Shown here: positions 1 to 64,000 of the stretch, piece after piece
Layout: each line of letters starts with the position of its first letter
How positions within the stretch are numbered: the first letter of the stretch is position 1
NCBI RefSeq assembly: GCF_013425525.1
Contig: NZ_JACCKA010000031.1
Span: 1 to 64,000, forward strand
From: Luteimonas salinisoli
Lineage (GTDB): Bacteria > Pseudomonadota > Gammaproteobacteria > Xanthomonadales > Xanthomonadaceae
Reading direction: 5' to 3'
Length of the DNA: 64,000 nucleotides
Translations under genes and position numbers: made by a program
The notes under the pieces: generated by a model
What the model saw: the letters and a program-made list of their open reading frames with translations, nothing else
Told to the model about the DNA's origin: nothing
The model's database searches: none

Positions 1-80
1 CTTGCCCAGGGCAAGAACAGGGGTCAGAGTCGGCTTTCTTGCCGGTCCGAAAAACGGGAAAGTCCACTCTGACCCCTGTT
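1..80. repeat. REP-like inverted repeat (ggggtcagagt type)
   Basis: Two 22-base arms face each other at 17-38 and 58-79. Each begins ACAGGGGTCAGAGT when read inward, and they differ at only two positions. They are separated by a 19-base spacer. A second short perfect hairpin (7-bp arms CTTGCCC/GGGCAAG) occupies 1-15. Repeats with this core are common in intergenic DNA of Xanthomonadaceae and are usually thought to be moved by RAYT (IS200-like) transposases. No such transposase gene lies in this window. A diverged single half recurs at 3052-3074. The pair may also fold in RNA and end transcription of a gene lying to the left of the window. Confidence 0.7.
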
Positions 81-131
81 TTATAGTGATTTAACTCCGT
101 TGTAGTCGAAGGTAGTTTGTTGGAGAGTGCT

Positions 132-920
132 TTACGCGGCCGTGAGATATCGCTCTGCGACATGCGCCTGCCTGATGTCTGAAACGAGGGCTTGCCGTGC
201 TGCATCCAGGGCGCTCCAGCGCGTAGCGTCGTGCAATGGCGGGATGGTCACGAGTTCGCGGCGGTCGAAACCAACCAGCGCCGCATCCACAAGTTCGCCC
301 GCTTCCATCAGCTCGGGGAGCGCATCGATGTCGATGCCCGCACGCTCCCAGATCTCCGTGCGGGTACCCGCGGGGAGTACCGCCTGCACATAGACGCCCT
401 TGGGCGAAAGCTCCAGGCTCAACCCCTGGGAGAGGAACAGTGCGAAGGCCTTGGTCGCACCGTAGACCGACATGCCGAATTCCGGCGCCAATCCAACCAC
501 TGAGCCGATATTGACGATCGCGCCTTCGCCGGCCCGCGCAAGTCGTGGGGCGATTGCATTGGCGAGTCGGACAAGCGCGGTTGTGTTGAGCGCGACGATC
601 CGAGCGACATCATCGGTGGCCTGCTCGATGAAGCTGCCGGACTGGGTTGCTCCGGCATTGTTGATCAGGATCCCGATTCGGGAGCCATCGCGCAGGCGGG
701 TCTCGACGGCTGCCAGATCGTTGGACTGGGTGAGATCGGCCTGAAGAATATCGATCGCGACCCTGTGTTCTTCGCGCAGTCGAGCTGCAAGCGTCTCCAA
801 TCGTGTCTTGTCGCGGGCAACCAGCACGAGGTCGTGGCCGCGACGTGCGAAGCGCTCGGCGTAGGCAGCGCCGATGCCGGAGGATGCGCCGGTAATGAGG
901 ACTGCGGAAGGAGTGGTCAT
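132..920 (-). CDS. SDR family NAD(P)-dependent oxidoreductase
   Basis: This is a 262-residue cytoplasmic short-chain dehydrogenase/reductase. The cofactor motif TGASSGIG lies at about residues 8-15. The structural motif NNAG and the catalytic Ser plus YGATK (Tyr-x3-Lys) follow in the usual order, and the length is typical of classical SDRs. The substrate is not predictable. The ATG at 920 was chosen because the glycine-rich motif starts seven residues after it and an AGAGAG-type ribosome site precedes it; the frame stays open upstream but codes for nothing SDR-like. It lies 124 bases downstream of the dehydrogenase gene at 1045-2046 on the same strand and is probably cotranscribed with it under the TetR-type regulator at 2130-2708. 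Confidence 0.9.
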   Translation of the reverse strand: MTTPSAVLITGASSGIGAAYAERFARRGHDLVLVARDKTRLETLAARLREEHRVAIDILQADLTQSNDLAAVETRLRDGSRIGILINNAGATQSGSFIEQATDDVARIVALNTTALVRLANAIAPRLARAGEGAIVNIGSVVGLAPEFGMSVYGATKAFALFLSQGLSLELSPKGVYVQAVLPAGTRTEIWERAGIDIDALPELMEAGELVDAALVGFDRRELVTIPPLHDATRWSALDAARQALVSDIRQAHVAERYLTAA

Positions 921-1044
921 GTGTTGGCTCTCTTGATTAGGGGTGAGGGGCTGGGTGAGCTGATGCAGAGATGCGCGACGCGCAACGGAGCCGCGTCCGT
1001 GGGCGGCCCGCCAGCCCTGCAGGGCACTGGCGTCGGCGTTCTGA

Positions 1045-2046
1045 CTATTTGACCTTGAGCACGACTTTTCCCTTCGATCGGCCGGATTCGACGTAGGCCA
1101 AAGCCTCATTGGCTGACTCAAAGGCGAAGGTGCGATCGATTACGGGGCGAACGGCGCCAGCCTCTACGAGCCGGCCTATCTCGCGCAGTTGTTGTCCATT
1201 GGCTCGCATGAACAGGAATGAGTACCTCAGGGACCTGCGTTTGGCTCTTCTTCTGACGCCAGCACTCAGCAGGCGAACGATGAGACGGACCAACCACGGA
1301 GCTCCAATGCTGGTCGCGGATGCCGGGTCGGGAGGGCCGGAGATCGAAATGAGCGTCCCGCCTGGTTTCAGGACACGCAGGGACTTCTCCAAGGCGCCCG
1401 CGTCCTGGCTATGCAGAACTACGTCGTAGTTCCGCAGAACTTTGCCGAAATCCTCGTTCTTGTAGTCGATGACGGTGTCCGCGCCCAGGCTCTTTACCAG
1501 ATCGACGTTGGCACTGCTGGTCGTCGTGGCGACCGTGGCCCCGATCTGCTTTGACAGTTGGATAGCGAAGGTGCCTACACCGCCAGACCCGGCTTGGATG
1601 AAGATCTTCTGCCCGGCCTGCAGATTGGCTCGTTCAACCAGCGCCTGCCAGGCCGTCAAGCTCACCAACGGGAGCGATGCGGCTTCTTCCATGGTGATGT
1701 TTCCTGGCTTAGGCGCGACATCGTTCTCGTTCACGGCGACGAACTCCGCGAAGGCGCCGATGCGGTGATCTCGAGGCCGGGAATAGACTTCGTCGCCCAC
1801 TTTGAACTGCCGAACGCGTGGGCCAACGCGCGTCACGACACCTGCCACGTCATGGCCCAGGACGAGCGGCATGCGGTAAGGCAGGATGCGCTTGAGTTCA
1901 CCGCTCTTGATCTTGGAATCCAGCAGATTCAAGCCTGCCGCGTGAACCTGGATCAGGATTTCGTCGTCCCGAAGTGCGGGCTCGGGCACTTCGCCAAGCC
2001 GCATCGGTTCATTCTTGCTGTATCGATCGATGATGAAAGCCTTCAT
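1045..2046 (-). CDS. Zinc-independent MDR alcohol dehydrogenase / NADP-dependent quinone-type oxidoreductase
   Basis: This is a 333-residue medium-chain dehydrogenase/reductase. The N-terminal GroES-like domain contains LVLGHDVAGVV, and the Rossmann domain carries GSGGVGTFAIQLSK (about residues 145-160). The structural-zinc cysteines of classical alcohol dehydrogenases are absent, so the protein belongs with the quinone oxidoreductase/enoyl reductase branch that uses NADPH on enones or quinones. The start at 2046 follows a GAGAGA ribosome site. The gene sits between a TetR regulator upstream and an SDR gene downstream, all on the minus strand. Its promoter carries a perfect palindrome (2071-2096) that matches one at the regulator's own start. 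I infer an inducible detoxification operon. The substrate is unknown. Confidence 0.9.
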   Translation of the reverse strand: MKAFIIDRYSKNEPMRLGEVPEPALRDDEILIQVHAAGLNLLDSKIKSGELKRILPYRMPLVLGHDVAGVVTRVGPRVRQFKVGDEVYSRPRDHRIGAFAEFVAVNENDVAPKPGNITMEEAASLPLVSLTAWQALVERANLQAGQKIFIQAGSGGVGTFAIQLSKQIGATVATTTSSANVDLVKSLGADTVIDYKNEDFGKVLRNYDVVLHSQDAGALEKSLRVLKPGGTLISISGPPDPASATSIGAPWLVRLIVRLLSAGVRRRAKRRSLRYSFLFMRANGQQLREIGRLVEAGAVRPVIDRTFAFESANEALAYVESGRSKGKVVLKVK

Positions 2047-2070
2047 GGTGTTTTCTCTCTCGTAGATGGG

Positions 2071-2113
2071 ACAAATATGATGAATATCATATTTGTGGAC
2101 GGCAAGCGGGTAA
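2071..2113 (-). promoter_or_regulatory. Operator and promoter of the oxidoreductase operon
   Basis: A perfect inverted repeat with 11-base arms (ACAAATATGAT and its complement, spacer GAAT) spans 2071-2096. On the minus strand a -10 element TATGAT (2086-2091) lies inside the palindrome. It is preceded by 16 bases and then a -35-like TTACCC (2108-2113). A bound repressor would therefore cover the -10 box. The same ATATGATG...CATCATAT core recurs at the start of the neighbouring TetR gene, which points to that protein as the ligand. Confidence 0.75.
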
Positions 2114-2129
2114 CGGAGCGTCCTCTGCG

Positions 2130-2708
2130 TTAGTCGTCGGAAATGAGATGGTGCAGTGCCGACTCGCGCAACGCATCGGAGAGCCGCGGGTCGTCGACGG
2201 CGCGTGCCAGTATCAACGCGCCGACCATGGTGGAGGCAGCCACCATGGCACGTTCGTGTACGCCGGGTTCTCCCCAGTCGGGAAACTGGCGTGCGATAAG
2301 GTCGATCATTTCCTTGATGCGGCGCGTGGCGGCTCGCCTTACTTCCGGCGCTTGGCGGGCCATCTCCGAGCCGAGGGCGGCCGTCGCACATCCCGTTTCG
2401 ATACTTTTTACGTGCGCTTCGGAGAGGTAGGCCTGCATCATCGCCTGAAACGCCTGTTCGGGAGGGACGGCCGCGGCGACGCTCTCCATCGACTGCACGG
2501 CCTCGCTACCCGCACGATCCGCCGCCTCGGCCAGCAGGGCTTCGCGCGAAGCGAAATGGGCGTAGAAGCCGCCGTGGGTCAGGCCAGCGGCCTTCATGAT
2601 GTCTGCAACGCCAGTGCCGTTATAGCCGCTACGTCGGATCGCGCGCGCCGCCGCATCGACGATGCGGTCGTGAGTGGCTTCCTTGGATCGGGTGGCCGTT
2701 CTTTTCAT
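2130..2708 (-). CDS. TetR/AcrR family transcriptional regulator
   Basis: This is a 192-residue repressor. The N-terminal helix-turn-helix lies at about residues 25-60 (GVADIMKAAGLTHGGFYAHF) and is followed by an all-helical ligand-binding region, the standard TetR size and layout. The ATG at 2708 opens directly from the operator palindrome, so the mRNA leader must be very short or absent. The gene is first in a minus-strand group with the dehydrogenase (84 bases downstream) and the SDR gene. The two matching palindromes at 2071-2096 and 2707-2724 indicate that it represses both itself and the enzymes. The inducer is unknown but is likely an electrophile or quinone handled by the enzymes. Confidence 0.9.
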   Translation of the reverse strand: MKRTATRSKEATHDRIVDAAARAIRRSGYNGTGVADIMKAAGLTHGGFYAHFASREALLAEAADRAGSEAVQSMESVAAAVPPEQAFQAMMQAYLSEAHVKSIETGCATAALGSEMARQAPEVRRAATRRIKEMIDLIARQFPDWGEPGVHERAMVAASTMVGALILARAVDDPRLSDALRESALHHLISDD

Positions 2709-2745
2709 ATGATGTTCATCATATATCGCTCTGAGCCCAATGCAA
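2707..2745 (-). promoter_or_regulatory. Autoregulatory operator and promoter of the TetR gene
   Basis: The palindrome ATATGATG-TT-CATCATAT (2707-2724, perfect 8-base arms) overlaps the TetR start codon. On the minus strand a -10 box TATGAT (2718-2723) sits inside it, 16 bases from the -35 TTGCAT (2740-2745). The geometry is the same as at the dehydrogenase promoter: a 16-base spacer and TATGAT within the operator. Confidence 0.75.
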
Positions 2746-2968
2746 GCGGTAGGCGACGAACGGTAGATGGAGGGGATCCAGCGGGACCGCGAGTGTTTGG
2801 AGGCAGTGACTGCCAACGACCCGACGCAGGCATGGGAGCCGATGCCCGCCGATCACGATCCCATGGCGATCGGCAAGCCACTGGTGGCGTTGGCCACGTA
2901 GACGTTCGGGGATGGCGCAACACGTCCGAACTCCTGGCGATTGCGGAGCTTCCACCTGGAGCCTTCCA

Positions 2969-3043
2969 ATGACCCCCACCATCACCGTCTTCGAGAAGAC
3001 GCCCGATCGCGGCAGAGGGCTGGCGTGCGACATGCGTGCCTGA
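2969..3043 (+). pseudogene. Glutathione S-transferase remnant (first 24 codons)
   Basis: The 24-codon frame reads MTPTITVFEKTPDRGRGLAC and then DMRA before a stop. It strongly resembles the start of the GSTs found in this family of bacteria, which usually continue (V)RWALEE. The reading frame is lost exactly where a copy of the ggggtcagagt repeat begins (3052). Everything after the first beta strand is missing, so the gene is dead. From 2817 to 2968 I see no intact gene. Confidence 0.65.
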
Positions 3044-3051
3044 GGGCCGGA

Positions 3052-3074
3052 AGAGTCCGCTCCGACCCCTGTTT
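3052..3074. repeat. Diverged single half of the ggggtcagagt repeat
   Basis: The stretch reads AGAGTCCGCTCCGACCCCTG plus three T. It matches the right arm of the pair at 58-79 with a few changes. It abuts the truncated GST fragment and may mark the deletion or insertion that destroyed that gene. The remainder up to 3133 shows no gene. Confidence 0.55.
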
Positions 3075-3133
3075 CCGAGATCGGAAGGGGGAACGATGCG
3101 GTCGATTGGCGAGCGATAAGGCCCGGTTTCTGG

Positions 3134-4129
3134 TCAGCGTCCGGGCCAGACCGGCGCGTGCTGGAAATGTTCGAGATAGATCTCGCGCCCGCGGGAGCTG
3201 ATCTCGTCCCATTCGGCGGGCGTGGGGCTGCCGTACCGTTCCGGCCCTTCGCGCCATAGCCGGTCGAAATCCCCGGCCCGGCGGCTTCGCACCAGCTCGA
3301 GTGCGTAGGCATGGGCCATGGATGCCCGCTCGTCTCTGGGGTAGAGGGAATAGCGGCCGTCCAGCGCTTCCACGTACCGGTCCAGCGCCTGCTCGTTGCC
3401 GTCGTGGACGAGCTGCTCCAGCCATTCGCGCGCGAGCTTCTGGCGCCGTCTCGCTTCCTCGACGTCGGCGATCAGCGCACCACGCGTCGCGTACTCTTCC
3501 AGCGCATGGGTGATGAAACTCAACTGCGCCGATGCATTGCCGGCGCGGCCCGCGCTTTCGAGCCAGTCGGCCCCCGCAGAAACGCGCTCCTGTCCGACCA
3601 CGGCGCAGTCCTCGTACTCTCTCAGCTTCTTCTGCAAGTCCCTTTCCCGATTCTCGCGATACTGTCGTTCCCAGTTCTCGCGCTCCTGTCGGCTATCGCC
3701 AGCACCGAGGTAGATGACCTTGCGCCGGTACTCGTGGATCAACGACTCCGGAGTGTCGCGTCGCAGTATCGTCCTGCACCCGGCCGAGCGCACGCCGAGG
3801 ATGTAGCCGGCCTCCGTGTCGCCTGTGGCAGCGGCATCCTGTAGCGCGTCGAGGACTTCGGGTAGCGGGTCCCGCCACCAGCTATCGATTCGCGAGGGCG
3901 GACCGCCCGGCGATGCCGGTAGGCGGTCCAGCGCAAGGCGCTGCGGGGGTTGTGCCGGCGGCGATGCGGAAACGGCGGGCGCCGCCGCCTTCTCGTCTAC
4001 GCCGGCGTCCTCCGGCAATTCCGGCGGGGGTGCCGATCCCCCGGAGCATCCGCCGCCCACCGCCGCCAGCAGGACGATGGCCAACGCCGGCACCGGCCAC
4101 AACCGCCTGATCCGCGACGCGACACTCAT
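3134..4129 (-). CDS. Putative lipoprotein with Sel1/TPR-like helical region
   Basis: This 331-residue protein has an N-terminal signal (SRIRRLWPVPALAIVLLAAV) ending in a lipobox-like GGGC at about residue 28. A Pro/Ala-rich linker follows, then a helical region with spaced motifs such as DTEAGYILGVRSAGC and GNASAQLSFI that resemble Sel1 repeats. A charged stretch near residues 145-175 (RQERENWERQYRENRERD) could form a coiled coil. Its ATG (4127-4129) overlaps the stop of the upstream gene as ATGA, implying translational coupling. Both proteins share the small-helix 'GDaEAaY-LG' style and probably work together in the envelope. No specific function is recognised. Confidence 0.75.
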   Translation of the reverse strand: MSVASRIRRLWPVPALAIVLLAAVGGGCSGGSAPPPELPEDAGVDEKAAAPAVSASPPAQPPQRLALDRLPASPGGPPSRIDSWWRDPLPEVLDALQDAAATGDTEAGYILGVRSAGCRTILRRDTPESLIHEYRRKVIYLGAGDSRQERENWERQYRENRERDLQKKLREYEDCAVVGQERVSAGADWLESAGRAGNASAQLSFITHALEEYATRGALIADVEEARRRQKLAREWLEQLVHDGNEQALDRYVEALDGRYSLYPRDERASMAHAYALELVRSRRAGDFDRLWREGPERYGSPTPAEWDEISSRGREIYLEHFQHAPVWPGR

Positions 4130-5022
4130 CGCCCTTCGCCCGAGCGGTGGAACGCGCCGAGGATGCGAGACGACATGAGTTCGGCCTCCCGGATTTGCGC
4201 CGGGCTGAATCGCTCGCGTCCCGCCGCTTCGAGTTTGCCCATGGCTTCGGAGGCGGTGGAGACCTGCCGGTAGGCGCTCCAATAGGCGAGCATGCGCACC
4301 GGATCGTCCTGCAGGATGCCGTCGGGACCGTGCGCCGTCGCGTAGGCGTACAGGGCTTCTGGTTCGCCGGCCTTCAGCGCACGTCCAATCAGCGTCTTGG
4401 CGCGGTCGCGCCGACGGGCGACCTCGTCGGCATTGTCGAGCAGCTCGGCGTGGGTCTTGAACTCGGTGAATGCATGGTCGGGGTAGTGGGCCATCGCTGT
4501 GGTGTGGCCCAGGGCGACGGCTCGCAGCATCCAGGCGTGTGCGTCCGCCGCGCCTGCCGTCTCCGCCAGGTCTTCGGTGCCTTTGCAGAGCTCGTCCATT
4601 TCCTGTCTGGCATCGAGCAGTGCATCGACAGTGATGTCGCTGTCGATCGGCCGCCCGGCGAGTTGGAAGGCGTCTCCGAAGTAGGCGGCGGCTTGCGCGA
4701 TGATCGCGATGAACGCGCCCATCGGCATGCGCTCGTACGACAGGCAATGCCCGAGCACGTTGCCGAGCCGGTAGGCGGCTTCGGCGTCTCCCGCGCGGGC
4801 GCGGGATTCCAGCTCGGCGCGCACGGAATCGAACGGGCCTTCCGGAAGCGTCGCGACCGATTGCCGCTGCACGCCCTTGCCGGGCGCGGCCCCGGCCGAC
4901 TCGGCCGGTCTGGCGTGGGCGTCCGCGCGCCGGCCCGGAAGCTGCGTGTCGTGCGCGAGCAGCCAGATCCCGCCGACGATCGCGATGCCTGCAATGGCCG
5001 CCAGCAAGCGCTTCATGCGCAT
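4126..5022 (-). CDS. Putative exported Sel1/TPR-like protein
   Basis: This 298-residue protein has an N-terminal hydrophobic segment (LLAAIAGIAIVGGIWLLA, about residues 5-22) acting as signal or anchor. A helical domain follows with Sel1-like elements (GDAEAAYRLGNVLGHC at about residue 80; AWMLRAVALGHTTAMAHY further on; ALKAGEPEALYAYA). The start at 5022 (MRMKR) follows a GGTGA ribosome site; MKR at 5016 is also possible. It overlaps the lipoprotein gene at 3134-4129 by four bases. The two look like diverged paralogues in one operon. Function unknown; Sel1 repeats usually mediate protein contacts. Confidence 0.75.
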   Translation of the reverse strand: MRMKRLLAAIAGIAIVGGIWLLAHDTQLPGRRADAHARPAESAGAAPGKGVQRQSVATLPEGPFDSVRAELESRARAGDAEAAYRLGNVLGHCLSYERMPMGAFIAIIAQAAAYFGDAFQLAGRPIDSDITVDALLDARQEMDELCKGTEDLAETAGAADAHAWMLRAVALGHTTAMAHYPDHAFTEFKTHAELLDNADEVARRRDRAKTLIGRALKAGEPEALYAYATAHGPDGILQDDPVRMLAYWSAYRQVSTASEAMGKLEAAGRERFSPAQIREAELMSSRILGAFHRSGEGR

Positions 5023-5189
5023 GATGTCACCGGTGCCGGTCTCCAGGTGGGTCGACCCGTCGAGCATATAGCGTTCGGAACTCGTCAACGAGAACCGGGG
5101 TCGGAGAACTTGGGGGTCGCGCGTGGCAACGTCTCATCGGCTGGGCATAATCGCGCTTGTCCCAGGAGTATCGGAGAAAGGAGGAACGA

Positions 5190-5498
5190 ATGGACTGGTC
5201 GATCGTGGCGCTGCTCGCCTTGCTGACGCTCAATGCGATCGCCTCGGTCGCGGTTCTGCGCGACCCGGTGGCTACTCCGGGCCGGCGGTCCGCGCAGCTG
5301 GCGATCGTCTGGCTGCTGCCCGTGCTGGGGGCCATCGTGTGTCTCGCAGTCGCGTCGGCGCACGCCCGCGAGGGGGTCGCCGGCTCCATCGCAACGCCCT
5401 ACGCGGACAATGCCGGCGGCGGTCAAGTGGATGCGGCGACGTCCGCTGGGGACTGCGGCGGGGGCGGGTCCGACGGCGGAGGGTGCGGCGGCGACTAG
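5190..5498 (+). CDS. Small membrane protein with two TM helices and Gly-rich tail
   Basis: This 102-residue protein has two predicted transmembrane helices: about residues 4-22 (IVALLALLTLNAIASVAVL) and 35-56 (QLAIVWLLPVLGAIVCLAV). The WLLPVLGA pattern resembles the phospholipase D N-terminal membrane segment (PLDc_N). The C-terminus is unusually glycine- and cysteine-rich (CGGGGSDGGGCGGD). The ATG is fixed by a textbook AAAGGAGG site five bases upstream. It diverges from the Sel1-like operon. From 5499 to 5719 no convincing gene is seen. Confidence 0.75.
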   Translation: MDWSIVALLALLTLNAIASVAVLRDPVATPGRRSAQLAIVWLLPVLGAIVCLAVASAHAREGVAGSIATPYADNAGGGQVDAATSAGDCGGGGSDGGGCGGD

Positions 5499-5719
5499 GG
5501 GGCCGAACTCGACCGAGCAGTGCCTGGCGGAGCGCCACGTGCTTCGAGTGCTCGAGGAGGAACTGGATGCGACGTTGGATGCGGCAGCGAAGTTGCTCAC
5601 TCCGACGGGCGTCAGGCCGAGGCGAATCCAGCACCCCCTCGTCCATTCATGCCTTCTGGCAGGGACGATTCGAGGGGGACGGCGCTTATGCTGAAGACCT
5701 CCCGAGCGAAGGAATCTCG

Positions 5720-6823
5720 ATGATGGTCAAACGTGCGCGTCTTTGGATCGGCTGGATCCTGGCTCTCGCAGGTGCCGCGACGGTCACGGCCGCCGAGCCT
5801 CTCGAATCCGCGCCAGAAGACCTGTCGGAATGGTCGCTTCACTGCTTCTGCATCAGCGCCATCCACACGCCGCACGCGGCTATCGGCATGGACAACAACG
5901 GCGTGGTCCTGCATCGCGCCCGCTCCGGTGTGTCCAGGGAACAACTGGAGCGCGATGGCATCGCGGTATCGGACAGCCAGATCGCGCTGCTGCGGCTGCT
6001 GGGCGTGCTCGAGGTCGATGGAGACTCGCTGCGAACGGCCATTCCGGTGATCGGGCCGGAGCAACTCGACCAGCTGCGCCCGCGCCTGCGCCGGCTGGCT
6101 GAAGGGCTGCTGCCCGAGATCGAGCCCCATGTCGCGGCGATCCGCGCCCGGTTGCACGATCAAGGGCTGTCGCGCAGCGAGTATGCCGTGGTGTTCGGCT
6201 ACGCAGTGGATGGCGTGTTGTGGGAAGGCCTTCGCGAGCGAGGCGCCGTACCGTCGACCGAGTTGAGCGCGGAACATCCGCTTTGGCGCGGTGCGTTCTG
6301 GGCGCTGTATCCGCCGCGCGGCAACATGGCTGGAGTGAACGAGCACCGGACCGGCCAGGCCGCCATGATCTTCACCTGGACCCGTCCCACTGGGCGCGCG
6401 TTGAACGCCCTGCAGCGGTCGCCGGCGCTGCCGGCTGCACTGCGACGGTTGATTGCAGGAGACGAGCCTGCTCCGGTGGTCGACGCCTCGGGGCGTGCCT
6501 GGACGTTGTCCGACGAAGGCCGGATGCAGGTTCCCGTCATCCATGTGCGAAGCGACGATCCGTTGCACGCTCCCGCACTGGGTATCGCCACGGTGATTGC
6601 CGATGCGCTGGATGGAGACGGTGAGATGGCCGAGATCCTTGCCTCGATCCCGGGTCTGGACCGGAAGCAGGCGATGGTGGTTGTGGCGCACGAGTTCATC
6701 TGGGACGTGATGGACCTGCTCGGCGAACGGGGCCTGGTCGAGCGGCCAACCGTGCTGGACGACTCCGAAGCCGCCACCGACGACCTGCGCTCGCTGCTGG
6801 TGATCCGCATGGATTCCGAGTAG
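5720..6823 (+). CDS. Exported protein of unknown function
   Basis: This 367-residue protein has a cleavable signal peptide (RLWIGWILALAGAATVTA, cleavage near AEP at about residue 25). The mature part is mostly helical. It starts with a short Cys-rich patch (SLHCFCISAIHTPHAA). It contains two segments that read like winged-helix or small helical domains (ERDGIAVSDSQIALLRLLG and MDLLGERGLVERPTVL). I recognise no family. The start follows GAAGGA at a good distance. It is flanked by two other membrane or envelope genes on the same strand, but the gaps (more than 200 bases on each side) argue against one transcript. Confidence 0.7.
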   Translation: MMVKRARLWIGWILALAGAATVTAAEPLESAPEDLSEWSLHCFCISAIHTPHAAIGMDNNGVVLHRARSGVSREQLERDGIAVSDSQIALLRLLGVLEVDGDSLRTAIPVIGPEQLDQLRPRLRRLAEGLLPEIEPHVAAIRARLHDQGLSRSEYAVVFGYAVDGVLWEGLRERGAVPSTELSAEHPLWRGAFWALYPPRGNMAGVNEHRTGQAAMIFTWTRPTGRALNALQRSPALPAALRRLIAGDEPAPVVDASGRAWTLSDEGRMQVPVIHVRSDDPLHAPALGIATVIADALDGDGEMAEILASIPGLDRKQAMVVVAHEFIWDVMDLLGERGLVERPTVLDDSEAATDDLRSLLVIRMDSE

Positions 6824-7028
6824 TTCGGCGGAGGACCCACCGGCTGTCCAAAGGTGGCAGGGACGAACGGCGCTCGCGTAGGCACCATTCGTGTCCGGGA
6901 CGAGTTCGGAGTCGGGAAATGGCGCCAGTGACGACCAGCTGCAGCAAACAGCGAATGCCCTCGCGCACCATCGTTGCGACCCCGACTTGTCCCGTATCGT
7001 ACGTGCAGGTCGTCGCCGGGTTGCCGAC

Positions 7029-7493
7029 ATGAATGAGGTTGCTTCGGATCGGCGTCGTCGCGGTCGCGCGTTCGTCGCAGACACCACCGCCTTGATCCTG
7101 TTCTTCACGGTGACCGGCGCGCTGAACGAGCGCTTCGTTTCCGGCATGAGCTGGGACGAGGTCCTGCACGCGCGGCTGCTGGGGGCGGCGCTCATGATCC
7201 CGGTCGGCCGGCCGTACGGGATGTGGCGCGACCGGTTGATGCGGTACGCACGTCCGACCAGGATCTCGCGCATCCTCTGGGACAGCCTCGCACTCGTCAC
7301 GTTCCAGGTGCCGATCTATGCGGCGATTATCGCGATCAGCGGCGCGTCCGGCCGGGGGTTCGTGCTCGGCATCCTCGGCGCGACGTGCATCATGCTGGTC
7401 TCTGGCCGCCCCTATGGCGCGTTCCTGAACTGGATCAGGCGGCTGTACGGGCTTCCGCCCGGCGGGGATAAGCCCATGAGCCTCCAGGGATGA
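7029..7493 (+). CDS. alaE: L-alanine exporter AlaE
   Basis: This 154-residue inner-membrane protein matches the AlaE family (149 residues in E. coli) along its length. The family pattern VADT near the N-terminus, then FVSGMSW, GRPYGMWRDRLMR, LALVTFQVPIYAAI and GRPYGAFLNW are all present and in order, giving four membrane helices. AlaE exports excess L-alanine, for example from dipeptide use, using proton motive force. The frame is open for 46 codons upstream, but ATG 7029 gives the family length. Upstream, TTGCGA (6974) and TATCGT (6995) are possible promoter boxes with a short 15-base spacer. Confidence 0.85.
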   Translation: MNEVASDRRRRGRAFVADTTALILFFTVTGALNERFVSGMSWDEVLHARLLGAALMIPVGRPYGMWRDRLMRYARPTRISRILWDSLALVTFQVPIYAAIIAISGASGRGFVLGILGATCIMLVSGRPYGAFLNWIRRLYGLPPGGDKPMSLQG

Positions 7494-7501
7494 GGATGCT
7501 C

Positions 7502-7543
7502 AGAAAATGGGGTCTAGAAAATGGGGGGGAAGGTTCATTTTCT
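7502..7543. repeat. AGAAAATGGGG repeat, REP-like
   Basis: AGAAAATG occurs directly at 7502-7509 and 7516-7523, and inverted as CATTTTCT at 7536-7543. A related remnant (ggggtctggttcatttt) lies at 19624-19640. These resemble the second common REP class of Xanthomonadaceae. The inverted pair downstream of alaE could help end its transcript. The rest of 7544-7657 shows nothing. Confidence 0.5.
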
Positions 7544-7657
7544 CGATCCCAGTGCGTAGCCCCTGCGGCGAGATCGGGCGAGGGAACGACAGCGATGGGC
7601 GAGCGACAGGGCCCTGCGCGGCGCATGTCCGCGCAGTGGCCGTCGCCGGCCGCGACC

Positions 7658-8065
7658 TCAGTCCGTGGGGATCGCCGACGGATCCATCCACATCGCCTCC
7701 CAGACGTGCCCGTCCGGGTCGGCCAGGTTGCGGTTGTACATGAAGCCGAGGTCCTGGGCGGGGTTGATGTCGGCGGTGCCGCCGTTCGCGGCGGCCACCT
7801 CGTTGGCGGCGTCGACCTCCGCGCGACTGTCGAACGACAGGGCCAGCAGCACCTCGCTCGAGGTCGGCGGCGGGATCGGCCGGCTGGTGAACGTGCGCCA
7901 CTTGTCGTGGGTGAGCAGCATGACGTTGATCGCCTCGCTCCAGACCATGCACGCGGCGGTCTCGTCGGTGAAGTGCGGATTGTTCTCGAAGCCGAGGGCC
8001 TTGTAGAAGGCCATCGACGCCGCGAGGTCGGTCACGGGCAGGTTGATGAAGATCATCTTGGTCAT
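7658..8065 (-). CDS. VOC family protein (glyoxalase/bleomycin-resistance fold)
   Basis: This 135-residue cytoplasmic protein has the vicinal-oxygen-chelate layout: opening strand MIFINLPVTDLAASMAFYKALGF, central NVMLLTHDKWRTF, and end NLADPDGHVWEAMWMD. This form (lactoylglutathione lyase-like, sometimes called PhnB- or 'extradiol dioxygenase'-like) is widespread and usually without known substrate. The ATG at 8065 is preceded by GGAG at eight bases. It is divergent from the amidase gene at 8316 with about 250 bases between, in which I see no other gene. Confidence 0.85.
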   Translation of the reverse strand: MTKMIFINLPVTDLAASMAFYKALGFENNPHFTDETAACMVWSEAINVMLLTHDKWRTFTSRPIPPPTSSEVLLALSFDSRAEVDAANEVAAANGGTADINPAQDLGFMYNRNLADPDGHVWEAMWMDPSAIPTD

Positions 8066-8315
8066 TGCGGACTCCATTTCGGGTTGGGCGGCCACGGGTG
8101 GCTCGGCTTGGTGGGCGGTCGGCGGTAACGCCGCCCGCTTGCCATCATCGTCGAACGGGAAAGGCCGGAATCGACATCGGGCGCGGCGGGGATGTGCCCG
8201 CGCTCGCGACTTCCAGCCCGGGCGCGCTTTGGAAGGCCCCACAACGACACCACAAGCTCGACGTGGGCGCGCATTGGAGGCACAGTCCGGTCCTTCGCAC
8301 CACTGGACCGACCCG

Positions 8316-9146
8316 ATGCCGTTCCTGCGTTTCCGACTGCTCGCCGTTGCGGCTGCGCTGCTGATGGCGGGCTGCGCCGCTTCCACGTTGCGGATCGATA
8401 CCCGCCATCAGGCCGCCGTCCAGGCCAGCCGGGTGCAGTACCTGGTGCTGCACTACACGGTGGCGGACTTCGACGAGTCGCTGCGGCTGTTGACGGGTAG
8501 GCAGCCCGGCGTCTCCGCGCACTACCTGGTGCGCGACGACCCGGTCCGGGTCTACCGGCTGGTCGAGGAGCATCGTCTGGCGCGGCATGCCGGCGAGAGC
8601 TATTGGGCCGGTGCCACCCCGCTCAATGCCTCTTCGATCGGGATCGAAATCGTCAATCCCGGCTACAGCGACACCCCGGAGGGCAGGGTCTATGCGCCAT
8701 ACCCGCAGGAGCAGATCGACACGGTGATCCGCCTGGCGAGCGAGATCGTGGCGCGGCACGGGATCCGCCCCGAGCACGTGCTCGGCCATGCCGACGTGGC
8801 GCCCGGCCGCAAGCAGGACCCCGGGCCGCAGTTTCCGTGGCGCCAGCTGGCCGAGGCCGGGCTGATCCTGTGGCCGGATGCCGCCCAGGTCGCGGAGCGG
8901 CTGGCCTCCCACCGTCGCAATCCGCTGCCTGAGGTGGCCTGGTTCCAGGAGCGCCTGGCCGCGGTGGGCTACCGCGTTCCGCGCGGCGGCGAACTCGACG
9001 ATGCCACGCGCGCGGCGATGAGCACCTTCCAGATGAAATACCGGCCCGCCGACATCGCCGGCGTGCCCGACGCGGAGACGGCGGCGCTGCTCGACGTCGT
9101 TGCGGCGCCAGACGGCATGCGTCCGCTGGCGCCGACGACGAAGTGA
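8316..9146 (+). CDS. amiD: N-acetylmuramoyl-L-alanine amidase, lipoprotein (AmiD-like)
   Basis: This 276-residue protein, the same length as E. coli AmiD, cleaves the bond between muramic acid and L-alanine in peptidoglycan. It has a lipobox at LLMAGC (Cys20), suggesting outer-membrane attachment. An amidase_2 domain follows with zinc ligands at His46 (LVLHYTV), His158 (VLGHADVAPG) and Asp168 (KQDPGPQFPW), and a Glu in SIGIEIVNP. A C-terminal peptidoglycan-binding domain spans about residues 205-262 (ERLAAVGYRVPRGGELDDAT). The stop is only 16 bases from the convergent ABC permease stop. It likely acts in wall recycling or turnover in the periplasm. Confidence 0.9.
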   Translation: MPFLRFRLLAVAAALLMAGCAASTLRIDTRHQAAVQASRVQYLVLHYTVADFDESLRLLTGRQPGVSAHYLVRDDPVRVYRLVEEHRLARHAGESYWAGATPLNASSIGIEIVNPGYSDTPEGRVYAPYPQEQIDTVIRLASEIVARHGIRPEHVLGHADVAPGRKQDPGPQFPWRQLAEAGLILWPDAAQVAERLASHRRNPLPEVAWFQERLAAVGYRVPRGGELDDATRAAMSTFQMKYRPADIAGVPDAETAALLDVVAAPDGMRPLAPTTK

Positions 9147-9162
9147 GCCGCCTGGCCGTCGT

Positions 9163-11640
9163 TCACTCCGTCAGCAGGTTGCCGACGGACGATTTCAGGC
9201 TGGTGTGATAGTAGAACAGACCGATACCACACACCGCGACCATCGTCGCCAGCGTGATCGACCCCATCCATACCGGGTCGGGCCGGTAGGCGATGGCGAA
9301 CTGGGATTGGTAGATGGACGCACCGGCCACCCAGCTGCCAGCCATGGCGCCAACGGCCGCGATCGAGGCGGTCACCAGCCATTCGTACAGGTTGAGTTTC
9401 AGGCAATCGAACCGATCCAGCCCCATGCTCAGCAGCAGCCCGTTCTTGATGCGCTCCTCCTGCTCGAACCCCCTTACCGAAGCCGCCACCACGATCGACG
9501 CCATCAGCACGATCATGCTGCTGAAGCCCAATATCAACTTCGTGATCATCGCCAGCACGTTGTCGAACCGCTCGGTTATCTCCTTCAGCGGCACCAGCGC
9601 CAGCGTGGGATGAGGCCGCCACAGCGCCGACAGTTTTTCCCAGGCGTCTTCCGGCAGTTCCATGCTTCCCATGTAGAACACCTCGAGCCCGGAGCGTTCG
9701 GCCACGGCCTCGGGAACCTGAAACCAGAAGGTCACCGAACCGTTGCCCGGCTGGTAGGCGTGCGTCGCGACGATAGCCAGGTCCAGGAGCTCGTCGCCCG
9801 CCATGAAAGTCAACTTGTCGCCCAATTCGAACCCCATGTCGGTGGCGACTTCGGATTCGACGGATATCTCTCGCCGTTCGCCGCTGCTCGAAGGCCACCA
9901 GCGGCCGCTCACGACCCGGTTGTTGACGGGCACCCGGTCCGACCAGCTGAGCCTGATGGGCGCGGTCAGTGCGGCCGCGCTGTCGCTGGGTTGGCGGACG
10001 AAATCCTTCAACGGCCGATCGTTGACGGCGACCAGTTGCGCGCTCGCGAAGGGCCTGATCTGGCGTATCCGGCTGCCCGTCGACTCGCTCCAGTGCCGAA
10101 TCGCCGCCAGCTGATCCGGGTCGGCCTTGGCGATGACCAGGTTGCCGTCGTTGATCCGTCTGTTGGCCTCCAGCGTCTCGCCGATGTCCTTCATCAGCAT
10201 CAGGGTGAAGAGCAGCAGAGTGCAACAGAGCCCGAACCCCATCACCTGGGTGGACTTGCTCAGCAGCCTCTTGCGCATGACGAAGAGCGTGAATGGCAAC
10301 AGGCCTGAGCCGGTGCGGGTGAGCTTCTCCCCGCCGATCAGCAACAGCCAGGTCGCCAGCATCATGATCAGCACGCTGCACAACATGGCCGCCAATGCCA
10401 TGCCGGTCAGGGTCCAGTTGTCGGAATAGAAGCCCGCCAGCCCGGCCAGGCAGGCAAGCGTCCAGCCCGAGCGCGCGAGTACGCCGGACGGCACGCTGCG
10501 GCCGCGCATCAAGGCGACCACGGATGTGCTTCGAAGCTGGATGAACCCCGGCAGCTGGAAACTGAGAAGCAGCAGGAAGACCAGCAGAATGGATTTTCCG
10601 AGCTCGACCCAGCGCCAGTCCGGCGCGATACCCGGAAACTGGGCCTGCAGCAGTTGCAGCACGGCAAGCGAGGCGCCATAGGCGAACGCCATGCCGGCCA
10701 GCAGAGAAACGAGGAACCCGAGCAGCCACTGTCCGAGCGCCATGACGATGCCCTGGTTCAGCCCCATCCCCATGCTCATGTACAGGGCGAGCCTTTTCTG
10801 CTCCATGCTCAACCGGCGGCGGCCGGCCAGGTCGATGGCGATCGCCGCCATGAAAAACAACAGCACCGAAGAAAGGCCGATGAAGTTCTCGGCTCTCTTC
10901 CAGAACAGCGCCAAGGGATGGCGGCCGTTCTCCCGGGTGATGATCTGCGCATCCGGCACTGCAGTGGAGAGCAGGGAAGCGATTTCCCGCTGCCGGGCCG
11001 GGCCGGCGTTGACCAAGTAGCGATAGTGGGTCTTTTCCGCGTTGAGAGACAGTCCTTTCAGCGACGCGCGGTTCACCATCGCCCGTGGCGCAACGGAGTG
11101 CCCTTCCAGGATCCGGTCCGGCTCATGAAACAGGATCCGGCTCACCGAAAGCGCCTCGCCCCCCACCATCAAGGTCTGCCCCAGCTCGAGCTGGAGCTCG
11201 GTGAACAACCTCGGATCCACCCAGATCTCGCCGGCCGTCGGCCCTCGATCGACGGGTTCATGCCCGCCGGCCGGGTCCCGGCCAACCGCCAGCCGGCCCT
11301 GCACCGGGTAGGCGCCGTCCACCACCTTGAGCCGTACCTTCTTCCAGCGTTCCAGATGGGTCAGGGTAATATCGACCAGCCGTGTTTCGGAGACCTGGAG
11401 TGCCTGCTGTCGAAGCCGGAGCTTCTCCGCCTCCGGCAGAGGCCGATAGCGGCTGACCACCATGTCCGACCCGAGCAGGGCCTGCAGGTTGTCGTGCAGA
11501 TAGTGCTGCACCGAGGCACTGGTCAATGTGAGGGCCAGCAGGAAGAAGACCAGCAGGAACTGGGTTGCCAGGACGAGGCGGCCGTCGCTGCTCGCATGTT
11601 CGTGGACGAAGGCGTCCCAGGCGAGCTTGAGGGCGGTCAC
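9163..11640 (-). CDS. ABC transporter permease, FtsX/YbbP type
   Basis: This 825-residue inner-membrane protein has the double-FtsX architecture of YbbP-like permeases. An N-terminal helix (LVLATQFLLVFFLLALTL) is followed by a large periplasmic domain and three helices at about residues 245-360. A second half repeats the plan and ends with a second FtsX core (LGFSSMIVLMASIVVAASV onward). It overlaps the ATPase gene at 11637-12296 by four bases (ATGA), so the two form one transporter. YbbAP-type systems are thought to move hydrophobic molecules or lipoproteins away from the membrane; the substrate here is not known. Confidence 0.9.
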   Translation of the reverse strand: MTALKLAWDAFVHEHASSDGRLVLATQFLLVFFLLALTLTSASVQHYLHDNLQALLGSDMVVSRYRPLPEAEKLRLRQQALQVSETRLVDITLTHLERWKKVRLKVVDGAYPVQGRLAVGRDPAGGHEPVDRGPTAGEIWVDPRLFTELQLELGQTLMVGGEALSVSRILFHEPDRILEGHSVAPRAMVNRASLKGLSLNAEKTHYRYLVNAGPARQREIASLLSTAVPDAQIITRENGRHPLALFWKRAENFIGLSSVLLFFMAAIAIDLAGRRRLSMEQKRLALYMSMGMGLNQGIVMALGQWLLGFLVSLLAGMAFAYGASLAVLQLLQAQFPGIAPDWRWVELGKSILLVFLLLLSFQLPGFIQLRSTSVVALMRGRSVPSGVLARSGWTLACLAGLAGFYSDNWTLTGMALAAMLCSVLIMMLATWLLLIGGEKLTRTGSGLLPFTLFVMRKRLLSKSTQVMGFGLCCTLLLFTLMLMKDIGETLEANRRINDGNLVIAKADPDQLAAIRHWSESTGSRIRQIRPFASAQLVAVNDRPLKDFVRQPSDSAAALTAPIRLSWSDRVPVNNRVVSGRWWPSSSGERREISVESEVATDMGFELGDKLTFMAGDELLDLAIVATHAYQPGNGSVTFWFQVPEAVAERSGLEVFYMGSMELPEDAWEKLSALWRPHPTLALVPLKEITERFDNVLAMITKLILGFSSMIVLMASIVVAASVRGFEQEERIKNGLLLSMGLDRFDCLKLNLYEWLVTASIAAVGAMAGSWVAGASIYQSQFAIAYRPDPVWMGSITLATMVAVCGIGLFYYHTSLKSSVGNLLTE

Positions 11641-12296
11641 GGCAGCCGTTCCAGCTCGCCAGCGGCCATCCGGAAGCGGTGGTCCGCCTTCGCGGCCAGG
11701 GCTCGGTTGTGGGTCACCAGGACCAGCGCCCTCTGGTCGGTGCGGCCGAAGTCGAACATCAGCTCCGCGACGTGTTCCGCCGTCTTCTCGTCCAGGTTGC
11801 CCGTGGGCTCGTCCGCGAAGACGAAGACCGGGTCGCCGATGAAGGCCCGGGCGATGGCGACGCGCTGCTGTTCTCCGCCGCTCAGTTGCGCCGGCTTGTG
11901 CCTGGCGCGTGCGGTCAGTCCCACCCTGGCGAGCCAGGCATGCGCCTTGTCGTAGGCATTCTTGTCGCCTTTCAGGCGCAAGGGCAGGGCCAGGTTGCTC
12001 AGCGCATCCAGTTCCGGCAGCAGATGAAACTGCTGGAAGATGAAGCCGGAGCGCTTGCGCAGGGTCGTCTGCGACGCGATCCGGTTGTCGATGGTGAATT
12101 CGATCCTCCCAGCTTTCGGAGTTTCCAGTCCGGCGACGAGGGTCAGAAGGCTGGACTTGCCGGCACCGGAGGGCCCCGCGATCGAGTAGCTGCGCCCGGC
12201 CTGGATGTCGAGCGATACGTCCTCGAACAGCACGATGCGGTCCGTGGCCGTCTGAAAATGGTGGCTGACCGAATCGAGCGTTATCGCGTGCACCAT
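11637..12296 (-). CDS. ABC transporter ATP-binding protein (YbbA/LolD type)
   Basis: This 219-residue ATPase has Walker A GPSGAGKSS, the Q-loop region FIFQQFHLLPELDALSN, the signature LSGGEQQRVAIARA, Walker B VFVFADEP with TGNLDEKT, and the switch histidine in LVTHN. This is the MacB/LolD/YbbA subgroup that partners FtsX-type permeases. The ATG at 12296 is set by GGGGAGG six bases upstream. It is first in a two-gene unit with the permease. The 168 bases upstream hold the promoter region, with two direct TTCACA-like elements, but no clear consensus promoter. Confidence 0.92.
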   Translation of the reverse strand: MVHAITLDSVSHHFQTATDRIVLFEDVSLDIQAGRSYSIAGPSGAGKSSLLTLVAGLETPKAGRIEFTIDNRIASQTTLRKRSGFIFQQFHLLPELDALSNLALPLRLKGDKNAYDKAHAWLARVGLTARARHKPAQLSGGEQQRVAIARAFIGDPVFVFADEPTGNLDEKTAEHVAELMFDFGRTDQRALVLVTHNRALAAKADHRFRMAAGELERLP

Positions 12297-12464
12297 CGTG
12301 CCTCCCCTGAACTGCGGTCTCACGCTATGGGGAGGTTGTGAAACAGGTGTGAACCGGATGATTCGCGAGGCGGGAGTTCTTGCGGTCGCGCATCGATCCG
12401 CAATCGACTCGCGGTGGAGCCGGCGCCGTTGCGCTCGGTCCCGTCTCTGCGCAGTGCCGCGGGA

Positions 12465-13277
12465 CTAGCGCACCGCCACGGTCTTGAAGAAGGTGTAGCA
12501 GAGCGCACCATCGGCGGCCGCGGTGCGATGCAGGGCGGCGACGCCGGCATCGAAGCGCGCCGGCGCGATCAGTCCCGCCCGCAGCGCGGCGTCGCGCGTT
12601 GCCGCCACCATCGCCGCGAAGGTGCGGCGCGTGAACGCCTCGGCCAGCTCCGGGCATCCGCCGTCCGCATGCACGGTTCGCGGCGCCGTCCGCGCGCCCG
12701 CGAATCCCGCCTGCTGCAGCAGCCGGGTCAGGCGGCGGCCGATCAGCGCATCGCCGCCCGCACGGCGCTGCAGTTCCACCAGGCACGCGATGGCGGCGCG
12801 CGCGTCGGCGTGGTCGGGATGGAAGAACGCGGAGCCGTGGTCGCCTTCGATGACGGTGATCGTTCCGCCGGGCCGGAGCAGGCGCCTGAGCGCGCCCAGT
12901 GCGCACAGCGGGTCGCTCAGGTGCTCGAGCACGAAGCACACGAACACGTGGTCGAAGCTCGCCTCGGCGAGCGGCAGGTCGAGGATGTCCGCCTGCAGCA
13001 CGCGGACGTTGTCGCAACCGGCCGCCTCCACCCGGCGCCGCGCTTCGGCGATCGAGGCAGGCGAAACGTCCACCGCCACGATGCGCGCCTGCGGGCTGTT
13101 GCGGGCCAGCACCACCGTCTGCGCGCCGACGCCGCAGCCCGCTTCCAGCACGGCGCTCCCGGGCGGGTACGCCGTGCCGGCGTGCAGCAGGGCTTCGAGC
13201 GCGCCCGCCTGGTCGTGCAGGCGCTGGTGTTCGCTGGCGTCGTAGCCGTGCACGTAGACCGGTGCGGCGCCGCTCAT
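12465..13277 (-). CDS. Class I SAM-dependent methyltransferase
   Basis: This 270-residue protein has the SAM-binding fold: motif I VLEAGCGVGAQTVVLA (about residues 43-58), acidic loop IVAVDVSP, motif II around VRVLQADILDLPLAEASFDHVF, and motif III LLRPGGTITVIEGDHG. It is closest in style to UbiE/Methyltransf_25 small-molecule methyltransferases. The substrate is not predictable. Its ATG overlaps the stop of a 50-codon upstream gene as ATGA, so it is translationally coupled to a small exported protein, which is odd for a cytoplasmic methyltransferase. Confidence 0.88.
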   Translation of the reverse strand: MSGAAPVYVHGYDASEHQRLHDQAGALEALLHAGTAYPPGSAVLEAGCGVGAQTVVLARNSPQARIVAVDVSPASIAEARRRVEAAGCDNVRVLQADILDLPLAEASFDHVFVCFVLEHLSDPLCALGALRRLLRPGGTITVIEGDHGSAFFHPDHADARAAIACLVELQRRAGGDALIGRRLTRLLQQAGFAGARTAPRTVHADGGCPELAEAFTRRTFAAMVAATRDAALRAGLIAPARFDAGVAALHRTAAADGALCYTFFKTVAVR

Positions 13278-13426
13278 CGTCCCGGGCCCTGCGGCAGACG
13301 AGCGACGTAGACGATGGCGTCGGCATCGGCGCGCACCACGGCCTCCGGCCCGGACGGGGCCGGAGGGGCAGCCAGGCAGGGCGACGACATCGCCAGGGCG
13401 GCGACGCAGATCAGGAGGGTTCTCAT
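13274..13426 (-). CDS. Small exported protein, 50 residues
   Basis: This short gene has a clear signal peptide (MRTLLICVAALAMSSPCLAA) and a mature tail of about 30 residues rich in Ala, Pro and Val. The ATG at 13426 has a GGAG about nine bases upstream. Its stop overlaps the methyltransferase start by four bases. It could be a real secreted peptide or mainly a leader that sets methyltransferase translation. No homologue is recognised. Confidence 0.5.
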   Translation of the reverse strand: MRTLLICVAALAMSSPCLAAPPAPSGPEAVVRADADAIVYVARLPQGPGR

Positions 13427-13530
13427 GACGGGGCTCCGTGAGGGATCGGCGCCCATCGGCCGGACGGCGACGGGCGCTGCGAGCATGGCGGGATCGGCCT
13501 CCCGGGGATTGAACGGAATTGCAGCCGCCC

Positions 13531-14340
13531 TCAGGCGGTCGCCCTGGCGTACGCCCCGGGCGAAATGCCGTACTTGCGCACGAAGGTGCGGGTCATATGG
13601 CTCTGGTCGGCGAAACCGCTGGCCACCGCCGCCTCCGCCAGCGGCCGCCCGGCGGCGATCAGGCGCCGGGCCAGGTCGATCCGGCGCTGCACCAGGTAGG
13701 CATGCGGCGTCAGTCCGGTGGCGCGTGCGAACGCGCGCAGCACCTGGAACCGGCCCAGGCCGCTCGCCGCCGCCAGGTCCGACAGGGTCACCGCCGCGGC
13801 GGGATCATCGTCGATCAGCGCCCTCGCCCGCGCCAGCGCATCGGGCACCCCGGCGATCCGCGCCGCGCCCGGTCGCGGCGCGCGCAGCCCGGCGAGCAGT
13901 TCCAGCAGCAGGCCTTCCGAGGCGAGCGGCGCGACCGGATCGTCGGAGGTCATGGCCGCGAACAGCCGCCCGAACGCGAGCGCCAGGCGCGCATCGCCGA
14001 CCACCGGCCGCTCGAACTCGTAGCCGCTGCCGGCAGCCGCATCCAGGACGCAGGCCGCCTCGGCCACCCGCGGCGCATCCAGATACAGCATCCGCCAGCG
14101 GCGCCCCGCGTGACCGATGGGGCTCCCGTCGTGGACCTCGCCGGGGTTGACGGTAATCAAGTCCCCCCGGCCGGCCTCGACCTGGCCCCGGCCGCTGCGC
14201 GATGTCTGCGCCCCCTGTTCGATCACACCGACGCCGAACTGGTCGTGGGTATGCCGCGAGAACGCGTGCGCCGACTCGGCCATCACCGGAAGAACGCCGG
14301 CCGCGTGGCTGCGGATGATGGTGAATCGCCCTCTGGCCAT
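13531..14340 (-). CDS. AraC family transcriptional regulator
   Basis: This 269-residue protein has an N-terminal cupin-like sensor (HTHDQFGVGVIEQG, then RGDLITVNPGEVHDG) and a C-terminal AraC DNA-binding domain. Its two helix-turn-helices lie at about residues 190-265 (LSDLAAASGLGRFQVLRAFA; EAAVASGFADQSHMTRTF) and end in the usual F-x-x-x-x-GISPGAY. The AraC-binding cupin subgroup often controls transport or small-molecule genes. ATG 14340 is preferred over upstream starts because residues before it have no cupin character. It diverges from the VOC gene at 14574, its most likely target. Confidence 0.85.
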   Translation of the reverse strand: MARGRFTIIRSHAAGVLPVMAESAHAFSRHTHDQFGVGVIEQGAQTSRSGRGQVEAGRGDLITVNPGEVHDGSPIGHAGRRWRMLYLDAPRVAEAACVLDAAAGSGYEFERPVVGDARLALAFGRLFAAMTSDDPVAPLASEGLLLELLAGLRAPRPGAARIAGVPDALARARALIDDDPAAAVTLSDLAAASGLGRFQVLRAFARATGLTPHAYLVQRRIDLARRLIAAGRPLAEAAVASGFADQSHMTRTFVRKYGISPGAYARATA

Positions 14341-14403
14341 GGCTTGGCACGCCGGTCGTCGCTCGAACGCATCGTGGATCGCGCCGCCTCCCGCTGCAAG
14401 ACC

Positions 14404-14455
14404 CGTCGCATGGTCGGCTGGCCTGGTTCGCAGTCGTCGTGGAAGCGGAGCCGTC
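14404..14455. repeat. 52-bp interspersed repeat, copy 1
   Basis: This stretch matches 15383-15433 over its whole length. It begins CGTCGCATGG, shares GGCCTGGTTC in the middle, and ends GTGGAAGCGGAGCCGTC. It lies in the regulator/VOC intergenic region. The two copies are about 80 percent identical by eye. I do not recognise the family. Confidence 0.5.
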
Positions 14456-14573
14456 CCGCTGGGGAAGGCGCTGAATTCCGCAGACCGGGGGTTGCTGCCG
14501 GCAGCTCCGGGGGCCGCCGCGGGAACTGCTAGCATCGCGCCTGGAAACAAAACGACTTCCGGGAAGGACGCGC

Positions 14574-14966
14574 ATGTTCAACCACATCATGGTCGGATCG
14601 AACGACATCGAGCGCTCCGCGCGCTTCTACGGCGCCGTGCTCGGGGTGCTGGGCGTGCCCGAGCCGATCCGCAACCAGGCGGCATCCGGCCACCTCCGCC
14701 TCTTCTATCGCCACGACGGCAGCACCTTCTGCGTCAGCGAGCCGATCGACGGCGCGCCGGCCACCTGCGCCAACGGCGGCACCATCGGCTTCAAGTGCGC
14801 CTCCGCCGAGCAGGTGCAGGCGTTCCACGATGCGGCGGTCGCGGCCGGCGGCACCTCGATCGAAGATCCGCCGGGGCTGCGCAACGGCAGCCTGGGACCG
14901 ATGCATCTGGCCTACGTGCGCGATCCGGACGGCAACAAGCTCTGCGCGATCCACCGGCCGAAATAG
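14574..14966 (+). CDS. VOC family protein
   Basis: This 130-residue VOC (glyoxalase superfamily) protein begins MFNHIMVGSNDIERSARFYG, has a mid-strand LRLFYRHDGSTFCVSEP, and ends YVRDPDGNKLCAIHRP, the typical DPDGN(K/L) close of this fold. The final metal ligand position is Cys-Ala-Ile-His rather than the usual Glu, so metal binding is uncertain. It has a good GGGAAGGA ribosome site and is transcribed away from the AraC regulator at 13531-14340, which probably controls it. Confidence 0.85.
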   Translation: MFNHIMVGSNDIERSARFYGAVLGVLGVPEPIRNQAASGHLRLFYRHDGSTFCVSEPIDGAPATCANGGTIGFKCASAEQVQAFHDAAVAAGGTSIEDPPGLRNGSLGPMHLAYVRDPDGNKLCAIHRPK

Positions 14967-15063
14967 GGCCGGCCGGGGAACCGGCGTTCCCCGCGAAGCG
15001 GCGGAAGCGCTGTCCGGCCCGCCTTTGCGTCCGACCACCGGGTTCCTGCCAGTGTTGCCCGCA

Positions 15064-15382
15064 CTACCGCCGGGCGGCCTGCAACGCCTCCACGACCCAC
15101 CTCTGCGAACGGCTGCCCGGCGGCGCGCGCCGCCGCCTCGGCCAGCAGCTCGAAGCCGTAGTTGTTGTAACGGTAGGCCTGTCCGGGCGGCGACTGCAGC
15201 GCCTTCTGCTCCGGCGTCAGCGCCGCCAGCAGGTCGCGCATGGCGGCGGGATGGTCGCTGCGAAAGTGCGGGATCAGCGCCTCGGTCAGGTCGGCGATGC
15301 CCGAGGTGTGGTTCAGCAGCTGGCGTATGGTCACCGGGGCCCATTCCGACGGCGCCTCGGGCAGGGAGTCGCGGATCGACAA
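15064..15382 (-). pseudogene. Serine hydrolase (class C beta-lactamase family) remnant
   Basis: On the minus strand the frame reads APVTIRQLLNHTSGIADLTE, then later AYRYNNYGFELLAEAAARAA and GQPFAEV. This is unmistakable beta-lactamase/esterase family sequence (LLxHTSG and the YxN motif). The upstream SxxK region is missing, cut exactly where a 51-bp repeat starts at 15383. After FAEV the frame shifts to WVVEALQAARR and stop, which looks like the original C-terminus, so an internal deletion has also occurred. About 95 of the usual 350 or more residues remain; it is not functional. Confidence 0.75.
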
Positions 15383-15433
15383 CGTCGCATGGCTTGCGGG
15401 CCTGGTTCATGCTCTTGTGGAAGCGGAGCCGTC
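15383..15433. repeat. 51-bp interspersed repeat, copy 2
   Basis: This is the second copy of the repeat at 14404-14455. Its left edge coincides with the point where the serine hydrolase remnant loses homology. This suggests that insertion, or recombination between copies, caused the truncation. Confidence 0.5.
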
Positions 15434-15530
15434 TCCCCCTTTTGCGGATCCGGGCTTCGCGCGCGTTCAGTCGTCTTCCACACCCCCGCCGCTACACTCG
15501 GGCGATTCCAGATCGTCGCCGCGCACGCCC

Positions 15531-16142
15531 ATGTCCTCCGCCAAGCGTTTCCACCGATCGATCGCGTGCGCCGCCGTCCTGGCCGTGCTGGCGACGGCGC
15601 TGGCGGCGTGCGGTTCGGGCCGCAGCAAGTCGCAGGCCCCGCCCCTGGGTGAGGTGTTCGGCGCCGAGGACACCTACTCGCGCAGCTATCCGGTCGCGCC
15701 TCCGGTGGCCTGCGAGGCTGCGCGTCGCGCGCTGCTGGGGCAGGGGTATGCGATCGGCCGGATGACCGCCGAGTCGGTCGAGGCGAGCAAGAACTTCCAG
15801 CCGCAGTCGGATATCCATACCCAGCTCGCGGTGCGCGCCACCTGCGTGCCGGAGGCCGAGGGCGGCTCGATCGTATTCATCAACGCGGTGCAGGAGCGTT
15901 ACGCGCTCAAGTCCCAGTCCAGCTCGGCCAGCGTCGGCGTGAGCATGATCGGTTCGGTATCGCTGCCGGTCCCACTCGGCGGCAACAACGCCAACCTGGT
16001 ACGGGTGGGCAGCAATACCGTGCAGAACCAGGAGTTCTACGGCCGTCTGTTCGACCGCGTGGGCTACTACCTGCCCGGCACCCCGACGGACGCGCCGCTT
16101 CCCCCCGAACCCGAGGTCCCGCCCGATCCCGTCGTCCGCTGA
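15531..16142 (+). CDS. DUF2242 family lipoprotein
   Basis: This 203-residue protein has a signal peptide with lipobox LAACGSG (Cys near residue 27). The DUF2242 pattern follows: DTYSRSYPV, then CEAARRALLGQGYAI, KNFQPQSDIHTQLAVRATC, and IVFINAVQERYALKSQSSSASVGVSM with SVSLPVPLGG. The family is confined to beta- and gammaproteobacteria and has no known role. The tail is proline-rich. A TACACT -10-like box lies at 15493-15498. The gene is convergent with the GST gene 62 bases away. Confidence 0.85.
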   Translation: MSSAKRFHRSIACAAVLAVLATALAACGSGRSKSQAPPLGEVFGAEDTYSRSYPVAPPVACEAARRALLGQGYAIGRMTAESVEASKNFQPQSDIHTQLAVRATCVPEAEGGSIVFINAVQERYALKSQSSSASVGVSMIGSVSLPVPLGGNNANLVRVGSNTVQNQEFYGRLFDRVGYYLPGTPTDAPLPPEPEVPPDPVVR

Positions 16143-16204
16143 CGAACCGGGGTCGGTTTCGCGTCTTGCCCCCGGACCCTCCGCCAGCCCCCGCGAGGCA
16201 GCGC

Positions 16205-16843
16205 TCACCCCGGCACGGGCGGCAGAGCCGGCGCTTGCAGCCCGTGGAAGGGATCGCGCCAGGCATCGAGGGCCTCCAGCCGGCCGTACCAGCGCGCGAC
16301 GGCCGGGTAGTCCCGCAACGGCAGGCGGGCGAGTTCGTGATACGGCAGGAACGAGGCCATCCGGAAGTCGGCGTAGGAGAGGCCGTCGTGAAGCAGCCAG
16401 TCGCGCACGGCCAGCTGCGCGTCGAGCAGGGCCGCCGATTCGGCGAACAGCGCCCGGCCTTCGTCCACCTTGCCCGGGTCGATCGGCCCCAGGCCGTAGC
16501 GCTGCTTGGTGACACGCTCGAACTGCACGATCTCGCAGGCGCGAACGAAGTTCTCCTTGCCCCAGCTCAGCCACTGGATCATTCGCGGCTCCCGGGCGTC
16601 GGTCCGCCAGAATGGCGAGGCCGCATCGCGCGCGAGCCGGCAGGCGATCGCGTCGGCCTCCCACAGGCTGCCCTCGGGGCAGACCAGGATCGGCACGCGC
16701 AGGCAGGGATTGAGCGCGCGGTAGCGCTCGGCCTGGCCGGGCGCCAACGGCGCGGCGAACTCGAAGTCGACCGATGCGCATACCTGTCTCGCCACCGCCA
16801 CGGCCAGGCGCGGGTTGGGATTGCGGCTGAAGAGCAGCTTCAT
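16205..16843 (-). CDS. Glutathione S-transferase family protein
   Basis: This 212-residue cytoplasmic protein has an N-terminal thioredoxin-like domain (MKLLFSRNPNPRLAVAVARQ; cis-Pro in LRVPILV; EADAIACRL for the gamma-glutamyl contact). The helical C-terminal domain includes LLHDGLSYADFRMASFLPYH. It conjugates or handles glutathione adducts; the substrate is unknown. The active-site Ser/Cys of the first strand is likely Ser6. A different GST has been lost nearby (2969-3043). The start is the only one giving the complete first beta strand. Confidence 0.87.
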   Translation of the reverse strand: MKLLFSRNPNPRLAVAVARQVCASVDFEFAAPLAPGQAERYRALNPCLRVPILVCPEGSLWEADAIACRLARDAASPFWRTDAREPRMIQWLSWGKENFVRACEIVQFERVTKQRYGLGPIDPGKVDEGRALFAESAALLDAQLAVRDWLLHDGLSYADFRMASFLPYHELARLPLRDYPAVARWYGRLEALDAWRDPFHGLQAPALPPVPG

Positions 16844-17098
16844 CGTCGTGGGCCGGGAGGTGCCGGTGGTCGGGCCCTGGTCCAGTGAGGTGGCTTGCAC
16901 GTGTGCTCCTGCAAAGCGTAGCGATTCCTCTGCGACGAATGGCCAGGCGGGGAATCGACAGCGCCGTGCGCCCGCAGCGCCAGGCTGCGCGACCGGTTCC
17001 CGCGAAGGGAATCGATTCCACCGCGGTGTGACCAATGGGCCTGCCGCTGCCGCCACCGCTGCAGATACTGGGGGCGGCTCATCACCTCGGGAATCGCC

Positions 17099-18064
17099 AT
17101 GCACAGGCTGCTGCTCGCCGCATTGCTCGTCCTCCTCCTCGTCCACCCGCTGCACGCTCTGGCGCTGGAGCCCGAAATCCGCGTCGACGACGTGGCGCGG
17201 TTCTACGCGCTCTACGACGCGCAGAACGGCCAGCCGAGCGAGGCGCAGCTGGACGCGTACCTGGCAGACGGCAGCGACAGCCTGAAGACGTTCGCCCAGC
17301 TCAGGCGCGTCACCGGCGCGCGCATCGCCGAGCGGATCGCACAGGATCCGGCGATGTACGACGACGCCAGGCGCTGCCTGGAGCTGCTGCCGGCCGTGAC
17401 CCGCCGCGTGTCGGACGCCCTGCGGACCCTGGCGCGGCTGTATCCCGAGGCCGCGTTCCCGCCGGTGGCGATCGTGGTCGGCCGCGGGCGGCCGGTGGGC
17501 ATCACCGCGCCGACCGGCGTGACGATCGGGCTGGAGGCGCTGTGCGCCGCCGACTTCATGCACCCCGACCCCGAGGACCGTTTCGTCCACGTGATCGCGC
17601 ACGAGTACGCCCACATCCAGCAGGTCGCCGCCCAGGATGCGCCCGGCCAGGGCGATCCCCGGGCCACGGTGCTGCGGATGTCGCTGGTGGAAGGCGCGGC
17701 GGAGTTCGTCGCCGAACTGATCTCGGGCAGCGTGGGCAACGGCCGTCACGCGGAATGGACGCGCGGGCGCGAGGCGGAGATCGAAACGGCCTTTCTCGCC
17801 GCCAAGGACGGCACGGACCTGGACGGATGGATCTTCGACTACCGTCCCGGCTCGGACGAGCCATACGACCTGGGCTACTGGGTGGGCTACCGCGTCGCCA
17901 AGGCCTACTACCTGCAGGCCGACGACAAGCGCGAGGCCCTGGCGCGCATCTTCGCCATGGACGATCCGGAGGCGTTTCTGCGCGAGAGCGGTTGGACGCC
18001 GGGCATGACGCTGCCGTCCGAGCCGGTGGTGCCGTGGCCGGAGCCCGAGGCCGGTCCTCCCTGA
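17099..18064 (+). CDS. Exported zinc metallopeptidase-like protein (DUF2268-like)
   Basis: This 321-residue protein has a signal peptide (LLLAALLVLLLVHPLHALA). The gluzincin signature is VHVIAHEYAHIQQ (HExxH-type HEYAH at about residue 165). The downstream EGAAEFVAEL (about residue 200) could give the third zinc ligand, and LGYWVGYRVAKAYY near the end is typical of DUF2268 putative Zn-peptidases. It would act in the periplasm; the substrate is unknown. The 255 bases before it and the region after it hold no clear regulatory sites. Confidence 0.82.
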   Translation: MHRLLLAALLVLLLVHPLHALALEPEIRVDDVARFYALYDAQNGQPSEAQLDAYLADGSDSLKTFAQLRRVTGARIAERIAQDPAMYDDARRCLELLPAVTRRVSDALRTLARLYPEAAFPPVAIVVGRGRPVGITAPTGVTIGLEALCAADFMHPDPEDRFVHVIAHEYAHIQQVAAQDAPGQGDPRATVLRMSLVEGAAEFVAELISGSVGNGRHAEWTRGREAEIETAFLAAKDGTDLDGWIFDYRPGSDEPYDLGYWVGYRVAKAYYLQADDKREALARIFAMDDPEAFLRESGWTPGMTLPSEPVVPWPEPEAGPP

Positions 18065-18531
18065 TCGCGCCGATGCAGTCGGGGGCGCGACGGGCGGACG
18101 GTACTCTCGTGTCACGGTATCGGCCGTCCCCTCGCGGCCGCCGGTTCAGTGCGCCCAGGGCGCGACGTTGTCCGCCATGGCCGCGAACTCCGCCTCGTCG
18201 AGCGGAAGGTCGCTGCGGAAGCGTTGCCGCGGTTCCATCGCGATCGCGAGCGGCCGCCGCCCTGGGTGACGGACGGCGGCCCTCTTATTCTCCCGGCCCT
18301 TGGGAGGTCCACTCGGATACCGGCCGTCCCTTGACCAGTTGCAGGAACGCTTCGTGCTGATAGCGGCTCATGCGCAGCTGCTGGCCGCGATTTCCGCGTC
18401 GTGCTCCACGGCGGCCGCTCGGTGCTCTACCGTGACGTCGACGTTTGCCGCTACCGGCGCCTGCGGCTGACGCCGGGGGACGCAAGGAGGCGCTGAGTGG
18501 GTGAGAGCAATGCCCTGCCGGCCGTCGTGTC
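18065..18531. other. Intergenic region with short coding-like scraps
   Basis: No intact gene is seen. Three short frames look like worn gene ends. Minus 18146-18238 (30 codons) contains LPLDEAEFAAMADNVAPWA. Minus 18285-18371 (28 codons) is MSRYQHEAFLQLVKGRPVSE and more. Plus 18384 to about 18496 reads FRVVLHGGRSVLYRDVDVC and ends with a stop. They cannot be assigned to a family and may be deletion scars. Confidence 0.35.
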
Positions 18532-19608
18532 CTAAGGCTGTAGGAGCGATTTGCGCCAACGATTCTCCACCAGCGCATAGGCCGTGCGCACGTGCAGACG
18601 GTTCTCCTTGAACTCGAGGAACTCCACGTGTTCCGGCAGCAGGCGAAACCCGCCCCAGCTGGCCGGGCGCGCGATCGCTTTCCCCTCCGCGCCCGACTTC
18701 GCGCGCGAATGTTCCGCGGCGAGCATGGCCACGTCCGCGAGCGGATGGCTCTGCCTGAAGGCGGAGGCGGCGAGCTGCGCGTCGCGTGGCCGGCCCGCCC
18801 AGTGCTGGTCGGCCTCCTGCGCCGAAAGGGCCGTACATGTCCCCTTGATACGGACCTGGGTGGCGACGTGCTCCCACCACATGGCGATGCCGGTCTTCGG
18901 ATTGCGCGCGATGTCGCCGGCCTTGGCGGAATCCAGATGGGTACAGAACACGAATCCGCGTTCGTCGGCCTGTTTCAGATCGACGAAGCGCGGATTCGGG
19001 TAGCCATCGGCATCGAGGGTGCAAACGCAGACCGCGTTGCGGTGCGCGGAGGATCCGCTTCGCCGGGCCTCGGCCCAGAGCGCCTTGAAGACTTCCATGG
19101 GGCTTTCCGTGTCCGTTCCGGATCCGGCGGGGAGCGACACCGGCCCGGCGGGCGATGCCCCGGCACTCGCCGCCCCGGCCGCCGTCTCCGGGTAGAGCTC
19201 CAGCCCCTCGTACGGTGCGACCCGCAGTGCCGCGAGGCGGCTTTCGAGGTCGCCGGCGTGCAGTTCCAGCTTGTGCCCGTCCGGGTCGACGAAGTAGAGC
19301 GAGTCGCCCTCGGTCGTGTTCTCCTTCCAGGCGACCGCCCCGCGTTCCCGGATCGATGCGGCGCGTGCCGCGAACCGGGCCGGCTCCACCGAAAAGGCGA
19401 GGTGGGTGTAGTCGGGATGCGGCCCGGTGCGGGCGTGGCCGTCGAGCGACAGGCAGATCCAGTCGCCGCCGGCGACCAGGTAGGCACCGCGTGCCCATTT
19501 CGCCACCGGACGCAGGCCGACCACGTCCCTATAGAACGCGAACGACCGATCGAGGTCGCTCACCGCCAGGGTCGCGTGATTGATGCCGCCCACCAGGCCG
19601 TCGTCCAT
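18532..19608 (-). CDS. FosA-like VOC domain fused to a PdxH-like flavin oxidase domain
   Basis: This 358-residue protein joins two enzyme-like domains in one open frame. Residues 1-140 follow fosfomycin-modifying glutathione transferase FosA closely: metal ligands at His11 (INHATLAV), His69 (YTHLAF) and Glu115 (DPDGHKLELH), plus WKENTTEGDSLYF and GDLESRLAALRVAPYEG. A flexible Ala/Gly/Ser/Pro linker (about 141-170) leads to residues 171-358. These match pyridoxamine 5'-phosphate oxidase: FVDLKQADERGFVFCTH, TQVRIKG, GRPRDAQL, ASWGGFRLLPEHVEF, NRLHVR. Met171 has a GGAAAG just upstream and might also serve as an internal start. Both halves appear catalytically intact; the joint role is unknown. 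A REP remnant borders the start. Confidence 0.85.
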   Translation of the reverse strand: MDDGLVGGINHATLAVSDLDRSFAFYRDVVGLRPVAKWARGAYLVAGGDWICLSLDGHARTGPHPDYTHLAFSVEPARFAARAASIRERGAVAWKENTTEGDSLYFVDPDGHKLELHAGDLESRLAALRVAPYEGLELYPETAAGAASAGASPAGPVSLPAGSGTDTESPMEVFKALWAEARRSGSSAHRNAVCVCTLDADGYPNPRFVDLKQADERGFVFCTHLDSAKAGDIARNPKTGIAMWWEHVATQVRIKGTCTALSAQEADQHWAGRPRDAQLAASAFRQSHPLADVAMLAAEHSRAKSGAEGKAIARPASWGGFRLLPEHVEFLEFKENRLHVRTAYALVENRWRKSLLQP

Positions 19609-19641
19609 GAAATAGGGTCCGAAACGGGGTCTGGTTCATTT
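19609..19641. repeat. REP-like remnant (ggggtctggttcatttt)
   Basis: Immediately upstream of the fusion gene start is CGAAACGGGGTCTGGTTCAT followed by T-rich sequence, related to the element at 7502-7543. Only one half is recognisable. It may form part of the 5' leader of the fusion gene. Confidence 0.4.
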
Positions 19642-19716
19642 TAACGAGCCAGTGAGGCGCACGCCCTGCAGAGCGCGGCCGAGAGGCCCGTGCACGTGGG
19701 ACCATGCACGCAGAGG

Positions 19717-20106
19717 TCACGTCGCGGCTGCAGGCTGCAGCGCATGCGGCGCGGAATGGTGTTCGTGGGCGATCAGCCAGCGGCCGTCGACCTTCGTCAT
19801 GCCCAGGGTGAGGCGGCAGACCGGGCGCGCCGAGCCGCCGATGCGCAGCAGCCCGGTACAGAAGGCCACGTCGTCGCCGGCGGTGATGCGCAGGTCTTCG
19901 ATCGTGAACACGTCGTCGCCGGGGCTTCCATACTCGAAGAACAGCTCCCAGGTCTTCCGGTACTGCGCCTTGCCGACCGACTGCAGGGGTTCGGGCACGT
20001 CGAACATCAGGACGTCGTCGGCGTGGTCGGCCAGGATGCCGTCCATGTCGCCGGCGCGGATCGCCGCCTGCCAGCGCTGCACCAGCTGCCGGATCTCTTC
20101 GCTCAT
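19717..20106 (-). CDS. SnoaL/NTF2-like domain protein (DUF4440 type)
   Basis: This 129-residue cytoplasmic protein has the cone-shaped NTF2-like fold pattern. It starts with a helix (EEIRQLVQRWQAAIRAGDMD), then DHADDVLMFDVPEPLQSVGK, the strand pair DDVFTIEDLRITAGDDVAFC, and an end with VDGRWLIAHEHHS. Members include ketosteroid-isomerase-like and polyketide-cyclase-like enzymes as well as stress proteins. Asp and His residues at the pocket are present, but no substrate can be named. GGGAGAAA provides a ribosome site. Confidence 0.85.
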   Translation of the reverse strand: MSEEIRQLVQRWQAAIRAGDMDGILADHADDVLMFDVPEPLQSVGKAQYRKTWELFFEYGSPGDDVFTIEDLRITAGDDVAFCTGLLRIGGSARPVCRLTLGMTKVDGRWLIAHEHHSAPHALQPAAAT

Positions 20107-20434
20107 CGGTTTCTCCCGCTGGGTGGATGGCGGCGCGGAGGACCGCTACCGGCGCCTGGTTGACTTTCCAGGAGTCGGTCGGACCGCTGCGCCTGTCTCG
20201 ACGACGAACGGGAAGGACTCGTTTCGACAGGCTCGGGAGGCCGAATGTGCGCCGGCGCGGTGGCCGCAAGCCTCCCTCGATGGGCCAAAACGGACCGGCG
20301 GCCACCGATCGGCTCGCCGAAAGCACCGACTGCTGGTGCACCTGGCGTCCGGCGAACGGAGAGGGCCCTGGCTTTCGCGGCCATGGGCCGCTCCTATGGG
20401 AGGCGTGGCTTGCCTGCCGCCACCGGGTCGCGGC
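20107..20434. other. Intergenic region, contains one REP element
   Basis: These 328 bases hold no gene I can support. At 20371-20399 is a REP-type unit (GCTTTCGCGGCCATGGGCCG then CTCCTATGG), related to the pair at 60798-60880. A degenerate 'tttcgacaggctcggg' repeat lies near 20219-20236. Confidence 0.5.
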
Positions 20435-21490
20435 TCACTCCAGCACCTGCTCCGCATCGACGATCTCCACGCCCTGCAGCTGCCCCAGCCAGCTGTCGAA
20501 CCACGGCTTGTGCGAGACGCCGACGATGGAAAGCACGCGCGCCCCGGGCCGTTCGCGGAAGGTGGCGCGGATGTTGGCCACCATGCGCAGGTTGCGGATT
20601 TCCCAGCCGGCCACCCAGATCTGCGGATAGCCCTGCGCGGACTGCGCGCGCATGGCGGTGCCGGCGTTGAGGTCGGCGAGCATTTCCAGGTTGTCCGGGC
20701 GGTTGATGTAGCGATACAGCGGCAGCAGGTCGGTGCGCTGAGCGAGAGCGTGTTCCTGGGCCTGCAGGGCCGACAGTTCCGCCTTGCCAGCGTCCCAGGC
20801 CTGCTGCACCGCCTGCCCGAACGCCTGCACGTCCTCGACGTCGGTGTTGTCGCCGGTGTGGTTGTCGACGGCGTACACCCGCGGCAGATCCAGGCGCGCG
20901 GCCAGGCGCGCGCCGATCTGGTAGCTCTCGTCGGCACGTGTGGTGAAGCCCTCGAGCATCGCCACCAGCGCGTCGTCCAGCCCGTCGCCCGTGCGCCGCT
21001 CTCCTTCGGGCAGCTGCAGCCACTGCACCAGCGCCGAAGCGCGATCGCTGGCGGCCAGGAAGCGCGAGGCGAGCCGGCGCCGCTGCGCCGACGTGGGCTG
21101 CGCGGGCCAGTGCTTGAGCGTGCGGTTCACCTCGGCGATCGCGGCCGGCACGTCCAGGCCGGTCGCGGCCCTGGCGGCATCGGTGCTGGGGCAGTAGTCC
21201 GCTCCGTATACGGTCGGGTGGCGGGCGACGAGATCGCATTCCTCGCCCGGAATCGCCTCGATGGTGATGATCTCCGGCCCGAACGCGGCCAGCCGGTCCA
21301 GCAGGGGGTCGAGCGAGCCGGGCGCCGGCGCGGCCGGCAGTTGGCCCAGGTGCACGCTGCCCAGCACCAGGACCTGCGCGCGCGGTCCGGCCATGTCGCG
21401 GTCCAGTCCGGTGAGGTCCACCTGAGCCTGGGCCGCACAGGGAATCGCCAGCGCCAGCAGCCAGCTGCATTTCGTCCATCGTCCGCTCAT
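20435..21490 (-). CDS. Exported protein, DUF5694-like
   Basis: This 351-residue protein has a signal peptide (KCSWLLALAIPCAAQAQ). The mature part opens with a strand VLVLGSVHLGQL and LLDRLAAFGPEIITIEAIPGEE. It continues with a helical middle and ends with RVLSIVGVSHKPWFDSWLGQ. The HL and GVSHKPW motifs and overall plan recall the TraB/ChaN-like group and DUF5694 proteins of xanthomonads and Bacteroidetes. No activity is known. The ribosome site GGAGGCGAAG fixes the start at 21490. It precedes a 108-base gap after the SnoaL-like REP region and is not evidently in an operon. Confidence 0.75.
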   Translation of the reverse strand: MSGRWTKCSWLLALAIPCAAQAQVDLTGLDRDMAGPRAQVLVLGSVHLGQLPAAPAPGSLDPLLDRLAAFGPEIITIEAIPGEECDLVARHPTVYGADYCPSTDAARAATGLDVPAAIAEVNRTLKHWPAQPTSAQRRRLASRFLAASDRASALVQWLQLPEGERRTGDGLDDALVAMLEGFTTRADESYQIGARLAARLDLPRVYAVDNHTGDNTDVEDVQAFGQAVQQAWDAGKAELSALQAQEHALAQRTDLLPLYRYINRPDNLEMLADLNAGTAMRAQSAQGYPQIWVAGWEIRNLRMVANIRATFRERPGARVLSIVGVSHKPWFDSWLGQLQGVEIVDAEQVLE

Positions 21491-21626
21491 CTTCGCCTCC
21501 ATGATGAAAGTGGCGATTGAACGCCACCGCGCGCGCCTGCGCATGTGACATCGGGCATGGGTGGAAAGCGGGTGCAGGGGCTCGCCGAAGGCGAACGACC
21601 TGGCGTTGCAGGCAAAGGCAACCGCG

Positions 21627-22127
21627 CTAGCCGCGCCGCGGCAGCACCCAGCCGGGGCGGACGAAATGGCAGGTGTAGCCGTCCGGATAGCGCTCCAGGT
21701 AGTCCTGGTGCTCGGGCTCGGCTTCCCAGAACGGGCCCGCGGGTGCGACCTCCGTGACCACCTTGCCGGGCCACAGGCCGGAGGCGTCGACGTCGGCGAT
21801 GGTGTCCTCGGCGACGGCCTTCTGCGCCTCATCGACGTAGAAGATCGCCGAGCGGTAGCTCGGGCCACGATCGTTGCCCTGGCGGTCGGACGTGGTCGGG
21901 TCGTGGATCTGGAAGAAGAACTCCAGCAGGGTACGGTAGCTCGTCGCCCCGGGGTCGTAGACGATCTCGATCGCCTCGGCGTGGGTGCCGTGGTTGCGGT
22001 AGGTGGCGTCGTCGACGTCGCCGCCGGTGTAGCCGACGCGGGTGGAGACCACCCCCGGGAGCTTGCGGATCAGGTCCTGCATGCCCCAGAAGCAGCCGCC
22101 GGCCAGGACCGCGCGTTCGGTGGTCAT
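21627..22127 (-). CDS. msrA: Peptide-methionine (S)-S-oxide reductase MsrA
   Basis: This 166-residue cytosolic enzyme reduces the S-epimer of methionine sulfoxide. The catalytic motif GGCFWGM is at residues 10-16. [41 protein letters not shown] and the Tyr/Glu/Asp recycling residues follow as in the family. The C-terminus is short and lacks extra resolving cysteines, so recycling probably relies on another thiol. It overlaps msrB by four bases with GGAGG upstream, forming a coupled msrB-msrA unit for both sulfoxide epimers. Confidence 0.95.
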
Positions 22128-22573
22128 CGCGCATCCTCCACCTGGTCGAGATACGCGCCGTAGCCTTCCGCCTCCATGCGCTCGCGCGGCACGAAGCGCA
22201 GCGAGGCCGAGTTGATGCAGTAGCGCAGGCCGCCGCGATCAGGCGGCCCGTCGGGGAACACGTGGCCGAGATGGCTGTCGCCGTGGGCGGACCGCACCTC
22301 GACCCGGCGCATGCCGAGACTGTCGTCACCGAGTTCGGCGACGTTGGCCGGCTCGATCGGCCTGGTGAAGCTGGGCCAGCCGCATCCGGACTCGTACTTG
22401 TCCGACGAGGCGAACAGCGGCTCGCCGGAGACGACATCGACGTAGATGCCCGGCGCCTTGTTGCCGAGGTGTTCGCCGGTGCCGGGCCGCTCGGTGCCGT
22501 TCTGCTGGGTCACGCGATACTGTTCGGGGGTCAGCCGGGCGATGGCTTCTTCCGTCTTGCTGTAGCTGGCCAT
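22124..22573 (-). CDS. msrB: Peptide-methionine (R)-S-oxide reductase MsrB
   Basis: This 149-residue enzyme reduces the R-epimer of methionine sulfoxide. It has the family motifs [28 protein letters not shown] and the catalytic cysteine in RYCINSASL. The two CxxC pairs that bind structural zinc in many MsrBs are absent: the matching positions read [13 protein letters not shown] and [12 protein letters not shown]. This is therefore a zinc-free MsrB. It is the first gene of the msrB-msrA pair and starts after GGAGC. Confidence 0.95.
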
Positions 22574-22916
22574 GGTCGTGCTCCGTCGTAGCGTCCGGGA
22601 TGCCGCTCCATCCAGATGCGTGCGTCGGGCGGGGTTTTCAATACGTCAATGGCAGGCTGCGCCACCGGCGGTGATACGAACCCATGTTTTCGATGCGCTT
22701 CTACAATACGCCCTGTCCCGCCCCAGAACCGATGCCCATGACCAGATGGAACCAGCGGATCGCTGGACGCCCGCGCCGCATGTCCCGCACGTATTGCGAC
22801 AGCTCTGTGCCGGTTCCGGCGCCGGGCGGCGTCGAGCGCCTTCGCGTTCCTGCGGCGACCGGCGTGGTCCGGCCCGAGACGTCGCCCCGGCGCCGGGCCC
22901 GCTGAGGCCCGGCGGC
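22574..22916. other. Divergent intergenic region, msrB / diguanylate cyclase
   Basis: This holds the promoters of msrB (leftward) and of the cyclase gene (rightward). A TACAAT -10-like box on the plus strand at 22702-22707 is the best element seen; no clear -35 accompanies it, and it would give a leader of about 200 bases. The plus-strand frame stays open through part of this region but lacks protein-like composition. Confidence 0.4.
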
Positions 22917-25900
22917 GTGTCGCGCGCGGTCACGGGTCCGGCTGACGAATGTGACGGTGCCCGGACCGCGCGCCGCCGCGCCCGGGCGGCGATGCTGCTG
23001 GCCTGCGTGCCGTTCGCGGCGGCGCTTGCCGATCCGCAGCCTGCTCCCGCCGCACTTGCGGACGCGCAGCCCGGGGCGACCGCGGCGGCCCCGCTGCGCG
23101 ACTACGTGGTGGACCGCTGGACCTCGCGCGACGGACTGCCGCACAACTCGCTGCGCGACATCGCGCAGACGCCGGACGGCTATCTGTGGTTCGCCACCTG
23201 GGAAGGGCTGGTCCGCTACGACGGCCTCGATTTCACCGTCTACAGCCGTGCCACCACCGACCCCGCGCTGCCGGACAACGGCGTGGGCTCGCTGTACGTC
23301 GACCCGGACGGCGCGCTGTGGATGAGCGACTCGCGCGGCAACCTCGGCCGCCGCGCCGCCGATGGCGGCTGGCGGTTCTGGAACAGCGAGGGTCGCTGGC
23401 CGCAGGTGCTGATCCACGCGATGGCGATGGACGACGGCGGGCGGCTCTGGCTGCTGTTCGAGGGCCAGGGCCTGGGCTGCCTGCACCCGGACGGGCGCTT
23501 CGACTACGTCGAGCCGCCCGGCAACGTGCCGCTGCGGGCGAGCTTCCCGCGCATGGCCGTCGACGAGGGCGGACGGCTCTGGATCGGCGGCATGGATGGC
23601 CTGATGGTGCGCGAAGCGTCCGGTGAGATCCGCCGCGTGCAGGCGGCGCCCGCCCTGGCGGCCGGGATCGCATGGCCGTACCGGGCGCCGGACGGCACGC
23701 TCTGGGTGGTGGCCGGCGACGGCATCCATCGTGTGCAGGACGGGCGCCCGCAGCGCGTCCATCGCGTCGAGGGGCAGGGGGTGCTGACGGCGCTGCTGCA
23801 GGACCGTCATGGCGACCTGTGGATCGGCAGCGAGAGCCGCGGGCTGTTGCGCCTGGGCGCCTACGGCATCGAGTCGCCCCCGCCGGACCAGGCGCGCCCG
23901 CCGGGCCGCATCGTTTCCCTGCTGGAGGATGCCGAGGGCAGCATCTGGGCCGGGGCCAACGGTGGCCTGTTCCGGTTCCGCGAAACCCTGTTCACGCGCT
24001 GGACGCGCCGCGACGGCCTGAGCGGCGACTACGTGCGCGCAGTGCTGGAGGACCGCCGAGGAACGCTCTGGGTCGGCAGCGCCGGCGGGCTCGACCGTCT
24101 GCACGGCGACGGCCGGATCGAGGCGGTGCCGCTGCAGCCGGACGTGCCGCCGTCGGTCCTCAGCATCGCCGAGGCGGCGGACGGCGACCTGTGGGTGGGC
24201 GCCTACGGCGGCCGCGTGTTCCAGCTGCGCGGCGGGCGCGTGGTCCGCCGCTACGGCGCCGGCGACGGGTTGCCGCCCGGGCACGTGCGCGCGATCGCGC
24301 CGGATGGACAGGGCGGCGTGTGGGTCGCCAGCCATCGCGGACCGGTGCGCATCTCCCGAGGCCGGGTGGTGCGGCCGGAGGTGGAAGGCCTGCCGGAGGG
24401 CTTGGTGACCGCCCTGGCGGTATTCGACGGCGCGCTGTGGATCGGCTCGGTCGAGGGCGCCAGCGTGCTGCGCGAGGGGCGGGTGCGGCGGCTGCCGCTC
24501 GAACGGTTGAGCGGCGCGCGCACCGTGTTCGGCTTCCAGCGTGTCGGCGACGCGGTCTGGATCGCGACCGACCGCGGCCTCTACCGCGAGCGCGACGGCA
24601 CGCTCGCCCGAGTCGGGCTGGAGCAGGGGCTGCCGGTCGATGCCGTGTTCCAGCTCGTGCCCGACCGTATCGGCAATGCCTGGATCACCAGCAACCGCGG
24701 CATGCTGCGCGCGCGCATCTCCGACCTGGAGGCGGCGGCCGACGGCACCCTGGAGCGGCTGCCGCTGGAGCGCTACGACGAGACCGACGGCATGTCGAAC
24801 GCGCAGGGCAACGGCAGTTCCTCGCCGTCGGCGATCCTGCGCGCCGACGGCACGGTGTGGATGGCCACCGCCGGCGGCGTCAGCGCGGTCGATCCGCTGC
24901 GCTGGCGGGGTTTCCGCAAGCGGCGGCCGCCGCAGCCGACGATCCAGACGGTGCGGGTCGATGGCGCGCCGTACGCGTGGAGCGACGGCGACCGGCTGCC
25001 CGGCGGCGCGCGCATCTCGGTGTCCTACGTCGGCCTGAGCTTCCTGCTGTCCGAGCGCATCCGCTACCGCACCCGGCTGGACGGCCTGGACGCGCGCTGG
25101 ATGGAGCACGGCCGCCAGCGCAGCGTGGAGTTCGTCGGCCTGCCGCCGGGCGAGTACGCGTTGCGGATCGCGGCGGCCCACCCGGAAGGCGCGTGGAGCG
25201 CCGACGAAGCATCGTGGCGCTTCTCGGTGGCGCCGTTCTGGTGGCAGCGCGCCGACGCCAGGGCGGCGGGCGCGCTGGCGGCGCTTGTGTTGCTGGCCTG
25301 GCTCTACCGCCTGGGCGTGCGCCGCTACCGCTCCGCCAACGCCCGCCTGGTGCGACTGGTCGACGACCGCACGCGCGTCCTGCAGCGGCAGACCGAACAG
25401 CTGCTGCAGGCGGACGTGGAGAAGAGCGAACTGCTGGCGCGCCTGCGCGAGCAGGCCGAGACCTTCGAGCGTCAGGCGTACGAGGACGCCCTGACCGGAC
25501 TGCCGAACCGCCGCAGTTTCGACGAGACGCTCGAGCGCGAGGTCGCCCGCGCGCGCCGCAGGCGGCAGCCGCTGTGCGTGCTGGTGATCGACGTCGATCG
25601 CTTCAAGTCCATCAACGACACGCATACCCACGCGGTGGGCGATGCGGTGCTGCGCGAGGTCGGGGAGCTGCTGGCGTCGGTGACCCGCGTATCGGACGTG
25701 GCCGCGCGGATCGGCGGCGAGGAATTCGCGATGGTGCTGGTCGACGCGTCGATCGAGGACGCCGTCTCCCTGTACGGCCGCCTGCGCCAACGCCTGGCCG
25801 AACGTGGCGGCTGGGGCGGCGTGGACGGGCTGCAGGTGACGGTGAGCGCCGGCGCCGCGGTGCTCGGCCCCCGCGATGCGACCCCCGCGCAGCTGGTCAG

Positions 25901-25964
25901 GCGCGCGGACGAGGCGCTGTACCGCGCCAAGAGCGAGGGGCGCGACCGCATCCTCACCGGTTGA
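22917..25964 (+). CDS. Diguanylate cyclase with periplasmic two-component-regulator propeller
   Basis: This 1015-residue membrane sensor has a signal sequence with basic RRRARAA then LLACVPFAAALA. About 12-14 reg_prop beta-propeller repeats follow (recurring 'DG-LW-GT/S-GL-R' units such as GDLWIGSESRGLLRL). A Y_Y_Y domain (YRTRLDGLDARWMEHG), one TM helix (AGALAALVLLAWLYRLGV) and a coiled coil precede a GGDEF domain. The active site GGEEF is intact, and RVSD five residues before it is an inhibitory I-site, so it likely makes cyclic-di-GMP with product feedback. GTG 22917 was chosen because it supplies a charged signal-peptide N-terminus; ATG 22992 is an alternative. Confidence 0.88.
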   Translation: MSRAVTGPADECDGARTARRRARAAMLLACVPFAAALADPQPAPAALADAQPGATAAAPLRDYVVDRWTSRDGLPHNSLRDIAQTPDGYLWFATWEGLVRYDGLDFTVYSRATTDPALPDNGVGSLYVDPDGALWMSDSRGNLGRRAADGGWRFWNSEGRWPQVLIHAMAMDDGGRLWLLFEGQGLGCLHPDGRFDYVEPPGNVPLRASFPRMAVDEGGRLWIGGMDGLMVREASGEIRRVQAAPALAAGIAWPYRAPDGTLWVVAGDGIHRVQDGRPQRVHRVEGQGVLTALLQDRHGDLWIGSESRGLLRLGAYGIESPPPDQARPPGRIVSLLEDAEGSIWAGANGGLFRFRETLFTRWTRRDGLSGDYVRAVLEDRRGTLWVGSAGGLDRLHGDGRIEAVPLQPDVPPSVLSIAEAADGDLWVGAYGGRVFQLRGGRVVRRYGAGDGLPPGHVRAIAPDGQGGVWVASHRGPVRISRGRVVRPEVEGLPEGLVTALAVFDGALWIGSVEGASVLREGRVRRLPLERLSGARTVFGFQRVGDAVWIATDRGLYRERDGTLARVGLEQGLPVDAVFQLVPDRIGNAWITSNRGMLRARISDLEAAADGTLERLPLERYDETDGMSNAQGNGSSSPSAILRADGTVWMATAGGVSAVDPLRWRGFRKRRPPQPTIQTVRVDGAPYAWSDGDRLPGGARISVSYVGLSFLLSERIRYRTRLDGLDARWMEHGRQRSVEFVGLPPGEYALRIAAAHPEGAWSADEASWRFSVAPFWWQRADARAAGALAALVLLAWLYRLGVRRYRSANARLVRLVDDRTRVLQRQTEQLLQADVEKSELLARLREQAETFERQAYEDALTGLPNRRSFDETLEREVARARRRRQPLCVLVIDVDRFKSINDTHTHAVGDAVLREVGELLASVTRVSDVAARIGGEEFAMVLVDASIEDAVSLYGRLRQRLAERGGWGGVDGLQVTVSAGAAVLGPRDATPAQLVRRADEALYRAKSEGRDRILTG

Positions 25965-26048
25965 GCGCGCGACAGGCGACGCATCCGTCGTCCGCCGCCG
26001 ATCGCCCGCGGCCTCGTTCCGGTGGGTCCACCTGCCGGCCCGGTTTCG

Positions 26049-27017
26049 TCAGCGGCCGGCGTCCTTCCGGCCGCGGTAGATCATGTACACGTCCGCACGC
26101 TGGTAGTGGGTGCCCGGCTTGACCCCCGGCTGCAGCTCGAAGCCGACGCTCTCGTAGAGCCGCAGCGCCGGCTGCAGCCGCTTCTGCGATTCGAGGAACA
26201 GCTCGCGGCCACCGAGGCGCTCGAACTCGGCGATCGCCGCCTCCATCAGCCTGCGGCCGATGCCCAGGCCCTGGTGGCGCTCGGTGACCGCCATCTTGGT
26301 GAGTTCGTACACGCCCGGCGCGTCCACCAGCAGCGCGCAGGTGCCGACCGCCTCGTCGCCGACCAGGGCGATCAGGATCGCGCCGCCCGGCTCGAGGATG
26401 TGCTTTTCCGGCTCCGAGAGCACGGCGTGGTCGATCGGCTCGATCTGGTAGTACTTCGCCAGCCATTCGGCGTTGAGCCGGTAGAAGTCCGCGCCCCACT
26501 GCGGCGCGTACGGCACGATGCGCACCTGCTCGGCCTGGCGCTGGCGCAGTCGTTCCGCCACCTCCGCCGGCAGCGGCTGCGCGTCGAGGCTGGCCTCGTA
26601 GCGCGACAGCGCGTCCAGCAGGTCCACGCCGATGCCCGTCAACCGGTGCTCGACGGTCTCGCGCATCGCCTGCCACAGCGGGCGTGCGGCCTTGAGTTCG
26701 GCTTGGCAGCGCTCGGTGAGGGCGAGCACGCGCTGGCGGCGGTCGTCCGGGGCCGGCTCGCGCCGCAGCAGCCCGGCACGGGTGAGCCGGGTGGCCAGCT
26801 GGCTGATCGCCGAGTGGGTCAGGCCGATCTCGCGGGCGATCCCGCCCACGCTCATCGGCCCGCGCTCCTGCAGCAGTCGCAGCACCGGGAACCAGCGCGC
26901 CTGCAGGCCGACGCCGTGCTCGCGATAGACCTGGTCGATCAGGTCGTAGCTGCGCTCGCTGACCACCTTGAGGCGGCTGGCGAGGGCGAGGGTGCCCTGC
27001 ACCGAAAGGAAGTTCAT
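26049..27017 (-). CDS. MarR-type HTH regulator fused to GNAT acetyltransferase
   Basis: This 322-residue protein has a MarR winged helix-turn-helix in residues 20-140 (PMSVGGIAREIGLTHSAISQ, then LLRREPAPDDRRQRVLALTE). A GNAT domain spans residues 165-320 (DEAVGTCALLV, VYELTKMAV, then the acetyl-CoA loop QGLGIGRRLMEAAI, and AL-RLYESVGF). Such HTH-GNAT fusions are known as a family without a firmly known substrate. A 22-bp inverted repeat immediately upstream (27035-27056) suggests autoregulation. The gene is convergent with the cyclase gene 84 bases away. Confidence 0.9.
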   Translation of the reverse strand: MNFLSVQGTLALASRLKVVSERSYDLIDQVYREHGVGLQARWFPVLRLLQERGPMSVGGIAREIGLTHSAISQLATRLTRAGLLRREPAPDDRRQRVLALTERCQAELKAARPLWQAMRETVEHRLTGIGVDLLDALSRYEASLDAQPLPAEVAERLRQRQAEQVRIVPYAPQWGADFYRLNAEWLAKYYQIEPIDHAVLSEPEKHILEPGGAILIALVGDEAVGTCALLVDAPGVYELTKMAVTERHQGLGIGRRLMEAAIAEFERLGGRELFLESQKRLQPALRLYESVGFELQPGVKPGTHYQRADVYMIYRGRKDAGR

Positions 27018-27034
27018 GGCGAGATCCGGCGGTA

Positions 27035-27056
27035 TTTACGTAAGCACTAACATAAA
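27035..27056. promoter_or_regulatory. Probable operator of the MarR-GNAT regulator
   Basis: TTTACGTAAG and CTAACATAAA flank a CA dinucleotide and match as inverted half-sites at eight of ten positions. The site is AT-rich in a GC-rich background and begins 18 bases upstream of the regulator's start codon, as expected for MarR-family autoregulation. Confidence 0.6.
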
Positions 27057-27407
27057 TCGCGACGCGACCGCCGGCAAGCCCCGACAGGCTGCTTCGTCCC
27101 GTCGGACGGACGGCACGGTCCGCTGCAAAACCGCGTGCCGGACGCCGCTGTCGTCAATGCCGATCGGCCCCGGGCGAGGGCACACGCGGGAGCGGAGCGC
27201 GTTCCGTCTCCGCTCGGCCGACCCAGGCCGCGCGCCGGTGCCGCGCCACCGGGGCGGCCGCGGGCGACACGACGAATGGCACGCTCTCCGCGCCGGCTCG
27301 CCGGGTCAGGCTGATCGCTCGCGGCCGGGGCCGCCGAGTCGGGGCAGGCGGAAATCGCGATCCCGGCGGCACCGTCCGTTCGCCAACCCGTGCAAAGGAG
27401 ACGCCGC
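27057..27407. other. Intergenic region, nothing recognised
   Basis: These 351 bases between the MarR-GNAT gene and the serine hydrolase gene hold no plausible gene, strong promoter or repeat apart from the AAAGGAG ribosome site at 27394-27400. Confidence 0.4.
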
Positions 27408-28613
27408 ATGCGGTCGACCATCTCGACGCTCACATGCCTGATGCTCGTCCTCGCGCTGGGCGCCTGTGCATCGCCAGGCGCTGCCCGGCACGGCGATCCG
27501 GCGGCGATCGACGCGGCCGCGATGGATTCGGCCTTCGCCGGGCTGGTGCGCCGAAATGCGATCAATACCGCCGGGGTCGCGGTCATCCGCGACGGCGAGA
27601 TCGCATGGAGCGGGTACTACGGGGAACAGAGCCCCGGTGTTCCGGCGTCGAGAACGACGTTGTTCAACGTCGCTTCGATCACCAAGGTCTTCACCGCGGA
27701 AACCATCCTGCGCCTCGCCGACGCGGGCCTGCTCGCGCTCGACGAGCCGATGGCGCCGCACTGGGTCGACCCGGACGTCGCCGACGATCCACGCCATGCG
27801 CTGCTCACCCCGCGCATGGCGCTCAGCCACACCACGGGTTTCCCGAACTGGCGCTTCTTGGTGCCGGAAAGGAAACTCGGCTTCCTGCACGATCCGGGCA
27901 CGACCTACGGATACTCCGGCGAGGGCTACGAATACGTGGCCACCTATGCCGGCAAGCGGCTGGACGCGGACTTCGGCGAGCTGGTGAGGACGCACCTGCT
28001 CGAGCCGCTCGGGATTCCCGGTGCCGCCTACGGCATCCGCGAAGACACCTTCGACCGCCTCGCCCAGGCGCGCGACGAAGACGGGCGCTTCCACGGGCAC
28101 TACTGCCGTCCGAACGGCTGGTGCCGGGAGCCGGGCACGTATTCGGCGGCCGACGACATGGCGATCGCCGTGGAGGACTTGGCGCGCTTCCTGGTGGCCG
28201 CTCGGGACGGCGAAGGCTACGGCGCGTCCATGCGCGGCGAGCGCGAGCGGGTGCACGTGACGCTGGGCGACCAGGCGGTCGTCGATTGCGCGATGGCCGC
28301 ACCGGGCGGCTGCCCGCGGGAGCAGGGCTACGGGCTCGGCTGGCAGGTACTCGACTACGGCGACGACAGACTGCTGTCCCATGGCGGCAGCGATTGGTCG
28401 GAGCTCGCCCTGGCCTACATCCACACCCGGTCCGGCGACGGCGTGGTGATCCTGTTCAACGCGCCCGGTCTCGAGGGGCTGGCGGCGATGCCGCAGGCGC
28501 TGGCGCTCGTCGATCCGGACTCGCCGCTGAGGGGCAAGTACGAGCGCTGGTACCGGCAGGCGCAACGGGAAGCCGGCGGCGCAGACGCCAGCGCGGAAGA
28601 CTCCGTCCCCTGA
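27408..28613 (+). CDS. Serine hydrolase lipoprotein, class C beta-lactamase/esterase family
   Basis: This 401-residue protein has a signal peptide ending in a lipobox (LALGACASPG). The catalytic S-x-x-K is SITK in FNVASITKVFTAE. The LSHTTGFPNW motif and the Tyr motif (TYGYSGEGYEYVA, Y-S-G rather than Y-x-N) follow, and the HGG triad motif is in LLSHGGSDWS. A loop with three cysteines (YCRPNGWCREPG, VVDCAMAAPGGC) may form disulfides. It acts at the envelope on peptides or esters. ATG 27408 follows AAAGGAG at seven bases. Confidence 0.87.
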   Translation: MRSTISTLTCLMLVLALGACASPGAARHGDPAAIDAAAMDSAFAGLVRRNAINTAGVAVIRDGEIAWSGYYGEQSPGVPASRTTLFNVASITKVFTAETILRLADAGLLALDEPMAPHWVDPDVADDPRHALLTPRMALSHTTGFPNWRFLVPERKLGFLHDPGTTYGYSGEGYEYVATYAGKRLDADFGELVRTHLLEPLGIPGAAYGIREDTFDRLAQARDEDGRFHGHYCRPNGWCREPGTYSAADDMAIAVEDLARFLVAARDGEGYGASMRGERERVHVTLGDQAVVDCAMAAPGGCPREQGYGLGWQVLDYGDDRLLSHGGSDWSELALAYIHTRSGDGVVILFNAPGLEGLAAMPQALALVDPDSPLRGKYERWYRQAQREAGGADASAEDSVP

Positions 28614-28864
28614 CGCAGCGTGGAAGAAGCGGAGCACGGTCGGAAGGCCAGGCCGGGTAGACGTTCTGCGAGACCGGCCATGCAGGCCCGGCGGGCCGGC
28701 TCGCTGCGACCCGCGGGCGATCAGTCCTTCGTCGCCGGATTCGCGGCCCGGTCGACGTTTCAGGCGGTTTCGTCGCCAAACGGTTGCCAGTGGCAGCGGG
28801 GCATCGCAACCTGGGTCCGGTCGCGACCCCGGCCGGGGCGCGCTGGTAGCCGGAGAGCCTGGAA

Positions 28865-29095
28865 ATGAAGACACTGATCGCGATGCTGGCCTGGTTCGTC
28901 CTCTTCGTCCTGTGCTGGCCGTTGGCCCTGCTGGCGCTGCTGCTCTGGCCGCTCGTTTGGCTGCTTGCCCTGCCGTTCCGCCTGGTGGGCATCACCTTCT
29001 CCGCGCTGTTCGCGTTCCTGCAGGCGATCCTGTTTCTGCCCGCCCGACTGCTCGGCTGGCGCCCGGCACAGGCGCGTCACGCGGCGGCGGCCTGA
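28865..29095 (+). CDS. Small hydrophobic membrane protein, 76 residues
   Basis: The protein consists almost entirely of two hydrophobic helices (about residues 4-36 and 43-63) rich in Leu, Trp and Pro, such as CWPLALLALLLWPLVWLLAL. A short basic end follows (GWRPAQARHAAAA). Similar short ORFs without function occur in Lysobacteraceae. A GGAG site lies 10-13 bases upstream. The 251 bases before it and 217 after it hold nothing else recognised. Confidence 0.65.
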   Translation: MKTLIAMLAWFVLFVLCWPLALLALLLWPLVWLLALPFRLVGITFSALFAFLQAILFLPARLLGWRPAQARHAAAA

Positions 29096-29312
29096 ACCAG
29101 CCGGGTCGGCCGCGCTTCCCGGTGCGTCGCAGGCGCACGCCGTCGGGAACGGCGGCCGGGTTCGCTTGAACGCCGCCGGCCGGGCTCATCCGCCGCCTGC
29201 CGGAGAGATCCCGCTGTCCGCGCGACTCGATCGCGCGATAGGATCCAGCACTCCCGGGCGATCCCGCCATCTGGTTGGGCATCGAAGCCCGATACCGTTC
29301 GCTGTGAGGCCC

Positions 29313-31634
29313 ATGCGCATCGTCGCAGTTCTCGTGTTGTTTCTCCTCGCCTTGCCGGTGCCACACCACGTCGCCGCCCAGGACGTCCCCTACGGTCTCG
29401 CGGCGGCGGAGGCGAAAAGCCTGGATCGGCAATCCCTGGCGTTGTTCGCGCGTCGAGTCCTGGCGCTTGCTCCGGTCGACCGGCTGCCGCCGGGGTCGCA
29501 CGAGCGGACGTCGGTGGGCATCGCAAGCGGCGCCGCCACGGCGGCCCCAGGCCAGCGCGAACCGCACGTCCCGTCATCGGCCGATCCGGCCGCCCTCCGG
29601 CGCTTCTTTCTCGACCTCTACGCCGAAGCGCGGCCCGGCACGCCGGAAGGGCGGCGCGCGGCCGTCGCGACCTACCGTGGCCTGCTTCGGCAGCGCATGG
29701 ATGCGCTCGACCCCGTTGTCGCCGAGCGCCTTTGCGCGTGGTTCGAAACGCATGCAGCGAACTCGGTCGAAGCGCTCGACAGGCAGCTCTCGCGCCACGC
29801 AGGCGCAGCCACGGTGGCGTTGGACGAGGCCATCGAAATCGCGGAAGCGTATGCCGACCACCTCCTGCTCGAAACGTTCGGGAGCGCCACGGCTGAGACG
29901 ATCGAGGCCCTGCGCGCCGATCGATTCGTGGTCGATGACGCGATCCTGATCAGGACACCGGAAGGGGCGTCGCTTTCGGCGACCCTGGTCCGCCCGGCAG
30001 GCGAAAACGCTCCGCTGGAGACGGCGATGTACTTCACCATCTACTCGGATCGCGCACGCAACCGCCGGATCGCGGCGATGGCAGCGGCGCACGGGTATGC
30101 AGGTATCGTCGTCAATGCGCGCGGAAAGCTCGACAGTCCCGACGCGATCCGTCCCTATGAGACCGAGGCGGCCGATACGGTCGCGGCCATCGAGTGGGTC
30201 GCCCGCCAACCGTGGAGCGACGGGCGGGTCGGCATGTACGGCGGAAGCTATACCGGCTTTGCGGCATGGGCCGCGACAAAGCGCCGTCCCGAGGCCTTGA
30301 AGACGATCGTCCCCTACGTCGCCGCCATTCCGGGCCAGGGACTGCCGATGGAGAACGGCGTCTTCCTCAACGCGAACTACGCGTGGGCGTTCTACGTGAC
30401 CAACAACCGCACCCTCGACCGGGAAGTGAACGACGACCGCGGGCGCTGGGCGTCGCTCAACGAGAACTGGTACCGCAGCGGCAGGGCCTATCGCGAGATC
30501 GACGCGATCGATGGCACGCCGAACCCCTGGCTCCAGCGCTGGCTGGAGCACCCCACGTACGACGGCTACTGGCAGGCAATGGTCCCCTACGGCGAGGAGT
30601 TCGGCCAGATCGACATTCCGGTGTTGTCGATCACCGGCTACTACGACGACGGCCAGATTTCCGCGGTCCACTACCTGAAGGAGCACTATCGCCACGATTC
30701 CGACGCCGAACACCATCTCGTCATCGGGCCATACGATCATTTCGGTGCGCAGCAGGAGTTCAAGCCGGAGACGTTGCGCGACTCTCCGGTCGATCCGGTA
30801 GCGCAGTTCAATACGACCGAACTCACCTTCGCCTGGTTCGATCACGTGTTCCGGGGCGCGCCAAAGCCCGCCATCCTGAAGGATCGCATCAACTATCAGG
30901 TCATGGGCGCGAACCGCTGGCGCCATGCGCCCTCGATCGCGGCGATGAGCGCTGCACGGTCGCGGCTGTTCCTCGCCAGCGGCACCGCGGCATCCGGGCG
31001 TATGCGCCTGACTGCCGATCGATCCGAGGCTGGTGGCGAGGTGGTCCGGCGGGTGGACTTTTCCGACCGGCAGACGACGGACGCGGGCTATTACCCTTTT
31101 CCGATCGTCGATACCGCGCCGAATTTCTCCGAGGGCCTGGTCTTCGAGAGCGAGCCGTTCGAGCAGCCGGTCGAGATCAGCGGCGGTTTTTCCGGCCGCT
31201 TCCGCGTAAGGAGCAACAGGAGGGATTTCGATTTCTTCGCGGCGCTCTACGAGTTGCGGCCGGACGGCAGCAGCTTCGCGCTCTCCTACTACGTGGGGCG
31301 TGCGAGCCAGACCAGGGATCTGGCCAGGCGCGACCTGCTCTCCCCGGGCGAGGTCGTCGACCTTCCGTTCGATCGCACGCGGCTCGTGAGCAAGCGTTTC
31401 GCCGCGGGAAGCCGGCTCGTCCTGGTCGTCGATATCCTCAAGAACGGCTTCCATCAGGTCAACTATGGGACCGGGGGCGCTGTCGCCGAGGAAACGATCG
31501 CCGATGCCGGCACACCGCTCGAGGTCGAATGGCTGCCCGGGAGCTTCATCGAGGTGCCGCTCTCGCACGTGGATGCTTCCGCTGCGGTGGACGCCCGGGC
31601 ATCCGGCGAGCCGCCATCGCCGGATTCGCGATAG
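29313..31634 (+). CDS. CocE/NonD family hydrolase (X-Pro dipeptidyl-peptidase S15-like), exported
   Basis: This 773-residue secreted hydrolase has a signal peptide (VAVLVLFLLALPVPHHVAAQ). A roughly 190-residue helical N-terminal region, larger than usual, precedes the alpha/beta-hydrolase domain. The nucleophile lies in GMYGGSYTGFAAW, the acid in SITGYYDDGQ, and the histidine in VIGPYDHFGAQQ. The C-terminal jelly-roll (PepX_C) domain starts near residue 570 (FSEGLVFESEPFEQPVEISG). Members cleave acyl or X-Pro peptides and some esters. The start follows GTGAGG. It appears to be monocistronic. Confidence 0.88.
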   Translation: MRIVAVLVLFLLALPVPHHVAAQDVPYGLAAAEAKSLDRQSLALFARRVLALAPVDRLPPGSHERTSVGIASGAATAAPGQREPHVPSSADPAALRRFFLDLYAEARPGTPEGRRAAVATYRGLLRQRMDALDPVVAERLCAWFETHAANSVEALDRQLSRHAGAATVALDEAIEIAEAYADHLLLETFGSATAETIEALRADRFVVDDAILIRTPEGASLSATLVRPAGENAPLETAMYFTIYSDRARNRRIAAMAAAHGYAGIVVNARGKLDSPDAIRPYETEAADTVAAIEWVARQPWSDGRVGMYGGSYTGFAAWAATKRRPEALKTIVPYVAAIPGQGLPMENGVFLNANYAWAFYVTNNRTLDREVNDDRGRWASLNENWYRSGRAYREIDAIDGTPNPWLQRWLEHPTYDGYWQAMVPYGEEFGQIDIPVLSITGYYDDGQISAVHYLKEHYRHDSDAEHHLVIGPYDHFGAQQEFKPETLRDSPVDPVAQFNTTELTFAWFDHVFRGAPKPAILKDRINYQVMGANRWRHAPSIAAMSAARSRLFLASGTAASGRMRLTADRSEAGGEVVRRVDFSDRQTTDAGYYPFPIVDTAPNFSEGLVFESEPFEQPVEISGGFSGRFRVRSNRRDFDFFAALYELRPDGSSFALSYYVGRASQTRDLARRDLLSPGEVVDLPFDRTRLVSKRFAAGSRLVLVVDILKNGFHQVNYGTGGAVAEETIADAGTPLEVEWLPGSFIEVPLSHVDASAAVDARASGEPPSPDSR

Positions 31635-31703
31635 CGGCCGCCCCGGAGCCGCGCTCCGCGGCCATGAGCGCCGGGCAATGGCGGCGAACCAGCCCACGCT
31701 TGC

Positions 31704-32046
31704 TCATGCATCCGCCGCGAATCGCACCGCACCCTCCTCGACCACCCAGCGCCGCCAGTGGTTGCGCTCGCCGGTCAGGCGCCTTCCCCGCGTGGGATGC
31801 CAGCTGTCCAGCCCCACGGCGATGTCGATGGCCTCGGCGCCCGGCCAGTCGTCCAGCGTCGCCGTCGCGAGCAGGTTGGCCAGCGCGCCGTAGAACGCCA
31901 CCGAAGGCAGCGCCACGATGCGTGCGGCCCCGGCGCAACAGTTCGGCGACGATGAAACGCCCGGTATGGCCGTAGGCGCCATAGACGGCCACCGGCCCCG
32001 ACGGTCCCGCGGGCTGCCGGGGGCTTGCCCGGGTTGCGGGGCTCAT
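31704..32046 (-). pseudogene. Saccharopine dehydrogenase/trans-acting enoyl reductase-like gene, degraded
   Basis: The minus-strand frame from 32046 reads into a Rossmann start GPVAVYGAYGHTGRFIVAEL. At about 31920-31935 the homology jumps to a different frame with ALPSVAFYGALANLLATATL, then IDIAVGLDSWHPTRGRRLTG, before a stop at 31704. In intact relatives these two pieces are separated by roughly 90 residues and followed by a further C-terminal part. The gene therefore carries an internal deletion with frameshift and a lost 3' end. Confidence 0.7.
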
Positions 32047-32212
32047 GCGCCGCCCCGGATGGAGGGGGCGCCGGTGGGGCGCATGACGTGCCTGGTTCGC
32101 GCCCGCCATCCGGGACGAATCCAGCAGAACACCGCTGGCGCCATCGCGCTGTCGGAATCTTTAGCGCCGCGCCTTGCGCGGGCGTGCACGGGCCATGCGC
32201 TAGCGTGGGCCG

Positions 32213-32464
32213 ATGCTCTACATCGTCTACCTCGAAGCCTCCGCCTTGCCTGGCCCGATCGATCCGGCGGGGATGCTGGAGCTCGCGCCGGGCCTGTTCC
32301 TGACCGAGACCGGGCAGACACGCTCGCAGCTCTATCACGACGTGAAGCGACGCTTCCGCCCTGACAGGCTGCTCGTCGCCCCGCTGGCGGACGCTCCGAA
32401 GTTCAAGGGCATGGCGGCCGGTGCGCTGGCCTGGGTCCGCAGCCGGGCGCGCCGGCCGGAGTAG
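32213..32464 (+). CDS. Hypothetical protein, 83 residues
   Basis: This short cytoplasmic protein starts MLYIVYLEASALPGPIDPAG and includes ELAPGLFLTETGQTRSQLYH and a basic stretch DVKRRFRPDRLLVAPL. Composition and codon use are protein-like. There is no clear ribosome site, and a TAGCGT box ends seven bases before the ATG, so the message may be leaderless. Function unknown. The gap of 229 bases after it contains the palindrome at 32654-32667. Confidence 0.55.
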   Translation: MLYIVYLEASALPGPIDPAGMLELAPGLFLTETGQTRSQLYHDVKRRFRPDRLLVAPLADAPKFKGMAAGALAWVRSRARRPE

Positions 32465-32653
32465 CAGCGACGTGGGTCCATGCACCGAAGATGCGCCGGG
32501 AACTCCCACGGGCTGGACGTCGCGGCCGATCCCGAGGCGCCGCGCGCAGCGCTGGCGGCGGCCCTGGCGGTGGTCGTGTGCGGCCATGGCCTGCTTTGCC
32601 GGCCCTGTTGCGGCGCAGCGTGCCGTGCGTGCTTCCCGGGACTAGTTTTCGAC

Positions 32654-32667
32654 TCGCCTCGAGGCGA
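32654..32667. promoter_or_regulatory. Perfect 14-bp palindrome upstream of the Cys-rich peptide gene
   Basis: TCGCCTCGAGGCGA lies 26 bases before the peptide's start codon. It could be an operator or a hairpin in the mRNA leader. No -10/-35 pair of good quality was found nearby. Confidence 0.4.
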
Positions 32668-32693
32668 GGCGACGTCAACCAAAGGAAGGAACC

Positions 32694-32903
32694 ATGAAGA
32701 CCAGAAAGGTGAAGTTCTCGCTGTTGTGCGGAGTGTTGTTCGGAGCCAGCGCCGCGTTGTCGGCGTGGGCCAACACCACGACGGTCATGCCGGAGTGCGA
32801 CTGGGGCTGCGTGCAGCAGTGCCGGCAGCAGAACTGCGATCCGGGCGACTGGATCTGCAACTACTTCGACTGCCACTGGGCGTGCGGCTGCGAGCCGCTC
32901 TGA
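32694..32903 (+). CDS. Secreted 8-cysteine peptide precursor
   Basis: This 69-residue precursor has a strong ribosome site (AAAGGAAGGA) and a Sec signal peptide (residues about 1-27, KFSLLCGVLFGASAALSAWA). The predicted mature peptide has about 42 residues with eight cysteines spaced C-x3-C-x3-C-x4-C-x6-C-x4-C-x3-C-x1-C. It also has four Trp, many acidic residues and one His. It would be anionic and could hold four disulfides. It ends at a perfect intrinsic terminator. The next gene encodes a membrane-anchored glutaredoxin-like protein. No family is recognised; a metal-binding, toxin-like or bacteriocin-like role is possible but not shown. Confidence 0.75.
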   Translation: MKTRKVKFSLLCGVLFGASAALSAWANTTTVMPECDWGCVQQCRQQNCDPGDWICNYFDCHWACGCEPL

Positions 32904-32914
32904 CGCCGACCGAC

Positions 32915-32940
32915 GGAAAGGGAGGCTTGCCTCCCTTTCC
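32915..32940 (+). terminator. Intrinsic terminator after the Cys-rich peptide gene
   Basis: A perfect 11-bp stem (GGAAAGGGAGG and its complement) closes on a CTTG tetraloop, 11 bases after the stop codon, and is followed by TTGAT. The stem is unusually clean for this window. The U-tract is short, so some read-through into the glutaredoxin-like gene is likely. Confidence 0.75.
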
Positions 32941-33004
32941 TTGATCACGGCCGCGCCGCCTCACCGGTTCTGCGGGCGTTCGGACCAACATGCAAGGGAA
33001 TGAC

Positions 33005-33409
33005 ATGGCCATGAAGACGGGATCCAAAAGAAGCAAACTGATGCTCGCGGCGGCCTTGATCGCCTGCATCGCCGCCGGCGGCCTGGCCGGCCGCTGGTAC
33101 GCACAGCGCGATGCGCCCCCGGCCCCCGGCTACACGCAGGTCGACAACAGCCGGTACCTGCGCGCCGCCACCGCCGAGGTGGTGCTCTACACGCAGGACG
33201 GCTGCGCCGGAAGCCCGAGGGTCAAGGCGTGGCTGGAGCAGGCGGGCGTCTCCTACGAGGAACGGATCGTGGAACGGTCGAATCCGCATTGGCACGACAT
33301 CCAGGCCATGGGCGTCCGGCTGATGCCGGTGCTGCTGACTCCGCAGGCGCGGATCGAGGGGTTCGATCCCGCGGTGCTGGCCGCCCTGGTGCAGCGCGAT
33401 CCCGGCTAG
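33005..33409 (+). CDS. Membrane-anchored glutaredoxin-like protein
   Basis: This 134-residue protein has a basic N-terminus and one TM segment (about residues 12-30, LMLAAALIACIAAGGLAG) that places the rest in the periplasm. The glutaredoxin-type domain starts at VVLYTQDGCAGSPRVKAWLE with a monothiol-like CAGS motif. It continues with VSYEERIVERSNPHWHDIQA and has the cis-proline in RLMPVLLTP. The start at 33005 follows AAGGGA. It lies 100 bases after the 8-cysteine peptide gene, beyond a terminator, which suggests a disulfide-related partner, but that is inference. Confidence 0.8.
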   Translation: MAMKTGSKRSKLMLAAALIACIAAGGLAGRWYAQRDAPPAPGYTQVDNSRYLRAATAEVVLYTQDGCAGSPRVKAWLEQAGVSYEERIVERSNPHWHDIQAMGVRLMPVLLTPQARIEGFDPAVLAALVQRDPG

Positions 33410-33547
33410 CAGCGGACGCCCGGAGCGAGGTCCAGCTCCTCGCCGCGGCGTCGGCCGCTGGACGGACCTAGGGTTTACCCGAATTCCGTCTCCGCGCACG
33501 CCGGCGCTAGTGTCACGCCTGCTTCCATTCCTGAGCGCAGGCAGGCC

Positions 33548-35674
33548 ATGAGCCAGATCTACGGGGTCGACTCCCAGACCTACCACCGGCTTCCCGCCGA
33601 CGACCAGAACGCGATCCGGCAGTCCTGGCAACAGCGCCAGGACGAGGCGCCGGCGACCCCCGCGACATCGGACCAAGCCGCCCCCGAGGCTCCCCAGGCG
33701 CCGCCGCCGGCGGACCCGGCGCAGGCGACCACCGCGGAGGAGGCGGTGGCGGCGATCCACGCCATGCCGCTGCCGGACACCTCCGACCTGTCGCAACCGC
33801 CCCTGCGCAACCTGCCCGAGGCCGATCGGCAATCGATCGTCGATTCGCGCAACGCCAGCTTCAATCAGTCGCGCGCGGAAGCCGCCGAGGCGGCGCTCGA
33901 GCGGCTGGAGCCGCAGCGCAGCGACTTCGACGTCCTGCCCGGGGCTACGGCGGACCACGAATACCAGCAGGCGCGGCAGGCCTACGATTCGAGCCCCTAC
34001 GTGCAGGAGCTGGAGCGCATCGTCGAAGAGGCGACGACGGCGCCGAACGAGATCCCGGCCTACCTGGAGACAGGCACCTCCTCCTCGGACGTCAACGCCA
34101 TTCCGTTGCCGCAGGCCCGCGGTGCGCTGGCGATGCTCGGCATCGAGCTTCCGGAGAGCGCCACGCCGGAGCAGATCGCGGCCGGCTACGAGATTCTCGC
34201 CACCGTGCCGAACGACATCCTCGGGCCGCTGATCAATCCCGGCTACAGCGTCGGCTATTCCGCCGACCTGGGCGGGCTGGGAACGACCCAGTGGCTGCCG
34301 GTGCGCGGCGAGGCCACGGCGACGCTGGAGGGCGAGGTTTCCCTCTCCGAGGTGCGGACCGGTGTGGGCTTCGAGCAGACGCAGCGTTTCGAGGCCACGG
34401 TGGAGATCCGCGGCGAAGCCGGGGTGGACCTGGGCAAGACGCCGCTGCAGCGCATCTATGGCTGGGCCGAGCGGCTCGGTGCATTGCCCGATGGCGCGCG
34501 CGACCTGGCCAACAGCTCGCCGCTGCTGCGCGGGGTGATGAGAGGGCTGCCCGTTTCCGGCGAGTACCAGCAGTTCGCGGGCACGCGACTGAGCTACGAA
34601 GCCGTGGTCACGCCCGGGCAGGGCGCCGAACTGGACGGCGGCGAACTGAGCGCGCTGCCCAACCCGCTCGATCCGATGGGCATGCCCACGGGCACCTCGC
34701 TGCTGATCCGCGGCCAGTCGCTGGAGGGCTCGTCCTTCGAGGCCAACTACAAGGCCTTCACCCTCGGCAGCACCCACACCGAGCTGTCGGGGCTCGGCTT
34801 CGGCGTCACCCGGCAGGAGGGCTCGATCGTGGAGGTCTACGCAGGCCCGGTGGACACGGTCGAGAACGAAATGTTCTTCGGCATCGGCCGCCAGGGCGTG
34901 GCCGCGATCGGCATCGGTTCGGAGTACAGCAGCGAGACGCGCGAGATGGAGGTCGCCAGGATCGACCTGTCCACCGCGGAAGGCCAGGCCGCCTACCAGG
35001 AATTCATCACCAGCGGCCGCGTGCCCGACTGGGCGCCGCCGGGCGTGCCGCAGTCTGGCACCACCAGCATCTACGACGGCGAACATGCGAGCTTCATCGG
35101 CATCCAGCTCGGTGGCCTGGATATCAGCACGGGCGGCGAGAGCCAGATCAGCGTCCGCGACACCAGCTGGGACGACGGCACGATCGATCGCCAGCTCACC
35201 TACAGCAACTCGGGTGGCCTGACCACCGACGTGCGGTTCCAGGTGGCGGCGAACGGCGAGCCCGACTTCGACCAGGCGCAGTGGACCGTGGTGCGCGCCG
35301 ACCTCGACCCGGTGCTGGCCTCCTATCTCGAGGCGTCCTACGACGGTGCAGCCGGCAACCGCGAGCTGGACGGCGACCACCACGTGCAGATGACCTTCAC
35401 CACCGACGAGCTGATGGCGATGCACGAACGCGGGCGCGCGTCGGTGCTCGAGGGCCAGGGCCAGGAGAAGCTCGACAACCTCGATGCCGGCATCGAGACC
35501 CCGTGGTGGTCGTCCACCGACGAACGCCTGGCCGTGGCCACCACCCCGGACGAGGTCTTCGCCATCCTCTCCGACGACGTCCATGGCGGCGCCGTGATCG
35601 AAGATCTGCTGGCGCTGAGCATCACGTCCGGCGAGCCCACCACCGGCACCTTCCGGATGGAGCCGGCCGGCTGA
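33548..35674 (+). CDS. Large protein of unknown function, 708 residues
   Basis: There is no signal peptide or TM segment. Residues 1-60 are hydrophilic, and 33-62 are low-complexity Pro/Ala/Gln (APATPATSDQAAPEAPQAPP). Residues about 95-200 are helical. From about 230 the sequence becomes beta-rich (ADLGGLGTTQWLPVRGEATA, VGFEQTQRFEATVEIRGEAG), with further strand-rich blocks to about 600 and a short acidic tail. The disordered head plus beta-rich body resembles proteins exported without a Sec signal, such as type IV or VI secretion cargo, but no known motif is present. A GGGTTTACCC palindrome (33471-33480) lies 67 bases upstream of the start. I cannot assign a family. Confidence 0.7.
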   Translation: MSQIYGVDSQTYHRLPADDQNAIRQSWQQRQDEAPATPATSDQAAPEAPQAPPPADPAQATTAEEAVAAIHAMPLPDTSDLSQPPLRNLPEADRQSIVDSRNASFNQSRAEAAEAALERLEPQRSDFDVLPGATADHEYQQARQAYDSSPYVQELERIVEEATTAPNEIPAYLETGTSSSDVNAIPLPQARGALAMLGIELPESATPEQIAAGYEILATVPNDILGPLINPGYSVGYSADLGGLGTTQWLPVRGEATATLEGEVSLSEVRTGVGFEQTQRFEATVEIRGEAGVDLGKTPLQRIYGWAERLGALPDGARDLANSSPLLRGVMRGLPVSGEYQQFAGTRLSYEAVVTPGQGAELDGGELSALPNPLDPMGMPTGTSLLIRGQSLEGSSFEANYKAFTLGSTHTELSGLGFGVTRQEGSIVEVYAGPVDTVENEMFFGIGRQGVAAIGIGSEYSSETREMEVARIDLSTAEGQAAYQEFITSGRVPDWAPPGVPQSGTTSIYDGEHASFIGIQLGGLDISTGGESQISVRDTSWDDGTIDRQLTYSNSGGLTTDVRFQVAANGEPDFDQAQWTVVRADLDPVLASYLEASYDGAAGNRELDGDHHVQMTFTTDELMAMHERGRASVLEGQGQEKLDNLDAGIETPWWSSTDERLAVATTPDEVFAILSDDVHGGAVIEDLLALSITSGEPTTGTFRMEPAG

Positions 35675-35866
35675 CGAAAGTACGGATGCAGCGTCGAGTG
35701 GCGCCCGCTCGAACGCGCCGCGTCCTGCTGGTGCCGGCGGTCCCGCGACAAGATGGGCCCGGGACGGGACGGCCCGATCATCTAGCGTGGCGGACCTCGC
35801 GCGGGTATTCGCGCCGCCGGCGCCCGGGCTTTGGCAGAATGGAGCGCCGAGCCAGGAGCCGCGCCG

Positions 35867-36724
35867 TTGACCAGGATGATGATCGTCGCGTGGATGTGCC
35901 TGCTGCCGCTTGCGGCGTCGCGAGCCGCCGGCCCCGAGCTCGTCCGGGACGATAACGGAGCCGCCGCCGCGACGGAGGCGCCGCTGCCGTTCCCGTGGCC
36001 AGAAGCCCGCCGCGCGGCGGTCAGCCTGGCCTACGACGATGCACTGGATTCGCAGCTGGACAACGCACTCCCGGCGCTCGACCGGTACGGTTTCAAGGCC
36101 ACCTTCTACCTGACCCTGGCCAGCGACGCGGTCGCGCGGCGCATGGCCGAATGGCGTGCGGCGGCCGCCAGCGGCCACGAGCTCGGCAACCACAGCCTGT
36201 TCCATCAGTGCTCCGGTTCCGCGCCGGACCGCGCCTGGGTGGCGCCCGAGCGCGACCTGGATGCGACCAGCGCAGGGCAGATGCGCGATCAGGTCCTGCT
36301 GGCCAACGTCGCGCTGCAGGCGCTCGACGGGCGCAGCCGGCGCACCTTCACTGCGCCCTGCGGCGAGACGCTGGCCGGCGACGGCGACTACGCCGCCCTG
36401 GTGGCGCCGGCGTTCGTCGCCACCAAGCGGGGCATCGGGCCGGTGACGGACATGGCAACGCTCGATCCGGATGCGGTCCCGGTGGACGCTCCGGTGGGCG
36501 TCGCCGGCAGCGAATTGATCGCCCGGGTGGAGCAGGCCGCACGCGTGGGCGGCATGGTCAACTTCACCTTCCACGGCATCGGCGGCGACCATCTCGCAGT
36601 GTCGACGCGGGCGCACGACGAGCTGCTGGAGCACCTGGCGGCGCATCCCGACATCTACTGGGTCGACACCTTCCTCGAGATCATGACCCACGTACGCGAC
36701 GTTCGGACGCGGCCGGTCGACTAG
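35867..36724 (+). CDS. Polysaccharide deacetylase (NodB homology domain), exported
   Basis: This 285-residue protein has a signal peptide (VAWMCLLPLAASRAAG). The NodB domain motif 1 is AVSLAYDDALDSQLD (paired Asp), motif 2 is HELGNHSLFHQC (H-x3-H metal ligands), and motif 3 lies around FTAPCGET. The end FTFHGIGGDHLAVS carries the last catalytic His. It removes acetyl groups from an N- or O-acetylated glycan in the envelope. TTG 35867 is preferred as start because AGGAG lies nine bases before it; ATG 35876 is the alternative. Confidence 0.85.
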   Translation: MTRMMIVAWMCLLPLAASRAAGPELVRDDNGAAAATEAPLPFPWPEARRAAVSLAYDDALDSQLDNALPALDRYGFKATFYLTLASDAVARRMAEWRAAAASGHELGNHSLFHQCSGSAPDRAWVAPERDLDATSAGQMRDQVLLANVALQALDGRSRRTFTAPCGETLAGDGDYAALVAPAFVATKRGIGPVTDMATLDPDAVPVDAPVGVAGSELIARVEQAARVGGMVNFTFHGIGGDHLAVSTRAHDELLEHLAAHPDIYWVDTFLEIMTHVRDVRTRPVD

Positions 36725-36778
36725 GCGGATCGTCCCGGACCCTCGCGGGCCCCGCCCAGGAGGCGTCCGGTCGCGGCG

Positions 36779-38026
36779 TCAGTGGCCGGACGGCGCCTGC
36801 GGCTGCGGCGTGTCCAGCCCAAGCCTGCGCGCCAGCCAGCCGAGCGTGGGGCCCTGGATCACGCTGGAGAGCAGCACCACGAAGAATACGATGTTGAAGA
36901 TGGACTGCGCGCCCGGCACCCCGGCGACGATCGGGAACGTCGCGAGCACGATCGGCACCGCGCCGCGCAGCCCGGCCCACGACACGAACAGTTTGGAGCG
37001 CCAGCCGTAGCGCCGGAACGGCGCCAGGCACAGGAACACGCTGAGCGGCCGCGCCACGAACATCAGCACGGCGGTGATCGCCAGGCCGGGGCCCAGCACC
37101 TCCACCAGTTCGCTGGGGAACACCAGCAACCCCAGGGTGAGGAACATCAGCACCTGTGCCAGCCAGGCCAAGCCGTCCTGGAACATGGCGATCGTGCGCC
37201 GCGACGGAAATTCGCGCGCCCCCGCCACGATGCCTGCCATGTACGCAGCCAGGAAGCCATTGCCCTGCAGCAGCCCGGCCAGCCCGTAGGACAGCAGCGC
37301 TGCGGCGATGGACACCACCAGCGCCAGGCCGCCCACGCGCAGCCGCGCGCGGCGCAGCAGCGCCGGGAAGCCCACGCCGATCGCGTAGCCGACCAGCGCC
37401 CCCACCGCCATCTGCACGCCGAACGCCGGCACCAGCGCGAGCGGCGACGTCTCCGGCACCGCGATCAGCAGCAGCGCGGCGCCGACCAGGAAGATCGCCA
37501 TCGGGTCGTTGGAGCCGGACTCCACCTCGATCACGCCCTTGAGTTCGTCGCGCAGCGGCATGTTGCGCGAGCGCATGATCGCGAACACCGCGGCGGCATC
37601 GGTGGAGGCGACGACCGAGCCCAGCAGGAAGCCCTGCAGCGGGGTGAAGCCGAGCAGCCACATCGCCGCCACCGTCACCACCGCCGCGCTGACGATCACC
37701 CCGGCGGTGGCCAGCAGCAATGCCGGCACAGCGCCGCCGCGCACCTCGCGCCAGATCGTGTCCAGCCCGCCGGAGAACAGGATGAACACCAGGCTCAGCA
37801 CGCCGATGCCCTGCGCCAGGCCGACGTTCTCGAACGAGATCCCGCCCAGTCCCTCCGAGCCGGCGAGCATGCCCAGCAGCATGAAGCCGATCAGCGCGGG
37901 CAGCCCGAAGCGGCTGGAGAGGCTGCCCGCCAGCACGGTGAGCACCAGCAGCAGGCCGATGCCGAAGAAGACCAGTTCGGACGAGTAGCCGGGCAAGATG
38001 GGTGGCCTCGGGAGACGGCGGCTCAT
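36779..38026 (-). CDS. Cation/proton antiporter (CPA1/CPA2, NhaP2-like)
   Basis: This 415-residue inner-membrane protein has about 12-13 helices and the monovalent cation/proton antiporter core. It has a hydrophobic N-terminus (LVFFGIGLLLVLTVLAGSLS), GFMLLGMLAGSEGLGG, and ASTDAAAVFAIMR. The ion-site region is ELKGVIEVESGSNDPMAIFL with the Ser-x-NDP motif. It lacks the C-terminal TrkA-C/CorC regulatory domain of full-length NhaP2 (about 575 residues). It likely exchanges K+ or Na+ for H+. The start at 38026 is the first Met before the first helix; its ribosome site is weak. Confidence 0.87.
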   Translation of the reverse strand: MSRRLPRPPILPGYSSELVFFGIGLLLVLTVLAGSLSSRFGLPALIGFMLLGMLAGSEGLGGISFENVGLAQGIGVLSLVFILFSGGLDTIWREVRGGAVPALLLATAGVIVSAAVVTVAAMWLLGFTPLQGFLLGSVVASTDAAAVFAIMRSRNMPLRDELKGVIEVESGSNDPMAIFLVGAALLLIAVPETSPLALVPAFGVQMAVGALVGYAIGVGFPALLRRARLRVGGLALVVSIAAALLSYGLAGLLQGNGFLAAYMAGIVAGAREFPSRRTIAMFQDGLAWLAQVLMFLTLGLLVFPSELVEVLGPGLAITAVLMFVARPLSVFLCLAPFRRYGWRSKLFVSWAGLRGAVPIVLATFPIVAGVPGAQSIFNIVFFVVLLSSVIQGPTLGWLARRLGLDTPQPQAPSGH

Positions 38027-38100
38027 GGTACCCGAGCGCCGCCGCGCCTCCGCGCAGGCGATGGAACGAAGTGAACCGGGCCCGGTCCGCGGGCCCGGGG

Positions 38101-41100
38101 TCAGGAACGGAGCGAATGCTGCCGTCCGGTGCTGCGACCGGCCGAGAGCAGCGCGCCCAGGGGCTGAGGGCGGCCGAGCAGGTAGCCCTGGCCGCGGTCG
38201 CAGCCGTTGGCACGCAGCCACTCGAGCTGCGTGCGCTTTTCGATGCCCTCGGCGGTGACGTGCAGGCCGAACAGTTCGGCGAGCGAGATGATCGACCTGC
38301 AGATCGCGGCGTTGGCGCTGTCGCGCTCGACGTCGTCCACGAAGGTACGGTCGATCTTGAGGATATGGGCCGGAAGCCTGCGCAGGTAGGCGAGGTTGGA
38401 ATAGCCGGTGCCGAAGTCGTCGATGGCGATCAGCACGCCCAGCCCGCGCAGCCGTGCGAGGACGTCGATGACCTGCTCCGGGTCGCTCATCACCACGCTT
38501 TCGGTGATCTCGATCTCCAGAGCGTCCGGGGGCAGGTCCATCTCGTCGAGCGCGGCCTGTACGTCGGCGACCAGGTCGCTGCGTCCGAACTGGCTGGCGG
38601 AAACGTTCACCGCGATCGGCAGCGGCGGATGCCCCGCGGCCAGGAACGCGTGGTAGGCGCGCGCGGCCTCGCGCAACACCCAGCGGCCCAGCGGCACGAT
38701 CAGCGTGCTGTCCTCGCACAGCGGGATGAACTCGTTCGGCGGGATGAAGCCGCCGTCGGCCTGCGGCCAGCGGATCAGCGCCTCGTAGGCGGCGACGCGG
38801 CCGCTGGCCAGGTCGTGGATGGGCTGGAAGTACAGGACGAACTCGCCGTGCTCGATCGCCTGGTGAAGGCGCGCGAGCAGTCCGAGCCGCGCCGAGGCCC
38901 GGCGGCCCAGTTCGGCGCTGTAGCGCATGCCTTCCGGCGTGGCGTGGTGCTGCACGTTGTGCGCGGCCAGGCCGGCGTTGCGGATCAGCTCCTCGGCGCT
39001 GGCGCCGTCTTCCGGGTACAGCGCGAGACCGAAGCCGGCGTCGAGGTAGTGGGGGGCGTTCGCGGCCCAGACCGGCTCGCGCAGCGCCGCGGCGAGCGCG
39101 CTCACCGTGGCGTGCCCTTCGCCGTCGCCGGCGCGGGGAGACATCGCCACGATCAGCTCGGGACCCTGCAGCCTGGCCACCAGGTCCTGATCGCCGAGCA
39201 CCCGCAGCACGCGCTCGGTCGCCTGGACCAGGACCTCGTCGCCGATCGCGCCGCCGAGGCTGTCGCCGATCATCGCCAGGCGCTGCAGCACCACGCGGGC
39301 GATCACCATCCTCTCGCCTCCGGCACCGGCACCGGCGGCGATGCGGTCGCCCAGCCGTTGCCGGAAATAGCTCTCGTTGGGCAGGCCGGTCAGGGTGTCG
39401 TGGGTGGCGCGGTAGGTCAGCTTGCGCTGGATCTGTTGGCGCTCGCTGATGTCCTCGGCCAGCACCAGGCGCGCCCGGCGGCCGTCGAAGTCGATGTCGG
39501 CGGCGTGGATGCGCACCTCAAGCAACGAGCCGTCCTTGCGGCAATGCGTCCACACCCGCGGCACGTGGTCGCCGGCGCCGGTCTTGGCGACGTCGGCGCG
39601 CAGGCGCGCGGCATCCTCCGGAGGGCGGATGTCGAGCAGGGTCATGTGCCGAAACTCTTCGCGCGAGTAACCATAGCTGCGGATCGCCGCGTCGTTGACC
39701 TCGAGAAAGCGCAGGCTGGACACCTCGTACACCCAGAACGGCAGCGGGTTGCGGTCGAACAGCAGGCGGAACTGGCGCTCGGCGTCCAGCAGGCGCTGCT
39801 GGTTGCGCACGCGCTCGGTGACGTCGAGCACCACGCCGCTGGTGCGGGTGCCGCTGCCGGCGGTGACGACCTGCGCGCCCTGCGCCGAGAGGTGCCGGGT
39901 CTGGCCGTCGGGCATCGATACCCGGTAGTCGATCGACATCTCGCCGCCCTGCAGGCGGATCCGCTCGACCCAGTCGCGCATGGCCTGGCGATCGTCGGGA
40001 TGCATGCGCTGGAAGAAGTGCTCGAGGCCCAGGCCGGGCGTGTCCGGTGCCAGGCCGTACAGGCGCGGCACCTCGTCGGTCCACCAGATCTCGCCGTCGC
40101 GGCGGATTCCCCAGGCCCCCATGTGCCCGGCGCGCTGGGCCACCGACAGCAGCTCGGCGCCTTGCTGGAGCTGGCGGAGCAGGGCGTCCTGGCGGTCCTC
40201 GGCGCGGCGGATGGTGCGCAGCAGCTGCGCCAGGCCGGCCCAGTACAGCGTGAACAGGACCGCGGCCACGCCCGCGGTGAAGTACCAGGGCAGCAGAACG
40301 TCCGCGCGCGGCAGGCCGGTGCCCAGATACAGCGGGTAGGCCTGCAGGGCGGTGAACGCCCGGATCCGGTCGACCCCGTCGAAGGTGTTGACGTTGCGCT
40401 CGACCGAGCGAGCCACGCCGCCGGCGATGCGTTCCGCGATCGCCGGATCCTCGTAGCGGGTGCCGACGAACGCTTCGGGGTCCCGGGTACGGGCCAGCAC
40501 CTTGCGTTCGGCGTCGAGCAGGGTGATCAGGCTGCGCTGGCCCGCCTCCAGCCGCTCCAGCGGCAGCTGCAGCGCCGACAGGTCGAGCAGCGCGAGCACG
40601 CCCCCGGGCCGTTGTCCCGGGAACGGCACGGCCAGCGGCAGCGCCCACGTGCCGTCCGCGCTCCTGTGCAGCGTCCCCAGGCGCATGTCCTCGCCCGGTC
40701 GGCGGATCGCGGCGCCGGCCCAGTCCAGCAGCTCGGCGGCGACCCCTTCCGCCCCATGCGCTCGGCCCGCATCGTCGAGCACGGTGATGGCATGCAGTTC
40801 GTCGGTCGCGGTCGCGGCGATGGCCGGAGCGTGCGCCGTGCCCGTGGCGTCGCCGGCATGCGCGGCCGCTTCGCGGGCGACGACCCGCAGCACCTGCTCC
40901 TGGGCGTGGAGCGTCTCGTGGACGAGGCCCTCGGCGCCGCGGGCGACGGTCCCGACGTGGCCATGCGCCACGGCGATGCGCGAGGCGCGGTCGTGGGCCA
41001 GGAACGCCGCCAGGGCCAGCCCCAGAAGCACCCCCAGGGCGATGCCGAAGCGGCGCGTGATGCGGGCCGAGAGTCCCGACAGCAATCGCTCGCGTCTGCT

Positions 41101-41220
41101 GGCTGTCTTGGCCGTAATTCCCCCTCTCCCTGTCGACGCCCGGTAGCGGCCGATGGGCGCCCGCGCCCAGTCTGCCCCGCCGGGCGGCGTTCGTGGAGTG
41201 ACGGCGTCCACATCGCGCAT
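38101..41220 (-). CDS. PAS-GGDEF-EAL membrane protein, probable c-di-GMP phosphodiesterase
   Basis: This protein of about 1039 residues has TM1 (about 58-75), a periplasmic sensor region to about 310 and TM2 (313-335). Two PAS domains, a GGDEF-type domain and a C-terminal EAL domain follow. The GGDEF motif is ruined (LQGPELIV), so it cannot make c-di-GMP. The EAL site is complete: AYEALIRW, NVSASQF, EIEITESVV, AIDDFGTGYS, LKIDRTFV, TAEGIE. It probably degrades c-di-GMP in response to a periplasmic or redox cue. ATG 41220 gives a long N-terminus; a start nearer TM1, such as TTG before LSGLSAR, is possible. Confidence 0.87.
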   Translation of the reverse strand: MRDVDAVTPRTPPGGADWARAPIGRYRASTGRGGITAKTASRRERLLSGLSARITRRFGIALGVLLGLALAAFLAHDRASRIAVAHGHVGTVARGAEGLVHETLHAQEQVLRVVAREAAAHAGDATGTAHAPAIAATATDELHAITVLDDAGRAHGAEGVAAELLDWAGAAIRRPGEDMRLGTLHRSADGTWALPLAVPFPGQRPGGVLALLDLSALQLPLERLEAGQRSLITLLDAERKVLARTRDPEAFVGTRYEDPAIAERIAGGVARSVERNVNTFDGVDRIRAFTALQAYPLYLGTGLPRADVLLPWYFTAGVAAVLFTLYWAGLAQLLRTIRRAEDRQDALLRQLQQGAELLSVAQRAGHMGAWGIRRDGEIWWTDEVPRLYGLAPDTPGLGLEHFFQRMHPDDRQAMRDWVERIRLQGGEMSIDYRVSMPDGQTRHLSAQGAQVVTAGSGTRTSGVVLDVTERVRNQQRLLDAERQFRLLFDRNPLPFWVYEVSSLRFLEVNDAAIRSYGYSREEFRHMTLLDIRPPEDAARLRADVAKTGAGDHVPRVWTHCRKDGSLLEVRIHAADIDFDGRRARLVLAEDISERQQIQRKLTYRATHDTLTGLPNESYFRQRLGDRIAAGAGAGGERMVIARVVLQRLAMIGDSLGGAIGDEVLVQATERVLRVLGDQDLVARLQGPELIVAMSPRAGDGEGHATVSALAAALREPVWAANAPHYLDAGFGLALYPEDGASAEELIRNAGLAAHNVQHHATPEGMRYSAELGRRASARLGLLARLHQAIEHGEFVLYFQPIHDLASGRVAAYEALIRWPQADGGFIPPNEFIPLCEDSTLIVPLGRWVLREAARAYHAFLAAGHPPLPIAVNVSASQFGRSDLVADVQAALDEMDLPPDALEIEITESVVMSDPEQVIDVLARLRGLGVLIAIDDFGTGYSNLAYLRRLPAHILKIDRTFVDDVERDSANAAICRSIISLAELFGLHVTAEGIEKRTQLEWLRANGCDRGQGYLLGRPQPLGALLSAGRSTGRQHSLRS

Positions 41221-41446
41221 CCGGCTCGTATCGGATCTTGCGCAGCCGGCAAGGAACGTCCCGTGAAAACGCCGTGGCGATGCCATCCCCGCAGGCGTTT
41301 CGCGGGTCCGGGGGCTGCGGCGCGGCGGCGCACGGCCCGCATCGCGCACCTCCTGTCCGCCACGCGGACCGGCGCGCTCGCGGTGTCGCTGGCGCGCTCG
41401 ATCGCGTCGCGCGCGGGACCTGTCCCGGCCCGCGCATCGTGGTGCG

Positions 41447-42544
41447 TCAGCGCCGCGCGACCGCGTCCGCGCGATCCTGCACCACCACCGCCTGGCCCGG
41501 CTGCACGCGCTCTCCGCCGCGGACGATCAGCCGGTCCCCCGGTGCGAGCGCACCGGAGACCTCGACCAGGTCGTCCAGCTGCGATCCGGTCTCCACGGCG
41601 ACGCGCTCGGCGCGCTCGGCGGCATCCACGCGCAGCACGTAGTCCCCCTCGCGGCGCAGAATCACCGCGTCGCGCGGCACCGCCAGCACCTCGCGCGCGG
41701 CGGCGCCGGGCAGGCCGACATCCACGGCGCTGCCGACCGGGAACCGCGGCGCGTCGAGGACGATGCGCAGCTCCAGCTGGCGCGAATTCTCGTCGCCGAT
41801 GGGCACCACGGCGCCGACCGGATGTTCGCGGTCGCCGTCGGCCGAACGCACCGTCACCGGCGTACCCACCGCCAGATGCCGGGCCAGTTCGACCGGCGCG
41901 CGCACCCGCACCTCCAGGTCGGCGGTGTCCACCAGGCGCGCCACGGTGGCGCCGGCCGCCAGGTATTCGCCGGCCTGCGCGTGGCGTTCGGCCACGGTGC
42001 CGGGGAACGGCGCGCGCACCACCATCCGCTCGCGCTGGTGGCTGATCTGCGCCAGCAGCGCGCGCGCGCGCGCCAGTTCCTGCGCCAGCACGTCGCGGTC
42101 GGCCTGCAGCTGATCGTGCTGCGCGCGGGCGATGTCCTGGCGCGCGGCGAGCCGTGCGTAGCGCGCTTCCTGGCGCGTGGCTAGGTCCAGCTGGGCACGG
42201 ATGCGGCCCGCCTCGGCGGCCGCCTCCTGCTCGCGCAGGCGCAGCCCGGTGTCGTCCAGCACCGCCAGGGCATCGCCCGCGCGCAGCGCCTGTCCGATCT
42301 CTGCGACGCGCACCACGCGGCCGCCTGACTCGCCGGCGACCTGCGCGTCCCGGCGGCTGATGACGCTGCCCGGTGCCCAGTGCCGCGGCGCGAACGTGGC
42401 GGTGCGCACGGGCGAGACGTCGACGGTCGCCGGCGCCGGGGCCGGCGCGGGCGTCGCACCGGCATCGACGCCGCGGTCGAACAGGAACGGCGCGGCCGCG
42501 GCGGCGACCGCGATCGCGATCAGGAGCTTGGGCAGGGTTCGCAT
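41447..42544 (-). CDS. RND efflux periplasmic adaptor subunit
   Basis: This 365-residue membrane-fusion protein has an N-terminal hydrophobic anchor (LLIAIAVAAAAAPFLF). The barrel-sandwich half-motifs are present (VISRRDAQVAGESGGRV; VRAPFPGTVAERHAQAGEYL). A helical hairpin spans about residues 95-165 (REQEAAAEAGRIRAQLDLAT), followed by beta-barrel and membrane-proximal domains. It links the inner-membrane pump to an outer-membrane channel. It lies 22 bases downstream of the pump gene at 42567-45644, after GAGGA. No TolC-like gene is nearby, so a shared channel must be used. Confidence 0.9.
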   Translation of the reverse strand: MRTLPKLLIAIAVAAAAAPFLFDRGVDAGATPAPAPAPATVDVSPVRTATFAPRHWAPGSVISRRDAQVAGESGGRVVRVAEIGQALRAGDALAVLDDTGLRLREQEAAAEAGRIRAQLDLATRQEARYARLAARQDIARAQHDQLQADRDVLAQELARARALLAQISHQRERMVVRAPFPGTVAERHAQAGEYLAAGATVARLVDTADLEVRVRAPVELARHLAVGTPVTVRSADGDREHPVGAVVPIGDENSRQLELRIVLDAPRFPVGSAVDVGLPGAAAREVLAVPRDAVILRREGDYVLRVDAAERAERVAVETGSQLDDLVEVSGALAPGDRLIVRGGERVQPGQAVVVQDRADAVARR

Positions 42545-42566
42545 GGGGGGAATCCTCGCTTGGGGG

Positions 42567-45500
42567 TCAGTGCGCCGGCTGGGCGATCGGCGCGGGCGCC
42601 GGCGCCGGCCGCCGCGCGGCGGCCAGTCGCAGCAGCGCGGGCACCAGCACCACGGTGAACAGCAGGCTGAGCCCGACTCCGCCGACGGTGACCGCGGCCA
42701 GGCCGCGATAGATCACCGCGCCGGGCCCGGGATTGACCGCCATCGGCAACGCGCCCAGCACGCCGGTCAGCGCGGCGATCAGGATCGGGCGCAGGCGCTG
42801 CTCGAGCGCCTGGTGCAGAGCGGCATCGATCCCGGCGCCGCCCGCCTCGGCCTCGCGGGTCTGCGCGACCAGCAGGATCGCGTTGTTGATCACCATGCCC
42901 AGCAGCATGATGAAGCCGATCATCGACAGCAGGTCGAGGGTCTGCCCGGCGGCCAGGTCCAGCGCGCGCAGTCCCAGCACCCCGCCCAGCACCGCCATCG
43001 GCAGGGTGGCCATCACGAAGGCGCTGTCGCGCAGCGAACGGAACATCGCCGCCATCAGCAGGAACAGGATCAACAGCGCCATGGCGAAATTGCCGGCCAT
43101 GGCGCTCACCACGCCGGCCAGGCGGTCGGCGCTGCCGGAGAGGCGGACCGCCGCGTCGGCGGGCAGCGCCCGCTGCAGGCCCGGCACCACCTGCTCGCGA
43201 ATGGTCGCCAGCGCGGCCTCCAGCGACATGCCCGGCGGCGGGTCGACGGTGAGGGTGACGGTGCGGCGGCGATCGATGCGCCGCAGCTGGTTCGGCGAGA
43301 GCACGGTGTCCACCCGCGCCAGTTCGCCGAGACTCAGGGTGCCCGCCAGGGGCGTGGCCAGCGGCGCGCCGGCCAGACCGGTGAAGGGATCGTCGCGGTC
43401 GGTGCGCAGCACGATCGGCATGCGGCGGTCGCCGTCGAAATGCTCGCCCAGCCACTGGCCGCCGCCGAGCGTGCGTACCACCATACCCAGCTCGGGCCGC
43501 CGCCAGCCGGCCTCGGCCAGGCGGCGGTCGTCCGGGCTGATGCGCAGCTCGGGCGTGCCGGCGTCGGCATTCGGGAACGACTGCACGTTCGCCCCCGGGA
43601 AGTGCGCCGCCAGCAGCTCCCTGCCCGCCTCCGCCGCCCGCACCAGCGCATCGGCATCGGCATGCTGCAGGTGGATGGCGACCGCGCGTGCCGACCCGCC
43701 GAAGCCGCCGAACAGGTCGCCCTCGCCGGCAAAGGCGCGCGTGTCCGGGAGGCTGGCCACCACCTCGTCGCGGACGATGCGCTCGAGTTCGCCGATCTGC
43801 CGCGGGTCGGTCACCCGCGCGCCCAGGTTGCCGCCGCCGGGCCACAGGTTGAGGTACCAGTTGCTCAGCTGTGGTGCGGCGTCCCCGTCCATGTACGGGC
43901 GCATGCGCTCCAGCAGTGCGGGCGCGATCTCGCGGTCGACCCGTTCCGGGCTCATCCCGGGCGGGAAGTTGAAGAAGGCATCGACCGCGGCGCGCTTGAC
44001 CGGCGGCAGATAGTCGACCTGGGGCATCAGCGCGGCCGCCAGCAGTGCCGGCGCCAGCACCAGGCCGCCGACCCAGGCCAGCTGGCGGTGGCGGCCCTCG
44101 GTCAGCCGCAGCGCCCGGTCGCCGATGCGCGCCCAGGCCCGGCCGCGCGCCCGGCCCTCGTGCTGCCGCAGCCAGCGGCCGGCAGCCGCCGGCAGCACGG
44201 TGAAGGCCAGCAGCAGCGAGATGCCCACGGCGATCGAGATGGTCAGCGCGAGGTCCGCGAACAGTTGGCCTTCGACGTTCTCCATGAACACCACCGGCAG
44301 GAACACCGCCACGGTGGTCAGCGTGGAGGCGACCAGCGCACCGCCGACCTGGCGGGTGCCGTCGAGCGCCGCCTGCCGCGCGGGGACGCCGCGCTCGCGC
44401 AGGCGCACGATGTTCTCGGCCACCACCACCGCGGCGTCCATCACCATGCCGACCGCGAACGCCAGGCCGGCGAGCGAGATCACGTTGAGGCTGCGGCCGG
44501 TCAGCTGCAGCACGATGAAGGTCGACAGCAGCGACACCGGGATGGCGCAGGCGATCAGCGCGGTAGCGCGCGCGTCGCGCAGGAACCACCACAGGCAGCC
44601 GACCGCCAGCGCCACGCCCGCCAACAGGCTGCCGGAGAGCAGCCCGATGGCGCGCCGGATGAACACCGAAGCGTCGAAGCTCTGGGCGATGTCCAGCCCC
44701 AGCGGGTGCAGTTCGCTTTCGCGCAGCTCGTCGGCCACGCGCCGGACCTCGTCGAGCGTGGCCAGCACGTTGGCGCCATTGGCGCGCAGGATCCGCAGAC
44801 CGATCGCCGGGTTGCCGTTCTGGTAGGCGTAGAAGCGCTGCTCCGGGCGCCGTACCTCGATGGTGGCGACGTCGCCCAGGCGCACCGGGCGGCCGTCGCG
44901 CCAGGCCAGGATCAGCTCGCCCAGGGCCTCGGGCGAGTAGCGCCCGGCGAAGCGCAGTGCGTACTCGCGGCGGCCGTCCTCGATCACGCCGCCCGAGACG
45001 TCGGTGGCGCTGGCGGCGCGGGCGGCGACCTCGGGGATCTGCACGCCCAGCGCGGCGGCGCGTCGCAGGTCCATGGTGATGCTCAGCTCTTCCGCCTCGC
45101 CGGCGTTGAGCTCGACGCCGGCCACGCCCTCGATGGACGACAGCCTGGGCACGATGCGGTCGACCAGCATCTGCCGATGGTCGAGGATGTCGCCGCGGCC
45201 GCCCGGGAGCTTCTGCACGAAGAAGAAGGTGAGGGTGCTGTTGGCGTTGTCGGAACCGGCGCGGACGACCGGCGGACTGGCGTCGCGCGGCAGCGGCGGC
45301 AGGCGGTTCATCCGCGACAGCACCTCCACCAGCATCGCGTCCATGTCGCTGCCGATGGCGAAGGTGAGGTTGATGAAGCTGTTGCCGGGGCTGACGTTGG
45401 AAGCGATCTCCTCCAGCCCGGGCAGCCCCTGCAGCACCGACTCGATCGGCTCGACGATCTCCGATTCCAGCTCCTGCGGCGAGGCGCCGCGCCAGCCGCT

Positions 45501-45644
45501 CTGGATCGACATCTGCGGGCGCTCGATATCCGGAAACAGCTGCAGCGGCAGATCGAACAGGGCGAGCAGGCCGAACAGGCAGGCCAGCGCGACGGCCGCC
45601 GCGACGGCGGCCGGATTGCGCAGGGCGGCTTCGGTGATCTTCAT
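42567..45644 (-). CDS. RND family efflux transporter permease (AcrB/HAE1-like)
   Basis: This 1025-residue inner-membrane pump has the two-fold repeat of six TM helices plus a large periplasmic loop. It has an N-terminal helix after MKITEAALRNP, porter motif SIQSGWRGASPQELE, and the proton-relay helix GLAFAVGMVMDAAVVVAENI. The second half ends with the FIMLLGMVINNAILLV helix. The relay helix has a single Asp (MDAAVV) where AcrB has two, as in some MexF/CusA-like and lipid-type pumps. It is the first gene of a pump-adaptor operon. A 21-bp-period direct repeat lies 86-120 bases upstream. Confidence 0.93.
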   Translation of the reverse strand: MKITEAALRNPAAVAAAVALACLFGLLALFDLPLQLFPDIERPQMSIQSGWRGASPQELESEIVEPIESVLQGLPGLEEIASNVSPGNSFINLTFAIGSDMDAMLVEVLSRMNRLPPLPRDASPPVVRAGSDNANSTLTFFFVQKLPGGRGDILDHRQMLVDRIVPRLSSIEGVAGVELNAGEAEELSITMDLRRAAALGVQIPEVAARAASATDVSGGVIEDGRREYALRFAGRYSPEALGELILAWRDGRPVRLGDVATIEVRRPEQRFYAYQNGNPAIGLRILRANGANVLATLDEVRRVADELRESELHPLGLDIAQSFDASVFIRRAIGLLSGSLLAGVALAVGCLWWFLRDARATALIACAIPVSLLSTFIVLQLTGRSLNVISLAGLAFAVGMVMDAAVVVAENIVRLRERGVPARQAALDGTRQVGGALVASTLTTVAVFLPVVFMENVEGQLFADLALTISIAVGISLLLAFTVLPAAAGRWLRQHEGRARGRAWARIGDRALRLTEGRHRQLAWVGGLVLAPALLAAALMPQVDYLPPVKRAAVDAFFNFPPGMSPERVDREIAPALLERMRPYMDGDAAPQLSNWYLNLWPGGGNLGARVTDPRQIGELERIVRDEVVASLPDTRAFAGEGDLFGGFGGSARAVAIHLQHADADALVRAAEAGRELLAAHFPGANVQSFPNADAGTPELRISPDDRRLAEAGWRRPELGMVVRTLGGGQWLGEHFDGDRRMPIVLRTDRDDPFTGLAGAPLATPLAGTLSLGELARVDTVLSPNQLRRIDRRRTVTLTVDPPPGMSLEAALATIREQVVPGLQRALPADAAVRLSGSADRLAGVVSAMAGNFAMALLILFLLMAAMFRSLRDSAFVMATLPMAVLGGVLGLRALDLAAGQTLDLLSMIGFIMLLGMVINNAILLVAQTREAEAGGAGIDAALHQALEQRLRPILIAALTGVLGALPMAVNPGPGAVIYRGLAAVTVGGVGLSLLFTVVLVPALLRLAAARRPAPAPAPIAQPAH

Positions 45645-45729
45645 CGTCGGCTCGGCAGTGGCGGCGCGGTCACGGTGCGCGCGCGAGGCCCGATCGAGAT
45701 GGCCCGGAAGTCACGCCGGGCGGGGCGTT

Positions 45730-45764
45730 GCGGCGAAGCGTTGAAACCCTGCGACGAAGCGTTG
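45730..45764. promoter_or_regulatory. Direct repeat, candidate LytTR-regulator site
   Basis: GCGGCGAAGCGTTG (45730-45743) is repeated as GCGACGAAGCGTTG (45751-45764), giving a 21-base period. LytTR regulators bind pairs of about nine-base direct repeats on one DNA face, two helical turns apart, typically with a GTT core. A LytTR response regulator gene lies 560 bases away, and the RND operon starts 86 bases downstream on the minus strand. Confidence 0.5.
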
Positions 45765-45787
45765 TGCGGGCGACGCGACGGAACGGT

Positions 45788-46258
45788 TCAGTAGTTCCAG
45801 TACTCGCGGATGCGCGCGACCTTGCCGTCGCGGAACTCGAACACCGCCATGCGGGGCGGCGCGTCGCCGAGGCGAGCCTGGGAGCGGTGCACCGCGACGG
45901 CACCATCGCCGGCCATCGTCTCGACGATACGGTAGCCGTATTCGGCCGGATCGTAGTCGTCGTAGACCCCTCGTTCCAGGGCGCGGGTGTGGTTGCGAAA
46001 GAGCAGCTCGCGCGTGTAGACGTCGTCCATTCCCGGATGCTCGTAGATGAAGTCCGCGGTGTACATCGCGTACAGGCGCTCCACGTCTTCCAGGGTGGCG
46101 CCGCGCGTGGTCGCCTTGTTCTGCGCCAAGGTGACTTCGTGTACGAGTTCGGTCATTCGCTGCACCGACAGACCGTCCTGCTGTCCGGCTTGGACGATGC
46201 CGACGGGCAGCAGGGCGGAGACGATGAGCAGGCAGGCGGACAGCAACGGAGTTGTCAC
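45788..46258 (-). CDS. Secreted SnoaL/NTF2-like protein
   Basis: This 156-residue protein has a GTG start after AAGGAAG. The signal peptide is TPLLSACLLIVSALLPVGIV, cleaved near QAG. The NTF2-like domain includes EDVERLYAMYTADFIYEHPG, YGYRIVETMAGDGAVAVHRS and the end MAVFEFRDGKVARIREYW, typical of SnoaL-like proteins. It lies 68 bases downstream of the LytTR regulator gene on the same strand and is probably in the same transcript, which is unusual for this fold. It may bind a small hydrophobic ligand in the periplasm. Confidence 0.82.
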   Translation of the reverse strand: MTTPLLSACLLIVSALLPVGIVQAGQQDGLSVQRMTELVHEVTLAQNKATTRGATLEDVERLYAMYTADFIYEHPGMDDVYTRELLFRNHTRALERGVYDDYDPAEYGYRIVETMAGDGAVAVHRSQARLGDAPPRMAVFEFRDGKVARIREYWNY

Positions 46259-46326
46259 GGTTGGATCTTCCTTTCTTTGGTCGTGAGGGGAGGCGGGCGA
46301 TCGACGCCTCGCGCGGGAGGTCGCGT

Positions 46327-47160
46327 CTAGTGCAGCAGCGGCAGGCGGTCGCGGTAGCTGCGCGAGAGCTTGAGTTCCTGCCCGCAGTCCAGGCGCAGGT
46401 AGCTCTCGCCGTTGGTGTGCGGGCGCAGTTCCACCACCCGTTTGGCGTTGACGATGGTGGAGCGGTGGATGCGCGGGAAGCGTCGCGGGTCCAGCTGCTT
46501 CTCCAGATCGCGCATGGTCGCGCGCAGCACCAGGGTTTCCTGGTCGGTATGGATGCACATGTAGTCGCCGGCGGCGTCGATCCAGCGGATCGCGGACATG
46601 GCGATCCTGAGGGTCCTTGCGCCGTCGCGCACGGCCAGCTTGTCCTCGCTCCTCAGCCGTTCCAGGCAGTCCTGGTGCAGGGCCTGGTCCAGCTCCAGCG
46701 TGCGTCCGCTCAGTTCCCCCAGCAGGCCGAGCAGGCGTTCGCAGTGGCGGCTGGCGGCGCGCTGCGCCCACGCCTGCCGCACCCGCGCCAGCGCCTGGTG
46801 CAGGCGGCTGTCGTCCACCGGCTTGAGCAGGTAGTCCGTTGCCGAGGCTTCGAAGGCGCGGATCGCGTAGTGGTCGTAGGCGGTGACGAAGATCACCAGC
46901 GGCATTTTCTCGGCCGGGATGTGCTGCAGCGCGGTGAAGCCGTCCACGCCGGGCATCTGCACGTCCAGCAGCATCAGGTCGGGCTGCAGCGTGTGCACGG
47001 CGGCGATGGCGGCGGCGCCGTCGCCGTACTGGCCGACGATCTCGATGTCGGCGTGCTCAGCCAGCCGCAATTCCAGCCCGCGCCGCGCCAGCGGCTCGTC
47101 GTCGACGATCAGGGTGCGGATGCGCGGGGCGGTCGCCGGTGCGGCGGCGTCAGTCTTCAT
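46327..47160 (-). CDS. LytTR family response regulator
   Basis: This 277-residue protein has a receiver domain at residues 14-130: IRTLIVDDEPLARRG, phosphoacceptor Asp in DLMLLDVQMPGVDG, FVTAYDHYAI, and DYLLKPVDD with the conserved Lys. The C-terminal LytTR DNA-binding domain covers about residues 175-277 (IRWIDAAGDYMCIHT, RFPRIHRSTIVNAKRVVEL). Its start overlaps the kinase gene's stop by 11 bases, so it is coupled to that kinase. Likely targets are its own operon and possibly the RND pump genes via the repeat at 45730-45764. Confidence 0.92.
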   Translation of the reverse strand: MKTDAAAPATAPRIRTLIVDDEPLARRGLELRLAEHADIEIVGQYGDGAAAIAAVHTLQPDLMLLDVQMPGVDGFTALQHIPAEKMPLVIFVTAYDHYAIRAFEASATDYLLKPVDDSRLHQALARVRQAWAQRAASRHCERLLGLLGELSGRTLELDQALHQDCLERLRSEDKLAVRDGARTLRIAMSAIRWIDAAGDYMCIHTDQETLVLRATMRDLEKQLDPRRFPRIHRSTIVNAKRVVELRPHTNGESYLRLDCGQELKLSRSYRDRLPLLH

Positions 47161-48286
47161 GTCCGGCCCCGTCGATGGCGGTGGCGGCGGTCTCGAACGG
47201 CAGGCGCAGGCAGACCTCGATGCCGCGCGGCAGGTTGCGCACGGAAAGTCCGCCGGCATCGCCGTACAGCACCTGCAGGCGCTCGCGGGTGTTGCGCAGG
47301 CCCACGCCCTTGCCCGGCGGGAGCTCGCCGCCCTCCAACGCCAGGCAGCCTGGACCGTCGTCGATGACCTTCAGCACCAGCTGCCCCTCTTCCCGCCGGG
47401 CCTCGATCCGCAGGGTGCCGCCCTCGACCTCGCGCGCGACCGCGTACTTGATGGCGTTCTCGACCAGCGGTTGCAGCAGCAGGCTGGGCAGCAGCGCCCG
47501 CCAGCAGTCGGCGTCGACCGCGGTGCGTACCTGCAGGCGTTCGGCGAAGCGGATCTTTTCGATGCCCAGGTACAGGGTCAGCGCGTCAAGTTCCTGGCGC
47601 AGGGTGACCCGCTGCATCGGGTCGCTGTCCAGCGAGTGGCGCAGGAACGAGGAGAGTCCCTGCACCATGCGGTTGGCGGTGGCGTTGTCGCGGTCCAGGA
47701 TCAGGGTGGAGATGGCGTTGAGGGTGTTGAACAGGAAGTGCGGGTTGAGCTGGTAGCGCAGCATCTTCAGCTGCGCCTGGTGGGCCATGCCGCGCGCGGC
47801 GAGGGCGCGCCGAGTCTGGTCCTGCAGCTGGCGGTAGTACTTGAGGCCCAGGTACAGGCCGACCCAGGCCAGCACCACGTAGATGAAGCTGAGCGAGGAG
47901 GCCAGGTACGACAGGCCCCCCTCGCTGGTGCAGGCCGGACAGAACTGCAGCTTGATCCCCGCAGTGGCCCGGTCCATCAACGCCGAGCAGGCCAGTACCG
48001 GCAGCACCATGATCGCCACCAGCCGCAACGGCGGCTGGCCCCAGCAGGCGCGCAGCAGCAGGCGCAGCCCCAGCGTCCCCAGCGCGCCGGCGGCCGCCGC
48101 GGTCAGCGGTACCATCCAGTAGCCCGGGGGCTTGCCGTAGGCCAGGGCCGAGAGGTAGCCGAGGCTGAAATAGCCGGTCCAGCCGCCCAGATGCAGCAGC
48201 CAGAACAGGTGCTCGCGGCGGGACAGCCAGAGCGGTCGGGGAACGGCGATGGCCATGGCGGATCGCGGAAGCGCAGGTGCGGTCAT
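47150..48286 (-). CDS. LytS-type sensor histidine kinase
   Basis: This 378-residue protein has four hydrophobic segments in residues 25-165 (for example HLFWLLHLGGWTGYFSLGYL and SLSFIYVVLAWVGLYLG). The His_kinase (PF06580) motif follows, with the phosphoacceptor in LNPHFLFNTLN. The HATPase has N-box LVENAIKYAV and G-boxes DDGPGC and GKGVGLRNTRERL. A short periplasmic loop contains FCPACTSE. The MTAP start at 48286 follows GAGG. It pairs with the LytTR regulator it overlaps. The stimulus is unknown; the paired cysteines in the loop could sense metal or redox state. Confidence 0.9.
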   Translation of the reverse strand: MTAPALPRSAMAIAVPRPLWLSRREHLFWLLHLGGWTGYFSLGYLSALAYGKPPGYWMVPLTAAAAGALGTLGLRLLLRACWGQPPLRLVAIMVLPVLACSALMDRATAGIKLQFCPACTSEGGLSYLASSLSFIYVVLAWVGLYLGLKYYRQLQDQTRRALAARGMAHQAQLKMLRYQLNPHFLFNTLNAISTLILDRDNATANRMVQGLSSFLRHSLDSDPMQRVTLRQELDALTLYLGIEKIRFAERLQVRTAVDADCWRALLPSLLLQPLVENAIKYAVAREVEGGTLRIEARREEGQLVLKVIDDGPGCLALEGGELPPGKGVGLRNTRERLQVLYGDAGGLSVRNLPRGIEVCLRLPFETAATAIDGAGHED

Positions 48287-48679
48287 GCTACCGCGCCTCA
48301 CCGCGGTCGCCGGCCACGGTTCGTCGCATCCGCGGCTCGTTTCGCCGCAGGCGTGCCGTCCGGACGCGGCGACGACCGGCCCGGCCCGGCCGCCGGCACT
48401 ACGCCTCTCCCGCCGTTGGAGGGCGGTCGACGGTGGCCGGCGCCAGTCGGCCGCGACGGCGTCGCCGGTCGCGGGATCGCGAACACCGCGGGTCGGCCGC
48501 TGCGGTGGTCGAAATGCGTCGCAATGCGACCGCCCGCGCGCATTGACCGACCGTCGTCGCCTCCCTACGATTCGCGTCGGTTCGCGCGCAGGGGGTTGCG
48601 GCGGCCATCCTTCTACCGGCATGCACCCGCGATCCGCTCGCGGGGCGATGGCGGTGCCATCATTTTCCAGGGGACGCAG
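48287..48679 (+). promoter_or_regulatory. Divergent intergenic region with sigma-70 promoter
   Basis: These 393 bases hold no gene. On the plus strand TTGACC (48543-48548), 17 bases and TACGAT (48566-48571) make a good promoter for the DUF3592 gene, with a leader of roughly 100 bases. For the leftward kinase operon, no clear promoter was found. Near 48510-48535 'aatgcgtcgcaatgcga' forms short repeats that could bind a regulator. Confidence 0.55.
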
Positions 48680-49219
48680 ATGATCAGTTTCAAGCTCGAG
48701 CCGGACAACCATGCGGCGCTTTCGCGCTGGTCGAAACGGTTCTTCCAGGTGGTTTTCGTGTTGGCGGCGGGGGTGCTGATGTTCATGGGCATCGACGGCT
48801 ACCGCGAGGCCAGTTCGATCCTGGCGGACCATTCCGTGGTGAACGTGCCGGTCGAGCTCGAGGGCATCGACGAGGAACGCGGCCGCCGCGGACGCACCAG
48901 GCACATGTTCGATTTCGGCTACGCCTTCGAGGTCGACGGCACGCAGTACCGTGGTGCGTTCACCACGTCGGAATCGAACGCCGAAAAGTACCTGGGCGAC
49001 GGGACGACCATCGACATCGCCTACTCCAACGCCGACCCGGCGCGGTTCGACCGGCTGGACAAATTGCAGGGCATGGCCGGCGCCGGCAGCCTGGTCAAGC
49101 GCATGGCGATCGCGGTGCTCGGGGCGGCCTTCCTCGCCTTCGTGATGCATATGCTGCTGGTGGCGAAGCTGTTCGTGCCGCGCAAGCCGGAGCCCGAGCC
49201 GGAAGCGGCGGCGGGCTAG
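48680..49219 (+). CDS. DUF3592 domain membrane protein
   Basis: This 179-residue protein has one N-terminal TM helix (FFQVVFVLAAGVLMFMGI) and one C-terminal TM helix (MAIAVLGAAFLAFVMHMLLV). The domain between them has the DUF3592 pattern: VPVELEGIDEERG, FDFGYAFEVDGTQYRG and DIAYSNADPARF. The function of DUF3592 is unknown. AGGGGA supplies the ribosome site and the promoter at 48543-48571 lies upstream. It is followed within 50 bases by the GlxA-type regulator. Confidence 0.85.
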   Translation: MISFKLEPDNHAALSRWSKRFFQVVFVLAAGVLMFMGIDGYREASSILADHSVVNVPVELEGIDEERGRRGRTRHMFDFGYAFEVDGTQYRGAFTTSESNAEKYLGDGTTIDIAYSNADPARFDRLDKLQGMAGAGSLVKRMAIAVLGAAFLAFVMHMLLVAKLFVPRKPEPEPEAAAG

Positions 49220-49268
49220 GATGTGCAACAGGCGCGCCCGGCCCGGGCGCGCCGGGCTGGAGAAGCCG

Positions 49269-50249
49269 GTGACGCGCACGATCGCGATGCTCGTGTTCGA
49301 CGATGCCCAGGCCCTCGACGTGGCCGGCCCTCTGGAGGTCTTCGCGCTCGCCAGCCGTGAGCGCCGCGAGCGCGAGCCCGGCGCCGTCGTGCCGTATGCG
49401 GCCCTCCTGGTCGGTCCCGGTCGTGCACCGGTCGCGCTGGCGTCGGGAATTCGGGTGCTGCCGGATCGCGGCTACTCCGAGATCGACACGGGGATCGATA
49501 CCCTGCTGGTGAGCGGCGGCATGGGCGCCGCGCTGGACCGGGTGCGCGCCGACCGCGCGCTCGTCGCCTGGCTGGGAGGCATCGCCTCGCGCGTGCGTCG
49601 TATCGCCTCGGTCTGCAACGGGGCGCTGCTGCTGGCCGAAGCCGGCGTGCTGGACGGGTGCGAGGCCACCACGCACTGGCGCGACACCGCCGAACTGGCG
49701 GCGCGCTACCCCGCGGTCAGGGTGGTGCCGGATGCGATCTATACCCGCACCGGCGAGGTGTGGACCTCGGCGGGCATCACCGCCGGCATGGACATGGCGC
49801 TGGCGATGGTGGCGGCCGACCACGGCATGCCGCTGGCGCTCGCGGTGGCCAAACGGATGGTGATGGTGGCCAAGCGCTCGGGCGGGCAGAGCCAGTTCAG
49901 CCGCGAGCTCGAGGAACTTGACGTTCCCGACCGGTTCGCCGATCTGGCGCGCTGGATCCGGGCGCACCTGCGCGCCCCGCTCGATGCCGGGCTGCTGGCC
50001 GACCGGGTGCACATGAGCACGCGTCAGTTCGCGCGGCGCTTCGCCGCCGCGTTCGGCACCACGCCGCAGAAGTACATCGAGCGGTTGCGGGTGGATGCCG
50101 CCAAGGTCCTGCTCGAGAGCGGCACCGCGACGATGCGGCGGGTCGCGTCCGACAGCGGCTTCGCGTCGGAAGACGCCTTCCGGCGGGCCTTCCGGCGCCA
50201 CGCCGGCGTCACTCCCGGGGAATACCGCCAACGCTTCGGCCCCCCCTGA
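49269..50249 (+). CDS. GlxA family AraC-type transcriptional regulator (DJ-1/PfpI sensor domain)
   Basis: This 326-residue protein's N-terminal DJ-1/PfpI-like domain (about 1-190) begins IAMLVFDDAQALDVAGPLEV. It has the nucleophile-elbow region ASVCNGALLLAEAG with Cys in place, then TTHWRDT. The C-terminal AraC helix-turn-helix pair lies at about 225-320 (LLADRVHMSTRQFARRFA; MRRVASDSGFASEDAFRRAF). GlxA-type regulators often control detoxification or amine-metabolism genes. The GTG start has GGAG at seven bases. It lies 87 bases before a gene for a secreted DJ-1 protein, its probable target. Confidence 0.88.
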   Translation: MTRTIAMLVFDDAQALDVAGPLEVFALASRERREREPGAVVPYAALLVGPGRAPVALASGIRVLPDRGYSEIDTGIDTLLVSGGMGAALDRVRADRALVAWLGGIASRVRRIASVCNGALLLAEAGVLDGCEATTHWRDTAELAARYPAVRVVPDAIYTRTGEVWTSAGITAGMDMALAMVAADHGMPLALAVAKRMVMVAKRSGGQSQFSRELEELDVPDRFADLARWIRAHLRAPLDAGLLADRVHMSTRQFARRFAAAFGTTPQKYIERLRVDAAKVLLESGTATMRRVASDSGFASEDAFRRAFRRHAGVTPGEYRQRFGPP

Positions 50250-50336
50250 CGCCGCCGTCCGCAAGCGCCGGCTGGATGTCCGCAAGCGCCGGCCGCCGAC
50301 CGGCATGGTGGCGGTACACCCGATTGGAGATGCCCC

Positions 50337-51353
50337 ATGCGCACCCTGCTGATGAAGGCCGCGGTCCTGGCGATTGCCGGGCTGCTGTCGCCGGCGCCCG
50401 CCGGGGCCGCCCATCGCGCCCATTCCGAACCTGCGGTGCAGGTCGGCATCGTGCTGTTCGACGGCGTGCAGATCATCGATTTCGCCGCGCCCTACGAAGT
50501 GTTCGGCCAGGCCGGGTTCGGGGTGGCGACGGTGTCGGCCGACGGTGGGCCGGTGACGACGGCGATGGGGCTGGCGGTCACCCCAGACCACGGTTTCGCC
50601 GATGCGCCGCCGTTCGACGTGCTGCTGGTGCCCGGCGGCGACACCGGGGATGCCGAGCGCGACGAGGTGCTGCTGGGGTTCGTGCGCGGGCGTGCGGCAT
50701 CCGCGCGGCACGTGCTCTCGGTTTGCACCGGCTCGCACATCCTGGGCGCGTCCGGCCTGCTGGACGGCCTGCGGGCGACCACGTTCCATCGCGCACTGTC
50801 CTCGCTCGCTTCGAAGTACCCGGAAATCGACGTGGTGCGCGACGTGCGCTGGGTGGACAACGGCGCGATCGTCACTTCGGCCGGGCTGTCCTCCGGCATC
50901 GATGCGGCCCTGCACATCGTCGGCAAGGAGCGCGGGGCGGACGCTGCCAGCACGGTCGCGATGCACCTGGAGTACGACTGGCGGCCGGAAGACGGCTTCG
51001 TGCGTACCCGCATGGCCGATCGCCACCTGCCGGACCTGGGCCGGGTGCAGTGGCCGGAGGCGACGCGGTTCGACCGCATCGTGAACACCGGCGACACGCG
51101 CAGCTGGCGCATGCGCTATCGGGTGTCGACCGACGCGGACGCAGAGGCGCTGATGGCATTGGCCGCCGAGGCGCTGGACGGCACGGAAGGTTGGACGCGC
51201 GCTTCGGCGGCCAGCACCCGCGACTGGGTGGGCGCGGTGGAGGGCGAGCGGCTGCGGATGGCGATCGGTATGACCGCCGCGGGACCCGGCACGCACTGGC
51301 TCGACGTCGAGCTGGAGACGGCGGCCGAAGAAGAAGACGACGACCGCGGTTGA
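50337..51353 (+). CDS. Exported DJ-1/PfpI family protein
   Basis: This 338-residue protein has a signal peptide (KAAVLAIAGLLSPAPAGAA). A DJ-1/PfpI domain opens with VGIVLFDGVQIIDFAAPYEV; its elbow is VLSVCTGSHILGASGLLDG and TTFHRAL follows, with Cys and His well placed. A C-terminal extension of about 110 residues (after ATRFDRIVNTGD) is not part of the usual fold and ends in an acidic tail (EEEDDDRG). A good GGAG ribosome site is present. The domain resembles the sensor half of the adjacent regulator, suggesting duplication. Periplasmic DJ-1 proteins may act on glyoxal-type electrophiles or as hydratases; the role is unproven. Confidence 0.87.
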   Translation: MRTLLMKAAVLAIAGLLSPAPAGAAHRAHSEPAVQVGIVLFDGVQIIDFAAPYEVFGQAGFGVATVSADGGPVTTAMGLAVTPDHGFADAPPFDVLLVPGGDTGDAERDEVLLGFVRGRAASARHVLSVCTGSHILGASGLLDGLRATTFHRALSSLASKYPEIDVVRDVRWVDNGAIVTSAGLSSGIDAALHIVGKERGADAASTVAMHLEYDWRPEDGFVRTRMADRHLPDLGRVQWPEATRFDRIVNTGDTRSWRMRYRVSTDADAEALMALAAEALDGTEGWTRASAASTRDWVGAVEGERLRMAIGMTAAGPGTHWLDVELETAAEEEDDDRG

Positions 51354-51378
51354 GGCACGGCCGCGTCGTCGGGCACGG

Positions 51379-51500
51379 CCGCCGAGAAATGTGCCCGGGG
51401 GCGGGCCGGGGGATCCGTGACAAGTCGCTCCCCGATACTCGCTTGGTTGTCACGCATCCCCCGGCCCGCTAGCGACGGCGCGGCGATCGGGCCGGAGAGC
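51379..51500. repeat. 122-bp direct repeat, copy A, with 69-nt hairpin at 51401-51469
   Basis: This copy matches 51700-51821 at about 117 of 122 positions. At its centre is a 23-bp stem (51401-51423 with 51447-51469, one mismatch) around a 23-base loop (51424-51446). The loop reads GTCGCTCCCCGATACTCGCT then TGG. The third and last related hairpin lies inverted at 51568-51636. Confidence 0.9.
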
Positions 51501-51567
51501 GTAGGGTGCGGACAGGTCTTGCCGTGCCGGGGTTTTGCTTTTCTGAAAGCGCCGGTGAAGTCGGAGC

Positions 51568-51636
51568 ATCGGGTGGGGGCGGCGCCGCAACAAAGCGAGT
51601 ATCGGGGAGCGACTTGCGGTGCCGCCCCCGCCCGAT
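51568..51636. repeat. Inverted 69-nt hairpin, same loop with a different stem
   Basis: The left arm 51568-51590 and right arm 51614-51636 pair over 23 bases with only two G.U-type positions. The 23-base loop 51591-51613 (AAAGCGAGTATCGGGGAGCG flanked by C and AC) is the reverse complement of the loop in copies A and B at 22 of 23 positions. The stem sequence is unrelated to theirs except for the closing CAA/TTG. The loop is therefore conserved while the stem has changed but kept pairing. Confidence 0.9.
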
Positions 51637-51699
51637 GGCGCCACGTGCCTTCGGGCCATCGATCGACAGGCCAGGGTGGTGGGGCAGTTTCGGGCATCA

Positions 51700-51821
51700 C
51701 CGCCGAGAAATGTGCCCGGGGGCGGGCCGGGGGATCCGTGCCAAGTCGCTCCCCGATACTCGCTTGGTTGTCACGCATCCCCCGGCCCGCTGGTGACGAT
51801 GCGGCGATCGGGCCGGAGAGC
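51700..51821. repeat. 122-bp direct repeat, copy B, with 69-nt hairpin at 51722-51790
   Basis: This is the second direct copy, offset by 321 bases from copy A. Its hairpin arms are 51722-51744 and 51768-51790, with the 23-base loop between them identical to copy A. One change in the arm (A to C near the loop) is not compensated. The 131 bases between it and the kinase gene at 51953 hold that gene's promoter region; a GC-rich hairpin lies near 51826-51850. Confidence 0.9.
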
Positions 51822-51952
51822 ATGGCCGCGGGCCGATCTCGGCCGCGGGTTCCGGGCTTCCGTCGGCGCATCGGCCGATCCGTCGCCGCAGGCCCCACCT
51901 CGGCGGCGGGCGCCGCTATCCTCGCCCCATACCGTCCCGTTCGTGACCCGAA

Positions 51953-53209
51953 ATGTCCACTTTCACCTTCGTCCTGCGCCATGCACTGGCCTGGTGCCTG
52001 TTCTACCTGGCGGTGCTGATCGTCTGGTCGAACCTGGGGCTGCCCGAGTTCATCGTGCTGCTGCTGGCGATGCTGACCCTGGCGTTCGTCATCCCCGATG
52101 CGATCTCCCACGTGCACCGGGTACGGATGATCATCGGCCAAGCCACGCCCGAGCATCTGCGCAACCGCCAGCGTCGCCAGGTGGAGGTGCCGTTCGTGGC
52201 CGGCGAAGCCTTCGACCTGGTGGACGCGGCGCTGCACGAGCTGCCCGGCGTCATGGACATCGAGTCGGCCCGCGACAGCCTGCGCGTGCACGCCGGGGTG
52301 CGCCGCGAGGATCCCTATGGCGCCCAGGGACGTTTCGATCCGCTGCGCTGGATCGACCGCCGGCTCGGCGGGCACCGCGACATGGTCACCGCCACCGTCC
52401 ACCCCAACGGCGACACCTCCACCATCACCCTGGCCTGCGAGCCGGAGAGCGCGGCCTGGACCGACTGGCTGCGGGTGGACCACGGCAGCAACCTGCAGAC
52501 CGCCGAGGCGATCACCCGCGCCATCACCCGCCGCGTCGGCGAGCAGCGCCGGGGCGAGCGCGCCGCCGCCCATCGCACCGCCAGCGCCAAGGAACTGAGC
52601 GAGGCGAAACTGAGCCTGCTGCACGCCCAGGTGGAGCCGCACTTCCTCTACAACACCCTGGCCAGCGCGCAGCTGCTCACCCGCAGCGACCCGGCGCGTG
52701 CCGACCAGATGCTCGGCCACCTGATCGAATACCTGCGCCGCTCGCTGCCGCGCACGCTGCAGGGGCAGTCGACCCTCGGCGAGGAACTGGAGCGCGCCAA
52801 CGCCTGGCTGGAGATCATGAAGTTCCGCATGGGCGCGCGCCTGGAGACGCAGATCGACGTGCCCGAGCCGCTGCTGGCGGTGCCGTTCCCGGCGATGATG
52901 CTGCAGACCCTGGTGGAGAACGCCATCAAGCACGGCCTCGAGCCGAAGACCGGCGGCGGCACGGTGTGGATCCGCGCCCGCGAGACCGAGGGGCGGGTGG
53001 CGGTCACCGTGGCCGACGACGGCCGCGGCTTCTCCAGCGAGAGCAGTGGCACCGGCATCGGCCTGCGCAACGTGCGCGAGCGCCTGCGCCTGACCTACGG
53101 CGAGGCCGCCGGCCTGCGCATCGCCGCCAACTTTCCCTCGGGCGTCGCGGCCACGGTCACCGTGCCCGCGGCCCCGGAGCCCGGACGCCCGGAGCCCGCC
53201 CATGCCTAG
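51953..53209 (+). CDS. LytS-type sensor histidine kinase with two N-terminal TM helices
   Basis: This 418-residue protein has two TM helices at residues 8-50 (FVLRHALAWCLFYLAVLIVW; FIVLLLAMLTLAFVI). A soluble domain of unknown type (about 60-190) follows, with PFVAGEAFDLVDAALHELPG. The His_kinase motif is VEPHFLYNTLASAQ and the HATPase has LVENAIKHGL, DDGRGF and GIGLRNVRERL. It overlaps the regulator gene by eight bases, so the pair is coupled. The soluble domain between membrane and kinase is the likely sensor. Confidence 0.9.
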   Translation: MSTFTFVLRHALAWCLFYLAVLIVWSNLGLPEFIVLLLAMLTLAFVIPDAISHVHRVRMIIGQATPEHLRNRQRRQVEVPFVAGEAFDLVDAALHELPGVMDIESARDSLRVHAGVRREDPYGAQGRFDPLRWIDRRLGGHRDMVTATVHPNGDTSTITLACEPESAAWTDWLRVDHGSNLQTAEAITRAITRRVGEQRRGERAAAHRTASAKELSEAKLSLLHAQVEPHFLYNTLASAQLLTRSDPARADQMLGHLIEYLRRSLPRTLQGQSTLGEELERANAWLEIMKFRMGARLETQIDVPEPLLAVPFPAMMLQTLVENAIKHGLEPKTGGGTVWIRARETEGRVAVTVADDGRGFSSESSGTGIGLRNVRERLRLTYGEAAGLRIAANFPSGVAATVTVPAAPEPGRPEPAHA

Positions 53210-53969
53210 TTGCGTGATCGCCGAAGACGAGGACCTGCTGCGCGCCGCGCTGGCATCGCTGCTGGCCGAGGCCTGGCCGGAGCTGGAGATCGTCGCGCGC
53301 TGCGAGGACGGCGGCAGCGCCCTGGAGGCCATCGCCGGGCATGCTCCGGACTACGCCTTCCTCGATATCCGCATGCCGGGCCTGACCGGGCTCGAGGTCG
53401 CCGCCGCGGCGGCCGAGTCGAACCCGGCCACCCGGGTGGTGTTCGTGACCGCCTACGACCAGTACGCGCTCGACGCCTTCGACCGCGGCGCCGTGGACTA
53501 CCTGCTCAAGCCGGTCACCCGCGAGCGCTTGGACGCCACCGTGCGCCGGCTGCAGGCGCGCAGTGCCGACACCCACCCCGACGCCGCCACCCTGGCCGCG
53601 CTGCTGCGCCAGCTGCAGGCGCAGCCGCGCGCCGACGCGCCCGAGCCGCTGTCCTGGATCACCGCCAGCAGCGGCCGCGAGACGCGCCTGATCCTGGTCG
53701 AGGACGTGCTGTATTTCCGCGCCGACAACAAGTACACGGTGGCCGTGACCGCCGACGGCGAGGCGCTGCTGCGCACGCCGGTGCGCGAGCTGCTGGCGGT
53801 GCTGGATCCGGCGGTGTTCAAGCAGGTGCACCGCGCCACCATCGTCAACATCAAGGCGATTGCGGCGGTGGTGCGCGAAGACGGCGGCCGCGGCCTGCTG
53901 CGCCTGCGCGGCCGCGACGAGACGTTGCCGGTCAGCCAGCCGTTCATGCCGCTGTTCCGCAACATGTGA
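53202..53969 (+). CDS. LytTR family response regulator
   Basis: This 255-residue protein has a receiver domain (CVIAEDEDLLRAALASLLAE, Asp in DYAFLDIRMPGLTG, FVTAYDQYAL, DYLLKPVTR). The LytTR DNA-binding domain is at about 150-250 (VEDVLYFRADNKYTVAVT, VFKQVHRATIVNIKAIAAVV). It is the second such regulator in the window and pairs with the kinase it overlaps. The downstream lipoprotein gene starts 28 bases later and may be in the same operon. Confidence 0.92.
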   Translation: MPSCVIAEDEDLLRAALASLLAEAWPELEIVARCEDGGSALEAIAGHAPDYAFLDIRMPGLTGLEVAAAAAESNPATRVVFVTAYDQYALDAFDRGAVDYLLKPVTRERLDATVRRLQARSADTHPDAATLAALLRQLQAQPRADAPEPLSWITASSGRETRLILVEDVLYFRADNKYTVAVTADGEALLRTPVRELLAVLDPAVFKQVHRATIVNIKAIAAVVREDGGRGLLRLRGRDETLPVSQPFMPLFRNM

Positions 53970-53997
53970 CATGCGCTACGCGACGGGAGGAACCACC

Positions 53998-54381
53998 ATG
54001 CTGCGTGCAACCCTGATGCTCGGCTGCCTGCTGCTCGGCGGCTGCAGGTTCGAGACCGGCCTGACCACGGTCACCAATCTTTCGATCGAGGGCCGTGCGG
54101 TGAACGCGACGCGTTCCTACGTGGTCGGCGGCGAGGGCGAATTCGAATGCCTGCGCAGCGCCACCGGCAGCTGCCACTACGTGTTGTTCGTGGACGACTG
54201 CCGCGCCGATGCCCCGCCGGGGGCCGCCGACGCCTGTGCCGCGCGCGTGGTGCGCGAATTCACCCTGGGCGCCGGGGAGCGCCAGCACCTGGGCGAGCTG
54301 CCGCGCGGCCTGCGTCAGTGCGTCGACCACGACGCCCCGCCGGTGGCGCCGGAGTGCGCTGCCGGGCCGGCGTCGATCTGA
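53998..54381 (+). CDS. Small Cys-containing lipoprotein
   Basis: This 127-residue protein has the lipobox LLLGGCRF (Cys at residue 16). The mature part contains six further cysteines (GEFECLRSATGSCHYVLFVD, DDCRADAPP, ADACAARV, LRQCVDHD, PECAAG), suggesting several disulfides. A GGGAGG site precedes the ATG. It follows the LytTR regulator by 28 bases and is probably coexpressed with it. The function is unknown; it could be an envelope sensor or target of that system. Confidence 0.75.
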   Translation: MLRATLMLGCLLLGGCRFETGLTTVTNLSIEGRAVNATRSYVVGGEGEFECLRSATGSCHYVLFVDDCRADAPPGAADACAARVVREFTLGAGERQHLGELPRGLRQCVDHDAPPVAPECAAGPASI

Positions 54382-54436
54382 GGTCCATCTGAGGGAGGGC
54401 GCCGGCGTGCTTCCGCCGTGCCGGCGGCCCAGTGGC

Positions 54437-54454
54437 TGTAGGAAAACTCCTACA
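54437..54454. promoter_or_regulatory. TGTAGG-N6-CCTACA palindrome
   Basis: The sequence TGTAGGAAAACTCCTACA is a perfect inverted repeat with 7-base arms and an AAAC spacer. It resembles LuxR/GacA-family boxes (TGTAAG-N6-CTTACA) with one base changed per half. It lies 186 bases upstream of the gene at 54640 in a stretch without another gene. Confidence 0.4.
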
Positions 54455-54639
54455 CGCGCACGGGTCATGCGCCGACTGCGCGGCGCCGCGGCGTGGGAGA
54501 TCCTGTGCACGCCCCGGCAGCACGGCCCATGCAACGGCAACGGATGCCGCTCCGCAATGGAATCCAGGCCGCGACCTTGAGCAAGTCACCCAGCTGGGCC
54601 GGGGCGCTTCTTCCTTCAGCGGACTGGGTGCCGGTGGTC

Positions 54640-54846
54640 ATGTCCTCATTGCAATTGGTGAAGTCGTACGGCGGCTGGCAACTGCTGGACGCGGGTCAGC
54701 CGGTGCTGTGGTTTCCCGAGCGCGAGAAGGGCCTGGAAATCGCTACCATCATGGCCGACGCGCGCAGTCTCTATCGCGGCGAGCCGACCACGGTCGAAGC
54801 GCAGAACGACGACGGCGAGTTCGAGGTGATCGCCGCGTTCGTGTAG
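54640..54846 (+). CDS. Small conserved protein, 68 residues (DUF2188-like?)
   Basis: This short cytoplasmic protein reads MSSLQLVKSYGGWQLLDAGQ, then PVLWFPEREKGLEIATIMAD and EFEVIAAFV. The 'GWQL...G...F..r..A...A' pattern recalls DUF2188-type small proteins, but the match is weak. The frame extends upstream to 54493; that part lacks protein-like composition, so the ATG at 54640 is preferred even though its ribosome site is poor. Confidence 0.55.
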   Translation: MSSLQLVKSYGGWQLLDAGQPVLWFPEREKGLEIATIMADARSLYRGEPTTVEAQNDDGEFEVIAAFV

Positions 54847-54949
54847 CGCACCGCGCGGCTACCGCGGATGCTGGCATCCTCCCGGCCCATGCGCGGCCCG
54901 GGCTCCGCTTGCGGGGTTTCGGGCCGTTCGCGACGCACCCGCCAGGACC

Positions 54950-55240
54950 TCACGGGGCGATCGGGCCGGTCGCACCCCCCGCGGCGGTTTCGGACAGCAT
55001 CAGCACCAGGCGCATCTGCACGTGGCGCAGTTCCGCTTCGTCCCTGGCGCGGCACTCGATCTCGCGGGCGCGGGCCTTGAACGACACCCAGAAATCGGCA
55101 TCGAACGGGTGCCGCGCATGCATGCCGGGCAGGGAGCTCCCGAGCCGTTCGAGCTCGCGCTCGATCTCGCCGGAGATGCCGGCTTGCGTTTCGCGGGGGT
55201 GACTGGGGTACAGCGGTGCCGAAGCAATGGTGTCTTGCAC
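54950..55240 (-). CDS. Hypothetical protein, 96 residues
   Basis: This protein has a GTG start with a perfect AGGAG at seven bases. The middle and end are helical and charged (SGEIERELERLGSSLPGMHA; DADFWVSFKARAREIECRAR; RHVQMRLVLMLSE). There is no signal or TM segment. The helix-rich plan and acidic/basic heptads suggest a small regulatory or adaptor protein. No family is recognised. It converges with the 68-residue gene 104 bases away. Confidence 0.65.
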   Translation of the reverse strand: MQDTIASAPLYPSHPRETQAGISGEIERELERLGSSLPGMHARHPFDADFWVSFKARAREIECRARDEAELRHVQMRLVLMLSETAAGGATGPIAP

Positions 55241-55570
55241 TTGACGCTCCTGGTCGATCCCCCTTGCGCCACTATGGGTGCAGCGACGTGAAGCGCACGC
55301 GTGGCCGGGCCCCTGTCCAGTGAACGATTCAGCGGTTGCGCCGGGCGGCGCCGTACCGCGCAAGCCCTGATGGACGTGCCCGGATGGAGCGGAAATCGCT
55401 TCCGCCCGGGGCGCTTCGGCGGCGGCATCGCGCCGCCGGCGCTCCCAGGGTGCGGCATCCGGGACTGGGACGCCGGCGGGCGCGACGAGGGCGGAAGCCG
55501 TGCCCCGTCACAGATTCCGGCGTGCGTTCCGTGCTCATATCGCATCCTGGGGGGGACCAGGAGATACGCC
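55241..55570. other. Divergent intergenic region
   Basis: These 330 bases lie between two small divergent genes. No intact gene or strong promoter was found. The ribosome site AGGAG at 55559-55563 serves the gene at 55571. Confidence 0.4.
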
Positions 55571-55795
55571 ATGGACCCTGTATCCGGTGTGTTCGCGTTC
55601 GTGGGTACCGGTTCCGACGGGCTCGACTACGTCGGCCGCCTCGAAGTGGAACCCTGCGAAGATGGCGCCGAGCCGATGTGGCTGCAGGGCTGCCTCCTCG
55701 ATGGTCGCAGGCTGCATCCGGTGGCCCCGGGGCGGATGCTGGTCGAAGGCTCCAGGCTGACGATCCAGCCGACCCGGACCGCGCCCTGCGACTAG
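55571..55795 (+). CDS. Hypothetical protein, 74 residues
   Basis: This small, mostly beta-type protein starts MDPVSGVFAFVGTGSDGLDY and continues VGRLEVEPCEDGAEPMWLQG. A strand-rich end SRLTIQPTRTAP contains one final Cys. Start and AGGAG ribosome site are convincing. No family is recognised. It lies 85 bases before the deacylase gene on the same strand. Confidence 0.55.
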   Translation: MDPVSGVFAFVGTGSDGLDYVGRLEVEPCEDGAEPMWLQGCLLDGRRLHPVAPGRMLVEGSRLTIQPTRTAPCD

Positions 55796-55880
55796 CCCCG
55801 CGCCTTCCGCGTCTGCCGGCCGCCTGGAACGGCGCCATTGCGGGCAGCATACTGGCGCCATCCCGCAGCGGACGGCATCC

Positions 55881-57440
55881 ATGAATTCCAACGGTTGGTC
55901 GCGGCGCGAGGCCCTCGGCGCACTGGTGGCGGGCACCCTCGGAGCGCTCGCTCCCGCGGTGGTCCGCGGCGGCGTGCCGGATCTGCTGTTCCGCGACGTG
56001 CTGCTGGTGGACGGCACCGGGGCGGCCGGGCGGCGCACCGACGTGCTGGTGCGTGGCGAGCGGATCGAACGCATCGGCCGGCTGTCGCCGCGCGCCGCGC
56101 GCGGCGCGCGCATCGTCGAAGGCGGCGGCCGGGTGCTGGCCCCGGGCTTCATCGATACGCATGCCCATGGCGATCCGCTCGAGCACTCCTACGCCGGCTT
56201 CCTGGCGATGGGCGCGACCACGGTGCTGCTGGGCCAGGACGGCGGCAGCGCCGGGCTCGCCGACGCGTCCGGCGGCCGCGACGGCCTGCGGGCGTGGTTG
56301 GACGCGGTGGCGCATGCCGACATCGACATCAACGTGGCCACGCTGTCCGGCCACGGCACGCTACGCCGGCGCGCGGGGATTCCGGACGAGACCCGGGTGC
56401 CGGCGCAGGCGCAGCTCGCGCGGATGCAGGCGTTGCTCGACGACGACCTCGGCGCCGGCGCGTTCGGTCTGTCGACGGGCCTGGAGTACGTGCCCGGCAT
56501 CTACGCCGAAACCCGGGAGCTGACCGCGCTCGGCGGCGTGGTGGCGCGCCACGACGGCGTGGCGATGAGCCATATGCGCTCGGAGGACGACGACCGGGTG
56601 CGCGCGTCGATCGAGGAACTCATCGCCGCCAGCCTGCCCGCGCGCCCGCACATCTCCCACCTCAAGGTGATGTACGCCAGGGGCGAGGCCGAGGCGGAGT
56701 CGCTGCTGGCCTTCCTGCACGGCAAGCGCGAGGCCGGCATCGAGCTGAGCGCCGACGCCTACCCCTACACCGCCGGGTACACCGGCATCGCGATCCTGTT
56801 CCCGGAATGGGCCCTGCCGCCCAGCGACTATGCAGCGGTGCTGGCGCAGCGCCGCGACGAGCTGCGCGCGCACCTGCAGGCGCGCATGACCCGGCGCGGC
56901 GGCCCGGGCGCGCTGCTGCTGGGCACCGGCGCGCATGCCGGCAGGACCCTGGAGCAGGCGGCCGAGGCCGCCGGCAAGCCTTATCCGGACCTGCTGATCG
57001 AGCTCGGCCCCGGCGGGGCCTCCGGCGCGCACTTCACCATGGACGAGGCGCTGCAGTCGCGGCTGCTGCTCGATCCCATCGTCGGGCTCTGCACCGACGG
57101 CCGCCCCGGCATGCGCCATCCGCGCGCCACCGGCACCTACGCCAAGTGGATCGCCCAGTACGTGGTCGCGGAGCGGCGCCTGACGCTGGAGGAGGCGGTG
57201 CGCAAATGCACCGGCCTTCCCGCCTCGGTGCTGCGCATCGCCGACCGGGGCGTGATCCGCGCCGGCGCCAGGGCCGACCTGTTGCTGTTCGATCCGGCCA
57301 GCGTGCGCGCGCGCTCCGACTATGCCGACCCCCTGGCGCACGCCGAGGGTTTCGACATGGTCGTCCTCAACGGCAGGCCGGCATGGGAGGACGGCGAGCG
57401 GGTCGGCCGGGCGGGGCGGCTGCTGCGCCGCGGCCGCTAG
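55881..57440 (+). CDS. N-acyl-D-amino-acid deacylase (D-aminoacylase), amidohydrolase superfamily
   Basis: This 519-residue protein has a Tat-like signal start (NSNGWSRREALGALVAGTLG) suggesting export of the folded enzyme. The amidohydrolase barrel carries metal motifs FIDTHAHGD, STGLEYVPG, MSHMRSEDD, HISHLKVMYA, and the later catalytic Asp in GLCTDGRPGMRHPR. The C-terminal GVIRAGARADLLLFDP region is typical of the superfamily. It removes acyl groups from N-acyl-D-amino acids, or from related compounds. The start is the first Met in front of the twin-arginine stretch. Confidence 0.88.
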   Translation: MNSNGWSRREALGALVAGTLGALAPAVVRGGVPDLLFRDVLLVDGTGAAGRRTDVLVRGERIERIGRLSPRAARGARIVEGGGRVLAPGFIDTHAHGDPLEHSYAGFLAMGATTVLLGQDGGSAGLADASGGRDGLRAWLDAVAHADIDINVATLSGHGTLRRRAGIPDETRVPAQAQLARMQALLDDDLGAGAFGLSTGLEYVPGIYAETRELTALGGVVARHDGVAMSHMRSEDDDRVRASIEELIAASLPARPHISHLKVMYARGEAEAESLLAFLHGKREAGIELSADAYPYTAGYTGIAILFPEWALPPSDYAAVLAQRRDELRAHLQARMTRRGGPGALLLGTGAHAGRTLEQAAEAAGKPYPDLLIELGPGGASGAHFTMDEALQSRLLLDPIVGLCTDGRPGMRHPRATGTYAKWIAQYVVAERRLTLEEAVRKCTGLPASVLRIADRGVIRAGARADLLLFDPASVRARSDYADPLAHAEGFDMVVLNGRPAWEDGERVGRAGRLLRRGR

Positions 57441-57523
57441 GACCGGGCCGGGCGGGAACGTTTCACGCGTTCGAGCCGCGCGCTGTCGTTCCATGGCCGA
57501 CGGGCCCATCAGGATCCGCCATC

Positions 57524-57997
57524 ATGTTTTTCGAATCGTGGAGCGACCTCGGCCGCGTGCTCGCCGTCGGCGTCTGCGCGTACGCGGCGCTCATCCTGCT
57601 GCTGCGCGCGTCCGGCAAGCGCACGCTGACCAAGATGAATGCCTTCGACTTCGTGGTCACCATCGCGCTGGGCTCGACGCTGGCTACCATCCTGCTCAAC
57701 CGCGACGTCTCGCTGGCCGAAGGCGTGCTGGCGATGGCGCTGCTGGTCTGGTTGCAGTTCGCGATCACCTGGAGTTCCGCGCGCTGGGCCGCGGTTCACC
57801 GGCTGGTGGCGAGCGAGCCCACGCTGCTGCTGCACGACGGCGAATTCCTGCGCGAGGCGATGCGCCGCGAGCGCGTCAACGAGCGCGAGCTGCGCCAGGG
57901 CCTGCGCAACCACGGCATCGAGGATCCGGGCCAGGCGCGCTGCGTGGTGCTGGAAACCGACGGCGCCTTCAGCGTGGTGCGCGCCGACTCCCGCTAG
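57524..57997 (+). CDS. YetF/DUF421-like membrane protein
   Basis: This 157-residue protein has three N-terminal TM helices (VLAVGVCAYAALILLLRASG; FDFVVTIALGSTLATILL; VLAMALLVWLQFAITWSSA). The cytoplasmic end is typical of YetF/DUF421 proteins (LLLHDGEFLREAMRRERVNE, then CVVLETDGAFSVVRADS). The R-x-SGKRTLTKMNAFDFV motif of the family is present. Family members are often stress- or sporulation-linked; the activity is unknown. It follows the deacylase by 83 bases on the same strand. Confidence 0.87.
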   Translation: MFFESWSDLGRVLAVGVCAYAALILLLRASGKRTLTKMNAFDFVVTIALGSTLATILLNRDVSLAEGVLAMALLVWLQFAITWSSARWAAVHRLVASEPTLLLHDGEFLREAMRRERVNERELRQGLRNHGIEDPGQARCVVLETDGAFSVVRADSR

Positions 57998-58075
57998 GAG
58001 GGTCGGCGGTCTTCCGAAAGCCGCGTTCGTCGGGACACTGCCGGGCGTCCGTAATGGTGCGGTCGGCGACGCGCC

Positions 58076-58104
58076 TTGGGTCGGAGGGGCATCCCTGTTA
58101 AGAT
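58076..58104 (+). promoter_or_regulatory. Sigma-70 promoter of proB-proA
   Basis: TTGGGT (58076-58081), a 17-base spacer and TAAGAT (58099-58104) form a near-consensus promoter. Transcription would begin near 58111 and give a leader of about 185 bases before proB. I find no hairpin/terminator pair in that leader that would indicate attenuation. Confidence 0.65.
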
Positions 58105-58297
58105 ACGTCGCCATCGAGTCTGGTTTTCCGGCGTTGCACGCGCAACGTTCCGATGTCCGGACTCGCACGCGGCTCCCGATGCGGAGCCGACAGCGCCGTC
58201 GATCCCCAGATCGTCCGATCATTGCATGGCAGGTCCATCGCCGTGCGGGATCTCTTGTCGGCGCGCCCATCCGCAACCACAGGAGATGAACGCAGCG

Positions 58298-59443
58298 ATG
58301 GCAGTCCCCTTCCCCGAACAGACCCTTCCCAACTGGCGCCGCGCCGTCCTCAAGGTCGGCAGCAGCCTGCTCAGCGACGGCAGGGGCGGACTCGGCAAGC
58401 GCAATGCCGCGGCGCTGGCGCGGCTGATCTCGCGCTTTCGCGACCAGGGCCGCGAAGTGCTGCTGGTCTCGTCCGGCGCGGTGGCCGCGGGCCGCGGCCT
58501 GATGGCCGACCATGGCGGCGGGCTGGCGCGCCGGCAGGCCCTGGCCGCACTCGGCCAGGCGCCGATGCTGGCGCTGTGGCAGGGGCTGGTCGAACAGCCG
58601 GTGGCGAAGGTGCTGCTCAGCCACGACGACCTGCGCAACCGCCGCCGCTACCTCAATGCGCAGGCGACGCTGCGCGAGCTGCTCGCGCTCGGCGCGCTGC
58701 CGATCGTCAACGAGAACGACACCGTCGCGGTCGACGAGCTCAAGCTCGGAGACAACGACAACCTGGCCGCCGTGGTCGCGACCCTGATCGATGCCGACAT
58801 CCTGCTGATCGCCACCGATACGGACGGCCTCTACACCGGTCATCCGGAGCACGATCCGGATGCCCGCCCGGTACCGCGGATCGAGTCGATCACGCCGGGC
58901 GTGATGCGGATGGCCCAGGGAGGCGCCGGTACGCTCGGCACCGGCGGCATGGTGACCAAGCTGGAGGCCGCCACCAAGGCCGCCGCCGCGGGCATCGACA
59001 CCGCGCTGTTCTGCGGCCACCGCATGGACACCATCGACGCGCTGTCGGCCGACCGCCTGCGCGGCACCTTCATCCCGGCCCACGGCGAGCGCCTGGTGGC
59101 CCGCAAGATGTGGCTGCGCCACACCCCGCCCAGCGGCGGCCGGATCCGGATCGACGAGGGCGCGGCGCAGGCGCTGGCCGAGCGCGGCGCATCGCTGCTG
59201 CCCGGCGGCGTGGTCGGGGTGGAGGGCGATTTCAACTGCTCGGCAATGGTGGACATCACCTGCGCCGAGGGCCGGCGCCGGTTGGCGCGCGGCCTGGTGC
59301 AGTACCAGTCGACGGACCTCGAGCGCATCGCCGGGCGCCACAGCCGCGAGATCGAGAGCGTGCTGGGGTTCCATAATGGCCGCTCGGTGATCCACCGCGA
59401 CGACATGGTGCTGCTGGATGCCGCCGCCGCCGCGGTGCACTGA
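58298..59443 (+). CDS. proB: Glutamate 5-kinase
   Basis: This 381-residue enzyme phosphorylates L-glutamate to gamma-glutamyl phosphate, the first step of proline synthesis. The amino-acid-kinase core (about 1-270) has AVLKVGSSLLSDG, VLLVSSGAVAAGRG, PIVNENDTVAVDELKLGDND and TGGMVTKLEAA. A C-terminal PUA domain (about 285-370, starting RIRIDEGAAQALAERGASLL) matches full-length bacterial ProB. ATG 58298 is chosen because AGGAG at 58281-58285 is 12 bases upstream; the in-frame ATG at 58286 abuts that site. It is 15 bases upstream of proA. Confidence 0.95.
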   Translation: MAVPFPEQTLPNWRRAVLKVGSSLLSDGRGGLGKRNAAALARLISRFRDQGREVLLVSSGAVAAGRGLMADHGGGLARRQALAALGQAPMLALWQGLVEQPVAKVLLSHDDLRNRRRYLNAQATLRELLALGALPIVNENDTVAVDELKLGDNDNLAAVVATLIDADILLIATDTDGLYTGHPEHDPDARPVPRIESITPGVMRMAQGGAGTLGTGGMVTKLEAATKAAAAGIDTALFCGHRMDTIDALSADRLRGTFIPAHGERLVARKMWLRHTPPSGGRIRIDEGAAQALAERGASLLPGGVVGVEGDFNCSAMVDITCAEGRRRLARGLVQYQSTDLERIAGRHSREIESVLGFHNGRSVIHRDDMVLLDAAAAAVH

Positions 59444-59458
59444 CCATTGGAGAACGAG

Positions 59459-60730
<1,272 letters not shown>

Positions 60731-60797
60731 TTCCGTACGGCCCGGGGTCGCTACGGCCGGGTCGGTGGCGACTCTCTATGCTGGCCGTCGACGCGGG

Positions 60798-60880
60798 TTT
60801 TCGCGGCATGGCCCGCTCCTACGGCGCCAGCCGCCGTCGAGGGCGTCTGCCCCTGCAGGAGCGCCCCATGGGCGCGAAGG
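60798..60880. repeat. Inverted REP pair (gctcctac type)
   Basis: A unit reading TTTCGCGGCATGGCCCGCTC then CTACGG (60799-60824) faces its near-complement CTGCAGGAGCGCCCCATGGG then CGCGAAGG (60853-60880). Each unit is itself a short palindrome. A single related unit lies at 20371-20399. This matches the common 'TAGGAGCGGG...' REPs of Pseudomonas and Xanthomonas. It lies between the convergent proA and RIO kinase genes and probably acts as a bidirectional mRNA end. The rest of 60731-60936 shows no gene. Confidence 0.65.
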
Positions 60881-60936
60881 CTGTGGGCGGCTCCGGACGG
60901 GTCGTCGGCGATTCCAGGGGTGGGCCCTGGTCGCGC

Positions 60937-61794
60937 TCAATCTTCCGCGGCGGCGGCCTCGCGGCCCTGCTGGCGGATGATCGCTTCCTGGCGCGCGTCC
61001 TCGATCGAGGACAGCACCGCGCCGGTGTCGGCGGTGTGCTCGTCGAAGACGAACCTGCCGGTCAGCGCCGCGTCCGGGCGCAGTTCGCCCTGCTCGTACA
61101 GCGCCCACATTTCCTCGCCGTAGTACGTGTCGAGCAGCTCGGGCGCATGGCGGCCGAGGCTCTCGCGCAGGTTGTGCACGTCGCGCAGCAGCATCTGCCG
61201 GGCGGCGTTGTTGCCGGCGGCGCTGACCACCTGCGGGAAATCGATGATCACTGGCCCGTCGGCCGCCACCAGCACGTTGTATTCCGACAGGTCGCCGTGG
61301 ATCAGCCCCAGGCAGAGCATCCGCACCACGTCGGCGACCAGCATCGCGTGGAACTCGCGCGCCTGCTGCGGCTCCAGGTCCACTTCCACCAGCCGCGGCG
61401 CGCTGTTGCCGTCCGCATCCGCCACCAGGTCCATCAGCAGCACGCCATGCAGGAATCCCTGCGGTTGGGGCACCCGCAGCCCGGCGTCGGCCAGCTGGTA
61501 GAGCACTTCGGCTTCGGTGTTCTTCCAGGCGGTTTCCTGCTCGCGGCGGCCGAACTTGGTCGAGCGCGCCATCGCCCGCGCCTGGCGGCTGCCGCGCACC
61601 TTGCGGCCCTCCTGGTACTGGGCGCGCGCCTGGAAGCTGCGCTGCGCCATGTCCTTGTAGACCTTTGCGCAGCGGACCTGGTCGCCGCAGCGGACCACGT
61701 ACACCGAGGCTTCCTTGCCGCTCTTGAGCGGCCGCAGCACCTCGTCGATCAGGCCGTCGTCGATCATCGGCCTCAGGCCGCTCGGAATCTTCAT
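60937..61794 (-). CDS. RIO1 family serine/threonine protein kinase
   Basis: This 285-residue cytoplasmic atypical kinase has a RIO-type P-loop (SGKEASVYVVRCGD). The flexible KVYKDMAQRSFQARAQYQEG segment follows, then the hinge LMDLVADADG. The catalytic loop GLIHGDLSEYNVLV and metal-binding PVIIDFPQVVS complete the fold. Bacterial RIO kinases are poorly understood; some are linked to ribosome or stress functions. The start at 61794 gives the standard N-terminal length; its ribosome site is weak. It is convergent with proA. Confidence 0.9.
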   Translation of the reverse strand: MKIPSGLRPMIDDGLIDEVLRPLKSGKEASVYVVRCGDQVRCAKVYKDMAQRSFQARAQYQEGRKVRGSRQARAMARSTKFGRREQETAWKNTEAEVLYQLADAGLRVPQPQGFLHGVLLMDLVADADGNSAPRLVEVDLEPQQAREFHAMLVADVVRMLCLGLIHGDLSEYNVLVAADGPVIIDFPQVVSAAGNNAARQMLLRDVHNLRESLGRHAPELLDTYYGEEMWALYEQGELRPDAALTGRFVFDEHTADTGAVLSSIEDARQEAIIRQQGREAAAAED

Positions 61795-62058
61795 TGAACT
61801 GCCGTTGCCGCCGCGCGGGGGCCACCATTGTCCTCGCAAAACCCTGCGCGCGGGCGCTGTCCGGCCGATCGTGGGCCCGGCGGGTACCCGTGGGTTCATC
61901 CGCGGGTACGCGACCGGTCCGGCTGCCGGCACGGCCCTCCGCGCCCGCAACCACGGCGGCGGATCGCGGTGACAGACCACGTCGGGCGCTCGGATCGGGA
62001 GACGCCCGACGGCTGCAGCACGCTGCGCGGGGGCCACCCGCCGGTCCGCACGTTCCGC

Positions 62059-64000
62059 TCAGTCCTCGGTGGCGGCGGGCCAGCGCCAGTCGAGGATCTC
62101 CGGCATGTCCTCGCCATGGGCATGGATGTACTGCCGGTGCTCGATCAAGCGGTGGCGCATGCGTTGCTTGACGTATGCCGCCCGGGCGCCGAGGCCCGGG
62201 ACCCGGTCGATCACGTCGATCACGAGGTGGAAGCGGTCGATGTCGTTGAGCACCGCCATGTCGAACGGGGTGGTGGTGGTGCCTTCCTCCTTGTAGCCGC
62301 GCACGTGCAGCTGGGCATGGCCGGCGCGGCGGTAGGTCAGGCGGTGGATCAACCACGGATAGCCGTGGTAGGCGAAGATGATCGGCCGGTCGCGAGTGAA
62401 GACGCCATCGAAATCGCGATCGGACAGGCCGTGCGGGTGCTCGGACTCGGACTGCAGGGTCATCAGGTCGACCACGTTGACCACCCGCACGCGCAGCTCC
62501 GGGAGCTCCTCGCGCAGGATCGCCACCGCCGCCAGCGTTTCCAGCGTCGGCACGTCGCCGCAGCAGGCCATCACCACATCGGGATCGCCGCCCTCGTCGC
62601 TGCTGGCCCACGGCCAGATGCCGACCCCGGCCTCGCAGTGGCGGATCGCCGCCTCCATGTCGAGGTACTGCGGCTGCGGCTGCTTGCCCGCGACGATCAC
62701 GTTGACCAGGTCGCGCGAGCGCAGGCACTGGTCGGCCACGCACAGCAGGGTGTTGGCGTCGGGCGGCAGGTAGACCCGGATCACGTCGGCCTTCTTGTTC
62801 ACCACGTGGTCGATGAAGCCCGGATCCTGGTGGCTGAAGCCGTTGTGGTCCTGGCGCCAGACGTGCGAGCTGAGCAGGTAGTTCAGCGAGGCGATCGAGC
62901 GCCGCCACGGGATCTCCCGGCATACCTTCAGCCACTTCGCGTGCTGGTTGAACATCGAGTCGACGATGTGGATGAAGGCCTCGTAGCACGAGAACAGGCC
63001 ATGGCGTCCGGTCAGCAGGTAGCCTTCCAGCCAGCCCTGGCACAGGTGTTCGGACAGCACTTCCACCACCCGGCCGTCCGGGGACAGGTGCTCGTCGCCG
63101 GGCAAGAGCGGGCCGATGTGGCGCTTGCCGCTCGCCTGGTAGATGTCGTCGAGGCGGTTGGACGCGTTCTCGTCCGGGGCGAACACCAGGAAATTGCGCG
63201 CCTCCAGGTTCTTCTCCATCACGTCGCGCAGGTAGCCGCCGAGCACGCGGGTGGCCTCGGCGTCGACCGCGCCCGGGGCTGACACGTCGACCGCATGGCG
63301 GCGGTAATCCGGCAGGCGCAGGTCGCGGAGCAGGGCACCGCCGTTGGCGTGCGGCGAAGCGCCCATGCGCCGCGTCCCGGCGGGGGCCAGTTCGCGCAGC
63401 GCCGCGACCGGGCGGCCATCCCCGTCGAACAGCTCCTCCGGGCGGTAGCTGCGCATCCAGGCCTCCAACTGCGCCAGGTGCTCCGGGTGCTCGCGCAGTC
63501 CCGCCAGCGGCACCTGGTGCGAGCGCCAGGTGCCTTCCACCGGCTTGCCGTCGACGCTGGCGGGGCCGGTCCAGCCCTTCGGCGTGCGCAGCACCAGCAT
63601 CGGCCAGCGCGGCCGCTTCGACGGCGCGCCCGCGCGCGCCTCGGCCTGGATGGCAGCGATACGGTCGAAGATCCTGTCCAGCGTTCGCGCCATCTCCGCG
63701 TGCACGAGGTCCGGGTCGTCGCCGCCGACGAAGAACGGCTCGTAGCCGTAGCCGCGGAACAGCTGTTCCAGCTCCTCGACCTCCATCCGGGCGAAATAGC
63801 TCGGGTTGGCGATCTTCCAGCCGTTGAGGTGGAGAATCGGCAGCACCGCACCGTCGCTGGCGGGGTTGAGGAACTTGCTGGCGTGCCAGCTGGCGGCCAG
63901 AGCGCCGGTCTCGGCCTCGCCGTCGCCGATCACGCAGGCGACGGTGAGGCCGGGATTGTCGAATACCGCGCCGTAGGCGTGCGCCAGCGCGTAACCGAGC
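62059..64000 (-). CDS. xfp: Phosphoketolase (Xfp), 5' end beyond the window
   Basis: About 646 C-terminal residues of a roughly 790-residue phosphoketolase are present; the gene runs off the right edge. It splits xylulose-5-P or fructose-6-P into acetyl-P plus a triose or tetrose phosphate, using thiamine diphosphate. The TPP motif [20 protein letters not shown] is at the edge, with [46 protein letters not shown], and the terminal [13 protein letters not shown]. The 264 bases between it and the RIO kinase gene include a GTCGGGCG/CGCCCGAC hairpin (61981-62010) that may end its transcript. Confidence 0.95.

Follow-up and report, generated by a model that had tools for sequence, protein, structure and literature searches.

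The described systems closest to the hairpins analyzed here are the REP and BIME elements, which are likewise short extragenic palindromes that occur in many copies, form inverted pairs and are sporadically distributed. Two further systems bear comparison. Integron attC sites are hairpins that are recognized by their structure, with one strand preferred, and are composed of boxes at the stem base together with a variable terminal loop. Geminivirus-type hairpin origins, which are nicked by HUH proteins, carry a conserved loop on a stem of variable sequence.

The elements described below depart from each of these systems. Their identity resides in the loop, and the stem sequence is free to vary, which inverts the arrangement in REPs. 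The conserved loop spans 24 nt, as compared to 4-5 nt in the CGTC families, the whole element spans ~71 nt, as compared to 20-40 nt in REPs, and, unlike RAYT-mobilized REPs, the family is present in genomes without a Y1_Tnp match. With HUH-nicked origins they share the conserved loop and the variable stem sequence, but they are chromosomal and multicopy; relative to attC sites, it is the combination of a conserved loop and a free stem that would set them apart. Like REPs, they are extragenic (some called ORFs overlap elements), palindromic and multicopy (37 copies in the genome studied here, 35 of them with a stem), yet they have no common stem consensus, as 255 elements resolve into 111 stems that are less than 80% alike. 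Because a common stem motif, a terminal tag and a short loop all fail to describe them, we file these elements as a variant of interspersed palindromic repeats that is REP/BIME-like but is not REP. The usual rule for bacterial palindromic repeats is reversed in them, with identity in the loop and not in the stem, and software built on the assumption of a short loop or a conserved stem would overlook families of this kind; the default maximum loop of RepRanger is 11 nt (PMC12306157). Among titles and abstract openings in open-licence PubMed Central, no published description of the loop strings or of related repeats was found, and the hairpins apparently belong to a family of extragenic palindromes that has no earlier description there.

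Hairpins between the DJ-1/PfpI and histidine kinase genes

The window, a 64,000-nt stretch of DNA, comes from the genome of a Luteimonas relative assembled in 95 contigs (G000). Several of the other labeled genomes probably correspond to named species, namely G010 (Luteimonas endophytica), G046 (L. suaedae), G002 (L. aestuarii), G255 (Lysobacter concretionis) and G101 (Thermomonas haemolytica). Three hairpins in the order A, B, A, with B in the opposite orientation, are located between a DJ-1/PfpI gene and a histidine kinase gene (Table 1). As the initial annotation had recognized, all three share the same arm-loop-arm build, with arms that are 96% (A1), 92% (B, 24-nt arms) and 91% (A2) complementary and a gap of 23 nt between the arms of each. 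It was also correct in describing a loop that is kept at 22 of 23 bases and an inverted middle copy with an unrelated stem: read on the CCAAGCG strand, the loop is CCAAGCGAGTATCGGGGAGCGAC in both A hairpins and CAAAGCGAGTATCGGGGAGCGAC in B, and the A and B stems have nothing in common but the closing CAA/TTG. The direct repeat that contains the two A hairpins is present, but at 132 nt it is slightly longer than the 122 bp first reported. When folded as single-stranded DNA, the loop strands of A1, B and A2 reach -31.4, -31.6 and -30.9 kcal/mol, respectively (z scores of -8.4, -7.3 and -7.4, with 0 of 200 shuffles equally good), and the complementary strands fold almost equally well (-29.8, -28.2 and -28.3 kcal/mol).

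Table 1. Features of the hairpin locus in the window.
Feature	Position	Strand	Details
DJ-1/PfpI gene	50337-51353		Pfam
Direct repeat, copy 1	51369-51500		contains A1
Hairpin A1	51400-51470	-	arms 51401-51423 and 51447-51469, loop 51424-51446; CCAAGCG on - strand; 80.8 bits with family model (51400-51470, -)
GGAGAGC (loop strand GCTCTCC)	51494-51500	-	~25 nt 5' of A1 stem
GCTTTTC	51537-51543	+	5' motif of hairpin B
Hairpin B	51567-51637	+	arms 51567-51590 and 51614-51637, loop 51591-51613; stem unrelated to A
Direct repeat, copy 2	51690-51821		contains A2; 94% identical to copy 1
Hairpin A2	51721-51791	-	arms 51722-51744 and 51768-51790, loop 51745-51767; 77.4 bits with family model
GGAGAGC	51815-51821	-	5' motif of hairpin A2
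Histidine kinase gene	51953-53209		Pfam

Of 52 genomes of the genus, that of L. endophytica is the closest at the kinase gene (93%), and its corresponding site holds a single hairpin in which the loop is changed and the stem is largely intact. Because L. endophytica has one hairpin there, the A-B-A array may have grown locally by duplication. A copy in this genome (L058, near 1987) is chimeric: its left arm is of the B type, its right arm is of the A type and the loop between them (CAAAGCG..) is almost intact, which suggests exchange between elements at the loop.

A conserved loop on stems of almost any sequence

The family consensus consists of a stem of ~23 bp of almost any sequence around the 24-nt loop CCAAGC-NN-RTAWCGDG-NN-GCGACT. 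In G000 the loop core has 37 matches with up to three mismatches, as compared to 0 for a reversed control, and when small shifts are allowed the stem is paired at 13 or more of 20 positions in 35 of them; of the other two, the first is truncated by the end of its contig and the second is apparently a chance match. By eye, the stems of this genome fall into at least five unrelated groups. Along the loop strand, the stem is followed by CCAA, a possible apical helix (GCNN/NNGC) with the 8-nt tip RTAWCGDG, and GAC. The closing pair is A-T in 102 of 111 stems. Pairing is 0.80 or higher through position 23 and 0.64 or lower from position 24 in 61 stems that are less than 70% alike, a set selected on the first 20 positions alone; beyond the Lysobacteraceae, stems inspected by eye are sometimes longer than ~23 bp.

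Within the candidate apical helix, the two outer pairs are intact in 31 and 30 of the 31 hairpins, respectively. The two inner ones are broken in 18 and 17, chiefly in the GCGA/GAGC form, whose sequence would permit tandem G·A pairs, and where they do form they alternate between CG and GC. RNAalifold retained the two outer apical pairs alone, and the window copies show no such helix when each is folded singly. In one subclass (CCG..GAAT), positions 3 and 23 of the loop seem by eye to change together. Three genomes (G056, G107 and G130) contain two or three loop classes each, for instance CCA..GACT together with CCG..GAAT, and their coexistence may point to more than one reader. Draft contigs stop in or near elements, and isolated N bases occur within stems (L019, at the start of G000 contig C85; L025, at the end of contig C87; and L012, L016, L017 and L023); the hairpins may disturb sequencing or assembly.

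Stem covariation and the strand that folds

In 31 non-redundant hairpins, which were preselected for pairing, 91.4% of stem cells are paired, as compared to 57.7% with shuffled partners and 35-41% with slid partners; 269 cells are double-changed, as compared to 79 in shuffles, and covariation is seen at 23 of the 24 outer pairs. Similarly, 38 non-redundant stems from the same preselection form 18.8 of 20 pairs, whereas swapping their right arms between elements yields 10.8 pairs, with a maximum of 12.2 in 1000 swaps; seven of the 38 were omitted from the 31-hairpin alignment. Before alignment, 18 of 127 pattern matches had been dropped for having fewer than 14 of 20 paired positions, and these were mostly chance matches, with decayed, chimeric and offset-stem copies among them. 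A broader collection comprises 315 candidate elements from 47 genomes; at least two of these candidates, both within the shared-site groups described below, are false by eye. Sixty of the 315 fell under the pairing cut of the wobble set, and the loop is the common part of the 255 well-paired elements that remain. The inference drawn from the window, that a conserved loop combined with a variable but paired stem reflects constraint on a folded strand, stands across these 255 elements, although template switching during replication can give rise to compensatory changes as well.

Mismatches within the stems indicate which of the two strands is folded, and their direction offers a simple way to ask this of any palindrome. 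Were the duplex alone, or both strands alike, to matter, equal numbers of G·T and A·C mismatches would be expected, and A·C was counted as acceptable during selection in order to keep the test unbiased. On the loop strand of the 111 stems that are less than 80% alike, 111 G·T and 39 A·C mismatches are present (p = 3e-9), an inequality which argues that the loop strand folds; the ratio is 72:27 in 73 stems that are less than 70% alike. Purine-purine mismatches also outnumber pyrimidine-pyrimidine mismatches (46:21) in the set of 111. By genus, the ratio of G·T to A·C is 24:10 in Luteimonas (g1), 48:11 in Thermomonas (g51) and 16:2 in Lysobacter (g4), and in Thermomonas the purine-purine and pyrimidine-pyrimidine mismatches are even (13:13). 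In elements whose loop strand runs antisense to the two flanking genes, the ratio is 41:7 (37:3 with both genes near), and it is weaker in sense elements, at 19:6 (14:6 with both genes near, p = 0.12). Because the bias is present in antisense copies, it follows the loop and not the mRNA, and the loop strand probably folds in a form other than mRNA. Changes of C to T on the non-template strand would be expected to give the opposite bias in antisense copies.

These counts bear on whether the element acts as an RNA hairpin in operon transcripts, with a role in processing, stability or protein binding. Narrow gaps within operons, among them adk-mpl, lpxA-lpxB and hslV-hslU, do contain many of the copies, and a stem of 23 bp would suit RNase III. 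Such a role is nevertheless improbable in our judgment, as the wobble bias tracks the loop strand in antisense copies, the orientation relative to transcription is mixed and flips at orthologous gaps, and Rfam contains no match. The protein-binding RNA proposed by the initial annotation is disfavored by the same asymmetry and by the flips in loop orientation. Dependence on the direction of transcription is weak (77 antisense and 53 sense elements in a tandem context, p = 0.043, uncorrected for relatedness), and no replichore bias was seen when the record start was taken as the origin (14/11 versus 13/16, p = 0.59, for 54 of 56 elements in ten genomes, one with two contigs). At the gathering score, a search of 13 sources against Rfam 15 returned two tRNAs and nothing on the element; sub-gathering matches on the element, mostly to microRNA-type stems, were taken as chance.

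A small RNA gene with its own promoter, transcribed along the loop strand, would account for the loop-strand wobble in both gene orientations. It would also have a candidate upstream signal, as 33 of the 51 elements in G000, G010 and G046 carry the motif GCYYTYC ~25 nt from the stem on its 5' side (3 on the 3' side), as do 53 of 87 Luteimonas elements. However, the motif is frequent in Luteimonas copies only, being present in just 4 of 93 elements in Thermomonas and 7 of 44 in Lysobacter, and inversion of the loop between retained outer arms would detach a flanking promoter. Considering also that no Rfam family matches, we find such a gene very hard to credit.

The reading that we prefer, and to which we give an even chance, is that the elements are REP-like non-coding hairpins that are addressed by their loop and read as single-stranded or cruciform DNA by a putative trans-acting protein. 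The CCAAGC..GCGACT strand would fold, as single-stranded or cruciform DNA, into a ~23-bp stem of free sequence that need only pair, and this stem would present the conserved loop. The loop may itself close the short apical helix GCNN/NNGC, and it would be the loop that the putative protein binds. Template switching would probably help to re-perfect the arms, and it would invert the loop as well. DNA would be the acting form of the element, and its copies would spread as REP/BIME elements do. The family provides hundreds of natural stem-swapped hairpins, in which the needs of a hairpin reader would be separable from the effects of replication on inverted repeats.

Distribution, arrays and orthologous gene gaps

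The picture of one loop on differing stems extends to other genomes. Copies of the loop are present in Luteimonas, Lysobacter and Thermomonas, and Halieaceae, Zeimonas and other proteobacteria carry it on unrelated stems. Neither of the two findings that the initial annotation had named as fatal to its interpretation, absence of the loop elsewhere or joint conservation of loop and stem, was thus made. A pattern scan identified it in 75 of 395 genomes of the family, a number that includes chance coding matches. Model scans, which scored 20 (order) or 13 (class) candidates per genome under strict filters, detected it in at least 6 of 250 genomes of the order sample, all of the same family as the window's genome, and in at least 2 of 369 genomes of the class sample, namely G000 and a distant genome in which the loop is enlarged. 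Scanning named genomes with the pattern (at least 108 stretches) adds Halioglobus and Pseudohaliea rubra, which are Halieaceae (Gammaproteobacteria), Halieaceae Ww294, Zeimonas arvi of the Burkholderiaceae (Betaproteobacteria), at least two Burkholderiaceae MAGs and other MAGs. Among the matches listed, 49 come from 34 loci outside the family, and in 42 of these 17 or more of the 20 stem positions are paired. A viral origin was rejected, as the one pattern match in a viral contig is within a predicted ORF and has no matching stem by eye. The distant genome G771 carries its enlarged-loop variant (AAGCGAGTTATCG..CGAGCGACT) on a long stem in three places (L502-L504). In KLAP199 and PRO3 MAGs (L397, L403, L406, L399 and L462), the stems appear by eye to share a base that contains an asymmetric internal loop with GGA opposite GCAA, a feature absent from the other lineages looked at.

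Neighboring elements are regularly arranged in some of these lineages. In G000, G010 and G046, 22 of 23 neighboring pairs are inverted and one faces the same way; 15 pairs are 5'-facing at 154-169 nt (14 of them at 165-169 nt) and seven are 3'-facing at 131-156 nt. The Halieaceae set, in which one gammaproteobacterial MAG is unclassified, has 12 pairs; all are inverted, and ten of these are 5'-facing (six at 166-173 nt and three at 141 nt). Pairs facing the same way account for 10 of 16 in other Luteimonas (including G002 and G028), 4 of 10 in Lysobacter and 1 of 5 in Thermomonas, and BIME-like regular inverted alternation is a property of the two former sets and not of the other Luteimonas.

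Alternating inverted pairs in some lineages, an extragenic location, sporadic occurrence and strand bias would also be displayed by REPs whose mobility depends on a RAYT (TnpA-REP) transposase. We give this little credence. Matches to Y1_Tnp (PF01797) do not track the family, as they occur in 14 element-rich and 15 element-free genomes out of 20 each, which leaves 6 element-rich genomes with no match; the free part of the element is the stem, not the loop; and the tags expected at the stem foot show little or no excess over control windows, with GTAG near the 5'/3' foot in 4/0 of 111 elements (control 4/0) and CGTC in 8/9 (control 4/8), which is no clear enrichment. The CGTC REPs also seem to be without a dedicated transposase (PMC3733652).

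A partner gene, such as the linked transposase or recombinase that the initial annotation had suggested looking for, did not emerge from the other genes examined. RVT_1 is present in 6 of 20 element-rich and 3 of 20 element-free genomes, and IS110 in 12 and 6 of 20, so that neither tracks the family; RAYT/Y1, RVT_1 and IS110 were each rejected as the partner, as each is both present and absent in element-rich and element-free genomes. Element-free here means without a loop-pattern match in the 395-genome scan; for RVT_1 and IS110, 5 of the 20 element-free genomes of the Y1_Tnp test were replaced, and 5 of those used also lack a model match. Among neighbor genes (883 ORFs), housekeeping genes of shared sites were the only ones recognized in the 45 largest groups, and they include a gene resembling XerC that lies beside hslV in seven genomes. 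The arrays and the sporadic spread suit the idea of a mobile single-stranded hairpin, but neither transposition nor a target duplication was observed, and no transposase came to light.

Elements persist at orthologous gene gaps. The 315 candidates form 24 shared-site groups in which both flanking proteins match between at least two genomes, and some groups split one gap (1 and 15 at adk-mpl, 5 and 23 before hslU, and 18 and 19 in one gap). The gap after purF holds elements in 11 genomes of Lysobacter and Thermomonas. Loop identity is 0.91-0.92 at orthologous gaps and 0.90 at unrelated sites. Taken at the best of small shifts, arm identity is 0.67-0.68 in the same orientation and 0.56 in the opposite orientation (0.48-0.49 at unrelated sites), and flank identity is 0.46-0.48 and 0.39-0.40, respectively (0.35-0.37 at unrelated sites). 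Both loop orientations occur in 14 of the 24 groups, or in 10 when genomes with a single element alone are counted, and at sites 4, 6 and 10 the loop is inverted in place between outer arms that are recognizably the same. Arm retention across an inverted loop exceeds the 99% null in 4 of 109 opposite-orientation pairs, where ~1 is expected, and in 1 of 109 when whole 22-nt arms are compared.

The three inversions accord with a different account, in which template switching alone keeps the stems paired and inverts the loops, the loop is a double-stranded protein site and the hairpin is functionless. Template switching creates compensatory pairs and can invert loops (PMC8794818). The changed loop beside a largely intact stem in L. 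endophytica is as expected if mutation, not loop reading, keeps the stems, and residual hairpins without the loop are seen by eye in the adk-mpl gap of three or four genomes. However, the loop inversions described in the same report were very rare and in loops of 4-8 nt (PMC8794818). Furthermore, template switching by itself predicts no excess of G·T over A·C on the loop strand, the CG/GC alternation in the minority of inner apical pairs that form would be needless for a duplex site, and pairing stops near 23 bp in the Lysobacteraceae set, though by eye some stems outside it are longer. We consider template switching as the sole cause to be unlikely, if a serious contender. It probably contributes to stem pairing, but it does not explain the conservation of the loop or the strand bias. 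A recombination site, another of the initial proposals, gains slight support from the in-place loop inversion and the one chimeric copy, both of which template switching or ordinary exchange would explain.

A broader form of the loop-reading proposal, which we advance tentatively and with more doubt than confidence, is that the element is a loop-read single-stranded or cruciform DNA signal with sequence-free stems, kept at housekeeping operon gaps over genus-scale times and served by a putative reader that is sporadic across the Beta- and Gammaproteobacteria. By eye, the adk-mpl gaps of 19 out of 20 Thermomonas relatives (the twentieth has no adk match of sufficient length) comprise seven with the element, four with a residual or other hairpin that lacks the loop, two with another long palindrome and six with no clear hairpin; hairpin-free gaps of 8, 24, 25 and 62 nt exist among these relatives, and gain and loss are indistinguishable there. 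The different long palindrome is located in the adk-mpl gaps of G212 (L377) and G227 (L376) and starts with GTAG in G212, which suggests that such gaps tolerate several kinds of hairpin repeat.
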